NCBI RefSeq assembly: GCF_000327505.1
Contig: NC_019942.1
Coordinates: forward strand, 434,001 to 498,000
DNA: 64,000 nucleotides
Source: Aciduliprofundum sp. MAR08-339
GTDB lineage: Archaea; Thermoplasmatota; Thermoplasmata; Thermoplasmatales; Aciduliprofundaceae
Direction: 5' to 3'
The first letter of the stretch is position 1; each line of letters starts with the position of its first letter. This document shows positions 1-64,000 of this stretch, one piece after another. The position numbers were made by a program, and so were the translations under genes. The notes under the pieces are model-generated. The model was given only the letters and a program-made list of their open reading frames with translations, searched no databases and was not told the origin of the DNA.

Positions 1-2
1 TG

Positions 3-239
3 CAGGAGGGGGATTTGAGCCCCTCTGAAATCGCAAAATCTATGGATATACCTGTAAACCTGGTGATTGAGGACCTGAGGCACATTGCAAAATCTCCAAA
101 ATACGGCAGAATGCTTATCCTACCTGCAAGGTGCAATAAATGCGGTTACATTTTCAGGGCAGAGATAAAGATGCCCAAGAAATGCCCAAAATGCAGGAGC
201 ACCTGGATTGAGGAGCCAAGATTTTTACTAAAAGTTTAA
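3..239 (+). CDS. HTH/zinc-ribbon transcriptional regulator, 5' partial
   Basis: The frame is open to the left edge of the window, so the 5' end is missing; the TTG at 15 is probably internal. The N-terminal part (SPSEIAKSMDIPVNLVIEDL) reads as a helix-turn-helix. It is followed by a C-terminal zinc ribbon made of two CxxC knuckles (CNKC and CPKC). This order matches the small archaeal predicted regulators of COG3357, in which an HTH is fused to a zinc ribbon. The target is unknown. It ends 40 bp before the surface-protein gene, but a TATA-like AT-rich stretch (around 237-255) suggests the next gene has its own promoter. Confidence 0.7.
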   Translation, partial: QEGDLSPSEIAKSMDIPVNLVIEDLRHIAKSPKYGRMLILPARCNKCGYIFRAEIKMPKKCPKCRSTWIEEPRFLLKV

Positions 240-278
240 ATAATTTAATTGCTTATTTATTAAGGGGGGGCGACTGAA

Positions 279-2309
279 ATGAAAATCATGTCCGTGCTGG
301 TTGGTGTAGTTATAGGCCTTTTGGTGCTATCCATTGTTCCGGGCACGGTGTACGGTGTACATGGCAATTTTTCGCCTCAGCAACTTTGGGTATACAAACC
401 CAAAATTGATACAACCTACGATACTACCATGGGTATTCAGAAAACAACTATTGGCTCTTCCATACACTACGATGTGAACGGTGACGGTGTACCGGAAGTC
501 CTTGTGGAAATTCACAACTACACTGCAAAAACATACTCAGTGGTGCTTTTAAGCGGCGCAGATGGTACCGTGCTGTACAGGAATAAATTCACAGATATTG
601 CTTCAACACACTATGGAAATAAAATAGGTATTGAGGCAAGTTATTACGGAATAACCCATGTGGATTCCTCTGGAAATGTTGTCTCAGCATACCAATATAT
701 GATTTTCACCAACTACAGCGATACACACAGAATATCAATTTACAGGTTAAACGAGGACCTGAGCAATTCCTCCTACGGGTACATAGAAATTCCATCAACA
801 ATATCCACACCATACGGTTCTGCAACGGTAAGCATGTACAGCGCCCAGATAAGCATTATGAATTACAACTATACAAACAAGGAGGGGCTTCTGTTCATGG
901 GATTCTACACGGGCAATTTATTTGGATACTTCGCAATGGAAGTGCAGACCATCATGCTGGATTACAACCTAAACGTTGTATGGGAGAGAAAGGAGGTGGC
1001 ACTCTCAAGATACAGTGCATTTTACCCAGTGGGTATTGAACCCACCGATCTCAACGGCTGGGGCTTCAATGATGGGAAGACCGCGTATCAGGGTGCTGAT
1101 GTTATAATGGTTAACGAGTCCTCGGGCAACACGGTTATCAGTGGAATAGAAGCCACAGATGGTCAAATTCTGTGGAACGTTACCCTGCCCGGATTTGTTA
1201 TTCTTGGATCTCCCGTTGGAGAACTTGGACCATACATAAATTTCATAGATTATGATGCAGACCACAATGTGGATATGCAGGTAATAACCTACGACTACAA
1301 CGCAAATACAACCTATATGTATTTCATAAACTCAAGCGGAAAGGTGGTGGCCAGATACAATGCAGGTATGGGATTCAGGCAGATAATGGAATCTCTGCCA
1401 TCCTATGTAAATCTAACATTCATGAGGAGAACGCAGGATCTCAATAATGATACGTATGGGGATGCAATTTTTGTGAACAGCAATAAAATTCTTGTGGCAT
1501 TTGACATAGAACACAACACCACAATTTATCAGAAAACGCTCTCATCGGGATACATGTACGTGCCATCCCTATCGGAGAGTGATATAAATGGAGACTCTGT
1601 TTACGACATATACCTGTACGGATCAAATCACACAACCAACTCATACTGGGAGAGGGTTAACTTGACCGCAATGGACGGGGCAAGCGGGAGCACGCTCTGG
1701 AACCACACCTACAACAGGGTCGTTGGTCTTGCTGCGGCTGCATTCTACCCAACCGATGTGAGCGATCTGAACGGTGATGGATTTGGCAACGAGGTGATAA
1801 TGCAGGGTTATTACAGCGATGGAAATGGAGTGTACCTGAACGCAACGGTAATATCCCTGAAGAATGGAAGTGCCCTATACACGATAAAGGTCAACAGCAC
1901 CATAAACAACGTGGATTATTCCAACTGGACTGCTCTTTGCGTGCTACCCGGGGATGTGAACGGAGATGGGACAAATGACATGGAAATTATGATGTACTAC
2001 CACACCAAGAATAACTCCGTTCCCATGGATGACAGTTTCATAAGATTCTACGATGGAATGAGCGGCACTCTTCTCTGGAGAGGAGAGGTCTACGAGGACC
2101 ACACACTCACAAAAACAACAAGAATGATGTGGAACCCACATACGTTCGGCTATGAACTCAGGGCAAACGGCGAGGGCAATACCATACTAATAACCACAGG
2201 AGATAGCGTGCAGGCCTACGAGATCAATTCTGCAGTGCCCGAACTGAGCTTTGGAGTACTCGTACCTCTGCTTGCAGTTGCGGTGATTCTATACCTGCGG
2301 AGAAAATAA
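279..2309 (+). CDS. Secreted, C-terminally anchored beta-propeller (FG-GAP/VCBS-like) surface protein
   Basis: 676 residues. A signal peptide occupies residues 1-26 (hydrophobic core VLVGVVIGLLVLSIV). The body is rich in Asn, Thr and Tyr, with many N-glycosylation sequons. It carries repeated calcium-loop-like motifs such as DVNGDGVPEV, DLNGDGFGNEV and DVNGDGTNDM, spaced as in FG-GAP/VCBS beta-propeller blades. The C-terminus has a VPEL motif, a hydrophobic helix and a final RRK, which looks like a sorting or anchor signal. A very similar tail ends the surface protein at 20257-22131. It probably sits on the outer face of the membrane or S-layer and binds polysaccharide or calcium; the ligand is unknown. 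The start follows a GGGGGG-rich ribosome site at about 264-269. Confidence 0.75.
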   Translation: MKIMSVLVGVVIGLLVLSIVPGTVYGVHGNFSPQQLWVYKPKIDTTYDTTMGIQKTTIGSSIHYDVNGDGVPEVLVEIHNYTAKTYSVVLLSGADGTVLYRNKFTDIASTHYGNKIGIEASYYGITHVDSSGNVVSAYQYMIFTNYSDTHRISIYRLNEDLSNSSYGYIEIPSTISTPYGSATVSMYSAQISIMNYNYTNKEGLLFMGFYTGNLFGYFAMEVQTIMLDYNLNVVWERKEVALSRYSAFYPVGIEPTDLNGWGFNDGKTAYQGADVIMVNESSGNTVISGIEATDGQILWNVTLPGFVILGSPVGELGPYINFIDYDADHNVDMQVITYDYNANTTYMYFINSSGKVVARYNAGMGFRQIMESLPSYVNLTFMRRTQDLNNDTYGDAIFVNSNKILVAFDIEHNTTIYQKTLSSGYMYVPSLSESDINGDSVYDIYLYGSNHTTNSYWERVNLTAMDGASGSTLWNHTYNRVVGLAAAAFYPTDVSDLNGDGFGNEVIMQGYYSDGNGVYLNATVISLKNGSALYTIKVNSTINNVDYSNWTALCVLPGDVNGDGTNDMEIMMYYHTKNNSVPMDDSFIRFYDGMSGTLLWRGEVYEDHTLTKTTRMMWNPHTFGYELRANGEGNTILITTGDSVQAYEINSAVPELSFGVLVPLLAVAVILYLRRK

Positions 2310-2330
2310 TTTTCCCCTTTTTTCCAAAAA

Positions 2331-2340
2331 AATTATATTT
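2331..2340 (+). promoter_or_regulatory. TATA-like box for candidate ncRNA
   Basis: An AATTATATTT element lies in an AT-rich stretch just after the surface-protein stop codon. It is about 25 bp upstream of the first G-rich arm (2362) of the structured element below, the spacing expected for archaeal TBP/TFB initiation. Confidence 0.4.
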
Positions 2341-2357
2341 GCCCTCCCTTCTCATAT

Positions 2358-2492
2358 TCACGGGCACCAGGGCCCCCGGCGGAGGGCGATGTGTCATCGC
2401 ACAATGATGCTTGGGCCAGAGGGTGCCCTATAATCCCCCGGCAGGGTCAGGCACCTTGAAGGATGATAGGTGCTGTTAATGTCGGGGGATAA
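2358..2492 (+). ncRNA. Candidate structured RNA with two hairpins, possibly H/ACA-like
   Basis: This GC-rich island in an AT-rich intergenic gap contains two stems. Hairpin 1 pairs 2362-2368 with 2422-2428 (7 bp) and continues with 2371-2375/2413-2417 (5 bp) and 2386-2391/2395-2400 (6 bp). Hairpin 2 pairs 2433-2440 with 2483-2490 (8 bp). Above it are two unpaired strands of 8-9 nt, an upper stem 2450-2455/2469-2474, and a 13-nt loop containing GA and UGA, as in the L7Ae-binding K-loop of archaeal H/ACA guides. An AUA follows each lower stem instead of the usual ACA. Hairpin 1 does not form a normal pseudouridylation pocket, so the class is uncertain. It does not carry recognisable RNase P or SRP RNA core motifs. 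Confidence 0.4.
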
Positions 2493-2493
2493 C

Positions 2494-3897
2494 TCATTTC
2501 CTGAATATATCGGCAAGGAAAATCAGTATGGGGAATATTTCAAGGCGGCCGAACCACATCTCAAGGATGAGGGTTATTTTCTCAATCCAGGGCATAAAGG
2601 GAGAGGTTATGCCCACAGAGAGTCCAACATTACCCTCTGCACTGGCAACCTCAAATATAGAGTTTGTAAGACTATTTCCATAGGCCATTAGAACAAAGGC
2701 TCCAAGGAGAAGCATTAGAAGATATGTCGTTGTGTAAATGGATACATCCCTGACCTCTGTGGGCTCAAATACCTTCCTCCCGATTTTGAAGGGAATTATA
2801 GCGCTGCGGGGAGCAAGACGGACACGTATGTACCAAAATATTCCGTACATCAAAACAACCACACGTATTAATTTCAAAGCGGATGCCGTTGAACCGTAGG
2901 CGCCTCCGAATATCATGGAAAGAATGAGAAAAGTCTTGTCAAAATCGGAGAGTTTGGATAGATCGGATATGCTGAATCCAGTACCTGTGAGGGCCGATGT
3001 TACATGGAAGAATGTTTGAAGTGTGGCCTCGCTCCAGTTTTCACCGAACCAGCACAGGTGGAGGAGCATCACCGTTGAAAACAGGAAAATTATGAGGATC
3101 ATCGCCTTAACCTCTATGGAGAAAAACTCACGGATCTTACCCCTGAATAGATTTATGTGTGATACAAAGGATATTCCTCCCGTGGCCATGGCAAAGATCA
3201 TGGCAATGGCAACGTATGGTGAGTATGCCGCAATGCTATTATTAGTTACGGCAAAGCCACCGGTTGCAAGGGCGGTCATTGAAATGTTTATGGCATCGAA
3301 CAAGGGAACCTTGAGAAGGTAGAATATTACGGCGAAAAGTGCAGTGTAAAATACGTATATGCCCCATATCTTTCTAACAGTGCCAACAACTGTGGGCTCA
3401 GTCTTATCACTTCTTCCCTCTGCAAAGTATAGAGATTGCACCACACGACTGGTGCGGTACATAACGGAGAGGAACAGCGCTATCACACCCACCCCTCCAA
3501 TCCATTCTGTGAGAGAGCGCCAGAGGAGAATGCTGCGGGGCAGAGATTGCACATCCAAGAACATGGTCAATCCAGTGGCCGTGAACCCGGACATGCTCTC
3601 AAACCATGCATCCAAGGGATTAAGATAACCGGATAATATGAAGGGTATGGCTCCAAAAAAGGACATCAAGAGCCAGCCCACGGCCGCAATCTTGAATGAT
3701 TCTCTCAGTGTCAATTTTTGGGGAGGGGGATTGTTCATAAAGGGGACCCAGAGAAATATGATCCAGGTGGCGGGAAAGAGAAAGGAAAGGGCTATGACGA
3801 CACTTCTATCCACTATCAGCGCGTAAATCGCATCTATTATCATAAAGATCGATATGTAGGTGAGGAGTTTCAGTGAAAAATATAGGATCTTGTTCAT
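2494..3897 (-). CDS. trkH: Potassium uptake protein TrkH (membrane translocation subunit)
   Basis: 467 residues with the hydrophobic pattern of the TrkH/KtrB superfamily: repeated membrane-pore-membrane units and pore-loop signatures such as FESMSGFTATGLTM, SMTALATGGFAV and SALTGTGFSISDL, each ending in the conserved filter glycine. It forms the K+-translocating pore in the membrane and is gated by the cytoplasmic TrkA protein encoded just upstream. The ATG at 3897 is preferred to the TTG at 3900. The gap from the trkA stop codon is only 4 bp, so the two are surely cotranscribed. Confidence 0.93.
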   Translation of the reverse strand: MNKILYFSLKLLTYISIFMIIDAIYALIVDRSVVIALSFLFPATWIIFLWVPFMNNPPPQKLTLRESFKIAAVGWLLMSFFGAIPFILSGYLNPLDAWFESMSGFTATGLTMFLDVQSLPRSILLWRSLTEWIGGVGVIALFLSVMYRTSRVVQSLYFAEGRSDKTEPTVVGTVRKIWGIYVFYTALFAVIFYLLKVPLFDAINISMTALATGGFAVTNNSIAAYSPYVAIAMIFAMATGGISFVSHINLFRGKIREFFSIEVKAMILIIFLFSTVMLLHLCWFGENWSEATLQTFFHVTSALTGTGFSISDLSKLSDFDKTFLILSMIFGGAYGSTASALKLIRVVVLMYGIFWYIRVRLAPRSAIIPFKIGRKVFEPTEVRDVSIYTTTYLLMLLLGAFVLMAYGNSLTNSIFEVASAEGNVGLSVGITSPFMPWIEKITLILEMWFGRLEIFPILIFLADIFRK

Positions 3898-3901
3898 CAA
3901 C

Positions 3902-4549
3902 CTACCCCAGCACTATCTCACGCACCTTCTTCTCCACACCCTTCTTCGTCACAATGGCAAGTTCGTCTCCCTCCTGAATGACCTCCTCTCCACGTGGTAC
4001 TATGATCTGGCCCCTGCGCAAAATTGTGGCTATTATGCTTCCCCAGGGCATGTGTATCTCACTCAGTTTCCTGCCAACAATGGGGGAGAGTTTGTCAACA
4101 CGCACATGGAGGAGTTCCACATCGCCACCGAACGTGAGCACGGAGGTGAAGCCTTTAATTCCGGCGTACATGGCCTTGGCAGCCACCTCGGTGGTGCTTA
4201 TGACCACATCTACGCCGAGACTCTCGTAAAGCACCTTGTTGCTCGGATTCGTTGTCCTCGCTATGACCTTGCCCACATTGTAGGTGTGCTTTGCCAGCTG
4301 ACACGCGACAAAATTCACCTGATCGTTGCCGGTGCAGGCCACAAGTACATCGGCCTTGTTTATGCCGGCATCCTCAAGGTACGATGCTTCGCTCCCGTCC
4401 CCCTTGATAACAAGAATATCGTAATTCTCAGCCATATGTCTGGCTTTTTCCTCATCCTTCTCAATCAGCGCAATATTGTGACCCTCTTCCACGAGTATGC
4501 TAACCAGATACTCACCTATTCTCCCGCCACCAATGACAATAATGTACAT
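3902..4549 (-). CDS. trkA: TrkA potassium uptake regulatory subunit
   Basis: 215 residues. A Rossmann RCK (TrkA-N) domain begins directly at the start with the nucleotide-binding GGGRIG (residues 7-12), followed by ALIEKDEEK at the end of the second strand. A TrkA-C domain occupies roughly residues 135-215. It binds NAD(H) or ATP and gates TrkH. The ATG at 4549 is chosen because it places the glycine-rich loop right at the N-terminus. It also lies about 25 bp after a TATA-like TTTAAAT (about 4568-4575 on the minus strand), consistent with a leaderless transcript. First gene of trkA-trkH. Confidence 0.93.
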   Translation of the reverse strand: MYIIVIGGGRIGEYLVSILVEEGHNIALIEKDEEKARHMAENYDILVIKGDGSEASYLEDAGINKADVLVACTGNDQVNFVACQLAKHTYNVGKVIARTTNPSNKVLYESLGVDVVISTTEVAAKAMYAGIKGFTSVLTFGGDVELLHVRVDKLSPIVGRKLSEIHMPWGSIIATILRRGQIIVPRGEEVIQEGDELAIVTKKGVEKKVREIVLG

Positions 4550-4632
4550 GGGGAGGTTATCCACGTGGAGAATTTAAACATTTTCTCAAATTTTCAAAAT
4601 TTTTTTATTTTTTAGATAAAAAACATGCTTTG

Positions 4633-4654
4633 TCATGGCATGCTCATACCATGA
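4633..4654. promoter_or_regulatory. Inverted repeat between trkA and pilin gene
   Basis: TCATGG (4633-4638) and CCATGA (4649-4654) form a 6-bp inverted repeat with a 10-bp spacer. It lies between the divergent trkA and pilin promoters, where a dimeric regulator could bind. The function is inferred from position only. Confidence 0.3.
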
Positions 4655-4688
4655 TTTTCCAGCATTTTTCGAGTTTTGTTCCAAAATC

Positions 4689-4740
4689 TTTAAATATGTG
4701 CTTCCTCTTAATAGAAACTGGGCCAAAAGGCCCAGGAGGA
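4689..4740 (+). promoter_or_regulatory. Pilin gene promoter, 5' hairpin and ribosome binding site
   Basis: TATA box TTTAAATAT at 4689-4697 predicts transcription from about 4716-4720. The transcript would then begin with a GGGCC-AAAA-GGCCC hairpin (4720-4733), immediately followed by AGGAGGA (4734-4740), 7 nt before the ATG at 4748. A 5'-terminal hairpin beside a strong ribosome site would suit a stable, highly expressed mRNA; that role is inference. Confidence 0.55.
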
Positions 4741-4747
4741 CTTGAAA

Positions 4748-5230
4748 ATGAAGAAGATGTATAAGAAGGAAGAGGGCGTGAGCCCGGTTATAGCAACCAT
4801 TCTGATGGTGGCTATAACAGTAGTGCTTGCAGCGACTGTATGGCTGATGGTGTCTGGGTACATGGGCGGAACTGGTGGAAACCAGATCACGGGGAGTTTC
4901 GCTTCAAAACAGCAAGTTAAGCCTGGTTATTGGGAACTAACATTTTCTCAGTTCCAGCCAGACACAAACATAACAACCCTGAAAATATCCATTAGTGTGG
5001 GAACAACCACCTACACAGTAACCGGGTGGACTTACAAATCTGCCACTATTTGGAATGCCACACTTACACCTACTCCTAATACCCTTAAACTCCAATACCA
5101 TGACTTGGCAGGAAACGGAGTTATAAACTCCGGAGACTATTTACTTATCAGTGGAGTATCAGGTTCAGTAACTGTGACAATCCTTGACAGCAACGGAAAC
5201 CAAATATGTAGCACAAGCTTTACTGCATAA
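4748..5230 (+). CDS. Archaeal type IV pilin-like protein
   Basis: 160 residues. The class III signal peptide is short and basic (MKKMYKKEEG) with the prepilin peptidase cut after Gly10. It is followed by VSPVIATILMVAITVVLAATVW, the hydrophobic assembly helix typical of archaeal pilins with the DUF1628 (Pilin_N) N-terminus. The remainder is a Thr/Ser-rich beta domain that should be extracellular. The start at 4748 is fixed by AGGAGGA 7 nt upstream; the TTG at 4742 is too close to that site. A paralogue follows 57 bp downstream, so the two may be major and minor subunits of one filament. The pilus assembly ATPase and peptidase are not in this window. Confidence 0.85.
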   Translation: MKKMYKKEEGVSPVIATILMVAITVVLAATVWLMVSGYMGGTGGNQITGSFASKQQVKPGYWELTFSQFQPDTNITTLKISISVGTTTYTVTGWTYKSATIWNATLTPTPNTLKLQYHDLAGNGVINSGDYLLISGVSGSVTVTILDSNGNQICSTSFTA

Positions 5231-5287
5231 GCACTTTACAGGTATTTAAAACACCAACCTTTTTTCTTTTATTTTTGGTGATATTCT

Positions 5288-5779
5288 ATGAAAAAAATGG
5301 TTTCGATTGAAAATGGCGTGAGTGCGGTAATAGGTACCATTCTTATGATAGCCATAACTGTAGTTTTAGCTGCAACTTTGCTCCTTTATGTTTATATGAC
5401 CCCCAGCGCCACATATGAGCCCACTATTATAGGTAAATTTGCGTCTATCGAAAGAGTGAATGATTCAACCTATAAGCTAGTATTTTCAAACTTTAATTTC
5501 GATGTAAAAATAAGTAGTCTAAAGGGTGTTTTATACATAAATGAAACACGGTACAATTTCATATTCCCATCACCTTTTGATTCTACTTCTGCAATAATTA
5601 CTCCAAAGGATTCAAACACACAAAATCTTCAAATCATATATCGTGATCTTTCAAACAACTCTTTTATTAATAGAGGTGATTATTTACTTTTAAGAAATCT
5701 CAAACCAGATACGATGTACAAAATATACTTTCTGGATGCACACGGTAGTACACTCCTATCCGGGAAATTCCAAACATAA
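5288..5779 (+). CDS. Archaeal type IV pilin-like protein (paralogue)
   Basis: 163 residues. The signal peptide MKKMVSIENG is cut after Gly10 before VSAVIGTILMIAITVVLAATLLL, matching the upstream pilin almost residue for residue. The mature beta domain has diverged, but the GDYLLL segment near residues 130-138 is shared with GDYLLI in the first pilin. It lies 57 bp after the first pilin gene and carries its own weak ribosome site. It is probably a minor subunit or adhesin of the same filament. The codons are more AT-rich than in its neighbour. Confidence 0.82.
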   Translation: MKKMVSIENGVSAVIGTILMIAITVVLAATLLLYVYMTPSATYEPTIIGKFASIERVNDSTYKLVFSNFNFDVKISSLKGVLYINETRYNFIFPSPFDSTSAIITPKDSNTQNLQIIYRDLSNNSFINRGDYLLLRNLKPDTMYKIYFLDAHGSTLLSGKFQT

Positions 5780-5914
5780 AATTTTCATTGTTCCTCCGGT
5801 GGCGTGATAAATTTCTGAAGGGAGAGATTTATCGCAAAATAGATTGGCTCCTTCCCAGAAACATAAATAAAATTTTATCTTCGTGAGATTAGAGGGAATA
5901 TTCTTAAATTTCAT

Positions 5915-5935
5915 ACAATACGGGGATTGTATTGT
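5915..5935. promoter_or_regulatory. Candidate operator upstream of toxin-antitoxin pair
   Basis: ACAATAC (5915-5921) and GTATTGT (5929-5935) form a perfect 7-bp inverted repeat around a 7-bp spacer. It lies just upstream of the TATA-like CCTTTAAAAATG (about 5955-5966) of the antitoxin gene. Such operons are usually autoregulated, so this may be the operator. Confidence 0.4.
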
Positions 5936-5997
5936 GGAGTTCTGAATGCTGAAACCTTTAAAAATGAGTTTTGTATATGATATTAGGGGTGAAAGAT

Positions 5998-6186
5998 ATG
6001 CCTGATGCTGTGCTTGAGAAACTAAACGAGATTGAGGAGATGATAAGGGAGCTAAGCACAAAGATTGACAATTTTCTTGGTTATGAGGAACTCACAGATA
6101 AGGAGAAAAAAGAAATAGAAGAACTCCGAAAGGATATAAAAAAGGGAAACTATGTGAGTTTTGATGAACTGTTTGGTGAGCATTGA
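5998..6186 (+). CDS. Small antitoxin of a RelBE-type pair
   Basis: 62 residues, highly charged and helical (LEKLNEIEEMIRELSTKID, then KEKKEIEELRKDI), ending in the YVSFDELFGEH tail typical of antitoxins that wrap around RelE-family toxins. The ATG at 5998 follows a GGGGTGA ribosome site. Its TGA overlaps the ATG of the toxin reading frame (TGATG at 6184-6188), the usual coupling in toxin-antitoxin operons. The specific antitoxin family is not clear from sequence alone. It appears intact although its toxin partner is frameshifted. Confidence 0.65.
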   Translation: MPDAVLEKLNEIEEMIRELSTKIDNFLGYEELTDKEKKEIEELRKDIKKGNYVSFDELFGEH

Positions 6187-6447
6187 TGTACAAAATAATA
6201 TTTTCCAGAAAGGCAGCAAAATTCATATTGGGGCTCCCAGAAAACTATAGAAATAAAATAAAAAAATACGTTGATGGTACTGAGACAAAATCCCTACGCA
6301 TATCCCTATAAAAAGATAAGGGGAGAGAACAATACTTATAGAATACGAGTTGGAAAATATCGCATTTTATACGAAATTGATAAAATTAACATGCAAATAA
6401 TAATCCTGAAGGTAGATAAGCGAGAAAGAATATACAAGAATGATTGA
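6186..6447 (+). pseudogene. RelE/ParE-family toxin, frameshifted
   Basis: The ATG frame encodes MYKIIFSRKAAKFILGLPEN and continues to a stop at 6309-6311, only 41 codons. The next frame then carries the rest of a RelE fold: NPYAYPYKKIRGENNTYRIRVGKYRILYEID and IIILKVDKRERIY, ending at 6445-6447. Removing one G at 6276-6277 restores a continuous 86-residue protein reading YVDVLRQNPYAYPYKK across the junction, a typical RelE sequence. This is therefore a single-base insertion in a formerly intact mRNA-interferase-like toxin, or a sequencing error. The bases after the lesion remain well conserved for a RelE, so the event is recent. Confidence 0.8.
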
Positions 6448-6454
6448 ACATTCT

Positions 6455-7657
6455 TCACTTCCTCGCAATTATCTTTATAACATCCCCGTCCTGAAGCACG
6501 TAATCATGGCCCAGAATTCTCTTTGTTCGGGCATCCACGGCGCGTATGAAATTCTCGCCCAGATCAGTGTGCACTCTGTAGGCCAGGTCCCTGGCCGTTG
6601 AGCCCTGGGGCATGAGGAACACGTCTGGCAGAACGTTCCCATCCTTGTCCGTCCATTTGTTCTCATCCTCCACGGGATAAACAGCGAGCATACGGAGAAC
6701 ATTGAAAACCGTGTGCTCAATGACACGCTGCACCCCTGTGCCTCCAAATTTGTGGATGAACTCTCGGATCTTCTCAAGGGCTTTTATCTGCGCGGCATTC
6801 AACATATCCTCATTCAGTATGCGGAAATCCACATCGCCGGGCACATAACTGACGAGTCCGGCCTTGGCAGCCCTTCTCAGAGCCAGTTCGTAATCGGCAG
6901 ACACGGGTACGGCTTCATAGCCCATCTCCCTGCATTTCTCGATGAATTTGCGCAGGTACTCCTCCGGGGCAATATCCGCCTTGTTTGCAGCTATGACTAT
7001 GGGCTTCGCAATTCTCCTTATCTCATACGCGAGATCCAGAATATCCTCCTGGCTCCACTTCGTGGGCTTCTCATCCAGATCCAGATTAGAAAGGGCAAGA
7101 TGTATATCCCTCTCCCCAATGTTCAATCCGGATAATCTCTCTGCAAGTGCAACCTCTATCTTCACCTTCTCTGCCTCCAGCCTCCTGGCTATGCGAGTCC
7201 AGCCTCTGGAGATTATGTCCGCTATCCAGAAAGCTATCTCCTCATCAAGAAATCTCACATCCCCGTATGGGTCTCCCTCACCCATGGAAACGGGATTTCC
7301 CTCAGCATCCGTTGAGCCGGATGCATCAACCACGTGTATAAGCGCGTCCGCGTGCCTCAGATCATCCAGAAACTTGTTGCCCAGACCACGCCCCTCATGA
7401 GCCCCGGGCACCAGTCCAGCAACATCTATGAGTTCAACGGGTATGAACCTCGTGCCCTCAATGCAAATGGACTTTTTCGGATTGCAAGCCCTACCTATCT
7501 CCACGTGGGGACAGGGCCTGCGAACGTGGGCAAAGGCACGATTCGCCTCAATCGTCGTGAATGGATAGTTTCCAATCTCAACCGTGTGCATGGTGGCAGC
7601 GGCAAAGAACGTGCTCTTCCCCACATTGGGCTTGCCAACGAGCCCTATCTCTACCAT
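6455..7657 (-). CDS. YchF/Obg-family GTP/ATP-binding protein with TGS domain
   Basis: 400 residues. The P-loop GKPNVGKST (about residues 8-16), DVAGLVPGA (G3), and AANKAD (G4) define a P-loop NTPase of the Obg/YchF group. The C-terminus (PQGSTARDLAYRVHTDLG onward) is a TGS domain. It matches the archaeal COG0012-type protein of about 400 residues, thought to act on or near the ribosome. Its start overlaps the UPF0179 stop codon by 7 bp, so it is translated as the last gene of egsA-UPF0179-ychF. Nucleotide preference cannot be judged here. Confidence 0.88.
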   Translation of the reverse strand: MVEIGLVGKPNVGKSTFFAAATMHTVEIGNYPFTTIEANRAFAHVRRPCPHVEIGRACNPKKSICIEGTRFIPVELIDVAGLVPGAHEGRGLGNKFLDDLRHADALIHVVDASGSTDAEGNPVSMGEGDPYGDVRFLDEEIAFWIADIISRGWTRIARRLEAEKVKIEVALAERLSGLNIGERDIHLALSNLDLDEKPTKWSQEDILDLAYEIRRIAKPIVIAANKADIAPEEYLRKFIEKCREMGYEAVPVSADYELALRRAAKAGLVSYVPGDVDFRILNEDMLNAAQIKALEKIREFIHKFGGTGVQRVIEHTVFNVLRMLAVYPVEDENKWTDKDGNVLPDVFLMPQGSTARDLAYRVHTDLGENFIRAVDARTKRILGHDYVLQDGDVIKIIARK

Positions 7658-8076
7658 GTCACCAGAACCTTTTTTATGCCCTTCTTCTTGGGGCAGTCTA
7701 TTTCCCCTTCAACCTTGGTGATCTTGACCTTGGTTCCCTCTCTCAGGCCCAGGGGATGACACAGTTCGTAGAACTCACAGCCGTACTCCTTGCAGTTCAC
7801 AGGTTTGAATGTAATGCTCTCACCCTCTACCAAGCTCTTGGCCTCAACCGCAAGGGGCACGGGTATCTCCTCAACCTCCACAGTTACAACCTTGCCCTCA
7901 TCGTGAACCTTGCAGTCGTGCTCCTTATCGCGGATCTTCGTTATCCTGTACCACTTGCCCTCATCCAGGTTGAAACACACGTTCTTCAACTTGCAACTCC
8001 TGCACTCCAGCAACGGGCCGAGATACTGAAATTCGAGACCCTCCTTTGCCAGATCCTTACCTATCAGAGTAATCAT
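7651..8076 (-). CDS. UPF0179 family protein
   Basis: 141 residues. It matches the archaeal UPF0179 family: two cysteine clusters (CRSCKLKNVC near residues 25-34, and CKEYGCEFYELC near 95-106) plus C at 54 and 129 suggest bound zinc or an Fe-S cluster. Beta-rich segments such as VVTVEVEEIPVP lie between them. The function is unknown. It sits 5 bp from the G1P dehydrogenase stop and overlaps the ychF start, so it belongs to that operon. Confidence 0.85.
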   Translation of the reverse strand: MITLIGKDLAKEGLEFQYLGPLLECRSCKLKNVCFNLDEGKWYRITKIRDKEHDCKVHDEGKVVTVEVEEIPVPLAVEAKSLVEGESITFKPVNCKEYGCEFYELCHPLGLREGTKVKITKVEGEIDCPKKKGIKKVLVTW

Positions 8077-8081
8077 TCATA

Positions 8082-9137
8082 TCACCTCCCTACTACTCCT
8101 GTTATCCTGGCCAGATTTCTGGCCGCCTCCTCGGTCAGACCCCTCATCCCCAGAATTGTGTACCTGTTTCTCATCCTGTGAGCGTTGGTGAGTGCTTCAA
8201 TTATGTCCTCCTCCTCAACCCCCAGTTCCCGGGCAGTTACAGGTGCACCTATGGCCTTGAGTGCGTTCCTAACCCGCAGCCAGTCCCCCCCATGCAGGTA
8301 CATCATCATTATGGTGCCCACACCCACCATCTCTCCGTGCAGAGCCTTTCCCGGGGCTATTTTCTCCAGGGCATGGGCGAAGAGATGCTCACTGCCGCTT
8401 GCCGGCCTGGAAGAATGGGCTATGCTCATGGCCATCCCGGAGGCCATTATGGACTTGACAACTATCCAGGCACTTTCCTCCAGGTTCGGTTTTATTGCAT
8501 CTGCATTTTCAAGTATGAACTCGGCAGAGTACTTGGCCATCCCGTAGGCTGTGCTGCTGAACTCCTCGTTGCGCAGTTTATGTGCCAGTTCCCAGTCCTT
8601 TATGGCCGTTATGTTGCCTATCACATCCGCAGCACCCGCAGCAAGATACCTGTAGGGTGCCTGAATCAAAATCTCCGTATCTGCAACTATACCCATGGGC
8701 TCCTGGGCATCCATGGATACTGTTGTTCCGTTCTCCCTTATTGATGCCCTGGGACTTGCGATGCCGTCATGGGTTGCTATGGTGGGAACACTTATGAAAT
8801 GCATTCCCAGATCATAGGAGGCTTTCTTTGCCAGATCTATCTTGCTTCCTCCACCCACACCAACCAGAAAATTTGAATCATGGGCATGATCCTTAACCCT
8901 TTCAAGATTTTCAACACTGGCCTTATCGGTAATGTGTACCTCCACATTGAAGCCGGAATCCTCAAGAAGCTCTTTGACCCGCTTGCCGGCAACCTCATAA
9001 CTTGTGGAGCCGGTGACAATAAGAGCGTTTTCTCCAAAACCGAATCTCCGGCACATTGGCCCAACCTGCTCCAGGACCCCATGACCCGCATATATTTCCC
9101 TGGGCAGTTGAGTCCACTTTGATTTTTCAAAGCTCAT
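8082..9137 (-). CDS. egsA: sn-glycerol-1-phosphate dehydrogenase
   Basis: 351 residues. It reduces dihydroxyacetone phosphate to sn-glycerol-1-phosphate, the backbone of archaeal ether lipids, in the cytoplasm. The Rossmann part has VGVGGGSKIDLAKKA (about residues 94-108) and FISVPTIATHDGIASPRASI. The catalytic zinc ligands fit the Asp of AADVIGN, the His of GSEHLFAHALE and the His of ALHGEMVG. Length is as expected for the family. First gene of egsA-UPF0179-ychF, transcribed divergently from the ferritin-like gene. It is one of the clearest archaeal markers in the window. Confidence 0.95.
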   Translation of the reverse strand: MSFEKSKWTQLPREIYAGHGVLEQVGPMCRRFGFGENALIVTGSTSYEVAGKRVKELLEDSGFNVEVHITDKASVENLERVKDHAHDSNFLVGVGGGSKIDLAKKASYDLGMHFISVPTIATHDGIASPRASIRENGTTVSMDAQEPMGIVADTEILIQAPYRYLAAGAADVIGNITAIKDWELAHKLRNEEFSSTAYGMAKYSAEFILENADAIKPNLEESAWIVVKSIMASGMAMSIAHSSRPASGSEHLFAHALEKIAPGKALHGEMVGVGTIMMMYLHGGDWLRVRNALKAIGAPVTARELGVEEEDIIEALTNAHRMRNRYTILGMRGLTEEAARNLARITGVVGR

Positions 9138-9233
9138 TTACTCACCTTAAACTCTTTTTGCATATTAAAATTGCGATAAATTCCAAAAGATTAATAAAGG
9201 ATGGATAACTATTTGTTTCAGGGGGTAATCAAA

Positions 9234-9674
9234 ATGGTGGAAACTCTGGTTAAGAAAGCTGCGGAAATTGAGAAAAAGGCAGCGAGCACTTATGTAGACG
9301 GCCTCGGCCTCATAAGGGGACAGGGGCTTAAATACACAAACGTTGAGGAGATTGTGGGAAGAATCGCCATAGACACGATAATACACAAACATCTAATGCA
9401 GGCAATCGTGGATGCTCAGAAGGAACTTGCAAAACTTGGAACGGGTGAACCCATTAAGGAGATAAAGGACATGGAACTGAATGGAGAGCAGAAAGCCCTG
9501 GTCAGGCGCTTTGCGGAGATGCACCTTGAAATTGAGAAGGACATGATAGAAACGTACGAGAAGATGGCGGAGAAGATGACCCACCCTCTTTTAAAGCAAC
9601 TTGCCCTGGGACTCGTGGAGAATGAGAAAGAGCACCACAGACTGCTTGGAGAACTGATTGCCAAGTACAAATAA
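9234..9674 (+). CDS. Ferritin-like four-helix-bundle protein
   Basis: 146 residues, almost entirely helical. Candidate metal ligands follow the rubrerythrin/ferritin-like pattern: Glu in EIEKKAASTY on helix 1, DTIIHKH on helix 2, EMHLEIEKDMIETY on helix 3 and ENEKEHH on helix 4. No rubredoxin domain is present. It may handle iron or peroxide; the exact reaction is unknown. The ATG at 9234 follows GGGGGTAAT, so the upstream in-frame ATG at 9201 is not favoured. It is a single gene flanked by divergent egsA and a convergent TPR gene. Confidence 0.7.
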   Translation: MVETLVKKAAEIEKKAASTYVDGLGLIRGQGLKYTNVEEIVGRIAIDTIIHKHLMQAIVDAQKELAKLGTGEPIKEIKDMELNGEQKALVRRFAEMHLEIEKDMIETYEKMAEKMTHPLLKQLALGLVENEKEHHRLLGELIAKYK

Positions 9675-11516
9675 TCATTTTTCCCATTTTTTGAGATATT
9701 CCTCGTAGCCCAGGTGCTTGAGCAGGGCCATGGCCCTTCTTATATCTCCTCGTTTGTAGTAAGCGTAGGCAAGGTTGAGCTCCGCTTCCCTGAATCCCCT
9801 ATCTAACATCCATGCACGTTTGAAGTGCTCCTCAGCCAATTCGTATTTCCTCGCCCGTAAATAACTCAACCCCAGGGCATTGTGAGCATACTTGTCCTCC
9901 ATACCTTTCAACTCCTTCCATCTGGATTCCTCAAAGAGCAGATGCGCAAAGCCCTCAGGTACAGATTGCCCTCGGGTTGTTTTTTCCTCTATGAGCATGA
10001 CCCTCCTTACAGCCTCTTCTCCCAGAATCTCAAGTTCCTTGGGAGTCAACTCGTCCATATTCTCTGGTACCTCCATACCTGCGATCTCCAGCAATCTTTT
10101 GGTGTTGAGATGCAGAGCATCATTAAGATTTTTTAACTCCCGACCGTGAATTCCATCAAGGATCCTCATAATACCCTCACAGGCATTGGATATGTTACCC
10201 TTTTCAATTTCCCTTTTCACATTCTCAAAAAGGGATCCAAGGTCCCTGTCCTCTACAAGTGCTGTTTTTTGTGTGCTTTCCAGGGTGGAAAGTTCCTCCG
10301 AGAGCATGCTCTTAATTCTCCCGTACTCCTTAACCTCCCTCGTTCTGCCCTCCAGTTTATCAAGGAGTTCTATCGCCTCCTGATTTCCGGGCTCAATCTC
10401 AAGCACTTCCTGCAGAGTTTCACGCGCATCCTTTCTCATGCTCCTCCGCATGTATATTCTGGCAAGGAGGATAAGACCACGAGAATCTCTCCTGAGTTTC
10501 AGGTACTCCATAACGGCGTTTCTGGCTTCCTCGTACCTCTTCAAATCAAAATAAAGATAGGCCTTGTTGAGATACGCCTCTGCAAAATTCTTATCAATTT
10601 TAAGCGCTGCATTATAACTGCGCATCGCTTCATCGTACTTACCCATGTACTTCAGCGCCACACCCCTGTTGTTCCAGAGCGCAGGCATATCCCTCCTTAT
10701 CTCAAGGGCCTTCTCATAGCATAGCAGGGCCTCACTGTACTTCTCCATTGAGAGCATCACATTGCCCCTGTTTATCCAGCAGGCCAGATTGCGGGAATTG
10801 AAACGCACGCATTGGGAATAGGCCTCTCCAGCCTCCTGCAGATCACCCTCTTCCTCAAGAATCTGCCCGAGGATCAGCCATGCCTCATCGTCCTTTACGT
10901 TGTCCTCAAGTATGGATGTGAGGATGGATATGGCCTCTTCAGTCCTTCCAAGGGCTGCTAGAATCCTTGCCTTGAGTTTCTTTCCCTCTGTTGTGGGCTT
11001 TATGCGAAGTGCATTTTCAACATATTCAAGCGCCTTATCGTAAGTTCCATTCTCCAGAAAATCGCGGGCCCATTGCAAAAGCGATGCCAGCTCCCCGGCA
11101 CTTGGAAGATAGCGCCCCTCCCTGGCCTCCTTGCCCCTCTCTTTCCTTGTGAGCTCTTCCTCCAGACCAAACTCAACGATTAGCCTCTCAAAATCGTTCC
11201 AGTCCATGAAAGTCAGATCTTCCCTGCCACGGAGATCATCAACACCCTCAAACACACCCGTTGTTATGAGCATCCACCTGATCTCAACGGTTTCAAGATC
11301 AATCAAATCCAAAACGTCCTCCCTCGTGACCTTGGGTCTTTTCAGAAATATCACCACGTAGTGCAAACTCTTGCCGGGCACGGGCATGTAGGCGTCAAAA
11401 ACAACGGTATCATCACGATAAACGCTGTTACGAATCTTAAATCCCATCTCCACTACCAGGCGGTTGCAGAGTTTGAAAAATTCGTCCATGGTCATATTCT
11501 CAATTTTCTCTCTCAT
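9675..11516 (-). CDS. TPR-repeat protein with N-terminal Mrr/nuclease-fold-like domain
   Basis: 613 residues. Residues 1-125 look like a restriction-endonuclease fold of the Mrr type: EMGFKIRNSVYRDDTVVFDAYMP, then YVVIFLKRP, with strands and helices in the expected order. The usual catalytic motif (D, E/QxK) is not clearly complete, so it may bind rather than cut. From about residue 145 on are TPR units, for example AWLILGQILEEEGDLQEAGEAY and NNRGVALKYMGKYDEAMRSY. A linker near residues 395-510 is followed by two or more further TPRs. The first gene of the pair overlaps it by 4 bp. Likely a cytoplasmic scaffold; partner unknown. Confidence 0.65.
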   Translation of the reverse strand: MREKIENMTMDEFFKLCNRLVVEMGFKIRNSVYRDDTVVFDAYMPVPGKSLHYVVIFLKRPKVTREDVLDLIDLETVEIRWMLITTGVFEGVDDLRGREDLTFMDWNDFERLIVEFGLEEELTRKERGKEAREGRYLPSAGELASLLQWARDFLENGTYDKALEYVENALRIKPTTEGKKLKARILAALGRTEEAISILTSILEDNVKDDEAWLILGQILEEEGDLQEAGEAYSQCVRFNSRNLACWINRGNVMLSMEKYSEALLCYEKALEIRRDMPALWNNRGVALKYMGKYDEAMRSYNAALKIDKNFAEAYLNKAYLYFDLKRYEEARNAVMEYLKLRRDSRGLILLARIYMRRSMRKDARETLQEVLEIEPGNQEAIELLDKLEGRTREVKEYGRIKSMLSEELSTLESTQKTALVEDRDLGSLFENVKREIEKGNISNACEGIMRILDGIHGRELKNLNDALHLNTKRLLEIAGMEVPENMDELTPKELEILGEEAVRRVMLIEEKTTRGQSVPEGFAHLLFEESRWKELKGMEDKYAHNALGLSYLRARKYELAEEHFKRAWMLDRGFREAELNLAYAYYKRGDIRRAMALLKHLGYEEYLKKWEK

Positions 11517-12385
11517 TGAAGCACCTCCCCGGGAAAACCAAGGCGCTTCAACTTTGCAATGAGGGCTTTTCTCTCATCCTCAAGCCCTTCCTCATCGTAA
11601 ATATTCAGAAGAAGAAGGTGGGCGTCAAGATTGTACTTGTCCTTCTTCACGACCTTTTTCAGGATTTCAGAGGCTTCGTGGTATCTTTTCAATTTAAATA
11701 GAGATAGGGCAAGATTGTACATGGCCTCCACGCTATTCGGATCTTCCTCAACAACCTTCGCGTAGATCTTGGAGGCATCCCCGTACTCTCCCAAATCAAG
11801 CAAAGCATCGGCAAGATTCTTCCAAGCACTCCTGTTGTCCCTCAGAATTTCCTCGTAGATAAGGAAGGCGGCGTCCCTGTCTCCCATGTCCATGAGAAGA
11901 CGTGCCTTGTGAATCTTGTACCCATCTCCATATTTCCTTATTAGAGCATCAACCAATTTGAGAGCCCTTTTAAAATTTCCACGTTCCCTCTCAATGAGGT
12001 AAAGGAGATAATCTCCCTCCTCTCCATCGACCTTCCTGGCAAATTTTTCAGCAAGGTGAAGATAGTAATCCTGATCAATTTCAAAATTTTCAAGGTATGA
12101 TGAGAATCTTCTGTGAAATAGAAGGGCAGCCCTCGCGAGAAGTGCATTATCCTGCTTGCTCCCCTTAAGCGCCTCCCTTGCCATGCTGTTAAGTTTACCA
12201 ATACCCATATCAGTGAGCATGCCCCTTTCAATTTCTATGGACAGATCTTCCTCATATGCACTGCACAAAAGGGATTTCCTGAGCAAGAAGGGATGCTCTT
12301 CCATGATTTTCAGTGAGCATTCCCTACAAACAGGACGCTCGGATTCCCGCCCACATATTATGCAATTCACAAAGTAATATAGCAC
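11513..12385 (-). CDS. TPR protein with N-terminal zinc-finger
   Basis: 290 residues. The N-terminus carries a CIICGRESERPVCREC zinc knuckle pair (CxxC...CxxC), then a helical region. TPR units occupy roughly residues 95-270 (DYLLYLIERERGNFKRALKLV, NLADALLDLGEYGDASKIY, NLALSLFKLKRYHEASEIL). The stop overlaps the start of the Mrr-like TPR gene by 4 bp, so the two products are probably made together and may interact. The start is uncertain: GTG at 12385 or GTG at 12370. The latter lies about 25 bp from a TATA-like TTTTTATT near 12395-12402 and just before the first Cys pair. Confidence 0.7.
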   Translation of the reverse strand: MLYYFVNCIICGRESERPVCRECSLKIMEEHPFLLRKSLLCSAYEEDLSIEIERGMLTDMGIGKLNSMAREALKGSKQDNALLARAALLFHRRFSSYLENFEIDQDYYLHLAEKFARKVDGEEGDYLLYLIERERGNFKRALKLVDALIRKYGDGYKIHKARLLMDMGDRDAAFLIYEEILRDNRSAWKNLADALLDLGEYGDASKIYAKVVEEDPNSVEAMYNLALSLFKLKRYHEASEILKKVVKKDKYNLDAHLLLLNIYDEEGLEDERKALIAKLKRLGFPGEVLQ

Positions 12386-12445
12386 GTTATGAAATAAAAA
12401 TTTTCTTATCGGAAGATTTTTGTATTTTTCATCTCATGCTTTTTC

Positions 12446-13387
12446 ATGAAAATCCTCGCACTTCAGTGCAGAGAGTTTGAAGTTTTCAAAAGATACCTGG
12501 AAGGGCATGATGTGAGATGCCCCAATGATGCCGATGATGATTTCCTTGAAGAAGTGGATATCGTTCTTGCCCACAGCTGGAAAAAATTGGAAAAATTACT
12601 GCCAAAGATGAAAAAACTCAAAATGATACAGGTATTCTCGGCGGGAGTTGATCATTTTGATTTCTCAAAGATACCTGAAAATGTGGTGGTTTGCAGCAAT
12701 GCAGGCTCAAACTCTTGGGGTGTTGCGGAGCATGCCCTGGCATTGATCTTCGCCGCGTTGAAACACACAGTGTACAGGCACAACGAGATGCTTCGGGGCA
12801 ACTTCCCGCAGATGCTTCCCAGCAAATTACTGCGAGGCAAAAATGTTGGCCTTATAGGCTTGGGGAATATAGCAAGGGATTTGAGCAGCATGCTCAGATG
12901 CTTCCATGTCAATCTCCTTGGGGTTAGCAGAAGCGGCAGGTGCTCCTTTTGCAAGGATTTTATTTTTGTGGGAAAAATGGACCAATTGGATTTCCTTCTG
13001 GCCAATTCAGATATAATAGTGCTTGCCCTCCCCCTAACAAGGGAGACAATGGGGCTTATTGATGGAAAAAAATTGAAAATGATGAAGGAGGATGCCATTC
13101 TTGTTAACGTGTCCAGAGGAAGGATAATCGTGGAAAAAGACCTGTATGAGCATCTTAAAAATCATCCCAATTTCACGGCGGCAATAGATGCCTGGTGGCA
13201 TTATGGTGAGGGGTTCAGGCAGAATTACCCGTTTGAAAAATTACCCAACGTGATTCTCAGTCCCCACTGCGCGGGTTCATACGAGGGATTCTGGAAAGAT
13301 CTAACAATATCCGCTGCCGAGAATATAAAGAAGTTCATCGCAGGAACCCCGAAGAATGTAGTAAGAAGGGAAGATTACCTAGATTAA
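12446..13387 (+). CDS. D-isomer specific 2-hydroxyacid dehydrogenase
   Basis: 313 residues. The NAD-binding motif LIGLGNIARDL lies near residue 138-148. The catalytic set of the family is visible: Arg in VNVSRGRII, and His in SPHCAGS near residue 275 (the acid residue is likely in IDAWWHYGEG). It would interconvert a 2-oxo acid and a D-2-hydroxy acid with NAD(P)H; the substrate is not predictable. The last 9 bp overlap the convergent ROK kinase gene. Confidence 0.88.
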   Translation: MKILALQCREFEVFKRYLEGHDVRCPNDADDDFLEEVDIVLAHSWKKLEKLLPKMKKLKMIQVFSAGVDHFDFSKIPENVVVCSNAGSNSWGVAEHALALIFAALKHTVYRHNEMLRGNFPQMLPSKLLRGKNVGLIGLGNIARDLSSMLRCFHVNLLGVSRSGRCSFCKDFIFVGKMDQLDFLLANSDIIVLALPLTRETMGLIDGKKLKMMKEDAILVNVSRGRIIVEKDLYEHLKNHPNFTAAIDAWWHYGEGFRQNYPFEKLPNVILSPHCAGSYEGFWKDLTISAAENIKKFIAGTPKNVVRREDYLD

Positions 13388-14179
13388 TCCCCTATCCGCA
13401 ATCAGGGCGGCACCGAGAGCTCCGGACTCTTCGGATCTTGCCCTCTCAAATATAATATCATCCGGCGTGATGAAGCTCAGCAGGTTGTGAAGCTCTTCCT
13501 TCATGGATCTTTCAAACAGATCATAAGCCCTGGCAGCACTTCCTCCAATCACAACAATTTCAGGATCAAGTAATTGAATTGCCGTTGCAATTCCCCTTGC
13601 CAGTGTCCTCCCGTATTCTTCCATGAACCTCAATCCCTCCTTTTCTCCATTTCTGGCCATTTTTTCCATGCGGGGAAGGTCATTGTACCTCCCACCCAGA
13701 ACAGTTTCCAGGCATCCTCGCCTTCCACAGTAGCATTTCATCTCAGAAAATCCCTTCAAATGGCCGATCTCCATCGCACTTCCCCTACCCACATAGGGGG
13801 AGGATTTATAAACAAAACCTGCACCCACACCCGTGCCGAGAGCGACAAGCAGGAGAGGATCGTATTTCCCTCCACGGAGAAAGTACTCCCCGTAGGCCAT
13901 GGCAGTGCAGTCGTTCATCACAATAGCACCCTCAAAATGATCTTGCAGAATCTTTCCATCGAGCTCGGGTATGTTGGGGGATTTAATACACACGCCATTT
14001 CTCAAATAGCATGGCACGGCGATGCCCACCCTCGATTCTCCCGCCTGCGAGATGATGGACCTGAGTGTGGCTATCACCTTCCCATTCCTAGTGCCTGTCT
14101 TCCACCTATTCAAAATTTTGCCATCCTCAACCCTTGCAGCGAGGATTTTCGTGCCACCCACGTCGATACCCAGAACCAT
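13379..14179 (-). CDS. ROK-family sugar kinase
   Basis: 266 residues. The N-terminal phosphate loop GIDVGGTKILAARV and the second ATP motif LVALGTGVGAGFV are present. So are the ROK zinc site EIGHLK...CYCGRRGCLE (His plus three Cys) and the catalytic Asp in VMNDCTAMAYGE. Family members phosphorylate glucose or N-acetylhexosamines. At 266 residues it is shorter than bacterial ROK kinases, as is common in archaea. It is divergent from the DUF2139 gene and convergent with the hydroxyacid dehydrogenase. Confidence 0.88.
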   Translation of the reverse strand: MVLGIDVGGTKILAARVEDGKILNRWKTGTRNGKVIATLRSIISQAGESRVGIAVPCYLRNGVCIKSPNIPELDGKILQDHFEGAIVMNDCTAMAYGEYFLRGGKYDPLLLVALGTGVGAGFVYKSSPYVGRGSAMEIGHLKGFSEMKCYCGRRGCLETVLGGRYNDLPRMEKMARNGEKEGLRFMEEYGRTLARGIATAIQLLDPEIVVIGGSAARAYDLFERSMKEELHNLLSFITPDDIIFERARSEESGALGAALIADRGLI

Positions 14180-14264
14180 GAAATGCCATGCCCAATCAGG
14201 TAAATTAACTTGATGGGAAAAAATTAATAGCCCTGGAGCGATATGGGGCTGGAGGGGATTGAAA

Positions 14265-15746
14265 ATGACCGTGGCAAAAATAGTGTCCCATTTGCACTCT
14301 TACCCTCCGCGTTACGGCCCGGGACGGGGCAGCGGAGGGATATTCGGCCTGAAATACCACAGGAAGATGCTCTACTACACGCTTTCATTTGATGCAGAGG
14401 CTCATTTTGTGAAGGATTACGATGAGCAGATTTACAATTTTCAGATGGTGGGCAAGGCCCCCACTTCGGGGGGAGATACATACAACGCCGTTGAAACGGT
14501 GGATGAGTATCTGTACTTCGGCGGTTGGGTTCACGCACCTGCAAATTTCCAAAATGGAGGCATTGATTTTAAAAACAAGTACTCCCACGTGCACGAGTAC
14601 AACATTGACGATGATTACCTCAAACTCATCTGGAAGGATTCCATTCACAACAGCGAAAAATGGGCAGGAGAGGTCAGCGACATAATATACGATCCCCACA
14701 ACGACAGGCTACTCATAGCCAGGGGTGATGGTCACGAGAATCTTGGAGTTTACGCAATAGACCGCTCTTCCGGAGAGGCAGAGAGGCTGACCAACACTCC
14801 TGTACTAAAGGGGGATATAATGCACGATGAGGTGTTTTTCGGCTCTGCGGATAATTACAAGACGGGACTCCTTAAAATTCTTAAACTGGATCTGCAGGAG
14901 AATAAATGGGAAGACTACAATGTGAAAAACGTAAAGGCCATTGACGGTGAGGGGCTCATAATTCCTTCACTCGGAGATGTGTCAAGCCTCTACAATCGCA
15001 TATTCGCGTTCACACGGGGCGGTGTGCTCATAGGAAACCCTGCCAATGGAGAAGGTTTCAAATACGCGAGACTTCTTGATTTTTTCACATTCAGAGCCCC
15101 ATTGAGATCAAACGCCCTTTACATGAACGGAGGAATACTCATAGCATACAACGCTCAGCACGATTCAATATACCGCGCGAAAAATGTGGAGGATAGGATA
15201 AAATACACATTCACCAACACAATAGTTGCACCAACCCTTCTTCTTTACATCTCTCTCCCAATGGTGAAGATAGTGGGAGCATTTGGAGCGAGGATAACAA
15301 GCATGGAAAATTTGGGGGATAAAATACTGATCGGAACAAACACCGCACCAAATCTGGGGATTAAGGATGCCCTGCCCTATGACTCTGGACACAGGGGGTT
15401 CTCCATGCTCAGCCACGATTCCCTTCAGAGAGATCCACCTTCCGTGAGTATATCCATTCCAATGGCAATACCCTCACTTGCCAAAAAGAAAACTAAACAC
15501 AGCGTGTTTGGAGGAATACCCCTTGATGGATACAGGGATCCCAGAATGATAATATACGCATCCAAGAGCAACGAGTTGACGGTGTACGAGTACGACCTGG
15601 CTCTACCCCTGAGTGAGGCACACGAGGATAAATTCAACCTCACTGCAGGAAAGAACTTGATTGCCCTATCCTCCTTCTCCGGAATAGTGTCATTTAAATT
15701 GAGAAGAGAGGATTACCAAGGAAAAATAAGAATTGAGTTGAAATGA
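14265..15746 (+). CDS. DUF2139 family protein
   Basis: 493 residues, beta-rich with regular aromatic/Gly strand pairs, resembling the archaeal DUF2139 family whose sequences look like beta-propellers. Segments such as YPPRYGPGRGSGGIFGLKY near the N-terminus and GGWVHAPANF are typical of it. No signal peptide or membrane helix is evident, so it is probably cytoplasmic. No catalytic residues can be assigned. The ATG at 14265 follows GGAGGGG with 9 nt spacing; the TTG at 14259 is less likely. The 3' end meets the convergent PLD gene with no gap. Confidence 0.7.
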   Translation: MTVAKIVSHLHSYPPRYGPGRGSGGIFGLKYHRKMLYYTLSFDAEAHFVKDYDEQIYNFQMVGKAPTSGGDTYNAVETVDEYLYFGGWVHAPANFQNGGIDFKNKYSHVHEYNIDDDYLKLIWKDSIHNSEKWAGEVSDIIYDPHNDRLLIARGDGHENLGVYAIDRSSGEAERLTNTPVLKGDIMHDEVFFGSADNYKTGLLKILKLDLQENKWEDYNVKNVKAIDGEGLIIPSLGDVSSLYNRIFAFTRGGVLIGNPANGEGFKYARLLDFFTFRAPLRSNALYMNGGILIAYNAQHDSIYRAKNVEDRIKYTFTNTIVAPTLLLYISLPMVKIVGAFGARITSMENLGDKILIGTNTAPNLGIKDALPYDSGHRGFSMLSHDSLQRDPPSVSISIPMAIPSLAKKKTKHSVFGGIPLDGYRDPRMIIYASKSNELTVYEYDLALPLSEAHEDKFNLTAGKNLIALSSFSGIVSFKLRREDYQGKIRIELK

Positions 15747-16364
15747 TCATTGATAAACGTTCCAGAGCTGGGAGAAATAGTCCTCGTACTGCTGAGCCAC
15801 GGCCTTGCTCTCTATAAGCGCGTCTGCTTCATGGTTGTAATCAAGGGCGCTTGTACTCCAGTTTGTTGAGCCCACGATGACTATGTAACCATCTATTATC
15901 ACAAGCTTGTCATGGGTGGTCTGATTGCTCCAGTCAAATTTTACCTTGATTCCATGGGATTCAAAATACTCTCTCCAATCCTTGGCCCACTCAACCATCT
16001 GCGGATTCTCAAATCCATAGCCCTTGCCATCGTCCAGAATTATCTTCACATCAACTCCACGCTTCTCTGCAGCAACAAGGGCCCTGCCCAGGGAAGATAC
16101 TTTATGTGTGTCCTTATCAGGATTGCCGTACCATTTCATCTCGTACATCACTATGTGGATGCTCACATTTGCATTTTCTATTTTGTTTATCACTATTGGA
16201 TAGTACTGCCTGTCCTCTATGGGTATTATTTTTGTGTTATTTCCCTCAATTATGGTATAATGCATACCCTGCACATTCTCACGCTGAACGAGCATCTCTG
16301 CGGACATGAAACCCGCAATGAATGCCAGGGTTACAGCAATTACCAGAATGGCACGATTGTTCAT
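15747..16364 (-). CDS. Secreted or membrane-anchored phospholipase D-type nuclease
   Basis: 205 residues. Residues 5-24 form a hydrophobic signal/anchor helix. The single HKD motif THDKLVIIDGYIVIVGSTNWS near residue 150 identifies the phospholipase D superfamily. One HKD per chain and about 180 catalytic residues resemble Nuc-type endonucleases, which act as dimers on DNA or RNA. The active site should face outside the membrane. It is followed upstream on the same strand (31-bp gap) by a gene for another membrane-anchored protein with OB-fold-like repeats, and the two probably form one operon. Confidence 0.82.
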   Translation of the reverse strand: MNNRAILVIAVTLAFIAGFMSAEMLVQRENVQGMHYTIIEGNNTKIIPIEDRQYYPIVINKIENANVSIHIVMYEMKWYGNPDKDTHKVSSLGRALVAAEKRGVDVKIILDDGKGYGFENPQMVEWAKDWREYFESHGIKVKFDWSNQTTHDKLVIIDGYIVIVGSTNWSTSALDYNHEADALIESKAVAQQYEDYFSQLWNVYQ

Positions 16365-16395
16365 AGCGCCATAAATCTACTTATTTTATTTAATC

Positions 16396-17226
16396 TTATT
16401 CCACCACCAGCTCGTACTGTCCCGAATGCTCTGCGTACACAAATTTTCCCTCAAGATAGATTAACCCCTTGGAGATTCTCCTATCACTCACAACCTTCAG
16501 AGAGTAGGGACCATAGCGAAGGTATCCGTGGTAAAAATAGGATACTATGGTACCATGAATCCAAACCTTCTTTCCAGCGTACTTTTCTAGATTTCCGATT
16601 CCAACACATTTACCTCCATAATTCAGGGTTATGTTCTCAGCCCTAAAAATACCATCAGAATAGGTCCCATAAATGTACACGTCTCTCTCCCCAAAATAAC
16701 CCCCACGCACGTAAATCCTGGTGAAGTTGAAGCCATCGGATAATTCAAGGTACTCGGAAGGAACCATAGAACTCATATTTCCATATATCCTCACCCTCAT
16801 GCCCACGAAAAACTCTGGATTCGTGAGAAGTTCCCGAATATTCAGGTTCAGGTACTTATCCAGAACCTTCACATCATCCTTATTTTTCACAAGAATTTCC
16901 ACCATGCCTCTATACCTTGAAACCTCTCCCCTCAAAACTACGCGCTCTCCTGGATACAGGGTGGTGTGAAAGAGAAGGTACGCTTCCGTGCTGTTTTTGA
17001 ATGTTTTCTCGTAGATCTTCAAAACCACCCCTCTCTGGGTTTGCTTTATATTTCCCACAATGCCCGAAACCTCAACAAAATTTCCCACATTTTCGCCAAT
17101 TTCAGACACATCCACCTTCTTTGGTGTAATAAAAGAAATGTAAGCAAAGAGTGATGCGAGGAAAATCATAATCAACACTGCTATCGCCAGGACTACCTTC
17201 TCATCCCTACCCAGCTCCACATTCAT
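16396..17226 (-). CDS. Membrane-anchored protein with OB-fold-like domains
   Basis: 276 residues. A short cytoplasmic N-terminus is followed by one membrane helix (residues about 11-34, VVLAIAVLIMIFLASLFAYIS). The external part consists of several beta-rich modules. Each contains a segment such as GNFVEVSGIVGNIKQ, GERVVLRGEVSRYRGMVEIL, VGMRVRIYGNMSSM or GKKVWIHGTIVSY, which resembles strand 1 to strand 3 of nucleic-acid-binding OB folds. Likely partner of the adjacent extracellular PLD nuclease. The family is not recognised and the ligand is inference. Confidence 0.55.
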   Translation of the reverse strand: MNVELGRDEKVVLAIAVLIMIFLASLFAYISFITPKKVDVSEIGENVGNFVEVSGIVGNIKQTQRGVVLKIYEKTFKNSTEAYLLFHTTLYPGERVVLRGEVSRYRGMVEILVKNKDDVKVLDKYLNLNIRELLTNPEFFVGMRVRIYGNMSSMVPSEYLELSDGFNFTRIYVRGGYFGERDVYIYGTYSDGIFRAENITLNYGGKCVGIGNLEKYAGKKVWIHGTIVSYFYHGYLRYGPYSLKVVSDRRISKGLIYLEGKFVYAEHSGQYELVVE

Positions 17227-17267
17227 GAATTTCCATTTTTGTATTTAAACATTGACACCTGCAAAAA

Positions 17268-17276
17268 CAATTAAAT
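17268..17276 (+). promoter_or_regulatory. thyX TATA box, leaderless start
   Basis: CAATTAAAT lies 25 bp upstream of the ATG at 17297, predicting a transcript that begins at or next to the start codon. The in-frame TTG at 17252 would then be upstream of the transcript, which decides the start. Confidence 0.5.
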
Positions 17277-17296
17277 CCAGAATACCATTACACACC

Positions 17297-17959
17297 ATGG
17301 AAATTTGCAGGGGCTCACAATGCCTGAATGTTGAACTTGTTGCATACTCCTTGCCCCGAGAGGGGGGTGTGGATAAACTCATAGCGGAGAGCGCCGCCAT
17401 ATCCCACGCTCCAGAATTCAGAACCCTCAACGATGAAAGGGTAAAGCATCTTGTAAATCTCCTTAAAAAACTGGGACATGAAAGTGTTTTTGAGCACGCC
17501 TGTTTCACCTTCCGTGTTGAGGGAATATCCCGAGTTTGTTCCCATCAACTGGTGAGACATCGACTTGCAAGTTACACCCAGCAGAGCCAGAGGTACGTTA
17601 GCCTGAAAAATCCAAAATTCATCGTTCCGGAGAGCATATTTGGGAGCGAGTTTGAGGAGGAGTACATGGACGTTCTAGAAAGGGCCGCCACTCTTTACAG
17701 AAAGATGGTTGAGACAAAGAAGATAAGAAAGGAAGATGCAAGATTCATACTTCCTCAAGGTATTGAAACGAAGATAATTATAACAATGAACGCCCGGGAG
17801 TTGAGACATTTCATAGAGCTACGGTGCGATCCAAGTGCCCAGTGGGAGATCCGCACGATGGCAAAGGAAATGCTGAAACTGGCCCACGAAAAGGCCCCGA
17901 TTCTTTTTGAGGACCTCTACGAGAAATTTATCTTGGACAAATCTGACCAGCAATTATAA
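17297..17959 (+). CDS. thyX: Flavin-dependent thymidylate synthase ThyX
   Basis: 220 residues. It makes dTMP from dUMP with FAD, NADPH and methylenetetrahydrofolate, independent of ThyA. The ThyX signature RHRxxSxxxQSxR is present as RHRLASYTQQSQR. Downstream, ILPQGIETKIIITMNARELRHFIELR carries the conserved substrate-binding and flavin residues. Length fits the family. It is transcribed towards the Mrp-type ATPase with a 37-bp gap, which may have its own promoter. Confidence 0.95.
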   Translation: MEICRGSQCLNVELVAYSLPREGGVDKLIAESAAISHAPEFRTLNDERVKHLVNLLKKLGHESVFEHACFTFRVEGISRVCSHQLVRHRLASYTQQSQRYVSLKNPKFIVPESIFGSEFEEEYMDVLERAATLYRKMVETKKIRKEDARFILPQGIETKIIITMNARELRHFIELRCDPSAQWEIRTMAKEMLKLAHEKAPILFEDLYEKFILDKSDQQL

Positions 17960-17996
17960 AATATGAGGATTTCATGGCTCACGCAAGGTGATTGAA

Positions 17997-18830
17997 ATGG
18001 TAGATCAGGAAGCATTGAGAAAGGGTCAATCTCAGCTTGAAAGGATAAGACAGGCCAAAGAAACTGAGAAGCGCATAGCAGAAAAGATGAAGAAGATAAA
18101 ACACAAACTCATGGTCCTCAGCGGCAAAGGTGGAGTGGGTAAGACAACGGTGGCTGTTAATCTCGCAGTTACACTCGCACTCAAAGGTTACAAGGTTGGG
18201 CTTCTGGATGCCGATATTCACGGGCCCAATGTGCCAAAGATGCTTGGGGTGCAGAACGCCAAACTCACGGTTAGTGATGACGGCATGTTAGTGCCTGTGG
18301 AGCCAGTACCAAACCTCAAAGCCATATCCCTCCAGATGGCTCTTCCCCAGGACGATGCCCCAATAATATGGCGTGGACCACTCAAGCACAAGGCCATACA
18401 ACAGTTGCTCGATGAGGTTGCCTGGGGTGATCTGGATTTTCTCATAATTGACATGCCCCCCGGCACTGGAGATGAATCCCTGAGCATATCTCAGCTCATA
18501 CCAGATATGGATGGTGTGCTCATAGTGGCCACACCCCAAGAGGTGGCTTTGCTGGATGCAACCAAAGCCATAAACTTCGCAAGGCAGATGCAGAAGAAGG
18601 TCGTGGGCATAATAGAGAACATGACAGGAGAGATCTTCGGTCAGGGTGGAGGAAAGAAGGCTGCGGAGAAGTACAACGTTCCTTTCATTGGAAGCATACC
18701 CATGGATGCACGCATTGTGAGATGTGGTGATACGGGCGAGCCCTTCGTTATGAAGTACCCGGATTCTGAGGCTGCAAAGGCGTTCCACGATGCTGTAGAC
18801 AAACTTCTCGAAGTTTTGGGGGAAAAATAA
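17997..18830 (+). CDS. Mrp/NBP35-family Fe-S cluster carrier ATPase
   Basis: 277 residues. The deviant Walker A motif is [14 protein letters not shown] near residue 42. [26 protein letters not shown] and the ATP-dependent loop [12 protein letters not shown] define the Mrp/ApbC group of P-loop ATPases that carry Fe-S clusters to apo-proteins. The CxxC pair found in many family members near the C-terminus is not evident; a single Cys occurs in [11 protein letters not shown]. The ATG at 17997 follows AAGGTG, and the upstream GTG is less likely. Confidence 0.88.
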
Positions 18831-19434
18831 CCCCCTTTATTTTGCAGATGATCGTTATAAAGTTAGAATCGGGCCATGGTAGGATTTGGGGGTTTGAAGT
18901 TTAGAAATTTTGGAAACTCAAAAATAACCCGGAAATTTTTCACGCTACTTCTTGGGTAGTGTCACCATGAGAAAACGGGGGTTTTCTCATGTATATATAC
19001 ATGAGAATGCACGTGTTTTTCTTATAGGAAATCATGGAAATATGGGGGTAATATATTTTTGAAGTCTCAAAAATTTCTCAAAATCTTCCAAAACCTGTGT
19101 AGCACTACTTCCAAAACTTCTCAAAACTCGGTTTTTGAGGGAATTTTTATATATTATCCAGCCACAATAAAATTCCATGTTTCTCTAATTTTCAACCATG
19201 TTTTGGAAAAAATTGGAAATAAAAATAATGCGTTGAAAAATAAGTTAAATACAGAAAATTTTGAATTTTGCAGTAGCATAGAATCAGGATCATTATACAA
19301 AATTAAAATTCGGAAAATACAGGAAAAATATGGAAATTTTGGAAAATATACCAAAATATTTTCCGGTTTTGGAAAAATTTAAAACTCCCCCTTAATTATT
19401 ATTCCCCTACATCACCCAAAGGGCGTGTAGAGCA
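18831..19434. other. AT-rich 640-bp intergenic region with palindromes before pcna
   Basis: This is the largest gap in the window. It contains no convincing gene: the TTG-initiated frame at 19059-19382 is low-complexity, Lys/Phe/Asn-rich and matches nothing recognised. Short motifs of the TTTTGGAAA/TCTCAAAA type recur through it. It contains the nested palindromes described separately (18966-19007) and a GGAAATATGGGGGT run (about 19035-19048) that loosely resembles an Orc1/Cdc6 origin-recognition element. No orc1/cdc6 gene is seen nearby. Confidence 0.5.
18966..19007. repeat. Nested palindromes, three ATGAGAA arms
   Basis: An 11-bp inverted repeat, CATGAGAAAAC (18966-18976) and GTTTTCTCATG (18981-18991), flanks a GGGG spacer. 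Its right arm is also the left half of a second perfect palindrome of 24 bp (18984-19007), centred on TATATA. The two share one arm, so either hairpin or cruciform can form but not both. Confidence 0.9.
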
Positions 19435-19446
19435 AAAATTTATAAT
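19435..19446 (+). promoter_or_regulatory. pcna TATA box
   Basis: AAATTTATAATG lies about 30 bp upstream of the PCNA ATG at 19472, fitting an archaeal promoter with a very short leader. Confidence 0.5.
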
Positions 19447-19471
19447 GTGAAAATCAATATCACTTTCAGGG

Positions 19472-20206
19472 ATGAACATGCGGCTAAAAATGAACATTAA
19501 GGATTTGAAAGAGATTACGAACCTTCTTCTCACGCTGGTATCTGAGGCAAAATTTGAGGTGAATCCCAGCGGGCTTAGTGTGAAGGCTGTGGACCCTGCG
19601 CACGTTGCAATGATCGTATTGAATGTGAACAAGGATGCCTTTTTGGAATTTGACACCGAAGAGGAGGAACTCGGAGTGGACCTTGATAAGGTCAGAGACA
19701 TTCTAAAACTCGCATCCTCTGGGGATGTGGTGGAGATTTCAAAGGATGGAAGTAAACTCACCTTCCTCATGGGAAACCTAACAAGAAGTATGCCCCTCAT
19801 TGATACCAGTGCACTCACCGTTCCCAAGGTTCCAAATCTGGTGCTTCCCGCCAAAGTCGTGCTTCCTGTCAAGGAGTTTGAGCATGGAATAAAGGCCGCA
19901 GAGAGCATATCAGATAACATAACTCTCCGCATCACGCCAACAGAGTTCGAGATGTACACCCAGGGTGACCAAGACGAGGCCAGACTGAACATACCAAAGG
20001 ACATGCTTAAAGAGTTATCATGCGACGAGCCCGTAAAGAGCATGTATCCTGTGGATTATCTGGTTAAACTTGTAAAGGCCATGGACTCTGCGAATGATCT
20101 AACCATCTACATGGGCACGGATTATCCCATAAAAATGGAGTTTGATATAACTGGAGGTGCGGGCAAGGGTGAGTACCTGCTTGCCCCGAGAATTGAGGGG
20201 GAGTGA
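19472..20206 (+). CDS. pcn: DNA polymerase sliding clamp PCNA
   Basis: 244 residues, the standard archaeal PCNA length. Two clamp domains are visible: the N-terminal VNPSGLSVKAVDPAHVAMIVL, the LGVDLDKVRDILKLAS interdomain part and a C-terminal YPVDYLVKLVKAMDSANDLTIYMGTDYPIKMEF. It forms a trimer that holds polymerases, FEN1 and ligase on DNA, loaded by RFC (large subunit at 33060). A C-terminal IEGE tail follows the LLAPR segment. The ATG at 19472 is 26-30 bp after the TATA box. ATGs at 19478 and 19490 are possible alternatives. Confidence 0.96.
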   Translation: MNMRLKMNIKDLKEITNLLLTLVSEAKFEVNPSGLSVKAVDPAHVAMIVLNVNKDAFLEFDTEEEELGVDLDKVRDILKLASSGDVVEISKDGSKLTFLMGNLTRSMPLIDTSALTVPKVPNLVLPAKVVLPVKEFEHGIKAAESISDNITLRITPTEFEMYTQGDQDEARLNIPKDMLKELSCDEPVKSMYPVDYLVKLVKAMDSANDLTIYMGTDYPIKMEFDITGGAGKGEYLLAPRIEGE

Positions 20207-20256
20207 TTTTTCGCATTATTTAAATACTATTACCCCCATATGGTTTATTGAGGGGT

Positions 20257-22131
20257 ATGTCAAATATAAAACGATATGTGATTGGGGGAGCTGTTGTATG
20301 CATTCTCCTAATTTTTTTGGGTGCATTACTATTTCCCCTACAAACTTCAATAGACCATGTGAATGCTGGTGTGCATACTGATTATGTAAAGGGACTTGTG
20401 AAACACGATCCAATAAAAATAGATAGTAACAAAGAGTTTCAGATAATGGCCTCTAATGAGAACTGGCCAGGCAGTGGCTCATTTTGGGATCCTTATATAA
20501 TAGAGAATTATGACATAAATGGAACGAATGCACTATGGGGTATATACATAGGAAATGTAACTGCTTATTTTACAATAAAGAACTGCCACATACACCATGT
20601 GAACAAAGTTGTAAACAATATGAACTTATACCACGATGCGGGCATTGAATTTTACAATGTGAGCCATGGTAAAATTAATAATAACGTATTGGAACACAAT
20701 AAATACGGTATTGCAGTATTTGACTCTCCCTACACACTCATTTATGGAAACACATGCAGAAATCATACAGGAGAGAGCATATTTCTCGCTTCTGACTATT
20801 CCAGGGCAATTAACAATACATGCTCCTATAATGGATATGGGATTATGATAGAGGCTTCGCATACAAGGGTTGAGAACAACACATTAATAAGGAGTGCTAT
20901 CCTGTTCTATATGGATACCGCCCAGTTCACCGAGGTACACAATAACACGATAATAGAGAGTGGTTTCATCTTCAATGGAGGAATGACCTGCTATAAGAGC
21001 CAAAATATATCAATAGATAACACGGTGAATGGAAAACCTGTTTACTATTACAAGAATATGGATATGAGCAGTGTTAGTGTGCCAAGTGATGGAGGGCAGA
21101 TAATACTGGTAAATGTCCAAAATGCCAGAATTGAGAATGAGGATCTGAGCAACACAACAAGAGGTGTAATTGTGGGATACTCATCTTACATCCATATATC
21201 AAACAGCAAGTTCTATAGTGATGGAATTGGTATCAGGCTTAAGTACTCTTCCTCAATAACTGTCACCGATTGTAAATTTGTGAACTCTGGTTATGGTCTA
21301 TACATTTATCACACCGATTATGTATCTGTGGCGAGAAACGAATTTTACTATTCTCCTGGCCATAATCCAATGTATATTGATGTAACCTATTCCCAGGGTA
21401 ATAAAATCACAGATAACCAGTTTTTAAACGGATACTATGGAATAAAGAGCTATGAAATGTACTCCACTCTTATTCAAAACAACAGTTTCAGTAATACAAA
21501 TATCCCTGTGGATTTAGCGGATGGAGATCACCTTGAGGTCCTTGAAAACACTATGGTTGATAGTGGAAATTATGGAATAATTATGTGGGGATATGAATTT
21601 ATCAACATAGAGGGGAATCATATAAACAATGGAGATATAGGCATAGAGCTCCATGGGGTGAGCCACGGAGATGTGAAAAACAATGTAATCTCCAACATGA
21701 CTTCTGGTATCTATAAATATGGATTAGATCTGGAGTACTCTTATAATGTGACAATATACAATAACAAGATAGAGAACTGCACCTACTACGGTATCTATCT
21801 GGACAGCCATTCAGAGAACAACACGATCTATAGAAACTATTTCTACTACAACCACGGCAGTGGTGATTCCTATGATTCCTCACATGTTCAGGCAAGAGAT
21901 GATGGGCACAACAATGTCTGGAACTCAACCTTGAGCGGAAACTACTGGCAGGACTGGAGAGGTCCAGATTCAAATGGAGATGGTGTAGTAGATGATCCGT
22001 ACATCATAGATGGCATTGCCCACTCTCAAGATTATCTGCCTATAGCTTCACAGTCAATACCCGAGCTCAATTATCTCCTAATCCTGCTTCCACTGATTGC
22101 TGCTATGCTGCTTCTTCGCAGAAGATGGTAA
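20257..22131 (+). CDS. Surface protein with right-handed beta-helix repeats (NosD-like), C-terminal anchor
   Basis: 624 residues. A signal/anchor helix occupies residues about 6-29. The rest is dominated by parallel beta-helix (PbH1) repeats with N-x-I/V/F rungs, for example NNTIIESGFIFNGG and VTDCKFVNSGYGLYIYH, the pattern of NosD/carbohydrate-binding folds. Many sequons suggest glycosylation. The C-terminus has IPEL, a hydrophobic helix and RRRW, closely resembling the VPEL tail of the protein at 279-2309. It probably sits on the cell exterior and binds or acts on polysaccharide. A TATA-like ATTATTTAAATAC lies at about 20214-20226. It precedes two convergent glycosyltransferase genes. Confidence 0.75.
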   Translation: MSNIKRYVIGGAVVCILLIFLGALLFPLQTSIDHVNAGVHTDYVKGLVKHDPIKIDSNKEFQIMASNENWPGSGSFWDPYIIENYDINGTNALWGIYIGNVTAYFTIKNCHIHHVNKVVNNMNLYHDAGIEFYNVSHGKINNNVLEHNKYGIAVFDSPYTLIYGNTCRNHTGESIFLASDYSRAINNTCSYNGYGIMIEASHTRVENNTLIRSAILFYMDTAQFTEVHNNTIIESGFIFNGGMTCYKSQNISIDNTVNGKPVYYYKNMDMSSVSVPSDGGQIILVNVQNARIENEDLSNTTRGVIVGYSSYIHISNSKFYSDGIGIRLKYSSSITVTDCKFVNSGYGLYIYHTDYVSVARNEFYYSPGHNPMYIDVTYSQGNKITDNQFLNGYYGIKSYEMYSTLIQNNSFSNTNIPVDLADGDHLEVLENTMVDSGNYGIIMWGYEFINIEGNHINNGDIGIELHGVSHGDVKNNVISNMTSGIYKYGLDLEYSYNVTIYNNKIENCTYYGIYLDSHSENNTIYRNYFYYNHGSGDSYDSSHVQARDDGHNNVWNSTLSGNYWQDWRGPDSNGDGVVDDPYIIDGIAHSQDYLPIASQSIPELNYLLILLPLIAAMLLLRRRW

Positions 22132-22172
22132 ATATAATAAATTGAGGGATTTCGAATGCGGCCTAGATGCAG

Positions 22173-22835
22173 TTATCTAAATCTCTTTTTGAAAAGAAAT
22201 TTTAGGTTTCTAAGTCCATCGTTCCAAGTGTTAAGCTTAACCTCGCCCTTGCGTTCTCGGTACTCAATTGGTACCTCCTCACACCGGAATCTCTTCCATG
22301 CTTCAATTTTTATCTCCTCGCTGAATGGCATTCCATCGCTTGTGAGGTTGAGGTCCTTCAAAATTTTACGGCGAAACACCCACATCCCACTCTGGGAATC
22401 CTTGATTTTCACACCAAACAGAATTCTTGTGGTTATTGTGAGCACCCAGTTTCCAAACTTGTGGGTAAGGGACATTGCACCCTTCTGCATCTTTGAGAAT
22501 CTCTCACAGGAGATGAAATCAAGATTATTCTTGAGAAGATGCTCTACAAGCTCAGGTATTCTCTCTGCAGGATAGGTATCGTCCCCATCCAGTGTAACAA
22601 TTATATCTCCTGTGGCGTGGGCAAATCCCGTCTTGTAGGCCCTGCCGTAGCCCTTTCTCTTCTCCACTATGACCCTTGCACCCTTCTCCCTTGCTATCTC
22701 TCTAGTTCGATCCTTGGAGTTTCCATCCACTATCAGAATCTCCCATTCGTATCTGGAATCCTTCGGTATCTTATCAAGCACGTGCCCGATGCTCTCTTCC
22801 TCATTTAGGGTGGGAATAATAACACTAACCTTCAT
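22173..22835 (-). CDS. Family 2 glycosyltransferase (DPM1-like)
   Basis: 220 residues. Typical GT-A fold: VSVIIPTLNEEESIGHVL at the N-terminus, the nucleotide-sugar-binding ILIVDGNSKDRT, and the metal-binding DGDDTYP (DxD-type) near residue 95. The C-terminal IEYRERKGEVKLN resembles dolichyl-phosphate mannose/glucose synthases. No C-terminal membrane domain is present. It probably charges a lipid carrier for surface protein glycosylation; sugar unknown. Its start overlaps the stop of the upstream GT2 by 4 bp. Confidence 0.87.
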   Translation of the reverse strand: MKVSVIIPTLNEEESIGHVLDKIPKDSRYEWEILIVDGNSKDRTREIAREKGARVIVEKRKGYGRAYKTGFAHATGDIIVTLDGDDTYPAERIPELVEHLLKNNLDFISCERFSKMQKGAMSLTHKFGNWVLTITTRILFGVKIKDSQSGMWVFRRKILKDLNLTSDGMPFSEEIKIEAWKRFRCEEVPIEYRERKGEVKLNTWNDGLRNLKFLFKKRFR

Positions 22836-23635
22836 TTCCTCTCACCGTACCTTTCTCCATAGAACTTGCAGGCCAGATAACCCATCAGAGCGAAGCTAAG
22901 GCGTACCAGCCCCCAGAGAGATAACTGGGATGGATTGAACATCCTTTCAGGCTTGTACCTGTTCCATAGATTTCCATACTTCATTGTGAGCTGCTTTCTT
23001 CCATACCCGTTCCAGAACGCCTGCTTGGCAAATGAGTAAAATGAGTCCCGGGTGCGATGATACACTATGGCTCTGGGATTGTAAAAAAGTTTTCCCCCGG
23101 CGTCAATGGCCCTTATGTTCAGATCAATATCCTCAGCGGTCATAAACCATGGATCAAATCCACCAATCCTCTCAAAAAGCTCCTTGCGATAGGCAAGATT
23201 GCAGCTGGGAAAGGTCACATCAAAGCCCTTGTAGAACAACTCCACACGTTCCAGTTTCTCCCAGGGACCGTAACCGAGATATATGGTCTTTCCGGCAACT
23301 ATATCAGCCCCCTCTCTGAAACTCTTCCTTATCTCAGAGAGCCAGAATGGATTGACTATATCGTCACCATCGGTGAATGCCACATAATCGGCCTGTGCCA
23401 TTTTAACCCCATAATTTCGTCCCTCACCCCGGGTTCCACCCTTAATGTAAAGGTGAATGAAATCATACTCTTTCTGATACTTTTTTATTATATCCACAGT
23501 CCCATCCTCACTGTGGGCATCAACTATCACAATTTCAAAGGGTGGCTCCTGAATTATGAGAGAATCAAGCAAGTCAGATATGTGCCTCTCCTCGTTTCTG
23601 ACGGTTATAACGACGCTTATGAACACGGGTCCCAT
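22832..23635 (-). CDS. Family 2 glycosyltransferase
   Basis: 267 residues. FISVVITVRNEERHISDLLDSL starts the GT-A fold, followed by IVIVDAHSEDGTVDII and the metal-site AFTDGDDIVNPFWL. A SCNLAYRKELFERIGGFDPWFMTAEDIDLNIR segment matches rhamnosyl/mannosyl-type GT2 enzymes. The ATG at 23635 is chosen because it begins directly at MGPVFISVV; the TTG at 23683 lies inside TATA-like sequence. Cotranscribed with the second GT2. Both lie between two surface-protein regions, suggesting a role in cell-surface glycan synthesis. Confidence 0.85.
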   Translation of the reverse strand: MGPVFISVVITVRNEERHISDLLDSLIIQEPPFEIVIVDAHSEDGTVDIIKKYQKEYDFIHLYIKGGTRGEGRNYGVKMAQADYVAFTDGDDIVNPFWLSEIRKSFREGADIVAGKTIYLGYGPWEKLERVELFYKGFDVTFPSCNLAYRKELFERIGGFDPWFMTAEDIDLNIRAIDAGGKLFYNPRAIVYHRTRDSFYSFAKQAFWNGYGRKQLTMKYGNLWNRYKPERMFNPSQLSLWGLVRLSFALMGYLACKFYGERYGERK

Positions 23636-23699
23636 ATCCCATTCATATTTAATAAATTTCCTCCCCAAATATTTAATCCTCAAAGCCCATTAACCCCCT

Positions 23700-24266
23700 G
23701 TGTCCATCAAACTCGTTGTGTTTGACCTGGATGATACAATCATCGTTAACGAAATTCCGTTCTCTCAGATAAGAGAGAGAATATTCAGAAAAATAGGTGT
23801 TAAAGATGGCCCCAAGCACCTATACGAGTTCCTGAGAGATTTGGGGGATGAATATGTGAAACTTTTAGAAAAGGAGGAAATATGGAGAGCAAGAGAATCA
23901 AGGATACATCCCTCGCTTCCTGAGATTTTAAAGTACCTGGATTCAAAGGGCATAAAAAAGGTCGTGCTCACCAGAAACTCGCGCAGTGCTGCAGAGACCG
24001 CCCTAGGAGAATACATTTCCAAATTTGACTGTGTGATAACCCGGGACGATGGATTTGAGCCGAAACCCAGTCCAGATGCTCTTCTGTATCTTCTAAAAAA
24101 ATTCGATGTTAGAGGTGAGGAGTGCCTTGTTGTTGGAGATTACCTCTACGATATGGAATCCGGAAGGAGGGCAGGATGCATTACTGTGTGCATAGGAGAC
24201 TGGGATGCAGATTATAAAATAAAGAATCTGGGTGAGTTATTAAAAATTTTAGAGAGAAATGTTTGA
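23700..24266 (+). CDS. HAD-superfamily hydrolase
   Basis: 188 residues beginning with GTG. Motif I FDLDDT (residues 8-13), motif II VLTRNSRSA, motif III KPSPDALLYLL and motif IV VVGDYLYDMESGRRAG define a class I HAD phosphatase with a small helical cap. Substrate cannot be predicted. It is divergent from the GT2 pair. The GTG at 23700 begins just before the strand of motif I. Confidence 0.85.
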   Translation: MSIKLVVFDLDDTIIVNEIPFSQIRERIFRKIGVKDGPKHLYEFLRDLGDEYVKLLEKEEIWRARESRIHPSLPEILKYLDSKGIKKVVLTRNSRSAAETALGEYISKFDCVITRDDGFEPKPSPDALLYLLKKFDVRGEECLVVGDYLYDMESGRRAGCITVCIGDWDADYKIKNLGELLKILERNV

Positions 24267-24346
24267 GAATTACTTATCCCCAAGAAATTTGATTTCTCTT
24301 GCAAATATTTTCCAATCCATCTGCTCTATCAATCTTCATACTAAAA

Positions 24347-25039
24347 TTAAATATTTACAACAATGCACTCTCTGAAATTCACACTTATTCTGTTACATAC
24401 GCTAGAAAGAAAGGTGGAATCATGAGGCCTGAGTTCTAAAAATTTAGGATCCAGAGTACCTCCATCTGTTGAGTATTGCTGGATGACGTATCTCTTCGCA
24501 CCGCGAATCCAGGCAGATATACTCTCAAAATCTTTATCCGATAAGATGGGTACAGCCGTGGTTCTGAACTCGTAATCTCTGGCTTCTCTCATTATCAATC
24601 TGATACTCTCATTTATCTTATCAATATCCACAGAGGTGCCTGCAAGCTCCCTGTACCTTTCCATTGGTGCCTTTATGTCCATGGCCACATAGTCAACATA
24701 GGGCATTAAATCCCTGAGAACTTTTGGATTTGAACCGTTGGTGTCAAGTTTTACAGGCACAATTTTGGATAGTTCTCGCACAAACTCTGGGAGATCCGGA
24801 TGTATTGTTGGCTCTCCACCAGTGATGCAAACTCCATCTATCCAATCTTTGAGCTCCATGACCCTATCCAAGATATTTTCAGGAGAAATGCTCATCTCGA
24901 GGGCTTTTGTAACCAGAGTGTAATTGTGGCAGAACGGACATCGAAAATTGCAGCCGTAGGTAAATATTGTGGCCACCATCTTACCACGCCAGTCTACAAA
25001 TGATTCAGGCATGAATCCCGCAATCATCATAGACATCAC
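24347..25039 (-). CDS. nrdG: Anaerobic ribonucleotide reductase activating protein NrdG
   Basis: 230 residues. The radical-SAM cluster motif CNFRCPFC (CxxxCxxC) follows FTYGC near residue 29-37. The SAM-binding GGEP motif appears in VCITGGEPTIHP. It generates the glycyl radical on NrdD using SAM and a 4Fe-4S cluster. The start overlaps the nrdD stop by 4 bp, so the pair is translated together. The protein is longer than bacterial NrdG (about 155 residues), as in archaeal and some bacterial pyruvate-formate-lyase-like activases. Confidence 0.9.
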   Translation of the reverse strand: MMSMMIAGFMPESFVDWRGKMVATIFTYGCNFRCPFCHNYTLVTKALEMSISPENILDRVMELKDWIDGVCITGGEPTIHPDLPEFVRELSKIVPVKLDTNGSNPKVLRDLMPYVDYVAMDIKAPMERYRELAGTSVDIDKINESIRLIMREARDYEFRTTAVPILSDKDFESISAWIRGAKRYVIQQYSTDGGTLDPKFLELRPHDSTFLSSVCNRISVNFRECIVVNI

Positions 25040-26898
25040 ATCAGTATCAGCTGCACCTTTTCCTTCTTTTCAACATCTTCACTCTCCACCTGTGGAGTTG
25101 CAACGCTCTGGGCTATATCCCTGTAAACCTTCCAGCGCCCCTCCATGGCGTTGAGGTTGAAGTCAACGCGCATTCTGAATTCCTCCCTCTTTCCATGGTT
25201 CCACGCATTTACGGGCCTGAAATATCCAACCACCCGTGAATAAACCTCCGTTTGCCTTCCACAGTACGGACATTCAAAATGCTCTCCAGGGATATAACCA
25301 TGCTCAGGACATATTGAAAAGGTGGGCGTTATTGTGAAATAGGGAATTTTTGTGTTTGTTGCAATCTTGCGGACAAGTGCCTTAACACTTTCTTCGCTTA
25401 CCCTCTCTCCTATGTAGGTATGAAAAACCGTACCCCCCGTGTAAAGGGTCTGTAGAACTTCCTGATGTGCCAGTGCCTCTATTATGCTTACCTTGTAATC
25501 CGCAGGCAGCCATGTAGAATTTGTGAGATATGGCTCACTCTCCCCCGATGTGTATATATCCGGATACATCTCCCTGTCAAGTCGGGCAAGACGGTATGAT
25601 GCACCCTCCGCAGGAGTGGCCTCCAAATTGTAAAGATTTCCAGTTTCCTCCTGATAAATCTTGAGGATTTTGCGCATGAATTTCAGGGTTTTTATGGCAA
25701 ATATCAAACCCTCCCTCTCGTATATGCCGTATCCAAACAGGTTCATAAGCGCCTCATGCATACCTATGAGCCCTATGGTTGAAAAATGATTGTTAAAATG
25801 TCCAAGATATATTCTGGTAAATGGAAGCAGCCCCCTACGCATGTTCTCCCTTATCACTCTTCTCTTTATTTCTAAACTCTCTTTGGCAAGGTCCATATAA
25901 TGTCTGAGCATTTCAAAAAATTCATCCTCATCATGGGCCTCATATCCGAGACGATTTAAATTGATTGTCACCACCCCGATTGAGCCTGTTAACTCACCGG
26001 AGCCAAAAAGTCCGTTTCCTCGAGCACGAAGTTCATTCATATCAAGCTGTAAACGGCAGCACATCGCCCGTATGCTCCTTGGGTCCAGATCGCTGCCTAT
26101 ATAATTCTGAAAATATGGTGTGCCATACTTTGCAGTCATTTTGAAAAGAAGGGAAGCAATCTCACCATCCCAATCAAATTCCGGTAAAAGATTGTAAGTG
26201 GGTATGGGAAATGTGAATATGCGTCCATTTGCATCTCCATCCATCATTATCTCCATAAACGCACGATTCAGCATATCCATCTCTTCCTGATAATCTGAAT
26301 AGGTGGTGCTCAGTTCTTCGCCACCAACTATGGCATGCTCCCTGCCAAGGTCCTCAAGGGGTACCAGATCAAAGGTGAAATTGGTGAATGGCGTCTGTGA
26401 ACCCCACCTTGAAGGTATATTGAGCCCGTAAATGAGACGCTGCATATTCTGCTTTACTTCCCTATAATTAAGTTTATCATGACGTATAAAAGGAGCTAGA
26501 TATGTATCAACACTACTGAATGCCTGGGCCCCTGCAAACTCCATCTGCATTGTGCCCAGAAAGTTTATTATCTGCGCTACCGCCGTGTCCAAATGCTTAG
26601 GTGGTCTGGCATTGATCTTTCCAGAAACCCCTCCAAATCCCCTAAGCAGAAGATCCTTTAAGTACCACCCTGCACAGTAGGGTATGATCCCGAACGATAA
26701 ATCATGAATATGAAAATACCCTTTCCTATGGGCATCTGCAATTCGCTCATTATACACATGCTCCAGTGTATACTCACTCATAACCTCTCCAGCAACATGG
26801 AGCATCAATCCTGAATACGAGTACCCCGTGTTGCTGTTCTCTTTCACCTTCCAGTCACTTTGCGTTAAATATCCCTCAACAACATCCTTCACCTGCAT
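25036..26898 (-). CDS. nrdD: Anaerobic ribonucleoside-triphosphate reductase NrdD
   Basis: 620 residues. It reduces ribonucleotides to deoxyribonucleotides under anaerobiosis using a glycyl radical. The C-terminus has a zinc site (two CxxC: CPEHG... and CPYCGRQ) and the glycyl-radical loop RVVGYFRPVNAWNHGK. FHIHDLSFGIIPYCAGW matches the N-terminal active-site region. The ATG at 26898 is chosen because a TATA box lies 26 bp upstream. With this start no ATP-cone regulatory domain remains at the N-terminus, unlike typical NrdD. Partner gene nrdG overlaps it. Confidence 0.93.
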   Translation of the reverse strand: MQVKDVVEGYLTQSDWKVKENSNTGYSYSGLMLHVAGEVMSEYTLEHVYNERIADAHRKGYFHIHDLSFGIIPYCAGWYLKDLLLRGFGGVSGKINARPPKHLDTAVAQIINFLGTMQMEFAGAQAFSSVDTYLAPFIRHDKLNYREVKQNMQRLIYGLNIPSRWGSQTPFTNFTFDLVPLEDLGREHAIVGGEELSTTYSDYQEEMDMLNRAFMEIMMDGDANGRIFTFPIPTYNLLPEFDWDGEIASLLFKMTAKYGTPYFQNYIGSDLDPRSIRAMCCRLQLDMNELRARGNGLFGSGELTGSIGVVTINLNRLGYEAHDEDEFFEMLRHYMDLAKESLEIKRRVIRENMRRGLLPFTRIYLGHFNNHFSTIGLIGMHEALMNLFGYGIYEREGLIFAIKTLKFMRKILKIYQEETGNLYNLEATPAEGASYRLARLDREMYPDIYTSGESEPYLTNSTWLPADYKVSIIEALAHQEVLQTLYTGGTVFHTYIGERVSEESVKALVRKIATNTKIPYFTITPTFSICPEHGYIPGEHFECPYCGRQTEVYSRVVGYFRPVNAWNHGKREEFRMRVDFNLNAMEGRWKVYRDIAQSVATPQVESEDVEKKEKVQLILM

Positions 26899-26918
26899 AA
26901 AATAATGCATATCACTGC

Positions 26919-26928
26919 AATATAAATT
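26919..26928 (-). promoter_or_regulatory. nrdD TATA box, leaderless start
   Basis: AATTTATATT on the minus strand is centred 26 bp upstream of the ATG at 26898. Initiation would fall at the start codon, which rules out the longer frame beginning near 27030. Confidence 0.5.
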
Positions 26929-27087
26929 GATTTTTTTGAACAAAGATGATAAGGAACATGGTAAAATAAACTTGAAAAAAATCAAATTTACTTTAAAAAA
27001 TGAATTTCTGTTCGTACTTATGGGCCTCAAACAACAGTTTCAGTTTTAATTTCCACATATTTAAATACCATTAAAAAAATATCGTAT

Positions 27088-27585
27088 ATGATCAGTATGA
27101 AAGATACTTTGAAGATTTACAGAAGATCAATAATGGCCATCTCACTGATCAATCTTATTCTCGGAGCGTTCATAGCAGGCTTTGGATTCAACGCAATATT
27201 CACAGATATGGCCGTGCCGAAAAATGTTGTTGCTGCATTCATATTTGGAATGAAGATTGCCTATGGCAGCGGCCTATCCCTTGAATTCCTGTTCCTCCTG
27301 ATTGGGATGTTCTTCGTATGGATATTCTACAAAGATGGACAGGGAGATGTTGGAGCCATGGCATCTTTCACTGCCTCTGCACTTCTCCACATATTCACGC
27401 TCTCATACGCATACATGGTGGTACTCACCTACGAGGCTGGAAACATTCTGCATCCGGTGAAACTCATAGGAGATCTGGTGCTTTGGGGTGGGGCAGGTTT
27501 GCTCTATATGCTCCTTATCACCCTCGACATCGTTCTTCTTGGAGCTGCACACACAAAAATAAAGAGAGGGGAGGCTCAAAGATGA
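27088..27585 (+). CDS. Four-helix membrane protein, unknown
   Basis: 165 residues with four hydrophobic segments (about residues 18-40, 45-72, 88-112 and 128-150). The second segment is followed by KDGQGD, and charges are at the N-terminus. A TATA-like TATTTAAATAC (about 27058-27068) lies about 25 bp upstream, suggesting a leaderless transcript. It is divergent from nrdD. The family is not recognised; an enzyme function cannot be assigned. Confidence 0.55.
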   Translation: MISMKDTLKIYRRSIMAISLINLILGAFIAGFGFNAIFTDMAVPKNVVAAFIFGMKIAYGSGLSLEFLFLLIGMFFVWIFYKDGQGDVGAMASFTASALLHIFTLSYAYMVVLTYEAGNILHPVKLIGDLVLWGGAGLLYMLLITLDIVLLGAAHTKIKRGEAQR

Positions 27586-27590
27586 TTCAA

Positions 27591-27761
27591 TCACCGAACA
27601 ATTAATATGCCGTCCCTCTCCATCTTCAAAAATGCAAGATAGATTATAGCCTGAAGTGCCTCCATATCAACTCCAAAAAGATCCGGCCTTTCCTTTACCT
27701 CGTGCTCATAAAGGTAATCAACAAGCTCGTCCATATACTCTTCATCTATCTCAACACTCAT
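27591..27761 (-). CDS. Small acidic helical protein, unknown
   Basis: 56 residues (MSVEIDEEYMDELVDYLYEH...), strongly acidic and helical, with EVKERPDLFGVD in the middle. The start at 27761 follows GGTGAG; an alternative ATG is at 27773. It lies just upstream of the K+ channel on neither side of a shared operon: the next gene on the same strand starts at 28164, 390 bp away from this stop, and the channel stop is 23 bp upstream of this gene start. It may therefore be the last gene of the MFS-channel transcription unit. No family recognised. Confidence 0.5.
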   Translation of the reverse strand: MSVEIDEEYMDELVDYLYEHEVKERPDLFGVDMEALQAIIYLAFLKMERDGILIVR

Positions 27762-27795
27762 AAAACTCACCATGTGAACAGCGGCAACAATGTAT

Positions 27796-28164
27796 TTAAG
27801 AGTTTCTACGATCTTTCTGTGATTCCTTCAATCCCCTGTCTATCGCATTTATGGCGGCGGCCACAATAATGCCGGTTATGAGCATTCCGGTGATTGGGAG
27901 AAGGAACACCGCTATAATCTTTCCAAGTATTGTATGTGGGACGATATCTCCATAGCCCAGGGTCAGGGCCGACACGAAGGCAAAGTATATGCCATTTCCA
28001 ATCCCTATACCCTCAATGTAGCCAAGCAGAATGCCCATCAGAAATATAAAGAGGAGAAGGGTTGATATTATATTTCTCACCACGTATATGACTTTCAGAA
28101 ATATCCTAAAAAATACCTTGAACCTTATTATGTTCGGAATTTCCTCACTCTCAACATCATTCAT
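27796..28164 (-). CDS. Two-helix potassium channel subunit
   Basis: 122 residues. Two hydrophobic helices (about residues 31-55 and 83-105) flank a pore loop with FAFVSALTLGYGDIVP, a variant of the TVGYGD selectivity filter in which Leu replaces the usual Val. This is the 2TM Ion_trans_2 pore architecture, working as a tetramer. No regulatory RCK or ligand domain is attached. It lies 5 bp downstream of the MFS transporter stop codon, so the pair may be cotranscribed. Confidence 0.85.
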   Translation of the reverse strand: MNDVESEEIPNIIRFKVFFRIFLKVIYVVRNIISTLLLFIFLMGILLGYIEGIGIGNGIYFAFVSALTLGYGDIVPHTILGKIIAVFLLPITGMLITGIIVAAAINAIDRGLKESQKDRRNS

Positions 28165-28169
28165 TCACA

Positions 28170-29675
28170 TCACCTCTTTGGCAACCACAGGGTCAGCACA
28201 CCACCTATAACCAAGGACATCATCATAAACATCATGGCCGAACGCATGGCCTCTGCCAGAGCCACGTTTATGAGATGATTGATCTGGGGCATATATTCGG
28301 GAGGTATGTTTATCTCTCCATGCTTTATCCTGAGCACCCACTCAATAACCATGTGCCTGTCCACATTGGGAAACTTTGTCTGTATCATACGGGTTATGGA
28401 ATTGATCATACCCATTATGAGTACGGCTCCTATGAACGCGGTTCCAAGACTCATACCAAGTTGCTTCTGAGAATTAAACACTCCCGAAGCTTCAGCCTCC
28501 TGAGAGGGGCCCGCTCCAGACATTGCAAGGTTCGTAATCTGGGAGAATATCAGTCCCAAACCAACTCCGTAAAAGAGCATACCTGGGGCAAGATCCAAAC
28601 CAGTTGCACTCACTGAGAACTCCTGCATAAAGAGAAACAGCCCTATGAAAGCCATAACTATGCCCAACTGAATTATGGACCTGGGAGAGAGATACTTCAG
28701 AAACCTCTGACCGGATACGGAGAATACAAACATCATCAAAGATAGAGGAATTATAGTTATACCGGTTTCCATGGCGTTGTACCCAGTGACAGTTTGAAGG
28801 AATATGGGAATTGTGAACATTACCCCTGCCAGAGTTATCTGGAAGAATATGCTCACAAGGTTTCCAACGGTGAAGGCCCTTGATTTAAAAAGATCCATGT
28901 TCACCAGGGGCGCCTTGAACTCCCTAACTAATTTCCGCTCGTACCACACAAATACCACGAGTATTAGCACACCAAGAGAGAGAACGCCCATAACAGGTGA
29001 ATCTCCCAGAGGATTTATGAGAAGTATTGAAAGCGTTACAAGAAAAAGACCCGTGGCCGATAGGATCGCTCCCAAAATATCAAATTTCATCTTCCTCGTT
29101 GGAGGATAATCTCGCAGTATGCCTATCTTGGCGATCATACCCGCCACTATGAACGCCTCCATTCCAAACCCCACCCTCCATGTTATGTACGTGGTGAAAA
29201 ACCCACCTATTATTGGACCAAACGCCGCAGCAGCTCCAGCAATTCCACCCCAAACTCCAAAGGCATAGGCTCTGTCTCTGCCAGAGTATTCCTTGGTGAG
29301 GTAAGTGACCGTCACGGGCATCATCAGGGCCCCACCTATGCCCTCAAGAATTGACCAACCAATCAGCAGAACGGGTAAATTCGGTGCCAGCGTGGCCGTG
29401 GTTGTACCCACCCCGTATATGATCAATCCCATGGTGAAGGTTTTTTTAGTACCCCAGAAATCTGCAATTCTCGCGCCAATTATCATAAACGCCGCCATAA
29501 CAAGAGCGTAAAGGGCAATGGCCAGCTGTATTCCATCCACCGTGGTATTGAGATCCCGGACAAGGGCAGATATGGATACGTTCATCATAGTGGTATCAAT
29601 GGTCATGATGAACATGGCAAAACTCATCATGTAAAGCACTCCCCACTTGTTCTGCACTCTGCCCTTATCACTCAT
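28170..29675 (-). CDS. MFS drug/proton antiporter (DHA2/EmrB-like, 14 TM)
   Basis: 501 residues with about 14 predicted membrane helices. Conserved motif A is recognisable as GARIADFWGTKKTF, and motif C-like GGIAGAAAAFGPIIGGF is present in helix 5, as in DHA2 (EmrB/QacA) exporters. It probably exports drugs or metabolites using the proton gradient; the substrate is unknown. The ATG at 29675 is preferred because a TATA-like GTATTTATATTG precedes it by about 25 bp; the TTG at 29699 lies inside that element. The potassium-channel gene follows immediately. Confidence 0.88.
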   Translation of the reverse strand: MSDKGRVQNKWGVLYMMSFAMFIMTIDTTMMNVSISALVRDLNTTVDGIQLAIALYALVMAAFMIIGARIADFWGTKKTFTMGLIIYGVGTTTATLAPNLPVLLIGWSILEGIGGALMMPVTVTYLTKEYSGRDRAYAFGVWGGIAGAAAAFGPIIGGFFTTYITWRVGFGMEAFIVAGMIAKIGILRDYPPTRKMKFDILGAILSATGLFLVTLSILLINPLGDSPVMGVLSLGVLILVVFVWYERKLVREFKAPLVNMDLFKSRAFTVGNLVSIFFQITLAGVMFTIPIFLQTVTGYNAMETGITIIPLSLMMFVFSVSGQRFLKYLSPRSIIQLGIVMAFIGLFLFMQEFSVSATGLDLAPGMLFYGVGLGLIFSQITNLAMSGAGPSQEAEASGVFNSQKQLGMSLGTAFIGAVLIMGMINSITRMIQTKFPNVDRHMVIEWVLRIKHGEINIPPEYMPQINHLINVALAEAMRSAMMFMMMSLVIGGVLTLWLPKR

Positions 29676-29759
29676 AGGTGGTAAAGTATGTTTCTGCAAT
29701 ATAAATACTTTTTATGCTGAAAAAAGTAAATTTTAATACCCTCAAACAGATAGCCCATT

Positions 29760-30098
29760 ATGATAAATCCCAGGGAAATGCGCAGATTAATGCGTCAGCT
29801 CAAGGCCAAGGAGATTGATGCCTACGAGGTCATAATCAAGGCCAGGGACGGAGACTACGTGATAGAGGACCCCCAGGTAATGTACATGGAAATTCAGGGT
29901 CAGAAGATGCTCCAGGTTGTTGGTGAGATGAAGAAGGTTGAAAGGGAGGAAAAGAAGGAGGAACTTCCATACACAGATGAGGATGTGCAGCTGGTCATGC
30001 AGCAAACAGGGTGCACAGAGGAGGAGGCAAAGAAAGCACTTGAGGAGGCAAATGGAGAGCCAGCGGAGGCGATAATATCAATAATGAGCAGGAGGTAA
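29760..30098 (+). CDS. nac: Nascent polypeptide-associated complex protein (NAC alpha)
   Basis: 112 residues, the archaeal length. A central NAC barrel (IKARDGDYVIEDPQVMYMEIQGQKMLQVVG) is followed by a charged linker and a C-terminal UBA domain (DVQLVMQQTGCTEEEAKKALEEANGEPAEAI). It forms a homodimer at the ribosome exit tunnel that shields nascent chains. A TATA-like TTTTAATACC (about 29732-29741) lies upstream. The following CCA-adding gene begins within or just after its last codons. Confidence 0.92.
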   Translation: MINPREMRRLMRQLKAKEIDAYEVIIKARDGDYVIEDPQVMYMEIQGQKMLQVVGEMKKVEREEKKEELPYTDEDVQLVMQQTGCTEEEAKKALEEANGEPAEAIISIMSRR

Positions 30099-31414
30099 GA
30101 GAGGAGGTTCTGCGAAGGATCAAACCCAACGAGGATGAGGAGAGAAGGTTATGGAACACGGTAGATGAACTGCTCTCCAGGGCAAATGAAGAACTTGTAA
30201 AAAGGGGATTTGAAGAAGATGCCATTCTCGTGGGCTCGGTGGCCAAGGGTACCTACCTCAAGAATCCAGACATAGACATATTTCTGAGACTCCCGCCCGA
30301 TACTGACAGAAAAACTCTGAAAATGGTGGGCATAGAGATTGGTAGGACGATAATACCCGATGGCTTTGCCAAGTACGCAGAGCACCCTTACTGGCGCGGC
30401 ACATACAACGGGTTTGAAGTGGACATAGTACCCTGCTACAAGATCAACGACCCGAAGGAGAAGATAAGCGCGGTGGATAGAACCCCATTTCACACGGAGT
30501 ACATAAAATCCCACATAAAGGACTGGCAGAGGGATGAGGTCCGGCTGCTGAAGGCCTTTCTCAAGGGCATAGGAGCCTACGGGGCAGAGGCAAAAATACA
30601 TGGATTTTCCGGATACTTGACCGAGTTGCTAATTTTAAAGTATGGAGATTTTCTGAATACGTTGAAAAATGTTGCAAAATGGAGAAGGAAGGTGTACCTT
30701 TATCTTGAAGATGGGGGTGCTAGATTTAGAGCACCTGTTGTGTTCATAGATCCAGTGGATCCTGAGAGAAATGCGGCCTCTGCAGTCAGTGAGGATAGAA
30801 AAAGTTTGTTTATATATGCTGCAAAATCCTATATGAAAGGCCCAAAACTTGAGTTTTTCTTTCCGCGGCCAGTTGAGCCCATGGGTGAGCAAGAAATAGA
30901 GGATATAATTTCAAAAAGGGGTACCAACTTCCTGGTTATAAGAGTTCCAAGACCGGATATAATAGAGGATAATCTTTATCCGCAGATAGAGAGAAGTATG
31001 GATTCCTTTCTGAAGATCCTTGCAGATTTTGATGTTGTTTCACATTTTTACATCGTGCAATCTGATTATGTGTATTTCATAATTGAGGTGGCCAGAGATC
31101 GCCTACCCAGAATTAGGGTACATGAAGGACCACCTGTGTGGCACGAGAATTCGGACAATTTCATAAAAAGATGGAGAGGCAAGGCGCTGAGGGGTCCGTA
31201 CATAAGGGGTAACAGATGGTATGCAGATATTGAGAGAGAGGCATGCACGGTTAGCGAGGTTTTTTTCAAAAATCTCCATAACTACAAACTAGGAAAGGAG
31301 TTTGAAAAAATAAAAAAGGAACTGGTTTTGGGCTCCATTTATGATTTTATGGGTGAAATTGACATGAGGGCCCTGACTGAGTTTTTTATGGCTGCTTTCC
31401 CATGGGAACGGTGA
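30095..31414 (+). CDS. cca: CCA-adding tRNA nucleotidyltransferase (class I, archaeal)
   Basis: About 439 residues in this frame. It adds CCA to tRNA 3' ends without a template. The class I signature GSVAKGTYLKNPDIDIFLRL (GS plus DxD) is near residue 47-65. FEVDIVPCYKIND, SAVDRTPFHTEYI and RLLKAFLKGIGAYG follow, as in the A. fulgidus enzyme. The frame is open upstream from the stop at 30041, but no ATG, GTG or TTG exists before residue 46, well inside the conserved N-terminal helix EEVLRRIKPNEDE. Translation must start at a non-canonical codon near 30095-30119 (GTA at 30095 is one possibility), just after SD-like AGGAGG. The last 29 bp overlap the convergent gene. Confidence 0.85.
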   Translation, partial: VREEVLRRIKPNEDEERRLWNTVDELLSRANEELVKRGFEEDAILVGSVAKGTYLKNPDIDIFLRLPPDTDRKTLKMVGIEIGRTIIPDGFAKYAEHPYWRGTYNGFEVDIVPCYKINDPKEKISAVDRTPFHTEYIKSHIKDWQRDEVRLLKAFLKGIGAYGAEAKIHGFSGYLTELLILKYGDFLNTLKNVAKWRRKVYLYLEDGGARFRAPVVFIDPVDPERNAASAVSEDRKSLFIYAAKSYMKGPKLEFFFPRPVEPMGEQEIEDIISKRGTNFLVIRVPRPDIIEDNLYPQIERSMDSFLKILADFDVVSHFYIVQSDYVYFIIEVARDRLPRIRVHEGPPVWHENSDNFIKRWRGKALRGPYIRGNRWYADIEREACTVSEVFFKNLHNYKLGKEFEKIKKELVLGSIYDFMGEIDMRALTEFFMAAFPWER

Positions 31415-32075
31415 TCTCGACCTTTGAATAGTGATCCTGTGGCTCAGGGGAATTCACATAATTCACATCCCATGCCTCCACAGTGATTCTCCCGCTATTG
31501 GTTATGTTATACGCTACATAGTATCCATTTATCCGTTTGGCAAGATGCCCGTTTATCTTAACCTGATCAACTCCCACATTATCCGATACAAAGGCTCGAA
31601 CACTTATCTTATTACCCCATTTCAATTTATCTATGTTTTTATCATACACACCGTGAGAATACGTGTAAATCACAACCCATGCAGTACCGTTGTAAACCTC
31701 CACGTTCCTTATCTGGGGCGGAGAGACATCATTGAGTGGGGGATTTAAGGCAACTGTCCATCCAAGGAACCAGATTAGAAGGAACATCGTTATTGCATAG
31801 AACCAAGTTTTCTTATCCTTGAACTCCGCATGCAATTTTCCAAGAATGGGCTTGAGAATCAGAAGAAAACCAAATCCCAGAATGGCCCCCAGATACACAC
31901 TCACATAAACCTGAAGGTATCCAGATATGAGGCCCAGAATAAGGGCAACGGAGAATATAAAAATTATACCCTTGGCCTTTTTAATTTCGCTAACTAAGAA
32001 CTCACGCTCGTCAAACTCGGGCTCTTCGAATATTTCCCTTTCCTCCTCTTCAGGAGTTTTTCTTCTCTTTGCCAT
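31386..32075 (-). CDS. Membrane protein with C-terminal Ig-like extracellular domain
   Basis: 229 residues. A highly charged N-terminus (KKRRKTPEEEEREIFEEPEFDERE) is followed by three or four membrane helices (about residues 36-60, 61-77 and 88-108). After residue 112 comes a beta domain (SPPQIRNVEVYNG, ISVRAFVSDNVGVDQVKI, YYVAYNITNSGRITVEAWDVNY) that resembles bacterial Ig-like folds facing outside. The 3' end overlaps the convergent cca gene, and the start follows tpiA closely (1-bp gap), so it is cotranscribed with tpiA. No family is recognised. Confidence 0.55.
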   Translation of the reverse strand: MAKRRKTPEEEEREIFEEPEFDEREFLVSEIKKAKGIIFIFSVALILGLISGYLQVYVSVYLGAILGFGFLLILKPILGKLHAEFKDKKTWFYAITMFLLIWFLGWTVALNPPLNDVSPPQIRNVEVYNGTAWVVIYTYSHGVYDKNIDKLKWGNKISVRAFVSDNVGVDQVKINGHLAKRINGYYVAYNITNSGRITVEAWDVNYVNSPEPQDHYSKVEITVPMGKQP

Positions 32076-32076
32076 A

Positions 32077-32748
32077 TCACATCATCCCATCTATCAGATC
32101 GTTTATGGCCCTTTCAGGGTCCTTGGCCTTAACCACACCAGATGCAACCAGAACACCCTTTGCTCCAAGCTCAATGGCCTTTTTCACATCGTTTCCGTTC
32201 TTTATGCCCGCACCCACAAGGACAGGTATGTCACGCACAGATTTAACAGCATCTATGGTCTCAACTATTGCCTCGGGCCTGGCCGTGGATACGGATACTT
32301 CTCCTCCTATCAACTCTGGAGGCTCCATTGCCACAAAATCAGGATTTAGGAATGCAACCGCTCCAGACACTCGGGCATTGTTGGTGCATACCACCGAGAC
32401 CATGTCCAGTTCCCTTGCCCTTTGCACGAGGTAATCTATATCGGCCATGGTTAGCCTGCGCTCGGAGTGGTTTATCAGCAGGCCCTCAACACCACTTTCC
32501 TTGGCAAGTTCCATATTTATCCTGCCCGTGTGGGCTCCATGGGGCACGGGATCAACGTGCTGGAGCATAACGGGTATGTTTACCTCATCTCTTATCCTTG
32601 AGAAATCAAGAGGATTTACGGCAATTGCAATGCTCACATCCCTCTCCTCAGCAACCCTATCAAGGCTCTTTGCGAGATTCAGGGCCCTTTCTCCAGAGCC
32701 CGAGTGATACAATTTGAAATTCACAATTATAACTGGCAGTTTCCACAT
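32077..32748 (-). CDS. tpiA: Triosephosphate isomerase
   Basis: 223 residues, the short archaeal TIM. It interconverts dihydroxyacetone phosphate and glyceraldehyde-3-phosphate in glycolysis/gluconeogenesis. Active-site residues: Lys in VNFKLYH (residue about 12), His in LLINHSERR (about 94) and Glu in AMEPPELIGG (about 142); phosphate-binding GAGIKN and GVLVASGVV follow. It lies just upstream of the membrane Ig-like gene. Confidence 0.95.
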   Translation of the reverse strand: MWKLPVIIVNFKLYHSGSGERALNLAKSLDRVAEERDVSIAIAVNPLDFSRIRDEVNIPVMLQHVDPVPHGAHTGRINMELAKESGVEGLLINHSERRLTMADIDYLVQRARELDMVSVVCTNNARVSGAVAFLNPDFVAMEPPELIGGEVSVSTARPEAIVETIDAVKSVRDIPVLVGAGIKNGNDVKKAIELGAKGVLVASGVVKAKDPERAINDLIDGMM

Positions 32749-32848
32749 ATTTGGCTGTAAGGATGCCTTTTAAATAAATTTTTCTGGAAACTTTGGTTTC
32801 GTTTTAGGTTTCAATACAAACCCAATAAAGAGACCACCGGATGAAAAA

Positions 32849-32896
32849 GTTTATATACTTCTTTGCTATATATGACAATTGTCAGACATTTGTCTG
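32849..32896 (+). promoter_or_regulatory. Promoter with overlapping double palindromic operator
   Basis: TATA box GTTTATATAC lies at 32849-32858. The expected start region (about 32878-32882) is covered by two perfect palindromes: TGACAATTGTCA (32873-32884) and CAGACATTTGTCTG (32883-32896, with a 2-bp centre). Both share the half-site GACA/TGTC (GACAATTGTC and GACATTTGTC), 11 bp apart, one helical turn. This strongly suggests side-by-side binding of a dimeric repressor to control the mini-gene that follows. Confidence 0.7.
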
Positions 32897-32909
32897 ATAA
32901 GTGATAGAA

Positions 32910-33032
32910 ATGAATGAAAAAGATCTGGAGGAGATAATAGAAGAACTGGACGCCATGATTGCGGAGCTTGAAGAGATAATGGGGGACGAGGTGCTGCTGG
33001 GAGCTCAGAACATGGCCATGGCGCCCGCATAA
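32910..33032 (+). CDS. 40-residue acidic mini-protein under tight operator control
   Basis: An ATG frame of 40 codons (start MNEKDLEEIIEELDAMIAEL; end GAQNMAMAPA). It is very acidic and helical in its first 27 residues, with a short neutral Ala/Met tail. The tail could be a leader-like or cleavable segment, but nothing identifies it as a peptide precursor. Evidence that it is a real gene is mainly its promoter: a TATA box and two precise palindromes directly upstream, and no other gene downstream on this strand before a T-rich terminator (33053-33068). Confidence 0.5.
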   Translation: MNEKDLEEIIEELDAMIAELEEIMGDEVLLGAQNMAMAPA

Positions 33033-33068
33033 TCACACTGACCCACCTTCACCCCTTTTTTATTTTTT
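33031..33068 (+). terminator. Candidate T-rich terminator after mini-gene
   Basis: AATCACACTGACCC followed by CACCTTCACCCCTTTTTTATTTTTT begins at the mini-gene stop codon. T-rich tracts of this kind terminate archaeal transcription. A near-copy of the leading 14 bases occurs at 43296-43309, also followed by a T run. Confidence 0.4.
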
Positions 33069-34364
33069 GAGCTCATTCAATATTTCCTTTGGATCCTTTT
33101 CTGTGAGGTAAGAAATTTCATCTTCGTTTAGATGCAAAATGCTCGTGTAGAGCCTTCTTACCCCCTCATCCTTATCATACAGGACTGAAAACTCCTGAAT
33201 AACATTATCAAGAACCTCATTTTTTGAAGTGTGGTAAATCCTTCCCAGTTTCATTCCCAAACTATCGCGAATTCCTCGTACCTTCTTGCTCCTTGACATT
33301 TGAGATAACCATGATGGGAACTGATACCTGCGAGCATGCTGCTTGTACTTCTCTTCCTTACCAACACTAACGCCTGCAATCATATCCATGGCGTATGCCC
33401 ATAGGGCGTACTGCTGCCTCCTTTTAACCCTCCCCAGATAAACATCCGCCCTGGACAGGTATTCGTAGGCTCTTACAAGATCCTCGGGCTTTGTGTACTC
33501 GAGAGGCATGTTTTCCTCAATCCAGAAAAGAACGTAGTCAGGAGTTTCGTCGAGATTGGTCAGGGCATTCTTGGCCTCCCAGAAATGCTCCGTGTGAAGC
33601 ACTACCAGCGTGGATTTGTAAATTTCATTCTTAACATCTCTGTATCCCGTGGCCCCGAGGTCATCCTCAGTCAGAATCTTCTTCCCCTGGGCAAGTGCCT
33701 GCAGATCGTTTATGGCTGCACGCAGATCTCCTCCAGATCTACCAGCAATGTAGGCGAGGGCAGTGTCCTGGCATTTTATACCCTCAGCCATGCATATCCT
33801 TTTTAGAACCTTCATTATCTGGGCCCTGGTAAGGGCCTTGAACCTAATCACGTAGGCGAGGGACTTAAGCGCTTTGCCCCAGGTTCCGCTGAAGAGAGAG
33901 TAGTAATCATTACCTATGAGAATTATGGGCTGTCTTGTGTTCTTTATGGTTTCCGCTATTGCCTTCTTACCCCCGCGGTCTCCATCCTTCACACCCTCGT
34001 ACAGGTTATCGGCCTCATCAAATATGATGAGCTTTCTGCCGCCCTTCTTTGAAGATATGAACTCTCCATCATCAGTGAATGTTTCATACACAGCACCACG
34101 AAGGGCTATCTCCTTTATCTTCTGCTCATTACGTATATCCGAGGCGTTGAGCTCTATAACTCCCCAACCCATCTCCTCGGCAAGAACCTTGGCCACCGTG
34201 GTCTTACCACATCCTGGTTTACCCACCAAAACCAAGGCTTTGTACCTGGGCTTACCCCTCTCCCAGTCCTGGGCCCATCTCAAAATTTCATTTATTGCCT
34301 TGTTGTTTCCCACAATGTCCCGAAAACGCCTGGGTCTGTACTTCTCAACCCAAGGAATGTCCAT
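33060..34364 (-). CDS. rfcL: Replication factor C large subunit
   Basis: 434 residues. The clamp loader large subunit opens PCNA and loads it on primer-template DNA. AAA+ motifs: Walker A VGKPGCGKTTVAKVL near residue 48, Walker B LIIFDEADNLY, sensor-1 ILIGNDYYS and an arginine-finger-region SGGDLRAAINDLQAL. The C-terminal part is helical. The C-terminus (EKDPKEILNELKK) carries no PIP-box, although most archaeal RFC-L proteins end in one. A small ORF lies just upstream on the same strand. Confidence 0.94.
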   Translation of the reverse strand: MDIPWVEKYRPRRFRDIVGNNKAINEILRWAQDWERGKPRYKALVLVGKPGCGKTTVAKVLAEEMGWGVIELNASDIRNEQKIKEIALRGAVYETFTDDGEFISSKKGGRKLIIFDEADNLYEGVKDGDRGGKKAIAETIKNTRQPIILIGNDYYSLFSGTWGKALKSLAYVIRFKALTRAQIMKVLKRICMAEGIKCQDTALAYIAGRSGGDLRAAINDLQALAQGKKILTEDDLGATGYRDVKNEIYKSTLVVLHTEHFWEAKNALTNLDETPDYVLFWIEENMPLEYTKPEDLVRAYEYLSRADVYLGRVKRRQQYALWAYAMDMIAGVSVGKEEKYKQHARRYQFPSWLSQMSRSKKVRGIRDSLGMKLGRIYHTSKNEVLDNVIQEFSVLYDKDEGVRRLYTSILHLNEDEISYLTEKDPKEILNELKK

Positions 34365-34426
34365 GAAATTAGCATGCGCAAATTCCTATTTAATATTTAC
34401 AAAAAAAGAAAGAGGGTTTAAAGAAT

Positions 34427-34546
34427 TCACTCTTCAGGAGACGGAAACTCAAGGTCCTCCTCACCCTTCAAAATTGCTTCAACCTCCCTCTCAATATCCC
34501 TTTCCAAACCATACTCTTCCCTTTTCTTGTGAGGTACCATTTCCAT
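34427..34546 (-). CDS. Small ORF upstream of rfcL
   Basis: 39 codons (MEMVPHKKREEYGLERDIER...; end DLEFPSPEE). GAGGAGG lies 2-3 nt before the first ATG and 8-9 nt before a second ATG two codons on (34540), so the second is the better start. The gap to the rfcL ATG (34364) is about 63 bp. The charged composition and good ribosome site favour a real small protein or a leader; no family is recognised. Confidence 0.4.
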   Translation of the reverse strand: MEMVPHKKREEYGLERDIEREVEAILKGEEDLEFPSPEE

Positions 34547-34663
34547 TACCTCCTCATTCTTGTATGCAAATATGAAAATATAAATCTTGCGGTACAATTA
34601 TGTACAGAAATAATCACTATTCCTACAAACACTTAAATAAGAGTAAAACCATGCTTTTACCGT

Positions 34664-35107
34664 ATGGACTTCTTCACCCTGGGCATAATACTGATAGTGT
34701 TCGGCTCCCTGCTCGTTCTGGCAGAGCTGGCAATACCGGGGTTTTTCATTGCCGTACCCGGGACCGTGCTGGTGATTTTGGGACTAGTGTACCTGTTCCT
34801 GGGAAACATAGGTGTTGTGCCAGCAGTGGTTATAACCCTTGCAACTGCCATAGTTGCGACGATTGGAGTCATGCTGTTTTACAGGGTTCTTGCAAAGCCC
34901 CAACTTCCCACAACGAGCACCATCGATCAGATGGTTGGTAAGAGGGGAATAGTTATAGCAAAAATTGAACCCAACAGCCTGAAGGGAAAGGTGAGGATAG
35001 ACAGTGATGTCTGGAGTGCCACGGCCGATAGGGAAATAGATGTGGGAAAGAAAGTAGAGGTTGTTAAGGGTGAAGGGGTTCATCTGGTGGTAAGAGAGAT
35101 AAAATGA
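34664..35107 (+). CDS. NfeD-like membrane protein
   Basis: 147 residues. Two or three membrane helices occupy residues 1-75 (FFTLGIILIVFGSLLVLAEL, VPGTVLVILGLVYLFLGN, VVITLATAIVATIGVMLFY). They are followed by an NfeD C-terminal OB-fold (VGKRGIVIAKIEPNSLKGKVRIDSDVWSATADREIDVGKKVEVV). NfeD-type proteins pair with SPFH proteins and contribute to membrane microdomain or protease-associated functions. The stomatin-type gene starts 10 bp downstream. Confidence 0.85.
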   Translation: MDFFTLGIILIVFGSLLVLAELAIPGFFIAVPGTVLVILGLVYLFLGNIGVVPAVVITLATAIVATIGVMLFYRVLAKPQLPTTSTIDQMVGKRGIVIAKIEPNSLKGKVRIDSDVWSATADREIDVGKKVEVVKGEGVHLVVREIK

Positions 35108-35117
35108 GGTGAAAAAT

Positions 35118-36209
35118 ATGGATGGTGTATTGATAGGAGTGGCTATATTCATTGCCATAATAATAATTTACCTGCTAACCTCAGCGATAAGGATAATAAG
35201 GCCCTATGAGAGAGGAATATACATATTTCTTGGCAGGTTCAGGGGCGTGCTCAACCCGGGCCTAAATTTTGTCTGGCCGTTTTCGCAGGTAATAAGGATG
35301 GATATGAGAACCCAGACATGGGACGTACCAAAGCAGGAGGTCATAACCAGAGACAATTCGCCCACCGCCGTGGATGCCGTCATTTACATACGAGTGGTGG
35401 ATGCAAAGAAGGCTTTCTTCGAGGTACAGGATTACAAACTCGCCACAATAAACCTTGCCAGAACCACATTGAGAAGCGTGATAGGCAATATGAACCTTGA
35501 TGAGATTCTTTACAACAGAGAGCACATAAACACCCACCTGCGAGATATTCTGGACGAGGCCACGGATAAGTGGGGAGTCAAGGTTGAGGCAGTTGAGATA
35601 AAGGAGGTTGATCCAGCAGCCCGTGTGAAGCAGGCCATGGAAGCCCAAACGGCAGCGGAGAGGGAGAGAAGAGCGGCAATACTCAAGGCGGACGGTATAA
35701 AGCGCAGCCAGATTCTTGAGGCAGAGGGTAAGAAGAGAGCGAGAATTTTAGAGGCAGAGGGTAAGAGGCAGGCACAGATACTGGAGGCACAGGGTCTTAG
35801 GCTTGCAACCATACTCCAGGCGCAGGGTGAGGCTCAGAGGTACCGCATAATATCCCTTGGTTCTGCAGCACTCACATCCAAGGCTTTGAGCGTGATCTCT
35901 CTGGATACATTGACAAAGGTAGCAAACGGCCAAGCCACAAAGATAATATTCCCATTCGAAATATCAAAACTCATAGAGAGCACAGCAAAATACCTGGCTG
36001 GAGAGCAGAAAGAGGAACAGATCTCTCCACTATCCTACAGAGACATTGAGAGAATTGTGGGCAATGCAAAGGATATTCTGGGACCGATACCTTCATACGA
36101 GGAAATAGCCAGCGATCTGAAGAAGCAGAAGGAGAAGGAAGAGGAGGAGAAAAAACTGGATCTCAGCGAGGACGATGAGAAGAGACTATTCCAGCAGGAC
36201 GAGGAGTAA
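35118..36209 (+). CDS. SPFH/stomatin-type membrane protein (band 7)
   Basis: 363 residues. An N-terminal membrane helix (residues about 5-25) leads into the band-7 domain (RPYERGIYIFLGRFRGVLNPGLNFVWPF, MDMRTQTWDVPKQEVITRDN, VEVKEVDPAARVKQAMEAQTAAERERRA). From about residue 185 is a stretch of repeats (ILEAEGKKRARILEAEGKRQAQILEAQG) forming a long coiled coil. It ends in a charged tail. It is the usual partner of NfeD and can form large membrane-bound rings. The ATG at 35118 follows GAGGTG; the GTG at 35109 is less likely. Confidence 0.9.
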   Translation: MDGVLIGVAIFIAIIIIYLLTSAIRIIRPYERGIYIFLGRFRGVLNPGLNFVWPFSQVIRMDMRTQTWDVPKQEVITRDNSPTAVDAVIYIRVVDAKKAFFEVQDYKLATINLARTTLRSVIGNMNLDEILYNREHINTHLRDILDEATDKWGVKVEAVEIKEVDPAARVKQAMEAQTAAERERRAAILKADGIKRSQILEAEGKKRARILEAEGKRQAQILEAQGLRLATILQAQGEAQRYRIISLGSAALTSKALSVISLDTLTKVANGQATKIIFPFEISKLIESTAKYLAGEQKEEQISPLSYRDIERIVGNAKDILGPIPSYEEIASDLKKQKEKEEEEKKLDLSEDDEKRLFQQDEE

Positions 36210-36273
36210 TTTGAAATCTTTTTATACCTTTTTCACATCACTTTTTATATAAGACTCTGGCTGGTGTGAAAAA

Positions 36274-36516
36274 ATGGCAGTAAAAATATCCGCAGAATCG
36301 CTTAAGAAGGGCAAGGAGGTTGATATAACCTCACATGGAAACGCACCAAGAAATTTTAAAATCTCAATAAGGTACAACGAAACGTTTCAGAGGTTTGAGG
36401 TGTTCAGGCACTATTTCAGGACAAAAAAGAACGAGGTTGAATATCACAGCAAGAACCTGAAAGAGGTTGTGGATTACATAAAATCAATGTACGGCGTAGA
36501 ATTCGAAGTTGATTAA
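36274..36516 (+). CDS. Small hypothetical protein
   Basis: 80 residues, basic, with an alternating pattern (KISIRYNETFQRFEVFRHYFRTKKNEVEYHSKNLKEVVDYI) that suggests a small alpha/beta fold. TATA-like TTTTTATATAAG (about 36241-36252) lies about 24 bp upstream, consistent with a leaderless start. The 3' end overlaps the convergent zinc-ribbon gene by 4 bp. No family is recognised. Confidence 0.5.
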   Translation: MAVKISAESLKKGKEVDITSHGNAPRNFKISIRYNETFQRFEVFRHYFRTKKNEVEYHSKNLKEVVDYIKSMYGVEFEVD

Positions 36517-36710
36517 AACCAGGAGTCCAGAGTTTTTACACCCTTCAGATCTATTTTTACCTCCTCCCCCATGCGGACTCGCTCTATGTACTCCTCCAAG
36601 GTTTCCTCATCTGCAAGGCGAGCACGTTTGATCTCGTACTCACACTCTGCACAGTAAAGAGCAAATGGATCGTGAAGTTTCTTGCCACAAATAAGACACC
36701 TGTTCTCCAT
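36513..36710 (-). CDS. Zinc-ribbon mini-protein with PIP-box-like C-terminus
   Basis: 65 residues. The N-terminal zinc ribbon has CLICGKK and CAECEYE (C5, C8, C20, C23). A charged helix (ADEETLEEYIERVRMGEE) follows. The C-terminal eight residues are VKTLDSWF, closely matching the FEN1 tail QRSLDAWF (44085-45104), which is a PCNA-interaction (PIP) box; Val replaces the leading Gln. This suggests a small PCNA-binding protein, perhaps regulating replication or repair. A TATA-like TTTATTTATT on the minus strand (about 36734-36743) puts initiation at the ATG. The name and function are inferred from sequence only. Confidence 0.55.
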   Translation of the reverse strand: MENRCLICGKKLHDPFALYCAECEYEIKRARLADEETLEEYIERVRMGEEVKIDLKGVKTLDSWF

Positions 36711-36757
36711 CTAAGGAAGATATGGTACCAATAAATAAAGATTTTTGGGTATTTAAA

Positions 36758-38110
36758 CTACCCTGCATCCACAAGATTTATGCGCCTAAAAACCCGAATT
36801 TTTCGCAATTTTGGAGCGTTTCTGTAGTGAACCTTCAACTCACCACTCTTGCCCTGAATAGTCACACTACCTATACTCTCCTCATGAATGCCCGCGTTGC
36901 TCACTATCTTCACAAGTTCCCACTCACTCAACTCGTTTTTCAGCTCAAATTTGAATTTGACCATACCAAATATGTCGCTCTTTTCCCTGTAATCCAGACG
37001 CTCTTTAATCCTGCCAGCCTGCCTTATCTCTATCCTTGGTATTTTCTTGCCTATGAACTCCTCTATTCTTCGGAAATACTCCATTTCTTCCCTGCTAACG
37101 AATGTTATAGCCTTGCCCCGGGCATCAAGCCTCCCCGTGCGACCTATACGATGCACATAATCCTTCGGATACTGGGGCACATCGTAATTCACAACATGGG
37201 TTATGCCATGCACATCAATGCCCCTGGCAGCCACGTCTGTGGAGATCAATATGTTTATCTTGCCCTGCTTGAAGGCATCCATTGTTCTGCTGCGAGACGC
37301 TTGACGCATATCCCCATGCAATGCAAAGGCCCTGAAACCGTACTTCTGCAGGATCTCTGCCACGCTCTTCGTGTTTCTCTTGGTGTTGCAGAAAACTAGA
37401 TACTTTCCACCCTCATTTATTATGAGCGATGATAGTTTGGCTATCTTGTTTATCTCTCCCACCTCAACGTAGAACTGGGATACGTTCTCCGCAGTTATCT
37501 CATCGGCCGATAAAATTATCTTCTCAGGATTGCTCATATAATGTCTGGCAAGATTTATGATCTCCTGCGGCATGGTGGCGGAGAATAGCATCATCTGCTT
37601 CTCCCTGGGAGCCTTACTCAAAATCCAGCGAATGTCCTCTATGAATCCCATGTCCAGCATTCTGTCAGCCTCATCGAGCACAAAAATCTTTATTCTGCTC
37701 AGATCAAGATAACCTCTGCGCATGAGGTCCATTACCCTTCCCGGGGTACCTATAACCACGGAGGCGTGCTTGAGACCCCGTATCTGATTTTCCATGCTCA
37801 CTCCCCCATAAATAACCACCGTACTCTTTCCGTGACCCTTGGCCAGAATCCTTGCCACCCTATCAACCTGCTGAGCAAGCTCCCTGGTGGGAACAAGCAC
37901 TATTGCTTCCAACCCCCTGTTCAGCTTCTCAAATATGGGTATGAGAAAAGCAAGCGTCTTCCCCGAGCCCGTCTTGGACTGCACAATCAAATCCATTCCA
38001 TCAATTGCAGGGCCTATAACGCTCTCCTGCACCTCTGTTGGTTCCTTAAAACCATGAAGTTCAAGGACCTTTTTTGTTCCAATGGAAATATCCATCTCGT
38101 CAAATTTCAT
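36758..38110 (-). CDS. DEAD-box RNA helicase
   Basis: 450 residues. Q motif region FKEPTEVQE, Walker A QSKTGSGKT (about residue 45), motif Ia PTRELAQQ, DEAD in FVLDEADRMLDMGF, SAT in FSATMPQE, and the C-domain VIIDHGDMRQASRSRTMDAF-type and HRIGRTGR motif VI. The C-terminal 80 residues (KFKFELKNELSEWELVKIVSNAG onward) look like a small RNA-binding module. It unwinds RNA, likely in ribosome assembly or mRNA decay. The ATG at 38110 follows AAAGGAGATG; the ATG at 38119 is possible. Confidence 0.93.
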   Translation of the reverse strand: MKFDEMDISIGTKKVLELHGFKEPTEVQESVIGPAIDGMDLIVQSKTGSGKTLAFLIPIFEKLNRGLEAIVLVPTRELAQQVDRVARILAKGHGKSTVVIYGGVSMENQIRGLKHASVVIGTPGRVMDLMRRGYLDLSRIKIFVLDEADRMLDMGFIEDIRWILSKAPREKQMMLFSATMPQEIINLARHYMSNPEKIILSADEITAENVSQFYVEVGEINKIAKLSSLIINEGGKYLVFCNTKRNTKSVAEILQKYGFRAFALHGDMRQASRSRTMDAFKQGKINILISTDVAARGIDVHGITHVVNYDVPQYPKDYVHRIGRTGRLDARGKAITFVSREEMEYFRRIEEFIGKKIPRIEIRQAGRIKERLDYREKSDIFGMVKFKFELKNELSEWELVKIVSNAGIHEESIGSVTIQGKSGELKVHYRNAPKLRKIRVFRRINLVDAG

Positions 38111-38223
38111 ACTTATCATCTCCTTTTAGCACTGGACAGCTGAAAAAACATCAGTGCTTTTCACCTGCCCCATTCCTTTCAGATACATACCCCAAGGGGT
38201 TATAGTATTTAAAAGGTTGGAAT

Positions 38224-38769
38224 TTAGGGCACAAGCACCGCTGCAGCTACCACCGTGGTCCACTCACCGGGCCTCTCAACAACTGCCGTGGCCGTTGTAT
38301 TTGAAGTGAGCAGAATCTTGTCGTTGAGTTTCCAAACCCCTTTTACCTCATCCCACTCCAGATGACTTTGCAATCCAAGAGTGGAGGCGAGCATCTCAGC
38401 AGCTAGATCCTCCGCGTAGTCTCCGGCAGTTTTGGCAGTTTCTCCAAAGCTATGATGCTCGCTCAGATAACCATAGCGACTTCTATCCTTTGGAACTGCA
38501 AGGCCCACTGAGGCTGCTATCATACGATTCAGCTCGTTGCTGGAATTTTTTGCCATCACCACAAAAACAATCTGCCCGGGCTTGAGGAGTTTCACACCCT
38601 CCTCTCTCGAGATCATATCTGCGTTTGGAGGGAAAATGGAACTCACCTCAACAAGGTTGAACTGCGCAATGCCAGCATCCCTCAATGCCCTCTCAAAGGA
38701 TCCCAGTTTGCTCCTGTGCCTGCCCACTCCCTTTGTGAAGAATACCTTTGTGGGTACAAATCCAATCAT
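38224..38769 (-). CDS. pdaD: Pyruvoyl-dependent arginine decarboxylase
   Basis: 181 residues. It converts arginine to agmatine for polyamine synthesis and uses a pyruvoyl group formed by self-cleavage between the two serines of [10 protein letters not shown] (near residue 42-43). Length and segments such as [26 protein letters not shown] match the M. jannaschii enzyme. It overlaps the bpsA stop/start region by 4 bp and completes a polyamine operon. Confidence 0.93.
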
Positions 38770-39806
38770 CCTTTTCGCCTCGTTGCCATTGCAGTCACGA
38801 GAGATTCTTCGTCCACATACACCTCATCCTTCAACTCCACATATCCACGCACAAGAGGTTTCACATCATCTATGGCCTCCACCCTTATGAGTGTGGAGCG
38901 GTAGAAATCTGCATCTATGCTCCTATTTCCTGTCAGTTCCTCTATTCTACGGTAAATTATGTAATCCTCCGCAGCCAGCTCCAGATTTCCGCGCAGGGGA
39001 TACACATTAAAATCTCTGAGCATATCAGTTAAGACGAAATTCATACTTAGCAACCTTTTCTCTATCTCGTACCATTTTTTCAGGGATGCTTCGAGATGAG
39101 TGAGTCCAAAATAACCCGCAGAACCTTTACCCTTGAGCCCAGAAACCGCACGGGATAAAAACAGAGTTATGCCCTCAATTGTCTCCACGGGATCGGTGAT
39201 GAAAACATCAAATTTTCCACGGAGATCCAAATCTATGTCGTTCCGAACATCAAATTTCCTTACCTCAACAGGAAAGCCATATTCCCGGGCATTCTGATTT
39301 ATGAAATCTATGAGCCTGTCATCTATCTCCAAAACCACAATTTTTCTGGGCAGGCCTGTAAGGGCCATACCGAGACTTATGAGGTCATCATCACCCACAA
39401 CGAGAATATCCGCATTCTCAAGATCTCCACGCTCGTAGATGAATGCAATGCGGCGCATCACGTCCTCCTCTTTTATGTATCCCTGGTCGTAATCGGCCGT
39501 GGGCTTGGGCCTCTGGGATGTTATTTTCTTATATTCATCCAGAACCCCAAATGGATCCTCAACTATTCCCCGACCGTCACATCCAGGGCAGCGGGTATCA
39601 TAATCCTTAAGATTCAAACTCTCCCGCTCTTCAATACCCATGGGAGTGAGATAAAGTATACCCCCTCTGCTCTCAACTAATCCATCATCCATAAGGATTT
39701 TTAGCGTTTCTACAAATTCGTTCAGATCCGAATCCACGAGTTTAATTAACTCCCACGGGCTCCTTTCTCTGCTTAGGTACCTCAATATTTGCTTCCTCGT
39801 TCTCAA
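38766..39806 (-). CDS. bpsA: Branched-chain polyamine synthase BpsA
   Basis: About 346 residues. An N-terminal winged-helix-like region ([20 protein letters not shown]) leads to the N4-bis(aminopropyl)spermidine synthase catalytic domain: [12 protein letters not shown] zinc-type pair, [32 protein letters not shown] and [15 protein letters not shown]. It makes branched polyamines that protect nucleic acids at high temperature, a thermophile trait. The start is uncertain because the frame overlaps speD; TTG at 39806 or GTG at 39815 fit a wHTH start. Second gene of speD-bpsA-pdaD. Confidence 0.88.
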
Positions 39807-40149
39807 ATTCCACACCTCTCTCCAAGCGCACAAGATCCACACGGCTAGGGTTGAGCTTCTCCTTTATGTACTCATAGGCCAGATCCGCCTGCCGAGGGTC
39901 TCCACATGTGTATATGTCAAGCGTCACAAGCCCATATTCGGGCCATGTGTGAAAACTCAGATGTGATTCTGCTATCAAAACGATCCCGCTGGCACCCTCA
40001 GGGCGAAATTGATAATAATCAGAAGAGATCTTACTCAATTTTGCAAACTTAACTGCACCTTCAAAAATCTCCTTCATCCTTTCAACCCTAGCCAGGAGCG
40101 CTGGATCCACACCATACATGTCCGCTATGATGTGAATCCCGACAGCCAT
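39742..40149 (-). CDS. speD: S-adenosylmethionine decarboxylase SpeD
   Basis: 135 residues, prokaryotic SpeD. It makes decarboxylated SAM, the aminopropyl donor. The pyruvoyl precursor cleaves at Glu-Ser in AESHLSFHTWPEYG (about residue 61), and the active-site Cys is in DIYTCGDPRQA. The start ATG at 40149 follows AAGGTGA; GTG at 40158 and ATG at 40155 are alternatives. First gene of the polyamine operon; the 3' end overlaps the bpsA coding region. Confidence 0.95.
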   Translation of the reverse strand: MAVGIHIIADMYGVDPALLARVERMKEIFEGAVKFAKLSKISSDYYQFRPEGASGIVLIAESHLSFHTWPEYGLVTLDIYTCGDPRQADLAYEYIKEKLNPSRVDLVRLERGVEFENEEANIEVPKQRKEPVGVN

Positions 40150-40236
40150 CTTCATCACCTTCCATCTTTTTTCACCTCCATGGAGTGTAAGTGATGGTGC
40201 TTAATAGCATTTCCTATTTGAAAGTTACGGCCCGAA

Positions 40237-40251
40237 GGGGGCTTCGCCCCC
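40237..40251 (-). terminator. GC hairpin between lpd and speD
   Basis: GGGGGC-TTC-GCCCCC (40237-40242 and 40246-40251) is a perfect 6-bp GC stem with a 3-nt loop on either strand. It lies 14 bp downstream of the dihydrolipoamide dehydrogenase stop and before the speD promoter. It could end lpd transcription or insulate the polyamine operon; no T-run directly follows. Confidence 0.45.
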
Positions 40252-40258
40252 TCTCCAC

Positions 40259-40274
40259 ACCCTCTTAAGAGGGT
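40259..40274. repeat. 16-bp perfect palindrome containing the lpd stop codon
   Basis: ACCCTCTTAAGAGGGT is self-complementary over all 16 bases. The TAA of lpd lies at its centre (40265-40267). It is 8 bp from the GC hairpin, so the two form a tandem structured 3' end. Confidence 0.85.
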
Positions 40275-41629
40275 TCATGCAAATTGTAAAATGCTCTTTG
40301 AACAACCTCGTTCATTGCCGGGTGAATGTGCATCGCGCGGTACATCGCTCCCGCCTGCTCGCGGGTGTACATTAAATTTATTATTTCCTGGATCAGCACG
40401 GAGGCTTGAGGTCCAACAATGGTGGCACCCAGAATCTGATATGTGTCCCTGTCCACAATCACCTTGACGAAGTAATCCTTCAGGCGCATCGCCTCCCCCA
40501 TAGCCGTGTTCTCGTATCTGTACTCTCCAACGAGTATGTCGTGCTTCTTCCTCGCCTCTTCCTCCTTCATCCCCACACCAGCCACCTGGGGATGCGTGAA
40601 GATCGCATGGGGCACGGCGTGGTAATCCACTGGTGCATTGGCGTTTTTGAAGGCGTTGTAGTACACAATCTCGCTCTCGTAATTTGCCACATGCTTGAAC
40701 AGATACTTCCCGTTGGCATCTCCGCAGGCCCATATGTTGTCCCCGGCCTTCAGGTACTCATCCGTCACTATCCACCCCTTGTTTGTTTTCACGCCGGTCT
40801 TTTCAAACAGTGTCTCCTTCCAGGGCGCACGACCCGCGGCGATCATTATTTCATCGGCCTTGATTTCTATGGTTTCTCCATCCTTATTTTCCGCCACCAC
40901 GATTTTCTTGCCCATTCCCCTGCGAACCTCCTTCGCTTTATAGCCAAGGTGAAAGTTAATAATGGAGGATAGTTCTCTGCGCACCAGAGCACGGGCATCC
41001 TTTTCCTCAGTCATTATTATATCAGGGAGCATCTCTATAATGTGCACTTCAGTGCCGAATCTTGCCATAAAATGTCCGAGTTCAAGGGCCACGTAACCGC
41101 CACCAACAATGGCTATGCTCTTGGGCAATTTTTTGAGGGAGTAGAAGAACTCTCGGTTCGTTATGTACCCCACATCATCCAGCCCCTCTATGGGCGGAAT
41201 GAAGGATTTTGATCCGTTGCAGAGAAGCAGCATATCTCCGTATATTTCTTTGCCCCCCACATCTATCTCGTGATCGCCAACGAAAACCCCCGTAGTTTCA
41301 TAGTAATCCAGCCGGGGATGACTACGCAAACTTTGGGCGATCATCCTGCTCTCCCTATCCACATCCTCCTGAACCCTCCTTAAAAGTGCATTTCCATCCA
41401 TGCTGCGAATCCTTGTATCGATGAAAAATTCCCTGGCACGATTTATATCCGCCACGAGTTCTGCAGGGTAAGCGAGCATCTTGCTGGGTATGCAGCCCCT
41501 GGTGAGACATATACCACCTGCTTTATCATTCTCTATCACAGCAACCTTTAACCTTGGATTGTTTAGAAGAGCAGAAACGATGTTCATCGCACTTCCAGTG
41601 CCAAAGGCTATGATGTCATACTCTTTCAT
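40265..41629 (-). CDS. Dihydrolipoamide dehydrogenase-type flavoprotein
   Basis: 454 residues. FAD-binding IIAFGTGSAMNIV starts the chain. The redox-active CLTRGCIPSK (CxxxxC) follows at about residue 40-45. The NAD-binding GGGYVALELGHFMARFG is near residue 178. The C-terminal active-site HIHPAMNEVV (His...Glu) acts in the partner subunit. It could serve a 2-oxoacid dehydrogenase or glycine cleavage system; gcvT lies at the far end of the window but no lipoyl protein is seen here. The ATG at 41629 is favoured; the upstream extension to 41767 is hydrophobic and unconserved. Confidence 0.9.
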   Translation of the reverse strand: MKEYDIIAFGTGSAMNIVSALLNNPRLKVAVIENDKAGGICLTRGCIPSKMLAYPAELVADINRAREFFIDTRIRSMDGNALLRRVQEDVDRESRMIAQSLRSHPRLDYYETTGVFVGDHEIDVGGKEIYGDMLLLCNGSKSFIPPIEGLDDVGYITNREFFYSLKKLPKSIAIVGGGYVALELGHFMARFGTEVHIIEMLPDIIMTEEKDARALVRRELSSIINFHLGYKAKEVRRGMGKKIVVAENKDGETIEIKADEIMIAAGRAPWKETLFEKTGVKTNKGWIVTDEYLKAGDNIWACGDANGKYLFKHVANYESEIVYYNAFKNANAPVDYHAVPHAIFTHPQVAGVGMKEEEARKKHDILVGEYRYENTAMGEAMRLKDYFVKVIVDRDTYQILGATIVGPQASVLIQEIINLMYTREQAGAMYRAMHIHPAMNEVVQRAFYNLHEPS

Positions 41630-41732
41630 ATCTGGGAAAAAATAATGGAGATTATTTAATTTTACTGCACGAAAATGTATAATGAAATCACATACGCAAA
41701 AATATATATTTGCGAAAAACAATATCCTCCAT

Positions 41733-42233
41733 ATGCCAGCAAGTAGGATAAAGGTAATTTCGGACATAGGGGATCTGGTCTCGGTTTTTCACGCCTGTGA
41801 TTCTGAGGTAAAGAAGAGGGTGTTTATGGAGATCACAAAGAAATGGTGCACCTTGGAGGAGATCGAGGAAAAATACGGGGAAGAGGGTGTTGAGGCCCTG
41901 AAGTATCTTGAAAAAATCAAACTTGTTGAGACCCAATGGGTCACGGGCGCCGAAGGCGTGAAAAAGGCGTACCACACCTATTACGATTTGTTTCAGATAA
42001 ACCTCTCACTCCCTATTCTTGAAGCTGCCGAGGTCATATGGGTAGTCACCATGGGGGAGGAGGAGTTCAAAAAATGGGAAAAGAAAATCATAGAAATAAT
42101 AGGCCCTGAAAAGAGCATATTCCTTGGGGACCTTGTGGAAAGGCTGGGAATAAGTCAGATCATGCTTCGGGGGCTTATAAGGAGAAGCACAAAAATAGAT
42201 ATACGGGGTATGCGTGTGGAGGTTGTGCGATGA
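41733..42233 (+). CDS. ArsR-like winged-helix regulator
   Basis: 166 residues. An N-terminal wHTH module (SDIGDLVSVFHACDSEVKKRVFMEITKKWCTLEEIEEKY) is followed by an AYHTYYDLFQINLSLPILEAAEVIW region and a second C-terminal helical module (IFLGDLVERLGISQIMLRGLIRRS). This pattern is seen in archaeal ArsR-like regulators. The start at 41733 is favoured over an upstream TTG-initiated extension. Divergent from lpd; target not predictable. Confidence 0.65.
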   Translation: MPASRIKVISDIGDLVSVFHACDSEVKKRVFMEITKKWCTLEEIEEKYGEEGVEALKYLEKIKLVETQWVTGAEGVKKAYHTYYDLFQINLSLPILEAAEVIWVVTMGEEEFKKWEKKIIEIIGPEKSIFLGDLVERLGISQIMLRGLIRRSTKIDIRGMRVEVVR

Positions 42234-42715
42234 TCTTTGAATACTTCCACGCATGGGACGAGGAGAAACTCGGACTTGCGGGAGGTATATTCTTCGTGCT
42301 TCTGGGAGTATTTGCATACCTGATTTACATCCTAAAGCCACCAATTGAAATAATTATTCTGGCAGTATTGATAGTCGTTTTCTCGGCGCTAACATCCCTG
42401 TTTTTCCAACTACCGAGGGTCAGGGGAATCAAGCCAGGGGTGAGTACATTCGTGGGAGGCATAACCCTCGGACTTTCAATAATATTCTGGGGATATCTTC
42501 TATTTCTAATTCCTCCGGAGAGATGGACAAAGATGGGAGAGTTCGCAGGACTAACAATGGGTCTTCTGATCTCAGCATTTTTCGGGTTTGGATTTCTTAT
42601 TCTTGCATTGACACCTCCAGAGAGCAACCCGATCGTGCCAGATAAAAAAGGCAAAACGATCAAGAGAGGAGTGAAAGAATTTAAGGAAGATGATGATTTT
42701 ATCGATCGCCTATGA
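42230..42715 (+). CDS. Four-helix membrane protein, unknown
   Basis: 161 residues with four membrane helices (about residues 14-38, 42-58, 74-96 and 105-127) and a charged cytoplasmic tail ([25 protein letters not shown]). It overlaps the upstream regulator stop by 4 bp and the aTrm56 start by 4 bp. The three genes form one operon. No family is recognised. Confidence 0.55.
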
Positions 42716-43224
42716 TAACGGTGTTGAGAATAGGACACAGGCCCCAGAGGGATAAGAGAATAACCACCCATGTGGCCTTGGTGGCCCGGGCATTTGGCGC
42801 TGATGAGATCATAATAACAACCCTGGACAGGAAGGTTGAAGAAACTGTCAGGGATGTTACAGATAGGTTTGGCGGTAATTTCAGAATTCGTTCTGGTGTG
42901 CCCATGAGAAAAGTGCTGCGCGAGTTTGATGGAATTATTGTGCACCTTACCATGTACGGGATTCCGGTGGATGATGCGGTGAAGAGAATTCCGAAAAACG
43001 AGAATATGCTGATAGTAGTGGGTGCTGAGAAAGTACCACGAGAAGTTTACGATTTTGCAGATTTCAACGTTGCTGTTGGAAATCAGCCACACAGCGAGGT
43101 GGCAGCCCTCGCAATATTCCTTGACAGATATTTTGAGGGAAGAGAACTGCAAAAGGATTTTCCCAATGCAAAGGTAAGGATCGTGCCTCAAGAGAGGGGC
43201 AAGAAGGCGATTCGCCTGGAGTGA
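42712..43224 (+). CDS. trm56: tRNA (cytidine-56 2'-O)-methyltransferase aTrm56
   Basis: 170 residues. SPOUT-family 2'-O-methyltransferase that modifies C56 in the T-loop of archaeal tRNAs. The N-terminus [32 protein letters not shown] is characteristic of aTrm56, as are [43 protein letters not shown] and the SAM-binding knot. It is the last gene of the regulator-membrane protein-trm56 unit. Confidence 0.9.
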
Positions 43225-43295
43225 TGTTTTATCTTTTTTGATAGCCAGAAGGAACAATTTAAATATTTGCACGGGGAAAGGTGCATGCAATTAAG

Positions 43296-43326
43296 AATCA
43301 CGCTGACCCCACCCATTACTTTTTTC
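43296..43326 (+). other. Copy of AATCACrCTGACCC motif before radB
   Basis: AATCACGCTGACCC (43296-43309) followed by pyrimidines and a T run resembles the sequence after the mini-gene at 33031. A TATA-like TTTAAATATT (43258-43267) lies upstream, with a frame of only 19 codons (ATG 43286) that is probably chance. It may be a terminator or a remnant. Confidence 0.25.
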
Positions 43327-43334
43327 TTTGAAAA

Positions 43335-43344
43335 AATTTATTAA
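43335..43344 (+). promoter_or_regulatory. radB TATA box, leaderless start
   Basis: AATTTATTAA lies 26 bp upstream of the GTG at 43366, so initiation at the start codon is expected. Confidence 0.5.
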
Positions 43345-43365
43345 TCGTGGCTCACTTTTCCATTT

Positions 43366-44052
43366 GTGGATAAAATAAGATGTGGCTGCAGAAGCATCGA
43401 TTCTATGCTAAATGGAGGTTTTGAAAGGGGATGCATCACGGAAATATACGGAGAGGCGGGAAGTGGAAAGACCAACATATGTCTCTCAACGGCCATAAAC
43501 ACTGCCCGCCAAGGATACTACGTGATATACATAGACACCGAGGGTGTGTCCATGGAGAGGTTTGAACAACTGGGAGGAGATGAAGAACTTTCAAAAAAAA
43601 TTCTCTTTTACAAGGTTTACAAATTCTCCCAGCAGGGAGAGATCATTGAGAGAGCCATAAACCTTGTTGAGAAAAGAAACGATATTGCCCTCCTCATCGT
43701 TGATTCAATGACCGAATTTTACAGGGCAGAGAGGGGCGTGGAGGAGGATCTTTCATCAAGAAAGAGAAGCAGTCTCGCATGGCAGTTGAGCATGTTGAAC
43801 AGTGTGGCAAGAAGGAAAAACTTGGCTGTTCTCATAACAAACCAGGTGTATATGGATACCACAACAAGAGAGATCAAACCCATTGGAGGACATACACTGC
43901 ACCACAATGCAAAGACAATAATATTTCTCAAAAAGATTGGTAATGGGTTCAGAGAGGCCGTACTTGTAAAGCACCGTTCCCTGCCAGAGGGCCTACTTGC
44001 AAGATTCGTGATAAGGGGTGATGGCCTCTATCCCGTGGATGAAAAGGAATAA
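43366..44052 (+). CDS. radB: RadB recombinase paralogue
   Basis: 228 residues, a RecA-fold ATPase lacking the RadA N-terminal domain. Walker A GEAGSGKTNICLS (about residue 30), Walker B LLIVDSMTEFYRAERG, and the VLITNQVYMDTTTREIKPIGGHTLHHNAKTIIFL block are typical of euryarchaeal RadB. It assists RadA-mediated recombination. The GTG at 43366 is supported by a TATA box 26 bp upstream. The downstream fen1 gene starts 32 bp after its stop. Confidence 0.93.
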   Translation: MDKIRCGCRSIDSMLNGGFERGCITEIYGEAGSGKTNICLSTAINTARQGYYVIYIDTEGVSMERFEQLGGDEELSKKILFYKVYKFSQQGEIIERAINLVEKRNDIALLIVDSMTEFYRAERGVEEDLSSRKRSSLAWQLSMLNSVARRKNLAVLITNQVYMDTTTREIKPIGGHTLHHNAKTIIFLKKIGNGFREAVLVKHRSLPEGLLARFVIRGDGLYPVDEKE

Positions 44053-44084
44053 ATACTCCCTGTGCAATTTCTCGGTGGGTAAAA

Positions 44085-45104
44085 ATGGGTGTAAACCTAT
44101 CGGATATTGTTACGGCGCACGAGATTTCGCTAAAGGATCTCAAGGGAAGGGTTATAGCCATAGACGCCTACAATTCCCTCTATCAATTTTTAAGCATAAT
44201 TAGGCAGCCCGATGGCACACCACTAAGAGATTCCAGGGGGCGGGTCACATCCCACCTATCTGGCCTGCTCTACAGAACGGCCAACTACATGGCTGAGGGA
44301 ATCAAGCCCGTATATGTTTTTGATGGCAGACCTCCAGAACTGAAAATGAGAACAATTCAGGAGAGAATGCACGTCAGAACCCGTGCCCTAGAAGAGTGGG
44401 AAGAGGCCCTAGAGCGGGGGGATCTGGAAGAGGCCAGAACAAGGGCACAGCAAGCCTCATTTCTCACGAGAGATATGGTTGATGAGGCAAAAAAATTGCT
44501 GGACCACATGGGTGTACCGTGGGTTCAGGCACCCAGTGAAGGGGAGGCACAGGCGGCTTTTATGGCTCAACGGGGTGATGCGTACGCCTCCGCATCCCAG
44601 GACTTCGATTCACTGCTCTTCGGCACTCCGCGCCTCGTGCGTAACATGGCCATAACGGGAAAGAGGAAGTTGCCCAGAAAAAGGGTTTATGTGGAGGTAA
44701 AACCAGAAATGCTCGTTCTAAACGAAACCTTGAAGAATTTGGAAATAACAAGAGAGCAACTTGTGGATATAGGAATTCTGGTGGGTACAGATTTCAATCC
44801 GGGAATTAAGGGAATAGGCCCAAAAACAGCACTGAAACTCATAAAGAAATTCGGATCCCTGGAGAGGGTTATGGATGAGAAGGGCATCGTGATTGAAAAT
44901 TATGAGGAAATACGCAATATTTTCCTGAACCCCCCTGTAACAAATGAATACAAATTGCAGTGGATGTGGCTGGATGAGCAAAAATTGCTTGAGTTTCTCT
45001 GCGAAGAGCACGATTTCAGCAGGGAGAGAGTTCTGAGCGCCGTTGAAAAGATAAAAATGTTCAAAAAGTACAGAGAGCAGAGAAGTCTGGACGCTTGGTT
45101 TTAG
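44085..45104 (+). CDS. fen: Flap endonuclease 1
   Basis: 339 residues. It removes 5' flaps during Okazaki fragment maturation and repair. The N-terminal GVNLSDIVTAHEISLKDLKG, the catalytic Asp/Glu sets in AIDAYNSLYQFLS, PVYVFDGRPPELK, APSEGEAQAAFMAQRGDAYASASQDFDSLLFG, and the helix-hairpin-helix GTDFNPGIKGIGPKTALKLI are complete. The C-terminus QRSLDAWF is a PIP box that binds PCNA. Cotranscribed or closely linked to radB. Confidence 0.96.
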   Translation: MGVNLSDIVTAHEISLKDLKGRVIAIDAYNSLYQFLSIIRQPDGTPLRDSRGRVTSHLSGLLYRTANYMAEGIKPVYVFDGRPPELKMRTIQERMHVRTRALEEWEEALERGDLEEARTRAQQASFLTRDMVDEAKKLLDHMGVPWVQAPSEGEAQAAFMAQRGDAYASASQDFDSLLFGTPRLVRNMAITGKRKLPRKRVYVEVKPEMLVLNETLKNLEITREQLVDIGILVGTDFNPGIKGIGPKTALKLIKKFGSLERVMDEKGIVIENYEEIRNIFLNPPVTNEYKLQWMWLDEQKLLEFLCEEHDFSRERVLSAVEKIKMFKKYREQRSLDAWF

Positions 45105-45163
45105 GCTTTTCTCTGCGGAAAAATTTTATAGGTTGGAAGATATTACTGATTTGGTGATGAAAA

Positions 45164-45397
45164 ATGGCAATTGGATTTGTGTTGATAAGCACCGCGCCCG
45201 GTAAGGAGCACGAAGTTTACAATGAACTCAAGAAAATTCCCGAGATCATCGAACTTCACCCACTCTTCGGAGAGTTTGATCTCATAGCCAAACTCGAAAC
45301 AAAGGACTTTAACCAGCTGGGTGAGATAGTCGTAGAAAAAATAAGGATGATAGAGGGAGTCATAGACACCAAAACGCTCACAGGGATAAAGTTCTAA
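45164..45397 (+). CDS. Stand-alone Lrp/AsnC ligand-binding (RAM) domain protein
   Basis: 77 residues. The RAM fold without a DNA-binding domain: FVLISTAPGKEHEVYNELKKIPEIIELHPLFGEFDLIAKLE...GVIDTKTLT. Such proteins bind small metabolites or modulate full-length Lrp regulators. TATA-like TTTTATAG (about 45123-45130) lies upstream. The membrane-protein gene follows 13 bp later. Confidence 0.88.
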   Translation: MAIGFVLISTAPGKEHEVYNELKKIPEIIELHPLFGEFDLIAKLETKDFNQLGEIVVEKIRMIEGVIDTKTLTGIKF

Positions 45398-45410
45398 ACA
45401 GGTGATAACA

Positions 45411-45707
45411 ATGTACTGGGACTGGACACTGTTCCTTGAGATTATTCTATCCCTCGTTGCTCTGACCTTCCTTATATTGGGGGCACTGACTGCATACTTC
45501 GGAAGCGGGAAGAGCAGGGCTGCAGGCATAACCCTATTCATAGTGGGCATTATAATACCCATAATAATGTACTTTGTAAAATGGAGGTGCCAGGCAGGTT
45601 ACTTCACAAACAACATACTGGTTCCGGGGCTCCTCTACATCGGTGGAGCGCTGATAGGCATAATTATAGGATTTCTGGTGTTCCTGGGAATAATAATGAA
45701 GACCTAA
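45411..45707 (+). CDS. Small three-helix membrane protein, unknown
   Basis: 98 residues with three hydrophobic helices (about residues 7-30, 39-57 and 69-95). The start ATG at 45411 follows CAGGTGAT; the GTG at 45402 is less likely. It lies 13 bp after the RAM gene stop and 30 bp before purE, which has its own TATA box. No family recognised. Confidence 0.55.
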   Translation: MYWDWTLFLEIILSLVALTFLILGALTAYFGSGKSRAAGITLFIVGIIIPIIMYFVKWRCQAGYFTNNILVPGLLYIGGALIGIIIGFLVFLGIIMKT

Positions 45708-45710
45708 AAT

Positions 45711-45718
45711 TTTTATAT
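45711..45718 (+). promoter_or_regulatory. purE TATA box, leaderless start
   Basis: TTTTATAT lies about 24 bp before the ATG at 45738; the intervening T-rich sequence has no ribosome site, fitting a leaderless purE transcript. Confidence 0.55.
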
Positions 45719-45737
45719 TCTTTTTCCATCTCTTTTT

Positions 45738-46217
45738 ATGGGAGTTTGTATTCTTCTGGGAAGCAAGAGTGATCTGGAAAAGGCAGAGAGGGCCTTTGAT
45801 ATTTTCAAAGAATTCAATGTGGATTTTGATGTGCACATAGCCTCAGCCCACAGAACGCCAGATAGGGTGAAGGAAATTGTGGAAAATTCAAAGCATGACG
45901 TTTTCCTAGTCTTTGCAGGACTCTCCGCCGCCCTGCCAGGTGTCGTGGCCGCACTAACCACAAAGCCGGTCATAGGAGTACCACTCTCGGGCAGGGTACC
46001 CTTTGATTCCCTTCTCAGCATGGTTCAGATGCCAAAGGGTGTGCCCGTTGCCGTGGTCGGTGTGGACAATGTGGTAAATGGAGCACTCATGTGCATTCAA
46101 ATCTTGGGTGTGAGGGATAGGGATATGCGTAAGAAAATTGAGAAGTACAGAGAAAGTATGAGAGAGAAGGTTGCCAAGGATGATGAGGAGGTTCGTAAAT
46201 ATGTTCAGAGCAGATAA
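45738..46217 (+). CDS. purE: PurE (phosphoribosylaminoimidazole carboxylase mutase/carboxylase)
   Basis: 159 residues. [19 protein letters not shown], the catalytic SAHRTPDRV and [28 protein letters not shown] are diagnostic. It acts in purine synthesis at the CAIR step; whether class I mutase or class II carboxylase is not clear here. The last 17 bp overlap the guaAb coding region. Confidence 0.93.
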
Positions 46218-47139
46218 ATTTGTGGAGGAGAAGGTGAAAGAACTAAAAAACACAATAAAAGGTAAGGCCATAATCGCCTGCTCAGGCGGGGTGGACAGCA
46301 CCACTGCGGCCGTGCTCACACAGATGGCCATAGGAGATGCGCTTCTGGCCGTATTTGTTGATACGGGGTTTATGCGTGAAAACGAGGCAAAAAACATAGA
46401 GGCTCTATTCTCAAAATTGAAATTCAATTACAGAATAGTGGACGCATCCAGAGAGTTCATAGATGCTTTGAGATATGTGGAAGATCCGGAGAAGAAGAGA
46501 AAGATCATAGGGGCAAAATTCATAGAGGTTTTTGAAAGGGAGGCAAAAAATTTCGGGGCAGAGTATCTCATACAGGGCACAATTGCACCGGACTGGATTG
46601 AAAGTGGCGGAGGATTGCGCGATACCATAAAATCACACCACAACGTTGGGGGATTGCCAGAGAGAATGAACCTCAAACTTGTAGAACCTTTACGCGATTT
46701 GTACAAGGATGAGGTCCGCGAGATTGCAGAGTACCTGAACCTTGACATCAAGGAGAGACAGCCATTTCCGGGACCCGGACTTGCAATACGCATAATTGGG
46801 CCCGTGGATGAGGAGAAGTTAAGAATTGTGCGCAGAGCAAACGCTATTGTGGAGGAGGAGGTTGAAAAACAATATCCCTTTGAGATGAGACCGTGGCAGT
46901 ACTTTGCCGTTCTTCTTCCCATTCGCTCAGTGGGTGTGCATGGGGACAAGAGAGCCTACGGATACACGGTAGCAGTCCGCATGGTTGATAGCCTTGATGG
47001 AATGAGTGCCGCCTATTTCCGCGCAGAGCATAATTTATTGGACAGGATAGCCACAAGAATTACAACTGAGATAAAAGAGGTGAATCGTGTTGTCTATGAC
47101 ATAACAAACAAACCTCCGGCCACTATTGAGTGGGAATAG
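46201..47139 (+). CDS. guaAB: GMP synthetase ATP-pyrophosphatase subunit (GuaAb)
   Basis: 312 residues. The separate synthetase subunit found in archaea; the amidotransferase (GuaAa) is encoded elsewhere. The PP-loop [16 protein letters not shown] is near residue 22. Other conserved segments: [62 protein letters not shown] and the C-terminal dimerisation region. It makes GMP from XMP and ammonia. The ATG at 46201 follows GGAGGTTCG; overlaps purE by 17 bp. Confidence 0.95.
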
Positions 47140-47491
47140 AATTAAGAAAATCAACAGCCACGTCCACCTTCTCCTTTATTTCTTCCCTGCGCTTTATTTT
47201 TATTATGAGGAACATGGGCGTGAGTTTCATCCCCCGGGGAGATTTTACGCTCTCCACCCCTTTTTCGTGAAATATGCTTATCTTCACTTCCGGTCTGAAT
47301 GTGGCCAGCATGGTATAACCTCTATACTCAAATTTGAGGGCATCTCCATAATCCACAGCGTTAAAAATATGCCTGATCTCTTCACGAATTCTCCTCTTCT
47401 GCGTTCCCTTGGAGATTATCAGGTAAACCATCCAGGCGATGAGAAATACAGCAAAGAGGACGATGAGGTAGAGATAGATGAGAGCGTCCAT
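47123..47491 (-). CDS. Single-pass membrane protein, unknown
   Basis: 122 residues. An N-terminal membrane helix (residues 5-26) is followed by a soluble alpha/beta region ([36 protein letters not shown]...). Family not recognised. The 3' end overlaps guaAb by 17 bp. It is divergent from the candidate H/ACA RNA and dph2. Confidence 0.5.
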
Positions 47492-47509
47492 TGGGGTTAT
47501 AAGGGAGAA

Positions 47510-47517
47510 TTTTTATA
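47510..47517 (+). promoter_or_regulatory. TATA box for candidate guide RNA
   Basis: TTTTTATA is about 25 bp upstream of the candidate RNA stem at 47539 and does not serve dph2, whose own TATA box is at 47595-47602. Confidence 0.4.
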
Positions 47518-47537
47518 AGATTGTTTCCATGCGTAGA

Positions 47538-47594
47538 TGCCCACTAGCCATGCACCCTCCGACCCATGAGGAGGGAACCACACGGTGGGCTAAA
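47538..47594 (+). ncRNA. Candidate H/ACA guide RNA with K-loop
   Basis: A compact hairpin: lower stem GCCCAC (47539-47544)/GTGGGC (47585-47590); pocket strands of about 9 and 8 nt (47546-47554 and 47576-47583); upper stem CCCTCC (47555-47560)/GGAGGG (47570-47575); loop GACCCATGA (47561-47569), with the GA...UGA of a K-loop. It is followed by TAAA instead of ACA. Pocket sequences GCCATG (47547-47552) and CCAC (47578-47581) are complementary to a conserved segment near E. coli 1040-1060 of archaeal 16S rRNA (GUGG, UG, CAUGGC as recalled). Gar1 is encoded at 57519. Confidence 0.5.
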
Positions 47595-47602
47595 TTTTTA
47601 TA
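47595..47602 (+). promoter_or_regulatory. dph2 TATA box, leaderless start
   Basis: TTTTTATA, about 26 bp upstream of the ATG at 47625, directly follows the candidate guide RNA. A leaderless dph2 transcript is likely. Confidence 0.55.
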
Positions 47603-47624
47603 CCACCATCCCCTTATTTCTCCA

Positions 47625-48596
47625 ATGATTCCATACAGCATAGATTTCAACGCACTATCCAAAAAAATAAGGAATATGGGGTTTTCCAAGATCCTTTTGC
47701 AGCTGCCAGAGGGGATGCAGATATACGCACAGGAAATAGCGGATATGCTGGATGATTTTGAGGTTTTGATATACGCAAATCCGTGCTACGGAGCATGCGA
47801 TGTGGAAACATATGAGGGAATGCTCACTGTGCAATTTGGACACAGCAGGATACCGAACATAAATTATCCAGAAAATGTGATTTTTGTTGAATCCTTCTCC
47901 AGCGCTTCCTTTGAAAATGTGCTTGATTCCTTTGCCCGAAGTACATCTTGCAGAAAAATAGGAATTGTGGCTTCAATTCAGCATGTAAAGGCAATTGAAA
48001 CTGCAAAGAGATTCCTTGAAGACAGGGGTTTTATGGTTAGAGTTGGTCGCGGGGATTCCCGCATAACCTATCCCGGGCAGGTTTTGGGTTGCAATTTCTC
48101 AGCGGCCAGAGAGGTCGGAGATGTGGACTGTTTTGTGTTTCTTGGCACGGGCGAATTTCACGGATTGGGTGTGAAAATTGCAACAGGCAAGGATGTTTAT
48201 GTTCTTGATCCATATTCGGACAGAATAACGGAAATCGATACCGATAAGTTCATAAGGCAGAGGTATGCGGCCATAGCTAGGGCAAGAGATGCCGAGAAGT
48301 TCGGAATAATTCTAAGCACAAAGATTGGTCAGAGGAGGTGGAAACTTGCAAAAATGGTTGCTAAGGAGATTGAGATTTCTGGAAGGCGGGCCTATTTCAT
48401 AATGACAAACAACATCGTGCCCGAGCGGTTCTACTACAAGGTGGATGCCTATGTGAACACGGCATGTCCAAGAATTACCTACGACGATTTTTCAAGATTC
48501 AACAAAGTGGTATTAACACCCATGGAGGCCCTAATGGCCATTGGAAAGAGAAGTATGGAAAACTTACCCTTCGACGAGATCGTGGAGGTGGATTGA
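47625..48596 (+). CDS. dph2: Diphthamide biosynthesis enzyme Dph2
   Basis: 323 residues. A noncanonical radical-SAM-like enzyme that transfers a 3-amino-3-carboxypropyl group from SAM to a His of elongation factor 2. The three cluster-binding cysteines fit NPCYGACD (about residue 57), VLGCNF (about 160) and TACPRITYDD (about 275). The ATG at 47625 has a TATA box 26 bp upstream; the long upstream extension is not supported. The next gene start overlaps its stop. Confidence 0.93.
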   Translation: MIPYSIDFNALSKKIRNMGFSKILLQLPEGMQIYAQEIADMLDDFEVLIYANPCYGACDVETYEGMLTVQFGHSRIPNINYPENVIFVESFSSASFENVLDSFARSTSCRKIGIVASIQHVKAIETAKRFLEDRGFMVRVGRGDSRITYPGQVLGCNFSAAREVGDVDCFVFLGTGEFHGLGVKIATGKDVYVLDPYSDRITEIDTDKFIRQRYAAIARARDAEKFGIILSTKIGQRRWKLAKMVAKEIEISGRRAYFIMTNNIVPERFYYKVDAYVNTACPRITYDDFSRFNKVVLTPMEALMAIGKRSMENLPFDEIVEVD

Positions 48597-48889
48597 TGAA
48601 GGTGGAGAATGAAGGGGATAAGGAGACATTCAAATTCAATGCATTCAAAAAACTGGTGGTGGATAAAAAGAGTGGAGATATTGAGTACTGGGGCGGAAGA
48701 ATATCAAGGGGAGAGATTCGTGGCTACTGGAAAAATCACCACCCAAAGGGGAGAAAAATCGTGTATTACGTGATGCTCCTCACACCCACCAGAATTCACA
48801 AAATCACTCCCGAGACTGAGAATGAGGATGCTGTGGATAAAATTCTAAAATTTTTAGAGAAGCACATACCTCTGGAGGTGAATAAATGA
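48596..48889 (+). CDS. Small hypothetical protein
   Basis: 97 residues. Beta-rich, charged (FKLVVDKKSGDIEYWGGRISRGEIRGYWKNHHPKGRKIVYYVML) with Trp/Tyr strands. The ATG at 48596 overlaps the dph2 stop, so it is translated with dph2. No family recognised. It is followed by purN with a 4-bp overlap. Confidence 0.5.
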   Translation: MKVENEGDKETFKFNAFKKLVVDKKSGDIEYWGGRISRGEIRGYWKNHHPKGRKIVYYVMLLTPTRIHKITPETENEDAVDKILKFLEKHIPLEVNK

Positions 48890-49821
48890 GGGAAGAACTT
48901 AAAAAAATTGCCGATTTCTCGTATCTGAAAGCCCTGGGACCCGGATCAAGGATAAACATAGAATGGGTTCGGAGTGTTATGAGGGATTTGAACATAGCTG
49001 ATGAGAGCATTGAGAAACTCTACCAACTAAACGCACCCATAAGCCGGGAGGTGTGGTACTATGTATTCCTGAGATTTTACGAAGAGAGGAGACTTCACTC
49101 TTTTCTCAACATACTCAACGAGATCCTGAATCTTGGTGGTTTACCCATGTTCAAGGATGACCTTCAAAAATTGGGAGTGTACTATGAGGAGGGTTCCTTC
49201 AAAAAGAAAATTTTCAAAATCGTGGTTCTCGTATCTGGTAGAGGTACAAACCTTCAGGCAATAATAGATGCAGTGAGGGGCGGAAAGTTGCATGTGGAGA
49301 TTGTGGCCGTCATATCCAGCAAGAAGAATGCCTATGCGCTAAAACGTGCAGAGGCAAACGGAATAGAAGCCATAACACTTACACCAAAAAAGGGAGAGAA
49401 AAGGGAGAGTTACGATAGAAGACTTGCAGAAATTATTGATAACTTCACGCCGGATCTCATAGTTCTGGCAGGATTTCTGAGAATTCTCAGTCCCTGGTTT
49501 GTTAGAAAGTACAAAAACAGGATAATAAACATACATCCTGCCCTACTTCCAAGTTTTGGAGGTTTGTATGGGGAGAAGGTGCACAAGGCAGTCATAGATT
49601 ACGGATGCAAGGTCTCCGGTTGCACCGTGCATTTTGTGGACGAGGAGGTCGATCATGGCCCCATAATCGTGCAGAAGTGTGTTGAGGTGAAGGACGACGA
49701 TTCTCCTGAAACTCTTGCAGCAAGGGTTCTTAAAAGAGAGCACGAGGCCCTGGTTGAGGCGATAAAATTAATTTCCACAAATTCAATAAAAATTGAGGGT
49801 AGGAGAGTGGTAAGAACCTAG
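48886..49821 (+). CDS. purN: Phosphoribosylglycinamide formyltransferase (PurN) with N-terminal extension
   Basis: 311 residues; PurN itself is normally about 190-210. Residues about 108-311 match PurN: KIVVLVSGRGTNLQAIIDAVRGG, VISSKKNAYALKRAEANGI, LAGFLRILSPWFV, the catalytic Asn/His and Asp in IINIHPALLPSF...CKVSGCTVHFVDEEVDHGPIIVQ. Residues 1-105 are a helical domain (DFSYLKALGPGSRINIEWVRSVMRDLNIADESIEKLYQL) with no known relative. This is a fusion not typical of PurN. The function of the extension is unknown. Confidence 0.9.
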   Translation: MREELKKIADFSYLKALGPGSRINIEWVRSVMRDLNIADESIEKLYQLNAPISREVWYYVFLRFYEERRLHSFLNILNEILNLGGLPMFKDDLQKLGVYYEEGSFKKKIFKIVVLVSGRGTNLQAIIDAVRGGKLHVEIVAVISSKKNAYALKRAEANGIEAITLTPKKGEKRESYDRRLAEIIDNFTPDLIVLAGFLRILSPWFVRKYKNRIINIHPALLPSFGGLYGEKVHKAVIDYGCKVSGCTVHFVDEEVDHGPIIVQKCVEVKDDDSPETLAARVLKREHEALVEAIKLISTNSIKIEGRRVVRT

Positions 49822-50465
49822 GCTATTTCTTTGAATTTGCGTATATTATCCTCCACATTTCCCCTGAATATGGCGCTTGCGGCCACAAGTATATCCGCTC
49901 CAGCATCGATTATCCTCTTTGCGTTGTGCTGCTTTACACCCCCGTCCACCGCTATTTTAACTTCAAGACTCTCTGAATCTATGTATTCCCTGGCCTCTCT
50001 TATTTTATCAAGAGTGTCCTCTATGAAACTCTGGCCGGAGAAGCCAGGGTGCACGCTCATTATGAGAATGTATTCCACCCGATCCATGTAATCCTTCACT
50101 CTTTCAAAGGGCGTTTCCGGATTTATAGCAATACCCGCCTCCGCCCCATAATTGTGTATTTTACGCAGCACATTCTTTATGGAAATTTTGATCTCCCTGT
50201 GTACGGTTATTATGTCACTCCCCGCATTTACAAAATCCTTAATGTATTTGTCAGGACGCTCGATCATAAGATGTGCATCAAAGGGCAACTTTGTACATTT
50301 CCTTATGCTCTTTATCACCACCGGCCCGAATGTTATGTTGGGTACAAAATGCCCGTCCATAACGTCCAGATGCAGCATATCGGCTCCGCCCTTCTCACAG
50401 AATTTGATCTCATCGCACAATCTTGAAAAATCTGCTGACAGTATTGAAGGTGATATCTTTACCAT
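49818..50465 (-). CDS. rpe: Ribulose-phosphate 3-epimerase
   Basis: 215 residues. Metal and catalytic residues fit HLDVMDGHFVPNITFG and DAHLMI, VHPGFSGQSF and VDGGV. It interconverts ribulose- and xylulose-5-phosphate for pentose metabolism. Its 3' end overlaps purN by 4 bp from the opposite strand. The upstream PfkB kinase may be cotranscribed (21-bp gap). Confidence 0.93.
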   Translation of the reverse strand: MVKISPSILSADFSRLCDEIKFCEKGGADMLHLDVMDGHFVPNITFGPVVIKSIRKCTKLPFDAHLMIERPDKYIKDFVNAGSDIITVHREIKISIKNVLRKIHNYGAEAGIAINPETPFERVKDYMDRVEYILIMSVHPGFSGQSFIEDTLDKIREAREYIDSESLEVKIAVDGGVKQHNAKRIIDAGADILVAASAIFRGNVEDNIRKFKEIA

Positions 50466-50486
50466 GGCTGCCCATAATCCATTCCC

Positions 50487-51329
50487 CTATATCTTATTTC
50501 CCATATTTTCAAGTGATTCCCATGTGCCCTCATAATAGGTTTTTGGCGATTCAACTACTCTTCGAGCAGCCAGGTTTCCATATTTCACAGCATCCAGAAT
50601 ATCGTGTCCCCTGTAAAGGGCTGCATAAAATCCAGCCCGGAAGGTATCTCCTGCACCAGTGGTATCAACAACCCTTGCAGGCGATGTGGACACATGGATC
50701 CATCCATTCTGTGGTGTGTAAAAACTTGCACCACTGGAACCTTCAGTCCTAACGATAATTTTCTCTTCCAAAACCGATGGGGCATATTCTCTCGCCCTCC
50801 GATACTCCTGAACGTTGCAGAAAAACATGTCGGAGAGATCTATCATCTTTTCAAAGAGTTCTTTTGTGTAAACATAATGTATTTCCTGAGAAGGGTCAAA
50901 TACTATTTTCTTGCCAAGGTTTCTGGCCTCTCTTGCAATTTTTAGATAGAACTTTGGATTGCCCGTGGAAAAGTGCAGGTATTCATATTTTTCAACGGGT
51001 AAATCAATATCCATTTTGTGCAGTTCCTTCCACAGTCCCTGATATACGTAAGCCATCTGCTCCTGGCCGTTGGTTATTATCCAGCAGGTTGGAGTGCGCT
51101 CATCTCTGACAAGATGGCCCTCAATATCCTCCTCAAAATTATGACCCACAACTGAGAATATCTCTGAGGGGACATTTAAAGCTCGGAGTCCCCTGTATGC
51201 ATTATAGGCAGTACCTCCCATCCTTGAAAAATAAGAATAAACCTCCCTGCTCTCACCTGCATTTCCAAAATCCCTAACCCTCAGGAATATGTCAATATTC
51301 ACGTGGCCAAAGTAAAGAAGGAAGGGCAT
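50487..51329 (-). CDS. PfkB-family carbohydrate kinase
   Basis: 280 residues. N-terminal GHVNIDIFLRV, the lid region GGTAYNAYRGLRALNV and the C-terminal PfkB signature DTTGAGDTFRAGFYAALY, with the catalytic Asp in GAGDTF, are present. Sugar or nucleoside specificity is not predictable. It is probably cotranscribed with rpe. Confidence 0.88.
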   Translation of the reverse strand: MPFLLYFGHVNIDIFLRVRDFGNAGESREVYSYFSRMGGTAYNAYRGLRALNVPSEIFSVVGHNFEEDIEGHLVRDERTPTCWIITNGQEQMAYVYQGLWKELHKMDIDLPVEKYEYLHFSTGNPKFYLKIAREARNLGKKIVFDPSQEIHYVYTKELFEKMIDLSDMFFCNVQEYRRAREYAPSVLEEKIIVRTEGSSGASFYTPQNGWIHVSTSPARVVDTTGAGDTFRAGFYAALYRGHDILDAVKYGNLAARRVVESPKTYYEGTWESLENMGNKI

Positions 51330-51349
51330 AAACGTACTATGCTCTTATT

Positions 51350-51784
51350 TTATTTAACTCCTTTCAAAATTTCCTTGATTCGCTTCCATTCATCCCGCAC
51401 CCCTATGTAAAATAAATGTGATCTTGCTTTTGTATCACTTGCACCGAATTTTGGCACGAATGGATACCTTTCACAGAGTATCCTGGATATTTTCTCCTCA
51501 TAGGATTTCGGTAAAGAATATGCAATGACTTCCTCTACACGCGCATATTGTAGGAAATAATCAATATGCCATTTCAACCTCTTCTCCCTTCTCCTGTGTC
51601 TTTCAACTCTCCTCCTCAAATTTCTCTGGGCGGAGCCCACGTAAACATAGTAGCCAGGGGAAAAAAGCACATTGCCCAGTGCCCCTATTTCAATTTCTCC
51701 CCTCTTCGGATTATTTATGAGAAGGAGGTAAACCCCACTATCCGGTAATTTTTCCATCTCTGATTTCAAGGATTCTGGTGGCAT
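51350..51784 (-). CDS. GIY-YIG nuclease-fold protein (DUF123)
   Basis: 144 residues. [21 protein letters not shown]...[20 protein letters not shown] shows the GIY-YIG core (GVY...YVYVG) with catalytic Arg; a Glu for metal binding is not obvious. It matches the archaeal DUF123 family (UvrC-like fold). The start region overlaps the ABC ATPase stop, and the ATG at 51757 may be the true start. Confidence 0.82.
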
Positions 51785-52403
51785 ATTCCTTCAACCGCAT
51801 ATCATGGGTGGCTATTATAACAGTTTTACCCTCTTCGTTTAGTTTCTTGAATAATTTTATGATCTCCATCCCGGTTTCCGTATCCAGTTCGCCTGTAGGC
51901 TCGTCTGCAAGAATTATTGGCGGATCGTTGGCCATGGCCACCGCTATTGCTACTCTCTGCTGCTCTCCACCGCTCATTTCATCTGGATAGTGGTTCTTCC
52001 GCTCTATCATTCCAACCTCTTTCAGAAGTTTCTCTGCACTCTTTTTCCTCTCAACCCTACCAATTCCCATAAACTGCATTGGGAGCATAACATTCTCAAG
52101 GGCAGTCAGTGTTGGCACTAGGTTGAAGAATTGAAATACCATACCTACCTCCCTTCTCCTGTAATCCGTCAACTCTCTATCGTTGAAGAGAGATATGTTT
52201 CTACCCTCAACCAATATCTTACCGGCTGTTGGCCTGTCAATACCACCAAGAAGATGTAGAAACGTAGTTTTACCTGAGCCACTTGGGCCTATCAGCAGAG
52301 CAAATTCACCCTTACCAATTTTCAGGCTTACATCCCTTATTGCAATAACTTCAATTTCACCTCTTCTGTAAACCTTTATCAAATGTTCCACTTCAATCAT
52401 CAT
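51738..52403 (-). CDS. ABC transporter ATP-binding protein (MacB/LolD type)
   Basis: 221 residues. Walker [17 protein letters not shown] (about residue 38), Q-loop [16 protein letters not shown], signature [12 protein letters not shown], Walker [14 protein letters not shown]-loop ATHDMRL: all the motifs of the LolD/MacB branch. It powers the partner permease, overlapping its start by 4 bp. The substrate may be a lipoprotein-like or membrane component; inference only. Confidence 0.93.
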
Positions 52404-54907
52404 ATTTCACCTCCCAACCCTCTTATAACCTCACTAGGTTTAGTTCTGACAAAAATGTAAGATAGGGCATACTGAGAAAGAATATAGGCTCCAACAAGAA
52501 CTGCTGTATAGAGGGCAAACCCGTGACCTATAACAAACACGGGTGGTGATGTACCTGAGAGTATGACCAATGAATACATAGCATATGCTAGAATTATGCC
52601 TACTGTCACACCTATGATAAGAGATATGACTATTACCGTTAACCCCTCGGTCATAAGCATGGCCGCTATCTGGCCGTTTCTCGCACCGCGAACCTTGTAG
52701 AGGGCAATCTCACCGCGTCTGTTCAACAAGGAAGAGTACTGAACTATGAATATTGACGCCACCCCAAGTATTACAAGATAGATGAGCAGGGTGTTTATGA
52801 GGGATATTTGCTGATCCTCCATCTCATCCTTTGGTGGCTTAACATTGTAATTGTATCCGCTCTCGTTTAACTCACTTTCCAGAGCAACAAGATTTTTTGC
52901 TCTCACAATAACAAGATGAGGCATTCCCTCCGGGTCTTTCAGATCAAAAAGAAACTCGGCCTCACCTATGCCGGGAAAGGAGTACATTATCGCCTCTACG
53001 GGATATTCTTTCACTCCACTCTTCGAATCTATTTGTATTGTGTCACCCACCCGTATATTGTTGCTTCTCGCATAGGATGTGGTCACAACAATACCCATGT
53101 GATTTACTTTCCCCTCTTTCAAAAATAGATTGCCGTTGTATATTGTTTTTAGATATTTTTCCATATTCACCCCGTAGTGAGGCACTCCATACTCTCCGTA
53201 TCCCGATATGTTCGTTCTGTAAACGATTACATAGCTGGCCACGTTTTTGGTATTATTCAATATTTTCCAAGGGATATTTAGGTTATCCACAACAATTTCC
53301 AGATCCCCTCCAACATCCGCCTCTCTCTCAATCTCTCCAAGCCGGTTTGCACTTTCCATAGCCACTGCAAGGAAGGAGGAAAGGGTAAGAATAAATGCTA
53401 GGATGAAGGCCAAATATGCTGCCCTTCTTGGGCTTCTCTCTATGCTTCTCTCTGCCAACTCGCCTGAGGTTTTGAATAATTTTGCAATCCATGAAGCAAC
53501 AAACTTGTAAATTCTTGTTGTACCCATGGTCAGAAGGCGACTCATCGTCAATGGAAGTACTATAATAACCACGGGAAAGAAGAAAATTATTGTGCTGAGA
53601 AGTATGTAAGCTATTATAACAAGAATATTAAATCCACCGCTTATGTTCACACTATTTGAAAGCCAGATGACAAGAGCGAGGTAAATCCAGAAAAGTGCGG
53701 AGATTATCAAATCTTTCATACCTCCCGTATACTCTGTTTTCTTGAATGACTGGCTATAGTGAGATATCAAATCTATAATAGGTTCTTTTTTTATCTTCTT
53801 CCAAGGAGAGTAAAGGGCCACCAAAAATAAAAGAGTGGCTATTATTATTGATACAATAAGATTCAATATGTTCCAGTCGAGGAAGAAATAGGGTATTTTA
53901 AAAAACACGATATTGGAGAGGGAGGCAAGGGCTTCCCCAAGAGCGTAGCCAACCATACCTCCTATTAGAGAATACACCGCAGCCTCAATGAATATGAACT
54001 TTCCCAGATCTCTGCCCGTAGAGCCTCTTATTTTCAATATACCAAATTCTCTCCTTCTCTCTAAAAACTCTATCTCTATACCCACCTTGCTTAAATATAT
54101 ACCCATTATGATCACAGGCAGGGAAAAGAATATGGCCTCTAGGAGGTAAGATTCCCCAAAACTTCCGTAGTATGTAGATTGAGATTCTTCTATAGAAATG
54201 TTATCATCGTAAAGTATGAAATTAATCTCATTTTCAATGGTCATAATTTTTCTATAGGCTTCATTGTAATCTGCAGAGTTCAGTAGGTATTTAGGATCAA
54301 GTGCCACACCCAAGTGTCCATTAATATTCACACCGGATCTATTTAAATATTGCATTTCTTCCCCACTTACAAAAATACCCTTGAGTACAGCATTCCCTCC
54401 TTCTTCAAAATTTCCAAGAGGTGCCTTTAAATTTGCAACACCCACTATTGTATAGTTTTCCTCCAATATTCCCCTGGATGTGTAAAACCAAATACTCAGA
54501 TTTTCACCAATGCTCCAGTTGAACATCTTAAAATAATAGGCTCCAACAATAACCTCTTTAGGATTTTTTGGGGTTGTGCCATTGAGCAGTGTGAGTTTAT
54601 ATCCTTTCGGATAAATCACAGGTATTGATAGCGAGGTATAATTTCCCCCACATCTCCCAAAGGTCATTATGGAAAAAATCGCACTTCTAACATGGGGAAG
54701 TTTTTCAATCTGATTGTAGGCATCCATCATATTGCTAAAATTACCACTAACAACTCTTACAATCGCGTACGGATTTTTCTCAAGCTCATCATAAAATTGC
54801 ATCTTGGCCATATTGTTGCCAAGCGTGTAAGACGTGAAAATTATGGCTATGGCCAGAATTATACCGACTGTTGTGGTTATAAGCCTTCTCTTGGATACGG
54901 GAATCAT
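52400..54907 (-). CDS. ABC transporter permease (FtsX/MacB type)
   Basis: 835 residues. A first FtsX-like membrane helix (residues about 8-30), a large external domain, three or four helices near 260-390, a repeat unit with a second helix (about 520), a second external domain, and four final helices ending in the REIALYKVRGARNGQIAAMLMTEGL-like FtsX coupling segment. The layout of two FtsX units is as in archaeal MacB-type permeases. The ATG at 54907 is favoured because the frame is unconserved upstream. Overlaps its ATPase by 4 bp; together they form one ABC system. Confidence 0.88.
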   Translation of the reverse strand: MIPVSKRRLITTTVGIILAIAIIFTSYTLGNNMAKMQFYDELEKNPYAIVRVVSGNFSNMMDAYNQIEKLPHVRSAIFSIMTFGRCGGNYTSLSIPVIYPKGYKLTLLNGTTPKNPKEVIVGAYYFKMFNWSIGENLSIWFYTSRGILEENYTIVGVANLKAPLGNFEEGGNAVLKGIFVSGEEMQYLNRSGVNINGHLGVALDPKYLLNSADYNEAYRKIMTIENEINFILYDDNISIEESQSTYYGSFGESYLLEAIFFSLPVIIMGIYLSKVGIEIEFLERRREFGILKIRGSTGRDLGKFIFIEAAVYSLIGGMVGYALGEALASLSNIVFFKIPYFFLDWNILNLIVSIIIATLLFLVALYSPWKKIKKEPIIDLISHYSQSFKKTEYTGGMKDLIISALFWIYLALVIWLSNSVNISGGFNILVIIAYILLSTIIFFFPVVIIVLPLTMSRLLTMGTTRIYKFVASWIAKLFKTSGELAERSIERSPRRAAYLAFILAFILTLSSFLAVAMESANRLGEIEREADVGGDLEIVVDNLNIPWKILNNTKNVASYVIVYRTNISGYGEYGVPHYGVNMEKYLKTIYNGNLFLKEGKVNHMGIVVTTSYARSNNIRVGDTIQIDSKSGVKEYPVEAIMYSFPGIGEAEFLFDLKDPEGMPHLVIVRAKNLVALESELNESGYNYNVKPPKDEMEDQQISLINTLLIYLVILGVASIFIVQYSSLLNRRGEIALYKVRGARNGQIAAMLMTEGLTVIVISLIIGVTVGIILAYAMYSLVILSGTSPPVFVIGHGFALYTAVLVGAYILSQYALSYIFVRTKPSEVIRGLGGEI

Positions 54908-54947
54908 CAATTTATTGCATAACAAATAAATATAAAAAAATTTTGAA

Positions 54948-55877
54948 TTAAGAAGACAAAAATCTCTGTGTGTTTTCATTCATAAGAAGAACAACGCGGC
55001 TATCCTCTCGCTCATCCTCGTAACGATAACCTGTGATTTCTGCCATTTTCTTCGCAAATTCCCTTATTTCCTCGTGCCTGGGCATATTCTCTATCGTGAG
55101 CCTCTCCCTAGAGTATCCAACGAAAACATAGGCCTTTGGCTCAATGAAATCGGGCTCGGCAAGCAGATCAAGCTTGGCATACTCCTCCTCATACCCTATG
55201 TTCCAACCCCTAACAAGGGTGTGTCTTATGACCTTACGGGTGTTGAGGGAGGGCAAAAGTTCCAGAGTTCTTCTGAGCCTTTCCCATCCATTCCTTATGA
55301 GAGGTACAAGTAATTTTTTGTATATTTCCTCGTTGGGAGCCGCCACAGTTACGTATAGTTGCGTGGGCAGGGGATCTAGATTCTCAAGAACTTCAGGCAT
55401 GGTGCCATTGGTAACAAGGAATGTGGTGAAACCCCTCCTGTGGTACTCCTCAATGAGTTCCCCCAATCTGGGATAGAGGGTGGGTTCTCCCGTAAGAGAT
55501 ATGGCAACATGTCTGGGTTCCATGGCCTCCTTCCACTTCTCAAGATCAACCCTTGGATCCCCCTTGTATCCCGTGAGCAGTCTCCTCTGCTGCCTTATGC
55601 TCTCCTCCACAATGAACTCAGGATCATCCACCTCTTTCATATAAACCTCACTGAACCCCTGAAATCTCCAGCAGAACAGGCAGTTCTGGGTGCAGTTATT
55701 CACCGCCGGACTCATCTGCAGGCATCTGTGCGTTCTTATTCCATAGAAGGTTTGCTTGTAGCACGGCCTGTTGTGAAGCAGAGATTCGCGAAGCCAGTGG
55801 CATAACTTCACGGCGCTATGTTTTCCCACTATGGCGTAGCCCTGCTTGCGTAGAATTTTCTCAACCTCTGGATCCAT
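54948..55877 (-). CDS. taw1: 4-demethylwyosine synthase Taw1 (TYW1)
   Basis: 309 residues. A radical SAM enzyme that makes the tricyclic base of wyosine in tRNA-Phe position 37. The cluster motif is NCTQNCLFCWR (CxxxCxxC near residue 65). A second N-terminal Cys set (CHW, CYK, CLQ) fits the extra Fe-S cluster. The SLTGEPTLYPRLGELIEEYHRRGFTTFLVTNGT segment is characteristic. Family length is about 310-330. Confidence 0.94.
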   Translation of the reverse strand: MDPEVEKILRKQGYAIVGKHSAVKLCHWLRESLLHNRPCYKQTFYGIRTHRCLQMSPAVNNCTQNCLFCWRFQGFSEVYMKEVDDPEFIVEESIRQQRRLLTGYKGDPRVDLEKWKEAMEPRHVAISLTGEPTLYPRLGELIEEYHRRGFTTFLVTNGTMPEVLENLDPLPTQLYVTVAAPNEEIYKKLLVPLIRNGWERLRRTLELLPSLNTRKVIRHTLVRGWNIGYEEEYAKLDLLAEPDFIEPKAYVFVGYSRERLTIENMPRHEEIREFAKKMAEITGYRYEDEREDSRVVLLMNENTQRFLSS

Positions 55878-55951
55878 ACGGAACCCTAAGGGAGATATTA
55901 TATAAAAAATACTCCAGGGACATTTTTATATCAGGAAAACCATTGTGCATC

Positions 55952-56596
55952 ATGGATTCCGTGACCGAGATAAAGGAGATATGGAAGGCGCAGAAAGACG
56001 TTATTGATTCACGTTTAAAAGAGTTCAAAAAATTGTGGGAAGAGGGTTCAGAGGAGGAAATATTTGCAGAACTTGCCTTTTGCCTTCTAACTCCGCAGTC
56101 AAAGGCCACCATTTGCTGGAGAGCCGTTGAAAATCTGCGTGATTCCGGAGTTCTGTGGTTTGGAAACGTGGAAAGCATCACAGATTATCTCAAAGGCGTG
56201 CGTTTCAAATACACAAAGGCCCAGAACATCGTCAGGGCAAGGAATTTCTTCACCATAAATGGAAAACTCAAAATAAGGGAAACGCTATCTCAATTCTCAG
56301 ATCCTCAGGACATGAGAGATTTTTTGGTCAGAAATGTTAGAGGCATGGGATACAAGGAGGCAAGCCATTTTCTAAGAAATGCGGGACTCGGAGAGGACCT
56401 CGCTATCCTAGACAGGCACATTTTAAAAAACCTGCTCAGGTTGGGAGTGATAGATGAGATTCCAAAGGGGCTGACAAAAAGAAGATACCTGGAAATAGAG
56501 GAGAGGATGAGAGTGTTCTCAAGGACCATAGGCATACCAATGGCCCATCTCGACCTCGTACTCTGGTACAGACAAACTGGAATGGTGTTCAAATGA
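55952..56596 (+). CDS. Ogg2-type 8-oxoguanine DNA glycosylase/AP lyase
   Basis: 214 residues. Archaeal OGG2-like: helix-hairpin-helix VRNVRGMGYKEASHFLRNAG carries the catalytic Lys; ILDRHILKNLLRLG carries the catalytic Asp; and FAELAFCLLTPQSKAT opens the HhH-GPD fold. It removes 8-oxoguanine from DNA. The ATG at 55952 is favoured over GTG at 55943. Convergent with TFB, their stops are adjacent. Confidence 0.93.
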   Translation: MDSVTEIKEIWKAQKDVIDSRLKEFKKLWEEGSEEEIFAELAFCLLTPQSKATICWRAVENLRDSGVLWFGNVESITDYLKGVRFKYTKAQNIVRARNFFTINGKLKIRETLSQFSDPQDMRDFLVRNVRGMGYKEASHFLRNAGLGEDLAILDRHILKNLLRLGVIDEIPKGLTKRRYLEIEERMRVFSRTIGIPMAHLDLVLWYRQTGMVFK

Positions 56597-57544
56597 TTAA
56601 ACCTCTACAGGCAAATTCAACTTCTCCACAAGCTCCTTGTAACGATTTCTTATGGTTACCTCCGTCACGCCGGCAACATCGGCAACTTCCCTCTGCGTTC
56701 TCCGTTCCCCCATTAGAATGGCCGCTATGTAAATTGCAGCCGCCGCCACGCCCGTTGGACCGCGGCCAGATATTATATCCCTCTCCCGGGCCATCTTAAT
56801 AATCTCGTAGGCCTTGGTCTTAACTTCACCACTCAGCTTCAATTTTGAGCAGAAACGATCTATGTAGTCCTCTGGCTTTGTTGGGTATATGTTGAGCTTC
56901 AATGTTCTGCTCATTATCCTGTAAACCCTACCTATCTCCCTCTTCTTTATTCTTGTGACTGTAGATATTTCCTCAAGGGTGCGGGGTATTCCCAGCATCC
57001 TGCAGGCAGCGTATATGCTGGCCGCCACCACCCCCTCAATGCTGCGCCCCCGGATCATATTCTCCTTCACAGCCTTGCGATAGATCACAGCTGCAGTTTC
57101 ACGTACGTCCTTAGGCAATCCCAAATTGGATGCCATTCTCTCAAGTTCCTGCAGTGCCTGGCTCAAATTTCTCTCCGCTGAGTTGCTGACACGAATCCTC
57201 TTCTGCCATTTACGAAGCCTGTAAAGCTGAGCACGGCTCCTTGTAGGAATGCTCTTGCCATAAGAATCCTTATTTTTCCAAGAAATTTCAGTACTCAGTC
57301 CCTTATCGTGAATAGTGTAGGTCATAGGCGCTCCTGTTCTTGATCTGGAATCTCTCTGCTCAGAATCAAAGGCCCTCCACTCTGGCCCCTGGTCAATATA
57401 AGCCTCATCAATCACGAGACCACAATCCATGCATACCAGTTCACCACGCTCATAATCCCTAACAAGGTGCGTGGAGCCACATTCCGGGCAGCGAGTTATC
57501 TCATCTATCCATTTCTTTTTATCTTTTTCTGCCACCTCTATCAC
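56597..57544 (-). CDS. tfb: Transcription initiation factor TFB (TFIIB homologue)
   Basis: 315 residues. An N-terminal zinc ribbon ([28 protein letters not shown]) is followed by the B-reader/linker and two cyclin-like core repeats ([30 protein letters not shown] and [40 protein letters not shown]). It recruits RNA polymerase to TBP-bound TATA/BRE promoters. Its start overlaps the gar1 end by 26 bp; gar1-tfb adjacency recurs in euryarchaea. Confidence 0.96.
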
Positions 57545-57755
57545 CTCTTATTACCAGTTCCTCAACCTTCCTTCCCCATTTTCTCTCTATCTTCACCTTT
57601 ATGTATGGTCTATCAACGGGACCAAATATCCTAACCACATGGCCCACATACTTACCTGAAGGTGTGTAAGCCTTGTACCTGCCCCCTCGCAAAGGGGCTC
57701 GGGCTATTAAGTAATCGCCCTTAATGCAGACCACATCTCCCTTAATTCTGCTCAT
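57519..57755 (-). CDS. gar1: H/ACA RNP protein Gar1
   Basis: 78 residues. The Gar1 core ([45 protein letters not shown]) binds Cbf5 and helps substrate turnover in H/ACA pseudouridylation. The ATG at 57755 is chosen because a TATA-like ATTTAAATATGA precedes it by about 28 bp; the upstream extension to 57800 is unconserved. Overlaps tfb by 26 bp. Its presence supports H/ACA guide RNAs in this genome. Confidence 0.9.
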
Positions 57756-57776
57756 TAATAATGAAATGCACATTAT

Positions 57777-57788
57777 CATATTTAAATG
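57777..57788 (-). promoter_or_regulatory. gar1-tfb TATA box
   Basis: ATTTAAATATGA on the minus strand is about 28 bp upstream of the gar1 ATG; a leaderless or near-leaderless transcript is expected. Confidence 0.45.
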
Positions 57789-57903
57789 TTTCGTAAACAT
57801 TAAAAATTTTTCTGTGTAAATTTTTTATAGATTTCGATTCAGAACTGCTAAAGCTTAGAAAATTTTAATAATACCTTTGAGAATACTGAATGGGTGAGAG
57901 GCT

Positions 57904-60900
57904 GTGGCTCTACAGTTTGGAAATAAGGAATCAAAGATATATCGTCGTTCCGAAAAATTGTATGAAAAAGGTTTGAAACTCATAAATAAAAGTGACCCTG
58001 AGGGAAAGGAGTATCTGCTCAAGGCACTTCAAAATATAAGGGAAAATAAGGGGTTGGTTAAGTTAAAAAATGATGATTTCTCAAAACTTCTTGTGAATAT
58101 AGGGCTCACATTTCAAAAAGCGGGAGATATAAAAAATGCTGCTGATGCGTTCAAGATTGCCATAAATATGGACAGGGGAAACGTGGATGCCTACACAAAC
58201 TATGCAATGATACGTGCTCTACAGAAGGATTACAAAAAGGCCATATTTCTCGTGGAAAAAGCCCTTCAAATTGATTTGCAGAACAGGAATGCCTGGGAGA
58301 CAAAGGCAGAAATCTACCAGTTGAAGGGAGATATAGATGAGGCTCTGGATATTTACAAAAAACTCATAAACCTATACCCGGAGGAATTGAAATACTATGA
58401 AAAATACCTTGAATACAGGCCCAAGGACATAGAGATCCTGTTCAAAATGGGCGTGCAATTGTACAAAATTCAGAGTTATGCCGAATGTGTGAGGGTTATG
58501 AAGGATGTTGTCAATATAAACGCCGAGTACCAGCAGGCGTGGGTTTACCTTGGGGCCGCATATGCAAAGATGGACAGAATGGTTGATGCAATAAACGCTC
58601 TGAAGAAGGCGATAAGCATAGATCCTAATGATAAACGCTCCTGGATAAATCTTGCTATCCTGCACAAGAAGAGGGGTGAGTACGAGGAGGCCCTCAGATG
58701 CATAAGGGAGGCCATTAAGATAGACCCAAATGATAAGAAATCATGGTACCTTGAATCTTCCATTCTACACCTTATGGAAAGGAATGCAGAGGCTCTTAAA
58801 GCAGTCAACAGGGCTCTTGAGCATGACAAAAGATATTTGGATGCCCTGGCCCTTAAAAGGGAACTGGCAAAAAAATTAAAGAATTATGCCGATCTAGCGG
58901 ATGCTTGTGTGGGGCTCCTGGATATGGGAAATAACGATCTGGACATTATGTATGATCTTGCATACACGTATTTCAAACTTGATAAACTTGACAGGGCCTT
59001 CGATATCACGCAAAATATACTAAAAGAATTTCCAAAACATCTTCCAAGTTTGAAACTTCAGAGGGATATTCTTAAGAGCAAGGAGCAGTGGGATCGGGTG
59101 ATCTCCGTCTGTGAGGATATTCTTAGAATTGAGCCCAATGATGTTGAATCCCTTGTTGATGAGGCCATTGCTTACAGGAATCTGGGAAAACTTGAGAGTT
59201 CCCTGAATTTCATAATAAGAGCAACAGAGATTGAAGGATCAAATATAGAGTTGTGGAAATTGAGGAAGGATATTGCAAAGGAACTCAACAAGCCGCAGGA
59301 GATCATAACGGCATCAACCCAGATCATATCCATGGGTGGAGATTTTGAGACCTACAGGGATCTGGCAAGGGCCTACTACACTTCAAGCAGGTACGATGAG
59401 GCCAAGAAGATCCTGGAAAAGGGGCTGAAGATGAAGGATGATGATGACGAGGGTTGGAACCTCCTTGGAATGATATACTACAAACTGGGAGATCTTGAGA
59501 ATGCTAGATACTCATTCAAGAAGGCCACAGCTATCAATCCCAACGAGAAGAAATACTGGAAAAACCTCGCCTGGACCATGGAAAAACTTGACAAATTCGA
59601 TGAGGCTGTGGAATACTACGAAGAGGCTCTCAAACTTGATCCAAATGATATGAGACTTTGGTATGAGCGTGGGCTTTGTCTGAAGAAAATAAAGAGGTAT
59701 GAGGATGCATTGGAGAGTTTTGATTCCGCTCTGAAGATCAACGAGAATTTCACAAAGGCCATGTTTGAGAAGGGCGATGTTCTCCTACTTATGAAGAGAT
59801 ACGATGAGGCCATTAAGATTTTCAACACCCTTGTTAAGATAGAGCCCACAAACTCGAAATACATATATAAAAGGGCCTATGCAAGATTCAGAAAAAAGGA
59901 GTATGAGGCAGCATTAAAGGATGTGAATCTTGCTCTCGACTATGAGAGAAGGGAAAGATACATGGAATTGAAGAAAGATATTTGCAAAGCACAGAGGAAC
60001 TTTGATTGCGTAATTGAAACGACGAAGGAAATTATAACCATGAACAAGAAGAACCTTGCCGCCTGGAGAGACCTTGCCTACGCGTACGATCATGTGGGAA
60101 AAATAGACAGTGCAATCGCCACCTATAGGGAGGCTCTGGAAATATACCCTGATAATGAGGTTCTCCTCTACGAGTTGAAGGATCTGCTTATGAAGCATGA
60201 AAGATATGCCGATGCCGTTGAAATATGTAAAAACATACTAAGCATATCACCTGAAGATTATAAAAACCTAATGGACCTGGGCAAAGCACTTATAAATCTC
60301 AAAAAGTATGATGAGGCAAAGGAATACCTTCTTCGTTCTGCAAAATTAAACAAGAACTCCGCAGTTTTGGAGTTTCTCGGCGATGCAAATTATAATTTGA
60401 AAAAATACGATGAGGCCATAGAAAATTACATTGAGGCCATAAATCTCGAGGAGAGGCCGGAATTGTATCATAAACTGGCAAAGGCGTACTATAGAAATGG
60501 AGACATTGATGAGGCTATAAACTCCATTCAGAAGGCGATCCAACTGGGTAAGGAGGCAAGGTTTTACCTTCTGGCCTCACGCATTTATGTTGGAATGAAT
60601 AAAATGGATATGGCCTATGAGCATGCCAAGAAGGCCCTTGAAATGGAGGATAGTGAAGATGCCAGAATTAACCTTGCAAACATTCTGCTGGAGATGGAAA
60701 ATTACGATGAGATAATCAAACTTTTAAAACCGCTGGCCAAGGAAAACAATATAAATGCCCTGAGGGTTTTGGGAAGGGCCCTGGAGGCAGATGGTCGATT
60801 TGAGGAGGCTCTTAAGATCTATCAAAGGGTTGTTAATATTGACAAAAGGGATAAAAACTCCTGGCTCGGTATAGCAAGATGCTCCCTTGCCCTAAAGGAT

Positions 60901-61791
60901 TATGAAAATGCAATAAAGGCCTACGAGCGCGCCCATCTACTCGATCCAAAGGATCCTGAAACCTATAAGTCCCTGGCATTCGCGTACCAGAGTGCCGGTG
61001 ATTACAAAAAGGCCCTTGAGTATCTTGATAAGGGCATCGAACTTGCACCCGAGGATGCCCACATATGGACCTCAAGGGGATTTGTTCTCATAAAAATGGA
61101 CGATCTTGAGGGAGCTTTAAAATCCTTTGAAAAGGCACTCGAAATAAACCCAGAGATGAGTTCAGCACAGGAGGGTAAACTGGAATGCGAAAGAATCATT
61201 GAGAACAGAGAACTTGAAAAATACGCTAAAAAAATTCTTCTCCACGAATATAGAACGGGGAGGAGGGTCACAAAGAAGGAGGCTTTCAAGGATCTAAACG
61301 TTCCCCTTGCCATGGTATCCAAGGTGTTCAACTACATAAAGCTGGAGGAACCGTTAAACATTGATAAACTCACAGAAAAGGAGATGAAAGACCTAGAGAG
61401 AAAGACATATACACTGGCAAAAAAATTGAAAAGAATAAAGGATCTCACACTTGCCGAAATCGTGGCAAATACCAACCTGGATGTGAAGTCCTCAAAGAGG
61501 TTGCTGAGTTACATTGAACAATGCTTCAAGAAGGATCTGAATCGCAAACCCACGAAGGAAGATGAGATTCTACTGCGGAAGGTTTTAGATTTGGATCTTA
61601 AAAACAAATCTGTATTGAACTTAATGATAAACCTTGAAATCGGGCTGTGCCATGCCAAATTCTTACGTAATTTACTGTTAGAACTTGAGGAGGATACGGA
61701 AACTCCAGTGGATGAGCATCCGGAAATGGATGAGAAAGAACCTGCGGAAAGAGAAGATAAAACAGGGGATAGCGAGGAGGAGTTTCTATGA
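57904..61791 (+). CDS. Giant TPR-repeat protein with HTH-like C-terminal domain
   Basis: 1295 residues starting at GTG. After an N-terminal helical region (to about residue 45), roughly thirty 34-residue TPR units run to about residue 1095, e.g. AWVYLGAAYAKMDRMVDAINALKKAISIDP and IWTSRGFVLIKMDDLEGALKSFEKALEINP. The last 200 residues instead contain repeated helix-turn-helix-like units (VTKKEAFKDLNVPLAMVSKVFNYI, LTLAEIVANTNLDVKSSKRLLSYIEQ), then an acidic tail. It likely scaffolds a large complex. The stop overlaps the S2P start by 4 bp, so the protease is tied to this protein. Function of the pair is not known. Confidence 0.8.
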   Translation: MALQFGNKESKIYRRSEKLYEKGLKLINKSDPEGKEYLLKALQNIRENKGLVKLKNDDFSKLLVNIGLTFQKAGDIKNAADAFKIAINMDRGNVDAYTNYAMIRALQKDYKKAIFLVEKALQIDLQNRNAWETKAEIYQLKGDIDEALDIYKKLINLYPEELKYYEKYLEYRPKDIEILFKMGVQLYKIQSYAECVRVMKDVVNINAEYQQAWVYLGAAYAKMDRMVDAINALKKAISIDPNDKRSWINLAILHKKRGEYEEALRCIREAIKIDPNDKKSWYLESSILHLMERNAEALKAVNRALEHDKRYLDALALKRELAKKLKNYADLADACVGLLDMGNNDLDIMYDLAYTYFKLDKLDRAFDITQNILKEFPKHLPSLKLQRDILKSKEQWDRVISVCEDILRIEPNDVESLVDEAIAYRNLGKLESSLNFIIRATEIEGSNIELWKLRKDIAKELNKPQEIITASTQIISMGGDFETYRDLARAYYTSSRYDEAKKILEKGLKMKDDDDEGWNLLGMIYYKLGDLENARYSFKKATAINPNEKKYWKNLAWTMEKLDKFDEAVEYYEEALKLDPNDMRLWYERGLCLKKIKRYEDALESFDSALKINENFTKAMFEKGDVLLLMKRYDEAIKIFNTLVKIEPTNSKYIYKRAYARFRKKEYEAALKDVNLALDYERRERYMELKKDICKAQRNFDCVIETTKEIITMNKKNLAAWRDLAYAYDHVGKIDSAIATYREALEIYPDNEVLLYELKDLLMKHERYADAVEICKNILSISPEDYKNLMDLGKALINLKKYDEAKEYLLRSAKLNKNSAVLEFLGDANYNLKKYDEAIENYIEAINLEERPELYHKLAKAYYRNGDIDEAINSIQKAIQLGKEARFYLLASRIYVGMNKMDMAYEHAKKALEMEDSEDARINLANILLEMENYDEIIKLLKPLAKENNINALRVLGRALEADGRFEEALKIYQRVVNIDKRDKNSWLGIARCSLALKDYENAIKAYERAHLLDPKDPETYKSLAFAYQSAGDYKKALEYLDKGIELAPEDAHIWTSRGFVLIKMDDLEGALKSFEKALEINPEMSSAQEGKLECERIIENRELEKYAKKILLHEYRTGRRVTKKEAFKDLNVPLAMVSKVFNYIKLEEPLNIDKLTEKEMKDLERKTYTLAKKLKRIKDLTLAEIVANTNLDVKSSKRLLSYIEQCFKKDLNRKPTKEDEILLRKVLDLDLKNKSVLNLMINLEIGLCHAKFLRNLLLELEEDTETPVDEHPEMDEKEPAEREDKTGDSEEEFL

Positions 61792-62417
61792 CCTATTATT
61801 ACTTGAAGCCAAAATTCAAAATCTATCCGGATGAGCTTAAGGATATACTCCTTGCGCTGGGTGTCTTGACTCTATCCTTCTGGATTTTGATGTCTAGGCG
61901 TATCTTTTTTAATGGAAACTATGGTGTGTTGTTTTTAACCTTAATAACCGCTTTCCTTTCCGTGCTCATTGCATTCTTTCTCCACGAGATGGCGCACAAA
62001 TATGTTGCCATAAAATACGGGTATCCTGCAGCGTTCAAAGCCTGGAAAATGGGCCTTCTCATAGCCTTTTTCAGCAGTTTCATTGGATTTCTGTTCGCTG
62101 CTCCAGGAGCAGTTTACATATACGGATTTCCATCTGTAAAGGAGAATGGAAAAATTTCCGCTGCAGGTCCAACAACAAATCTAATTGCAGGTTTCTCCCT
62201 ACTTGCTGGGGCTTTATTAATTCAAAATTCCCTCATAGTGCAGATCCTACTTCAAATAGCGTACCTGAATTTCTTCCTCGCATTCTTCAATCTTCTACCC
62301 ATAGGACCCATGGATGGGCTAAAAATATTGAGATGGAATCTCCCTATCTATGCTTTTCTCTTCGTGCTTTCCATTGCAGGAATTGGATTCTTTTATCTTC
62401 CATTCTTCATCCACTGA
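61788..62417 (+). CDS. Site-2 protease family intramembrane metalloprotease (M50)
   Basis: 209 residues. HEMAHKYVAIKYG carries the HExxH zinc motif (about residue 66) and FFNLLPIGPMDGLKILRW supplies the conserved third ligand Asp. About six membrane helices. It cleaves membrane-embedded substrates, often regulators or small proteins. Translationally coupled to the giant TPR protein, which may deliver or recognise its substrate. Confidence 0.92.
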   Translation: MTYYYLKPKFKIYPDELKDILLALGVLTLSFWILMSRRIFFNGNYGVLFLTLITAFLSVLIAFFLHEMAHKYVAIKYGYPAAFKAWKMGLLIAFFSSFIGFLFAAPGAVYIYGFPSVKENGKISAAGPTTNLIAGFSLLAGALLIQNSLIVQILLQIAYLNFFLAFFNLLPIGPMDGLKILRWNLPIYAFLFVLSIAGIGFFYLPFFIH

Positions 62418-62444
62418 GGGAGACCCCATGATTTCCTCTGGAGA

Positions 62445-63560
62445 TTATTTTACCAATTTTGGTTTTCTTATTTCAGCAGGCACCATTCTTCCGCGTATGT
62501 TCACCTGTACCTCTGTACCAACCTTTATGTAGGGTCTCTTCACATAGCCAAGACCGATACCAACATTCAGGATCGGTGACATTGTTCCACTTGTGAGGTA
62601 TCCTATCTTCTCACCATCCTTGTAGATCTCGTATCCATGCCTGGGGATTCCCCTTCCCCTTAGCAATATACCCCGGAATAGATCGTATTTCTTCTCCGCC
62701 TTCATCTTGGCCAGTCTCTCCTTACCTATGAACTCGTGATCCCAATCTATGATCCAAGAGATGCCTGCTTCTAAGGGAGTTCTGGGCTCATGAAGTGGAT
62801 GGAAATCCTGACCGCTCAGCAGGAAACCTTTCTCCATACGAAGTGTGTCCCTTGCCCCAAGCCCGCAGGGCTTAATACCATACCCCTCGCCTGCACCAAG
62901 TATCTTGTACCATACTTCCTCAGCATTCTCGTTTGGTAAAACAATTTCGAAACCATCTTCGCCCGTATAGCCTGTTCTTGAGATGAAAACCCTTTTTCCC
63001 GCTAACTCGTTCTCTTTAATATCCACACCTTTCAAATCTATGTAGGCCGCCTCAAAAAATCCTATGCTGCCAAGGTCATAATCTGTTAATTTCTGTAGAG
63101 TATTCTGGGCGTTTCTACCTTGGACGGCAATACATGAAAGTTTCTGGGTTAGATTTTTTATCTCGACATCATATCCTCCAGCCATGGAGTATATGAAATG
63201 ATATATCTGCTCTGCTGTGGCTGCATTTGGCACGAGAAGGTAACTATCATCGCCGAGTTTTGTAACTATGGTATCATCTATCAGCACACCCCTATGATTC
63301 ATAAAGGCCGTGTACGAAGCTTTCATAACTTTAACCTTTGAGAAATCTGTTGGAAGTACGTAACTTAGAAACTCTGTGGCATCTGGACCTTCAACAAGTA
63401 TATCTCCCATATGTGATACGTCAAACATCCCAACACTTTCTCGCACGGCTTTATGCTCATCTATAATGCTTGTGTACCACAGGGGCATGTGATATCCCCC
63501 AAACTCGGTCATTTTCGCGCCCATCTTTACATGCACATCATGCAATGCTGTGTATTTCAT
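62445..63560 (-). CDS. gcvT: Glycine cleavage system T protein (aminomethyltransferase)
   Basis: 371 residues. It transfers a methylene group from the lipoyl-bound aminomethyl carrier to tetrahydrofolate, releasing ammonia. FGGYHMPLWYTSIIDEHKAVRESVGMFDVSHMGDI, MNHRGVLIDDTIVTKL, RTGYTGEDGFEIVLPNE and LGARDTLRMEKGFLLSGQD are diagnostic. The ATG at 63560 (or 63563) follows GGTGATC and is favoured over an upstream extension. The other cleavage proteins (H, P) are not seen here. Confidence 0.94.
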   Translation of the reverse strand: MKYTALHDVHVKMGAKMTEFGGYHMPLWYTSIIDEHKAVRESVGMFDVSHMGDILVEGPDATEFLSYVLPTDFSKVKVMKASYTAFMNHRGVLIDDTIVTKLGDDSYLLVPNAATAEQIYHFIYSMAGGYDVEIKNLTQKLSCIAVQGRNAQNTLQKLTDYDLGSIGFFEAAYIDLKGVDIKENELAGKRVFISRTGYTGEDGFEIVLPNENAEEVWYKILGAGEGYGIKPCGLGARDTLRMEKGFLLSGQDFHPLHEPRTPLEAGISWIIDWDHEFIGKERLAKMKAEKKYDLFRGILLRGRGIPRHGYEIYKDGEKIGYLTSGTMSPILNVGIGLGYVKRPYIKVGTEVQVNIRGRMVPAEIRKPKLVK

Positions 63561-63630
63561 CATGATCACCAGGGGGATAAAGGTATGAAAAGAGTTAAAA
63601 CTTACCCTCCAGTGGAAATAATGGGGGGAC

Positions 63631-64000
63631 TCAGAGTTCAAAGAACAGTTTGTAAATACGATAATCATCCGTGAGTTCAGGATGGAAAATCAAAGAAATG
63701 AAGCGATTCTGCCTGGCCATTGCTATTTTATCCCCTATCTTTGCGAGTATCTCACAATCTCCCCAGCAACGCTCGATGATCGGGGCACGAATGAACACCG
63801 CATGATAGGAGCCCAGACCCTCAATTTCCAGATCAGTTTCAAAACTCTCCCTCTGCCTACCGAAGAAATTTCTTCTAACTGCAATATCCATAAGGGCAAG
63901 GGTTTTAACACGGGAATCATCAATAACCTCCCTGGCCATAAGAATGGATCCGGCGCAGGTACCTATAACTGCCAGGTTCTCTTTTTCCGTCTTCTTCTTT
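63631..64000 (-). CDS. pdxT: Pyridoxal 5'-phosphate synthase glutaminase PdxT, 5' partial
   Basis: About 123 residues seen; the N-terminus lies beyond the right edge. GTCAG with the nucleophile Cys lies at the edge of the frame (codons before 63937). LMDIAVRRNFFGRQRESFETDLEIEGL, AVFIRAPII and the catalytic His-Glu in FHPELTDDYRIYKLF match PdxT. It hydrolyses glutamine and passes ammonia to PdxS for vitamin B6 synthesis. The listed ATG at 63939 is internal. Confidence 0.9.
   Translation of the reverse strand, partial: KKKTEKENLAVIGTCAGSILMAREVIDDSRVKTLALMDIAVRRNFFGRQRESFETDLEIEGLGSYHAVFIRAPIIERCWGDCEILAKIGDKIAMARQNRFISLIFHPELTDDYRIYKLFFEL

Follow-up and report, generated by a model that had tools for sequence, protein, structure and literature searches.

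The window, meaning the whole 64,000-nucleotide stretch of DNA analysed here, encodes a 65-residue mini-protein that we consider, with moderate confidence, a candidate lineage-specific zinc-finger accessory protein of PCNA, which would act in replication or repair and dock on the clamp by a cPIP-like tail. Its translation is MENRCLICGKKLHDPFALYCAECEYEIKRARLADEETLEEYIERVRMGEEVKIDLKGVKTLDSWF, with a CxxC...CxxC arrangement and the end VKTLDSWF. Matches in 73 of 101 closely related genomes, with the reading frame preserved, confirmed that the gene is real. The gene and the neighbors relevant to the argument lie in the window as follows.

36513..36710, minus strand: mini-protein gene, complete with its stop codon (65 aa, from translation; orthologues found)
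36758..38119, minus strand: DEAD-box helicase gene, upstream of the mini-protein (Pfam; context only)
33060..34364, minus strand: RFC large-subunit-like ATPase (Pfam; context only)
19472..20206, plus strand: PCNA, the predicted partner (Pfam PCNA_N and PCNA_C)
44085..45104, plus strand: FEN1, with the canonical PIP tail QRSLDAWF (Pfam; for comparison)

The mini-protein gene follows the helicase gene on the same strand after 47 bp, and it lies about 16 kb from PCNA, about 2 kb from the RFC-L-like ATPase and about 7 kb from FEN1, with no operon in common. The original prediction had counted the presence of PCNA, RFC-L and FEN1 in the same window in favor of a clamp partner; Pfam confirmed all three genes, but because they are 2-16 kb off and do not form one operon, sharing a 64-kb window is weak evidence. 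Although archaeal RFC-L commonly carries a PIP, the RFC-L-like protein of the window ends in KEILNELKK and shows no obvious PIP-like tail. On the opposite strand, an 80-aa ORF (36274-36516, +) shares 4 bp with the 3' end of the mini-protein gene in a tail-to-tail overlap; it gave no Pfam match, and an ORF of similar size occupies the same place in genome G003. Elsewhere in the window, a TPR-like-looking protein (11513-12385, -) carries an N-terminal CIICG...CxxC zinc knuckle, and a polyamine cluster (38224-40158, -) contains a pyruvoyl arginine decarboxylase and a BpsA-like branched polyamine synthase, both by Pfam, and a probable AdoMet decarboxylase named by eye.

Profile searches at the class and phylum levels found convincing members of the mini-protein family only in the window's own archaeal order, where the named carriers are Aciduliprofundum and DHVE2 metagenome genomes, together with Thermoplasma-like genomes. 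We gathered 73 distinct members, 68 of which were aligned (alignment A2). Families of the genome set are labeled f1 to f6 below and genera carry g-numbers; by inference, f6 corresponds to Thermoplasmataceae or Thermoplasmataceae-like genomes. The mini-protein is dispensable, since four f6 genera (g10, g12, g16 and g25) are without it yet retain FEN1, DP2 and GPN, a point that weighs against the PCNA reading. A diverged copy hidden beside GPN in these genera was also considered, and inspection of these sites showed no comparable small ORF with CxxC. Genome G005 has two diverged copies (L065 and L016), with the tails LERWIR and LDEFF.

Matches to known families were weak. No Pfam or NCBIfam model scored above its cut-off for the window's mini-protein, no credible relative was found in the PDB by sequence, and a structure search of the PDB with the predicted model returned nothing at E < 3. 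For the Gin anti-sigma-G family (PF10764) the window protein scored 14.7 bits against a cut-off of 27, and the best of 28 members reached E 0.0018; DUF2116 (PF09889) was absent among the window protein's matches and reached E 0.056 with the best of 28 members. The weak likeness to the zinc-finger families Gin, DUF2116 and YvyF centers on the zinc-knuckle region wherever the matched stretch was displayed. The relatives proposed outside the order by the class and phylum searches were likewise weak and confined to the knuckle, and six of the eight that we fetched were DUF2116 proteins, so they were not accepted as orthologues; two Methanosarcina-type loci, in which the match was to a helix within a large protein, were rejected as well. 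A literature search, conducted mostly among papers available without subscription, found no description of the family. The earlier statement that no archaeal family of this form has been described stands as far as curated families go, and needs amending in that small or Cys4 PCNA partners, TIP and NreA, are already described.

The protein divides into a cysteine-containing head and a short C-terminal tail, with the following parts, all encoded on the minus strand.

36687..36698, minus strand: first zinc knuckle, C5-L-I-C8 (C5 and C8 invariant in 68 sequences)
36642..36653, minus strand: second CxxC, C20-A-E-C23, at the start of the predicted helix 21-28 (invariant columns; model)
36573..36599, minus strand: second predicted helix, residues 38-46, within the conserved acidic block that follows R29/R31 (alignment; model)
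36516..36539, minus strand: PIP-like C-terminal tail without Q, residues 58-65, VKTLDSWF (orthologues, matrix and model)
Tail peptide of the mini-protein, a candidate clamp binder: VKIDLKGVKTLDSWF

C5, C8, C20, C23 and R31 are invariant in alignment A2, suggesting that the four-cysteine head binds zinc. The AlphaFold2 model obtained with this alignment (mean pLDDT 86) consists of the knuckle, helix 21-28 beginning at the second CxxC, helix 38-46 and a less certain linker, with tail residues 61-64 forming one helical turn at moderate confidence (pLDDT 70-76). Judging from the model, the layout of the head is probably treble-clef-like.

Alignment of orthologues, proposed earlier as a check on the tail, revealed that its core is kept across the order: [LI][DE]x[FW] occurs near the C-terminus in 63 of the 73 members. 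When the last 22 residues were shuffled in 2000 trials, a procedure that ignores the common ancestry of the members, the core turned up in 3.3 members on average and in 11 at most. In the real proteins it is retained behind a linker that differs between members in both length and sequence. Among the 65 tails alignable on the core, position 4 is hydrophobic (L in 58, I in 7), position 7 is F or W by the search pattern, and at position 8 there are 24 cases of F or W, 12 of L and other residues in the remainder; the window protein has WF at positions 7-8. About ten members have altered tails, such as NVRSILEFP and RKENKLF, which counts against the PIP reading.

The tail of the mini-protein exceeds chance. 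Per 1500 proteins, about 0.15 are expected to end in [LIMF][DE]x[FW][FW] and about 0.004 in exactly LDxWF. A scan of the whole-genome DNA for the loose pattern followed by a stop gave 29 matches, while its reversed control gave 38, which means no enrichment of the pattern in itself; among its true occurrences in the whole genome, the only credible protein ends were those of the mini-protein and FEN1. The one other open match lies in a frame of 41 codons that nothing marks as a gene. We also built a tail matrix from 43 FEN1 and PolD DP2 tails of the same genomes, with the mini-proteins excluded. The window's mini-protein scored 18.9 bits and ranked first of the 70 window genes, followed by FEN1 (17.6 bits, itself in the training set) and a next gene at 4.3 bits, and 0 of 7000 random sequences reached its score. 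A crude count of C-terminal motifs had also picked up the Ogg family through LDL[YH]xW, which lies within a conserved stretch 15 residues before the end and was judged by eye to belong to the folded domain.

Compared to the FEN1 tail QRSLDAWF, from which the original prediction was drawn, VKTLDSWF has the same L-D-x-W-F core at the same C-terminal place, but the likeness ends there: Q stands at position 1 in FEN1 of 37/37 genomes and in the mini-protein of 0/35. The second aromatic is also kept in only some lineages of the mini-protein (LDSFF, LDSWF). FEN1 tails themselves vary in f6, where the second aromatic is lost or changed, or residues are added, in several genera (L163, L166-L169 and L172; QFRLDSFD, QTSLDGF, QSNLDLF, QSSLDAFGSPH). 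The mini-protein drops this aromatic in the same lineages, a parallel that speaks for the PIP reading. Position 7 follows the same clade-wise course in both proteins, being W in f1 and f4 and F in f3 and f6; DP2, by contrast, always has F or Y there. The residue agrees between mini-protein and FEN1 in 32 of 34 genomes, which favors a PCNA pocket in common, although this agreement rests on few independent changes, perhaps only one or two on the tree.

By its sequence, the tail is closest to the cPIP of PolD DP2 rather than to FEN1. The DP2 tails have no Q and in most cases one aromatic, with examples in KITLESFLGV from the genome of the window and FKTLEDFDDT, GKKLEDFI and KITLDNFFS from others. 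Q-less C-termini of this kind (TLESF, TLEDF, GLDMY) were seen at DP2 loci L185-L214, covering most of the order, and the DP2 of genome G018 seemingly has no such tail. The Pyrococcus abyssi cPIP, KKRVISLEEFFS, likewise has no Q and carries V at position 1, and in its crystal structure with PCNA the residues V1258, I1259, L1261 and F1264 are buried; the PIP-box glutamine is thus not strictly needed for PCNA binding (PMC7101311). Both the DP2 cPIP and the mini-protein tail are Q-less, with V at position 1, L at 4, an acidic residue at 5 and an aromatic at 7, and both form the extreme C-terminus behind a variable linker. They differ in setting, since the cPIP belongs to a polymerase subunit of 1000+ residues and also binds primase, while the mini-protein is marked by its zinc head and, in f1 and f4, by W at position 7. 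The earlier idea of a small PCNA partner gains from the conserved core and the matrix rank, and loses the FEN1 likeness outside the core, where the missing Q counts against it.

The gene neighborhood in f6 provides better context evidence than the 64-kb window, supporting and not decisive. The usual order there is PyrG, a small ORF, PolD DP2, GPN GTPase, mini-protein, SOD, Ogg2 and an NAD(P)HX epimerase-like gene, in which DP2 and the GPN-type ATP-binding protein were assigned by Pfam, and SOD, Ogg2, PyrG and the epimerase by eye from sequence. DP2 and GPN are also adjacent in f1 and in genomes that lack the mini-protein, so this pair is older than its link to the mini-protein. The immediate neighbors in f1, f3 and f4 differ and are not replication genes.

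Taken as a mechanism, the folded head would consist of a zinc knuckle of four cysteines at the N-terminus, a probable treble clef, and the short acidic helix, with the variable linker joining it to a PIP-type peptide at the C-terminus, (V/I)-(K/R)-x-L-D-x-(F/W)-(F/L/variable). This peptide would fold as one helical turn and enter PCNA's PIP pocket without a Q, as the DP2 cPIP does. Once docked, it could let the zinc head reach DNA, or reach or recruit a second protein, at the clamp; alternatively, the mini-protein may simply occupy the clamp and contend for it with FEN1 and PolD, like the TIP of Thermococcales. Sequence suggests the binding to PCNA, and either a recruiting or an inhibiting role of the head would be consistent with it. 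In a bolder form, which we regard as rather unlikely, the mini-protein would serve archaea of the Thermoplasmatales type as a dedicated zinc-finger subunit or regulator of the traffic between PolD, PCNA and primase: a free-standing cPIP on a zinc head would be able to dislodge either PolD or FEN1 from PCNA, or to take PolD off primase, as a p21- or TIP-like switch.

The tail could instead be a short motif for a different partner, its PIP likeness being convergence on the common L-D-x-F pattern. Such a motif is short, as illustrated by the 50 of 7000 random 18-residue segments (0.7%) that exceeded 8 bits in the tail matrix, and the missing Q in all members and missing second aromatic in many fit this explanation; the score of the mini-protein in the same matrix, the way its tail follows those of FEN1 and DP2 clade by clade and the PolD neighborhood in f6 argue against it, and we consider it unlikely. 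Another possibility is that the tail binds primase (PriS-PriL) instead of, or more strongly than, PCNA and regulates the hand-off between PolD and primase. The P. abyssi cPIP peptide, Q-less like the tail, prefers primase (KD 4 μM) to PCNA (49 μM; PMC7101311), and the f6 gene usually lies downstream of DP2. Against this, position 7 tracks FEN1 and not DP2; we consider this alternative distinctly improbable. We know of no report of FEN1 binding to primase. The least probable explanation, a redox or oxidative-stress factor or GPN GTPase helper co-regulated with SOD and Ogg2 and having a structural tail, draws on the conserved GPN-mini-protein-SOD-Ogg2 order in f6 and on the Thermoplasma-like genus g13, where the mini-protein stays by SOD-Ogg2 with DP2-GPN elsewhere, but SOD and Ogg2 are not immediate neighbors in f1, f3 and f4, and the tail is left unexplained.

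Non-core PCNA partners in archaea are few, namely NucS, NreA/B and TIP, and lineage-specific ones hint at clamp regulation yet to be recognized. The mini-protein family offers a tiny, testable candidate in Thermoplasma-like and Aciduliprofundum-like archaea. The PIP motifs of this order, those of FEN1 and PolD included, are relaxed from the textbook QxxLxxFF, so that motif searches based on the consensus would miss partners.

Compared to known small partners of PCNA and polymerases, the candidate accessory protein resembles TIP, the Thermococcales inhibitor of PCNA, which is also tiny (64 aa), confined to one archaeal lineage and proposed to carry a PIP; TIP differs in its PH-like partial domain, its putative N-terminal PIP, the lack of described zinc ligands and its lineage (PMC4929162), and its layout is not that of the mini-protein, where the zinc knuckle is N-terminal and the motif C-terminal. 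NreA often combines an N-terminal Cys4 metal domain with a C-terminal PIP motif, but at about 400 aa it includes a large conserved body, for which the 65-aa mini-protein has no counterpart (PMC4929162). PBP1, the small subunit of the Sulfolobus PolB1 holoenzyme, is likewise a small archaeal zinc-finger polymerase accessory, and differs by its 97 aa, predicted C2H2 finger, glutamate-rich tail and binding to PolB1, with no PIP reported (PMC5418573). These three proteins are regarded as functional analogues of the mini-protein, and nothing found here points to homology. In DUF2116 (PF09889, a probable treble clef), profile comparison showed a similar HCIICG...C knuckle over about 23 columns, but the second cysteine pair is CxxxC and the C-terminus is hydrophobic and probably transmembrane, in contrast to the PIP-like tail. 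DUF2116 proteins from elsewhere in the phylum (L230-L233, L235 and L236), with a hydrophobic C-terminus, have the zinc knuckle in common with the mini-protein, and a distant kinship between the two families is possible.
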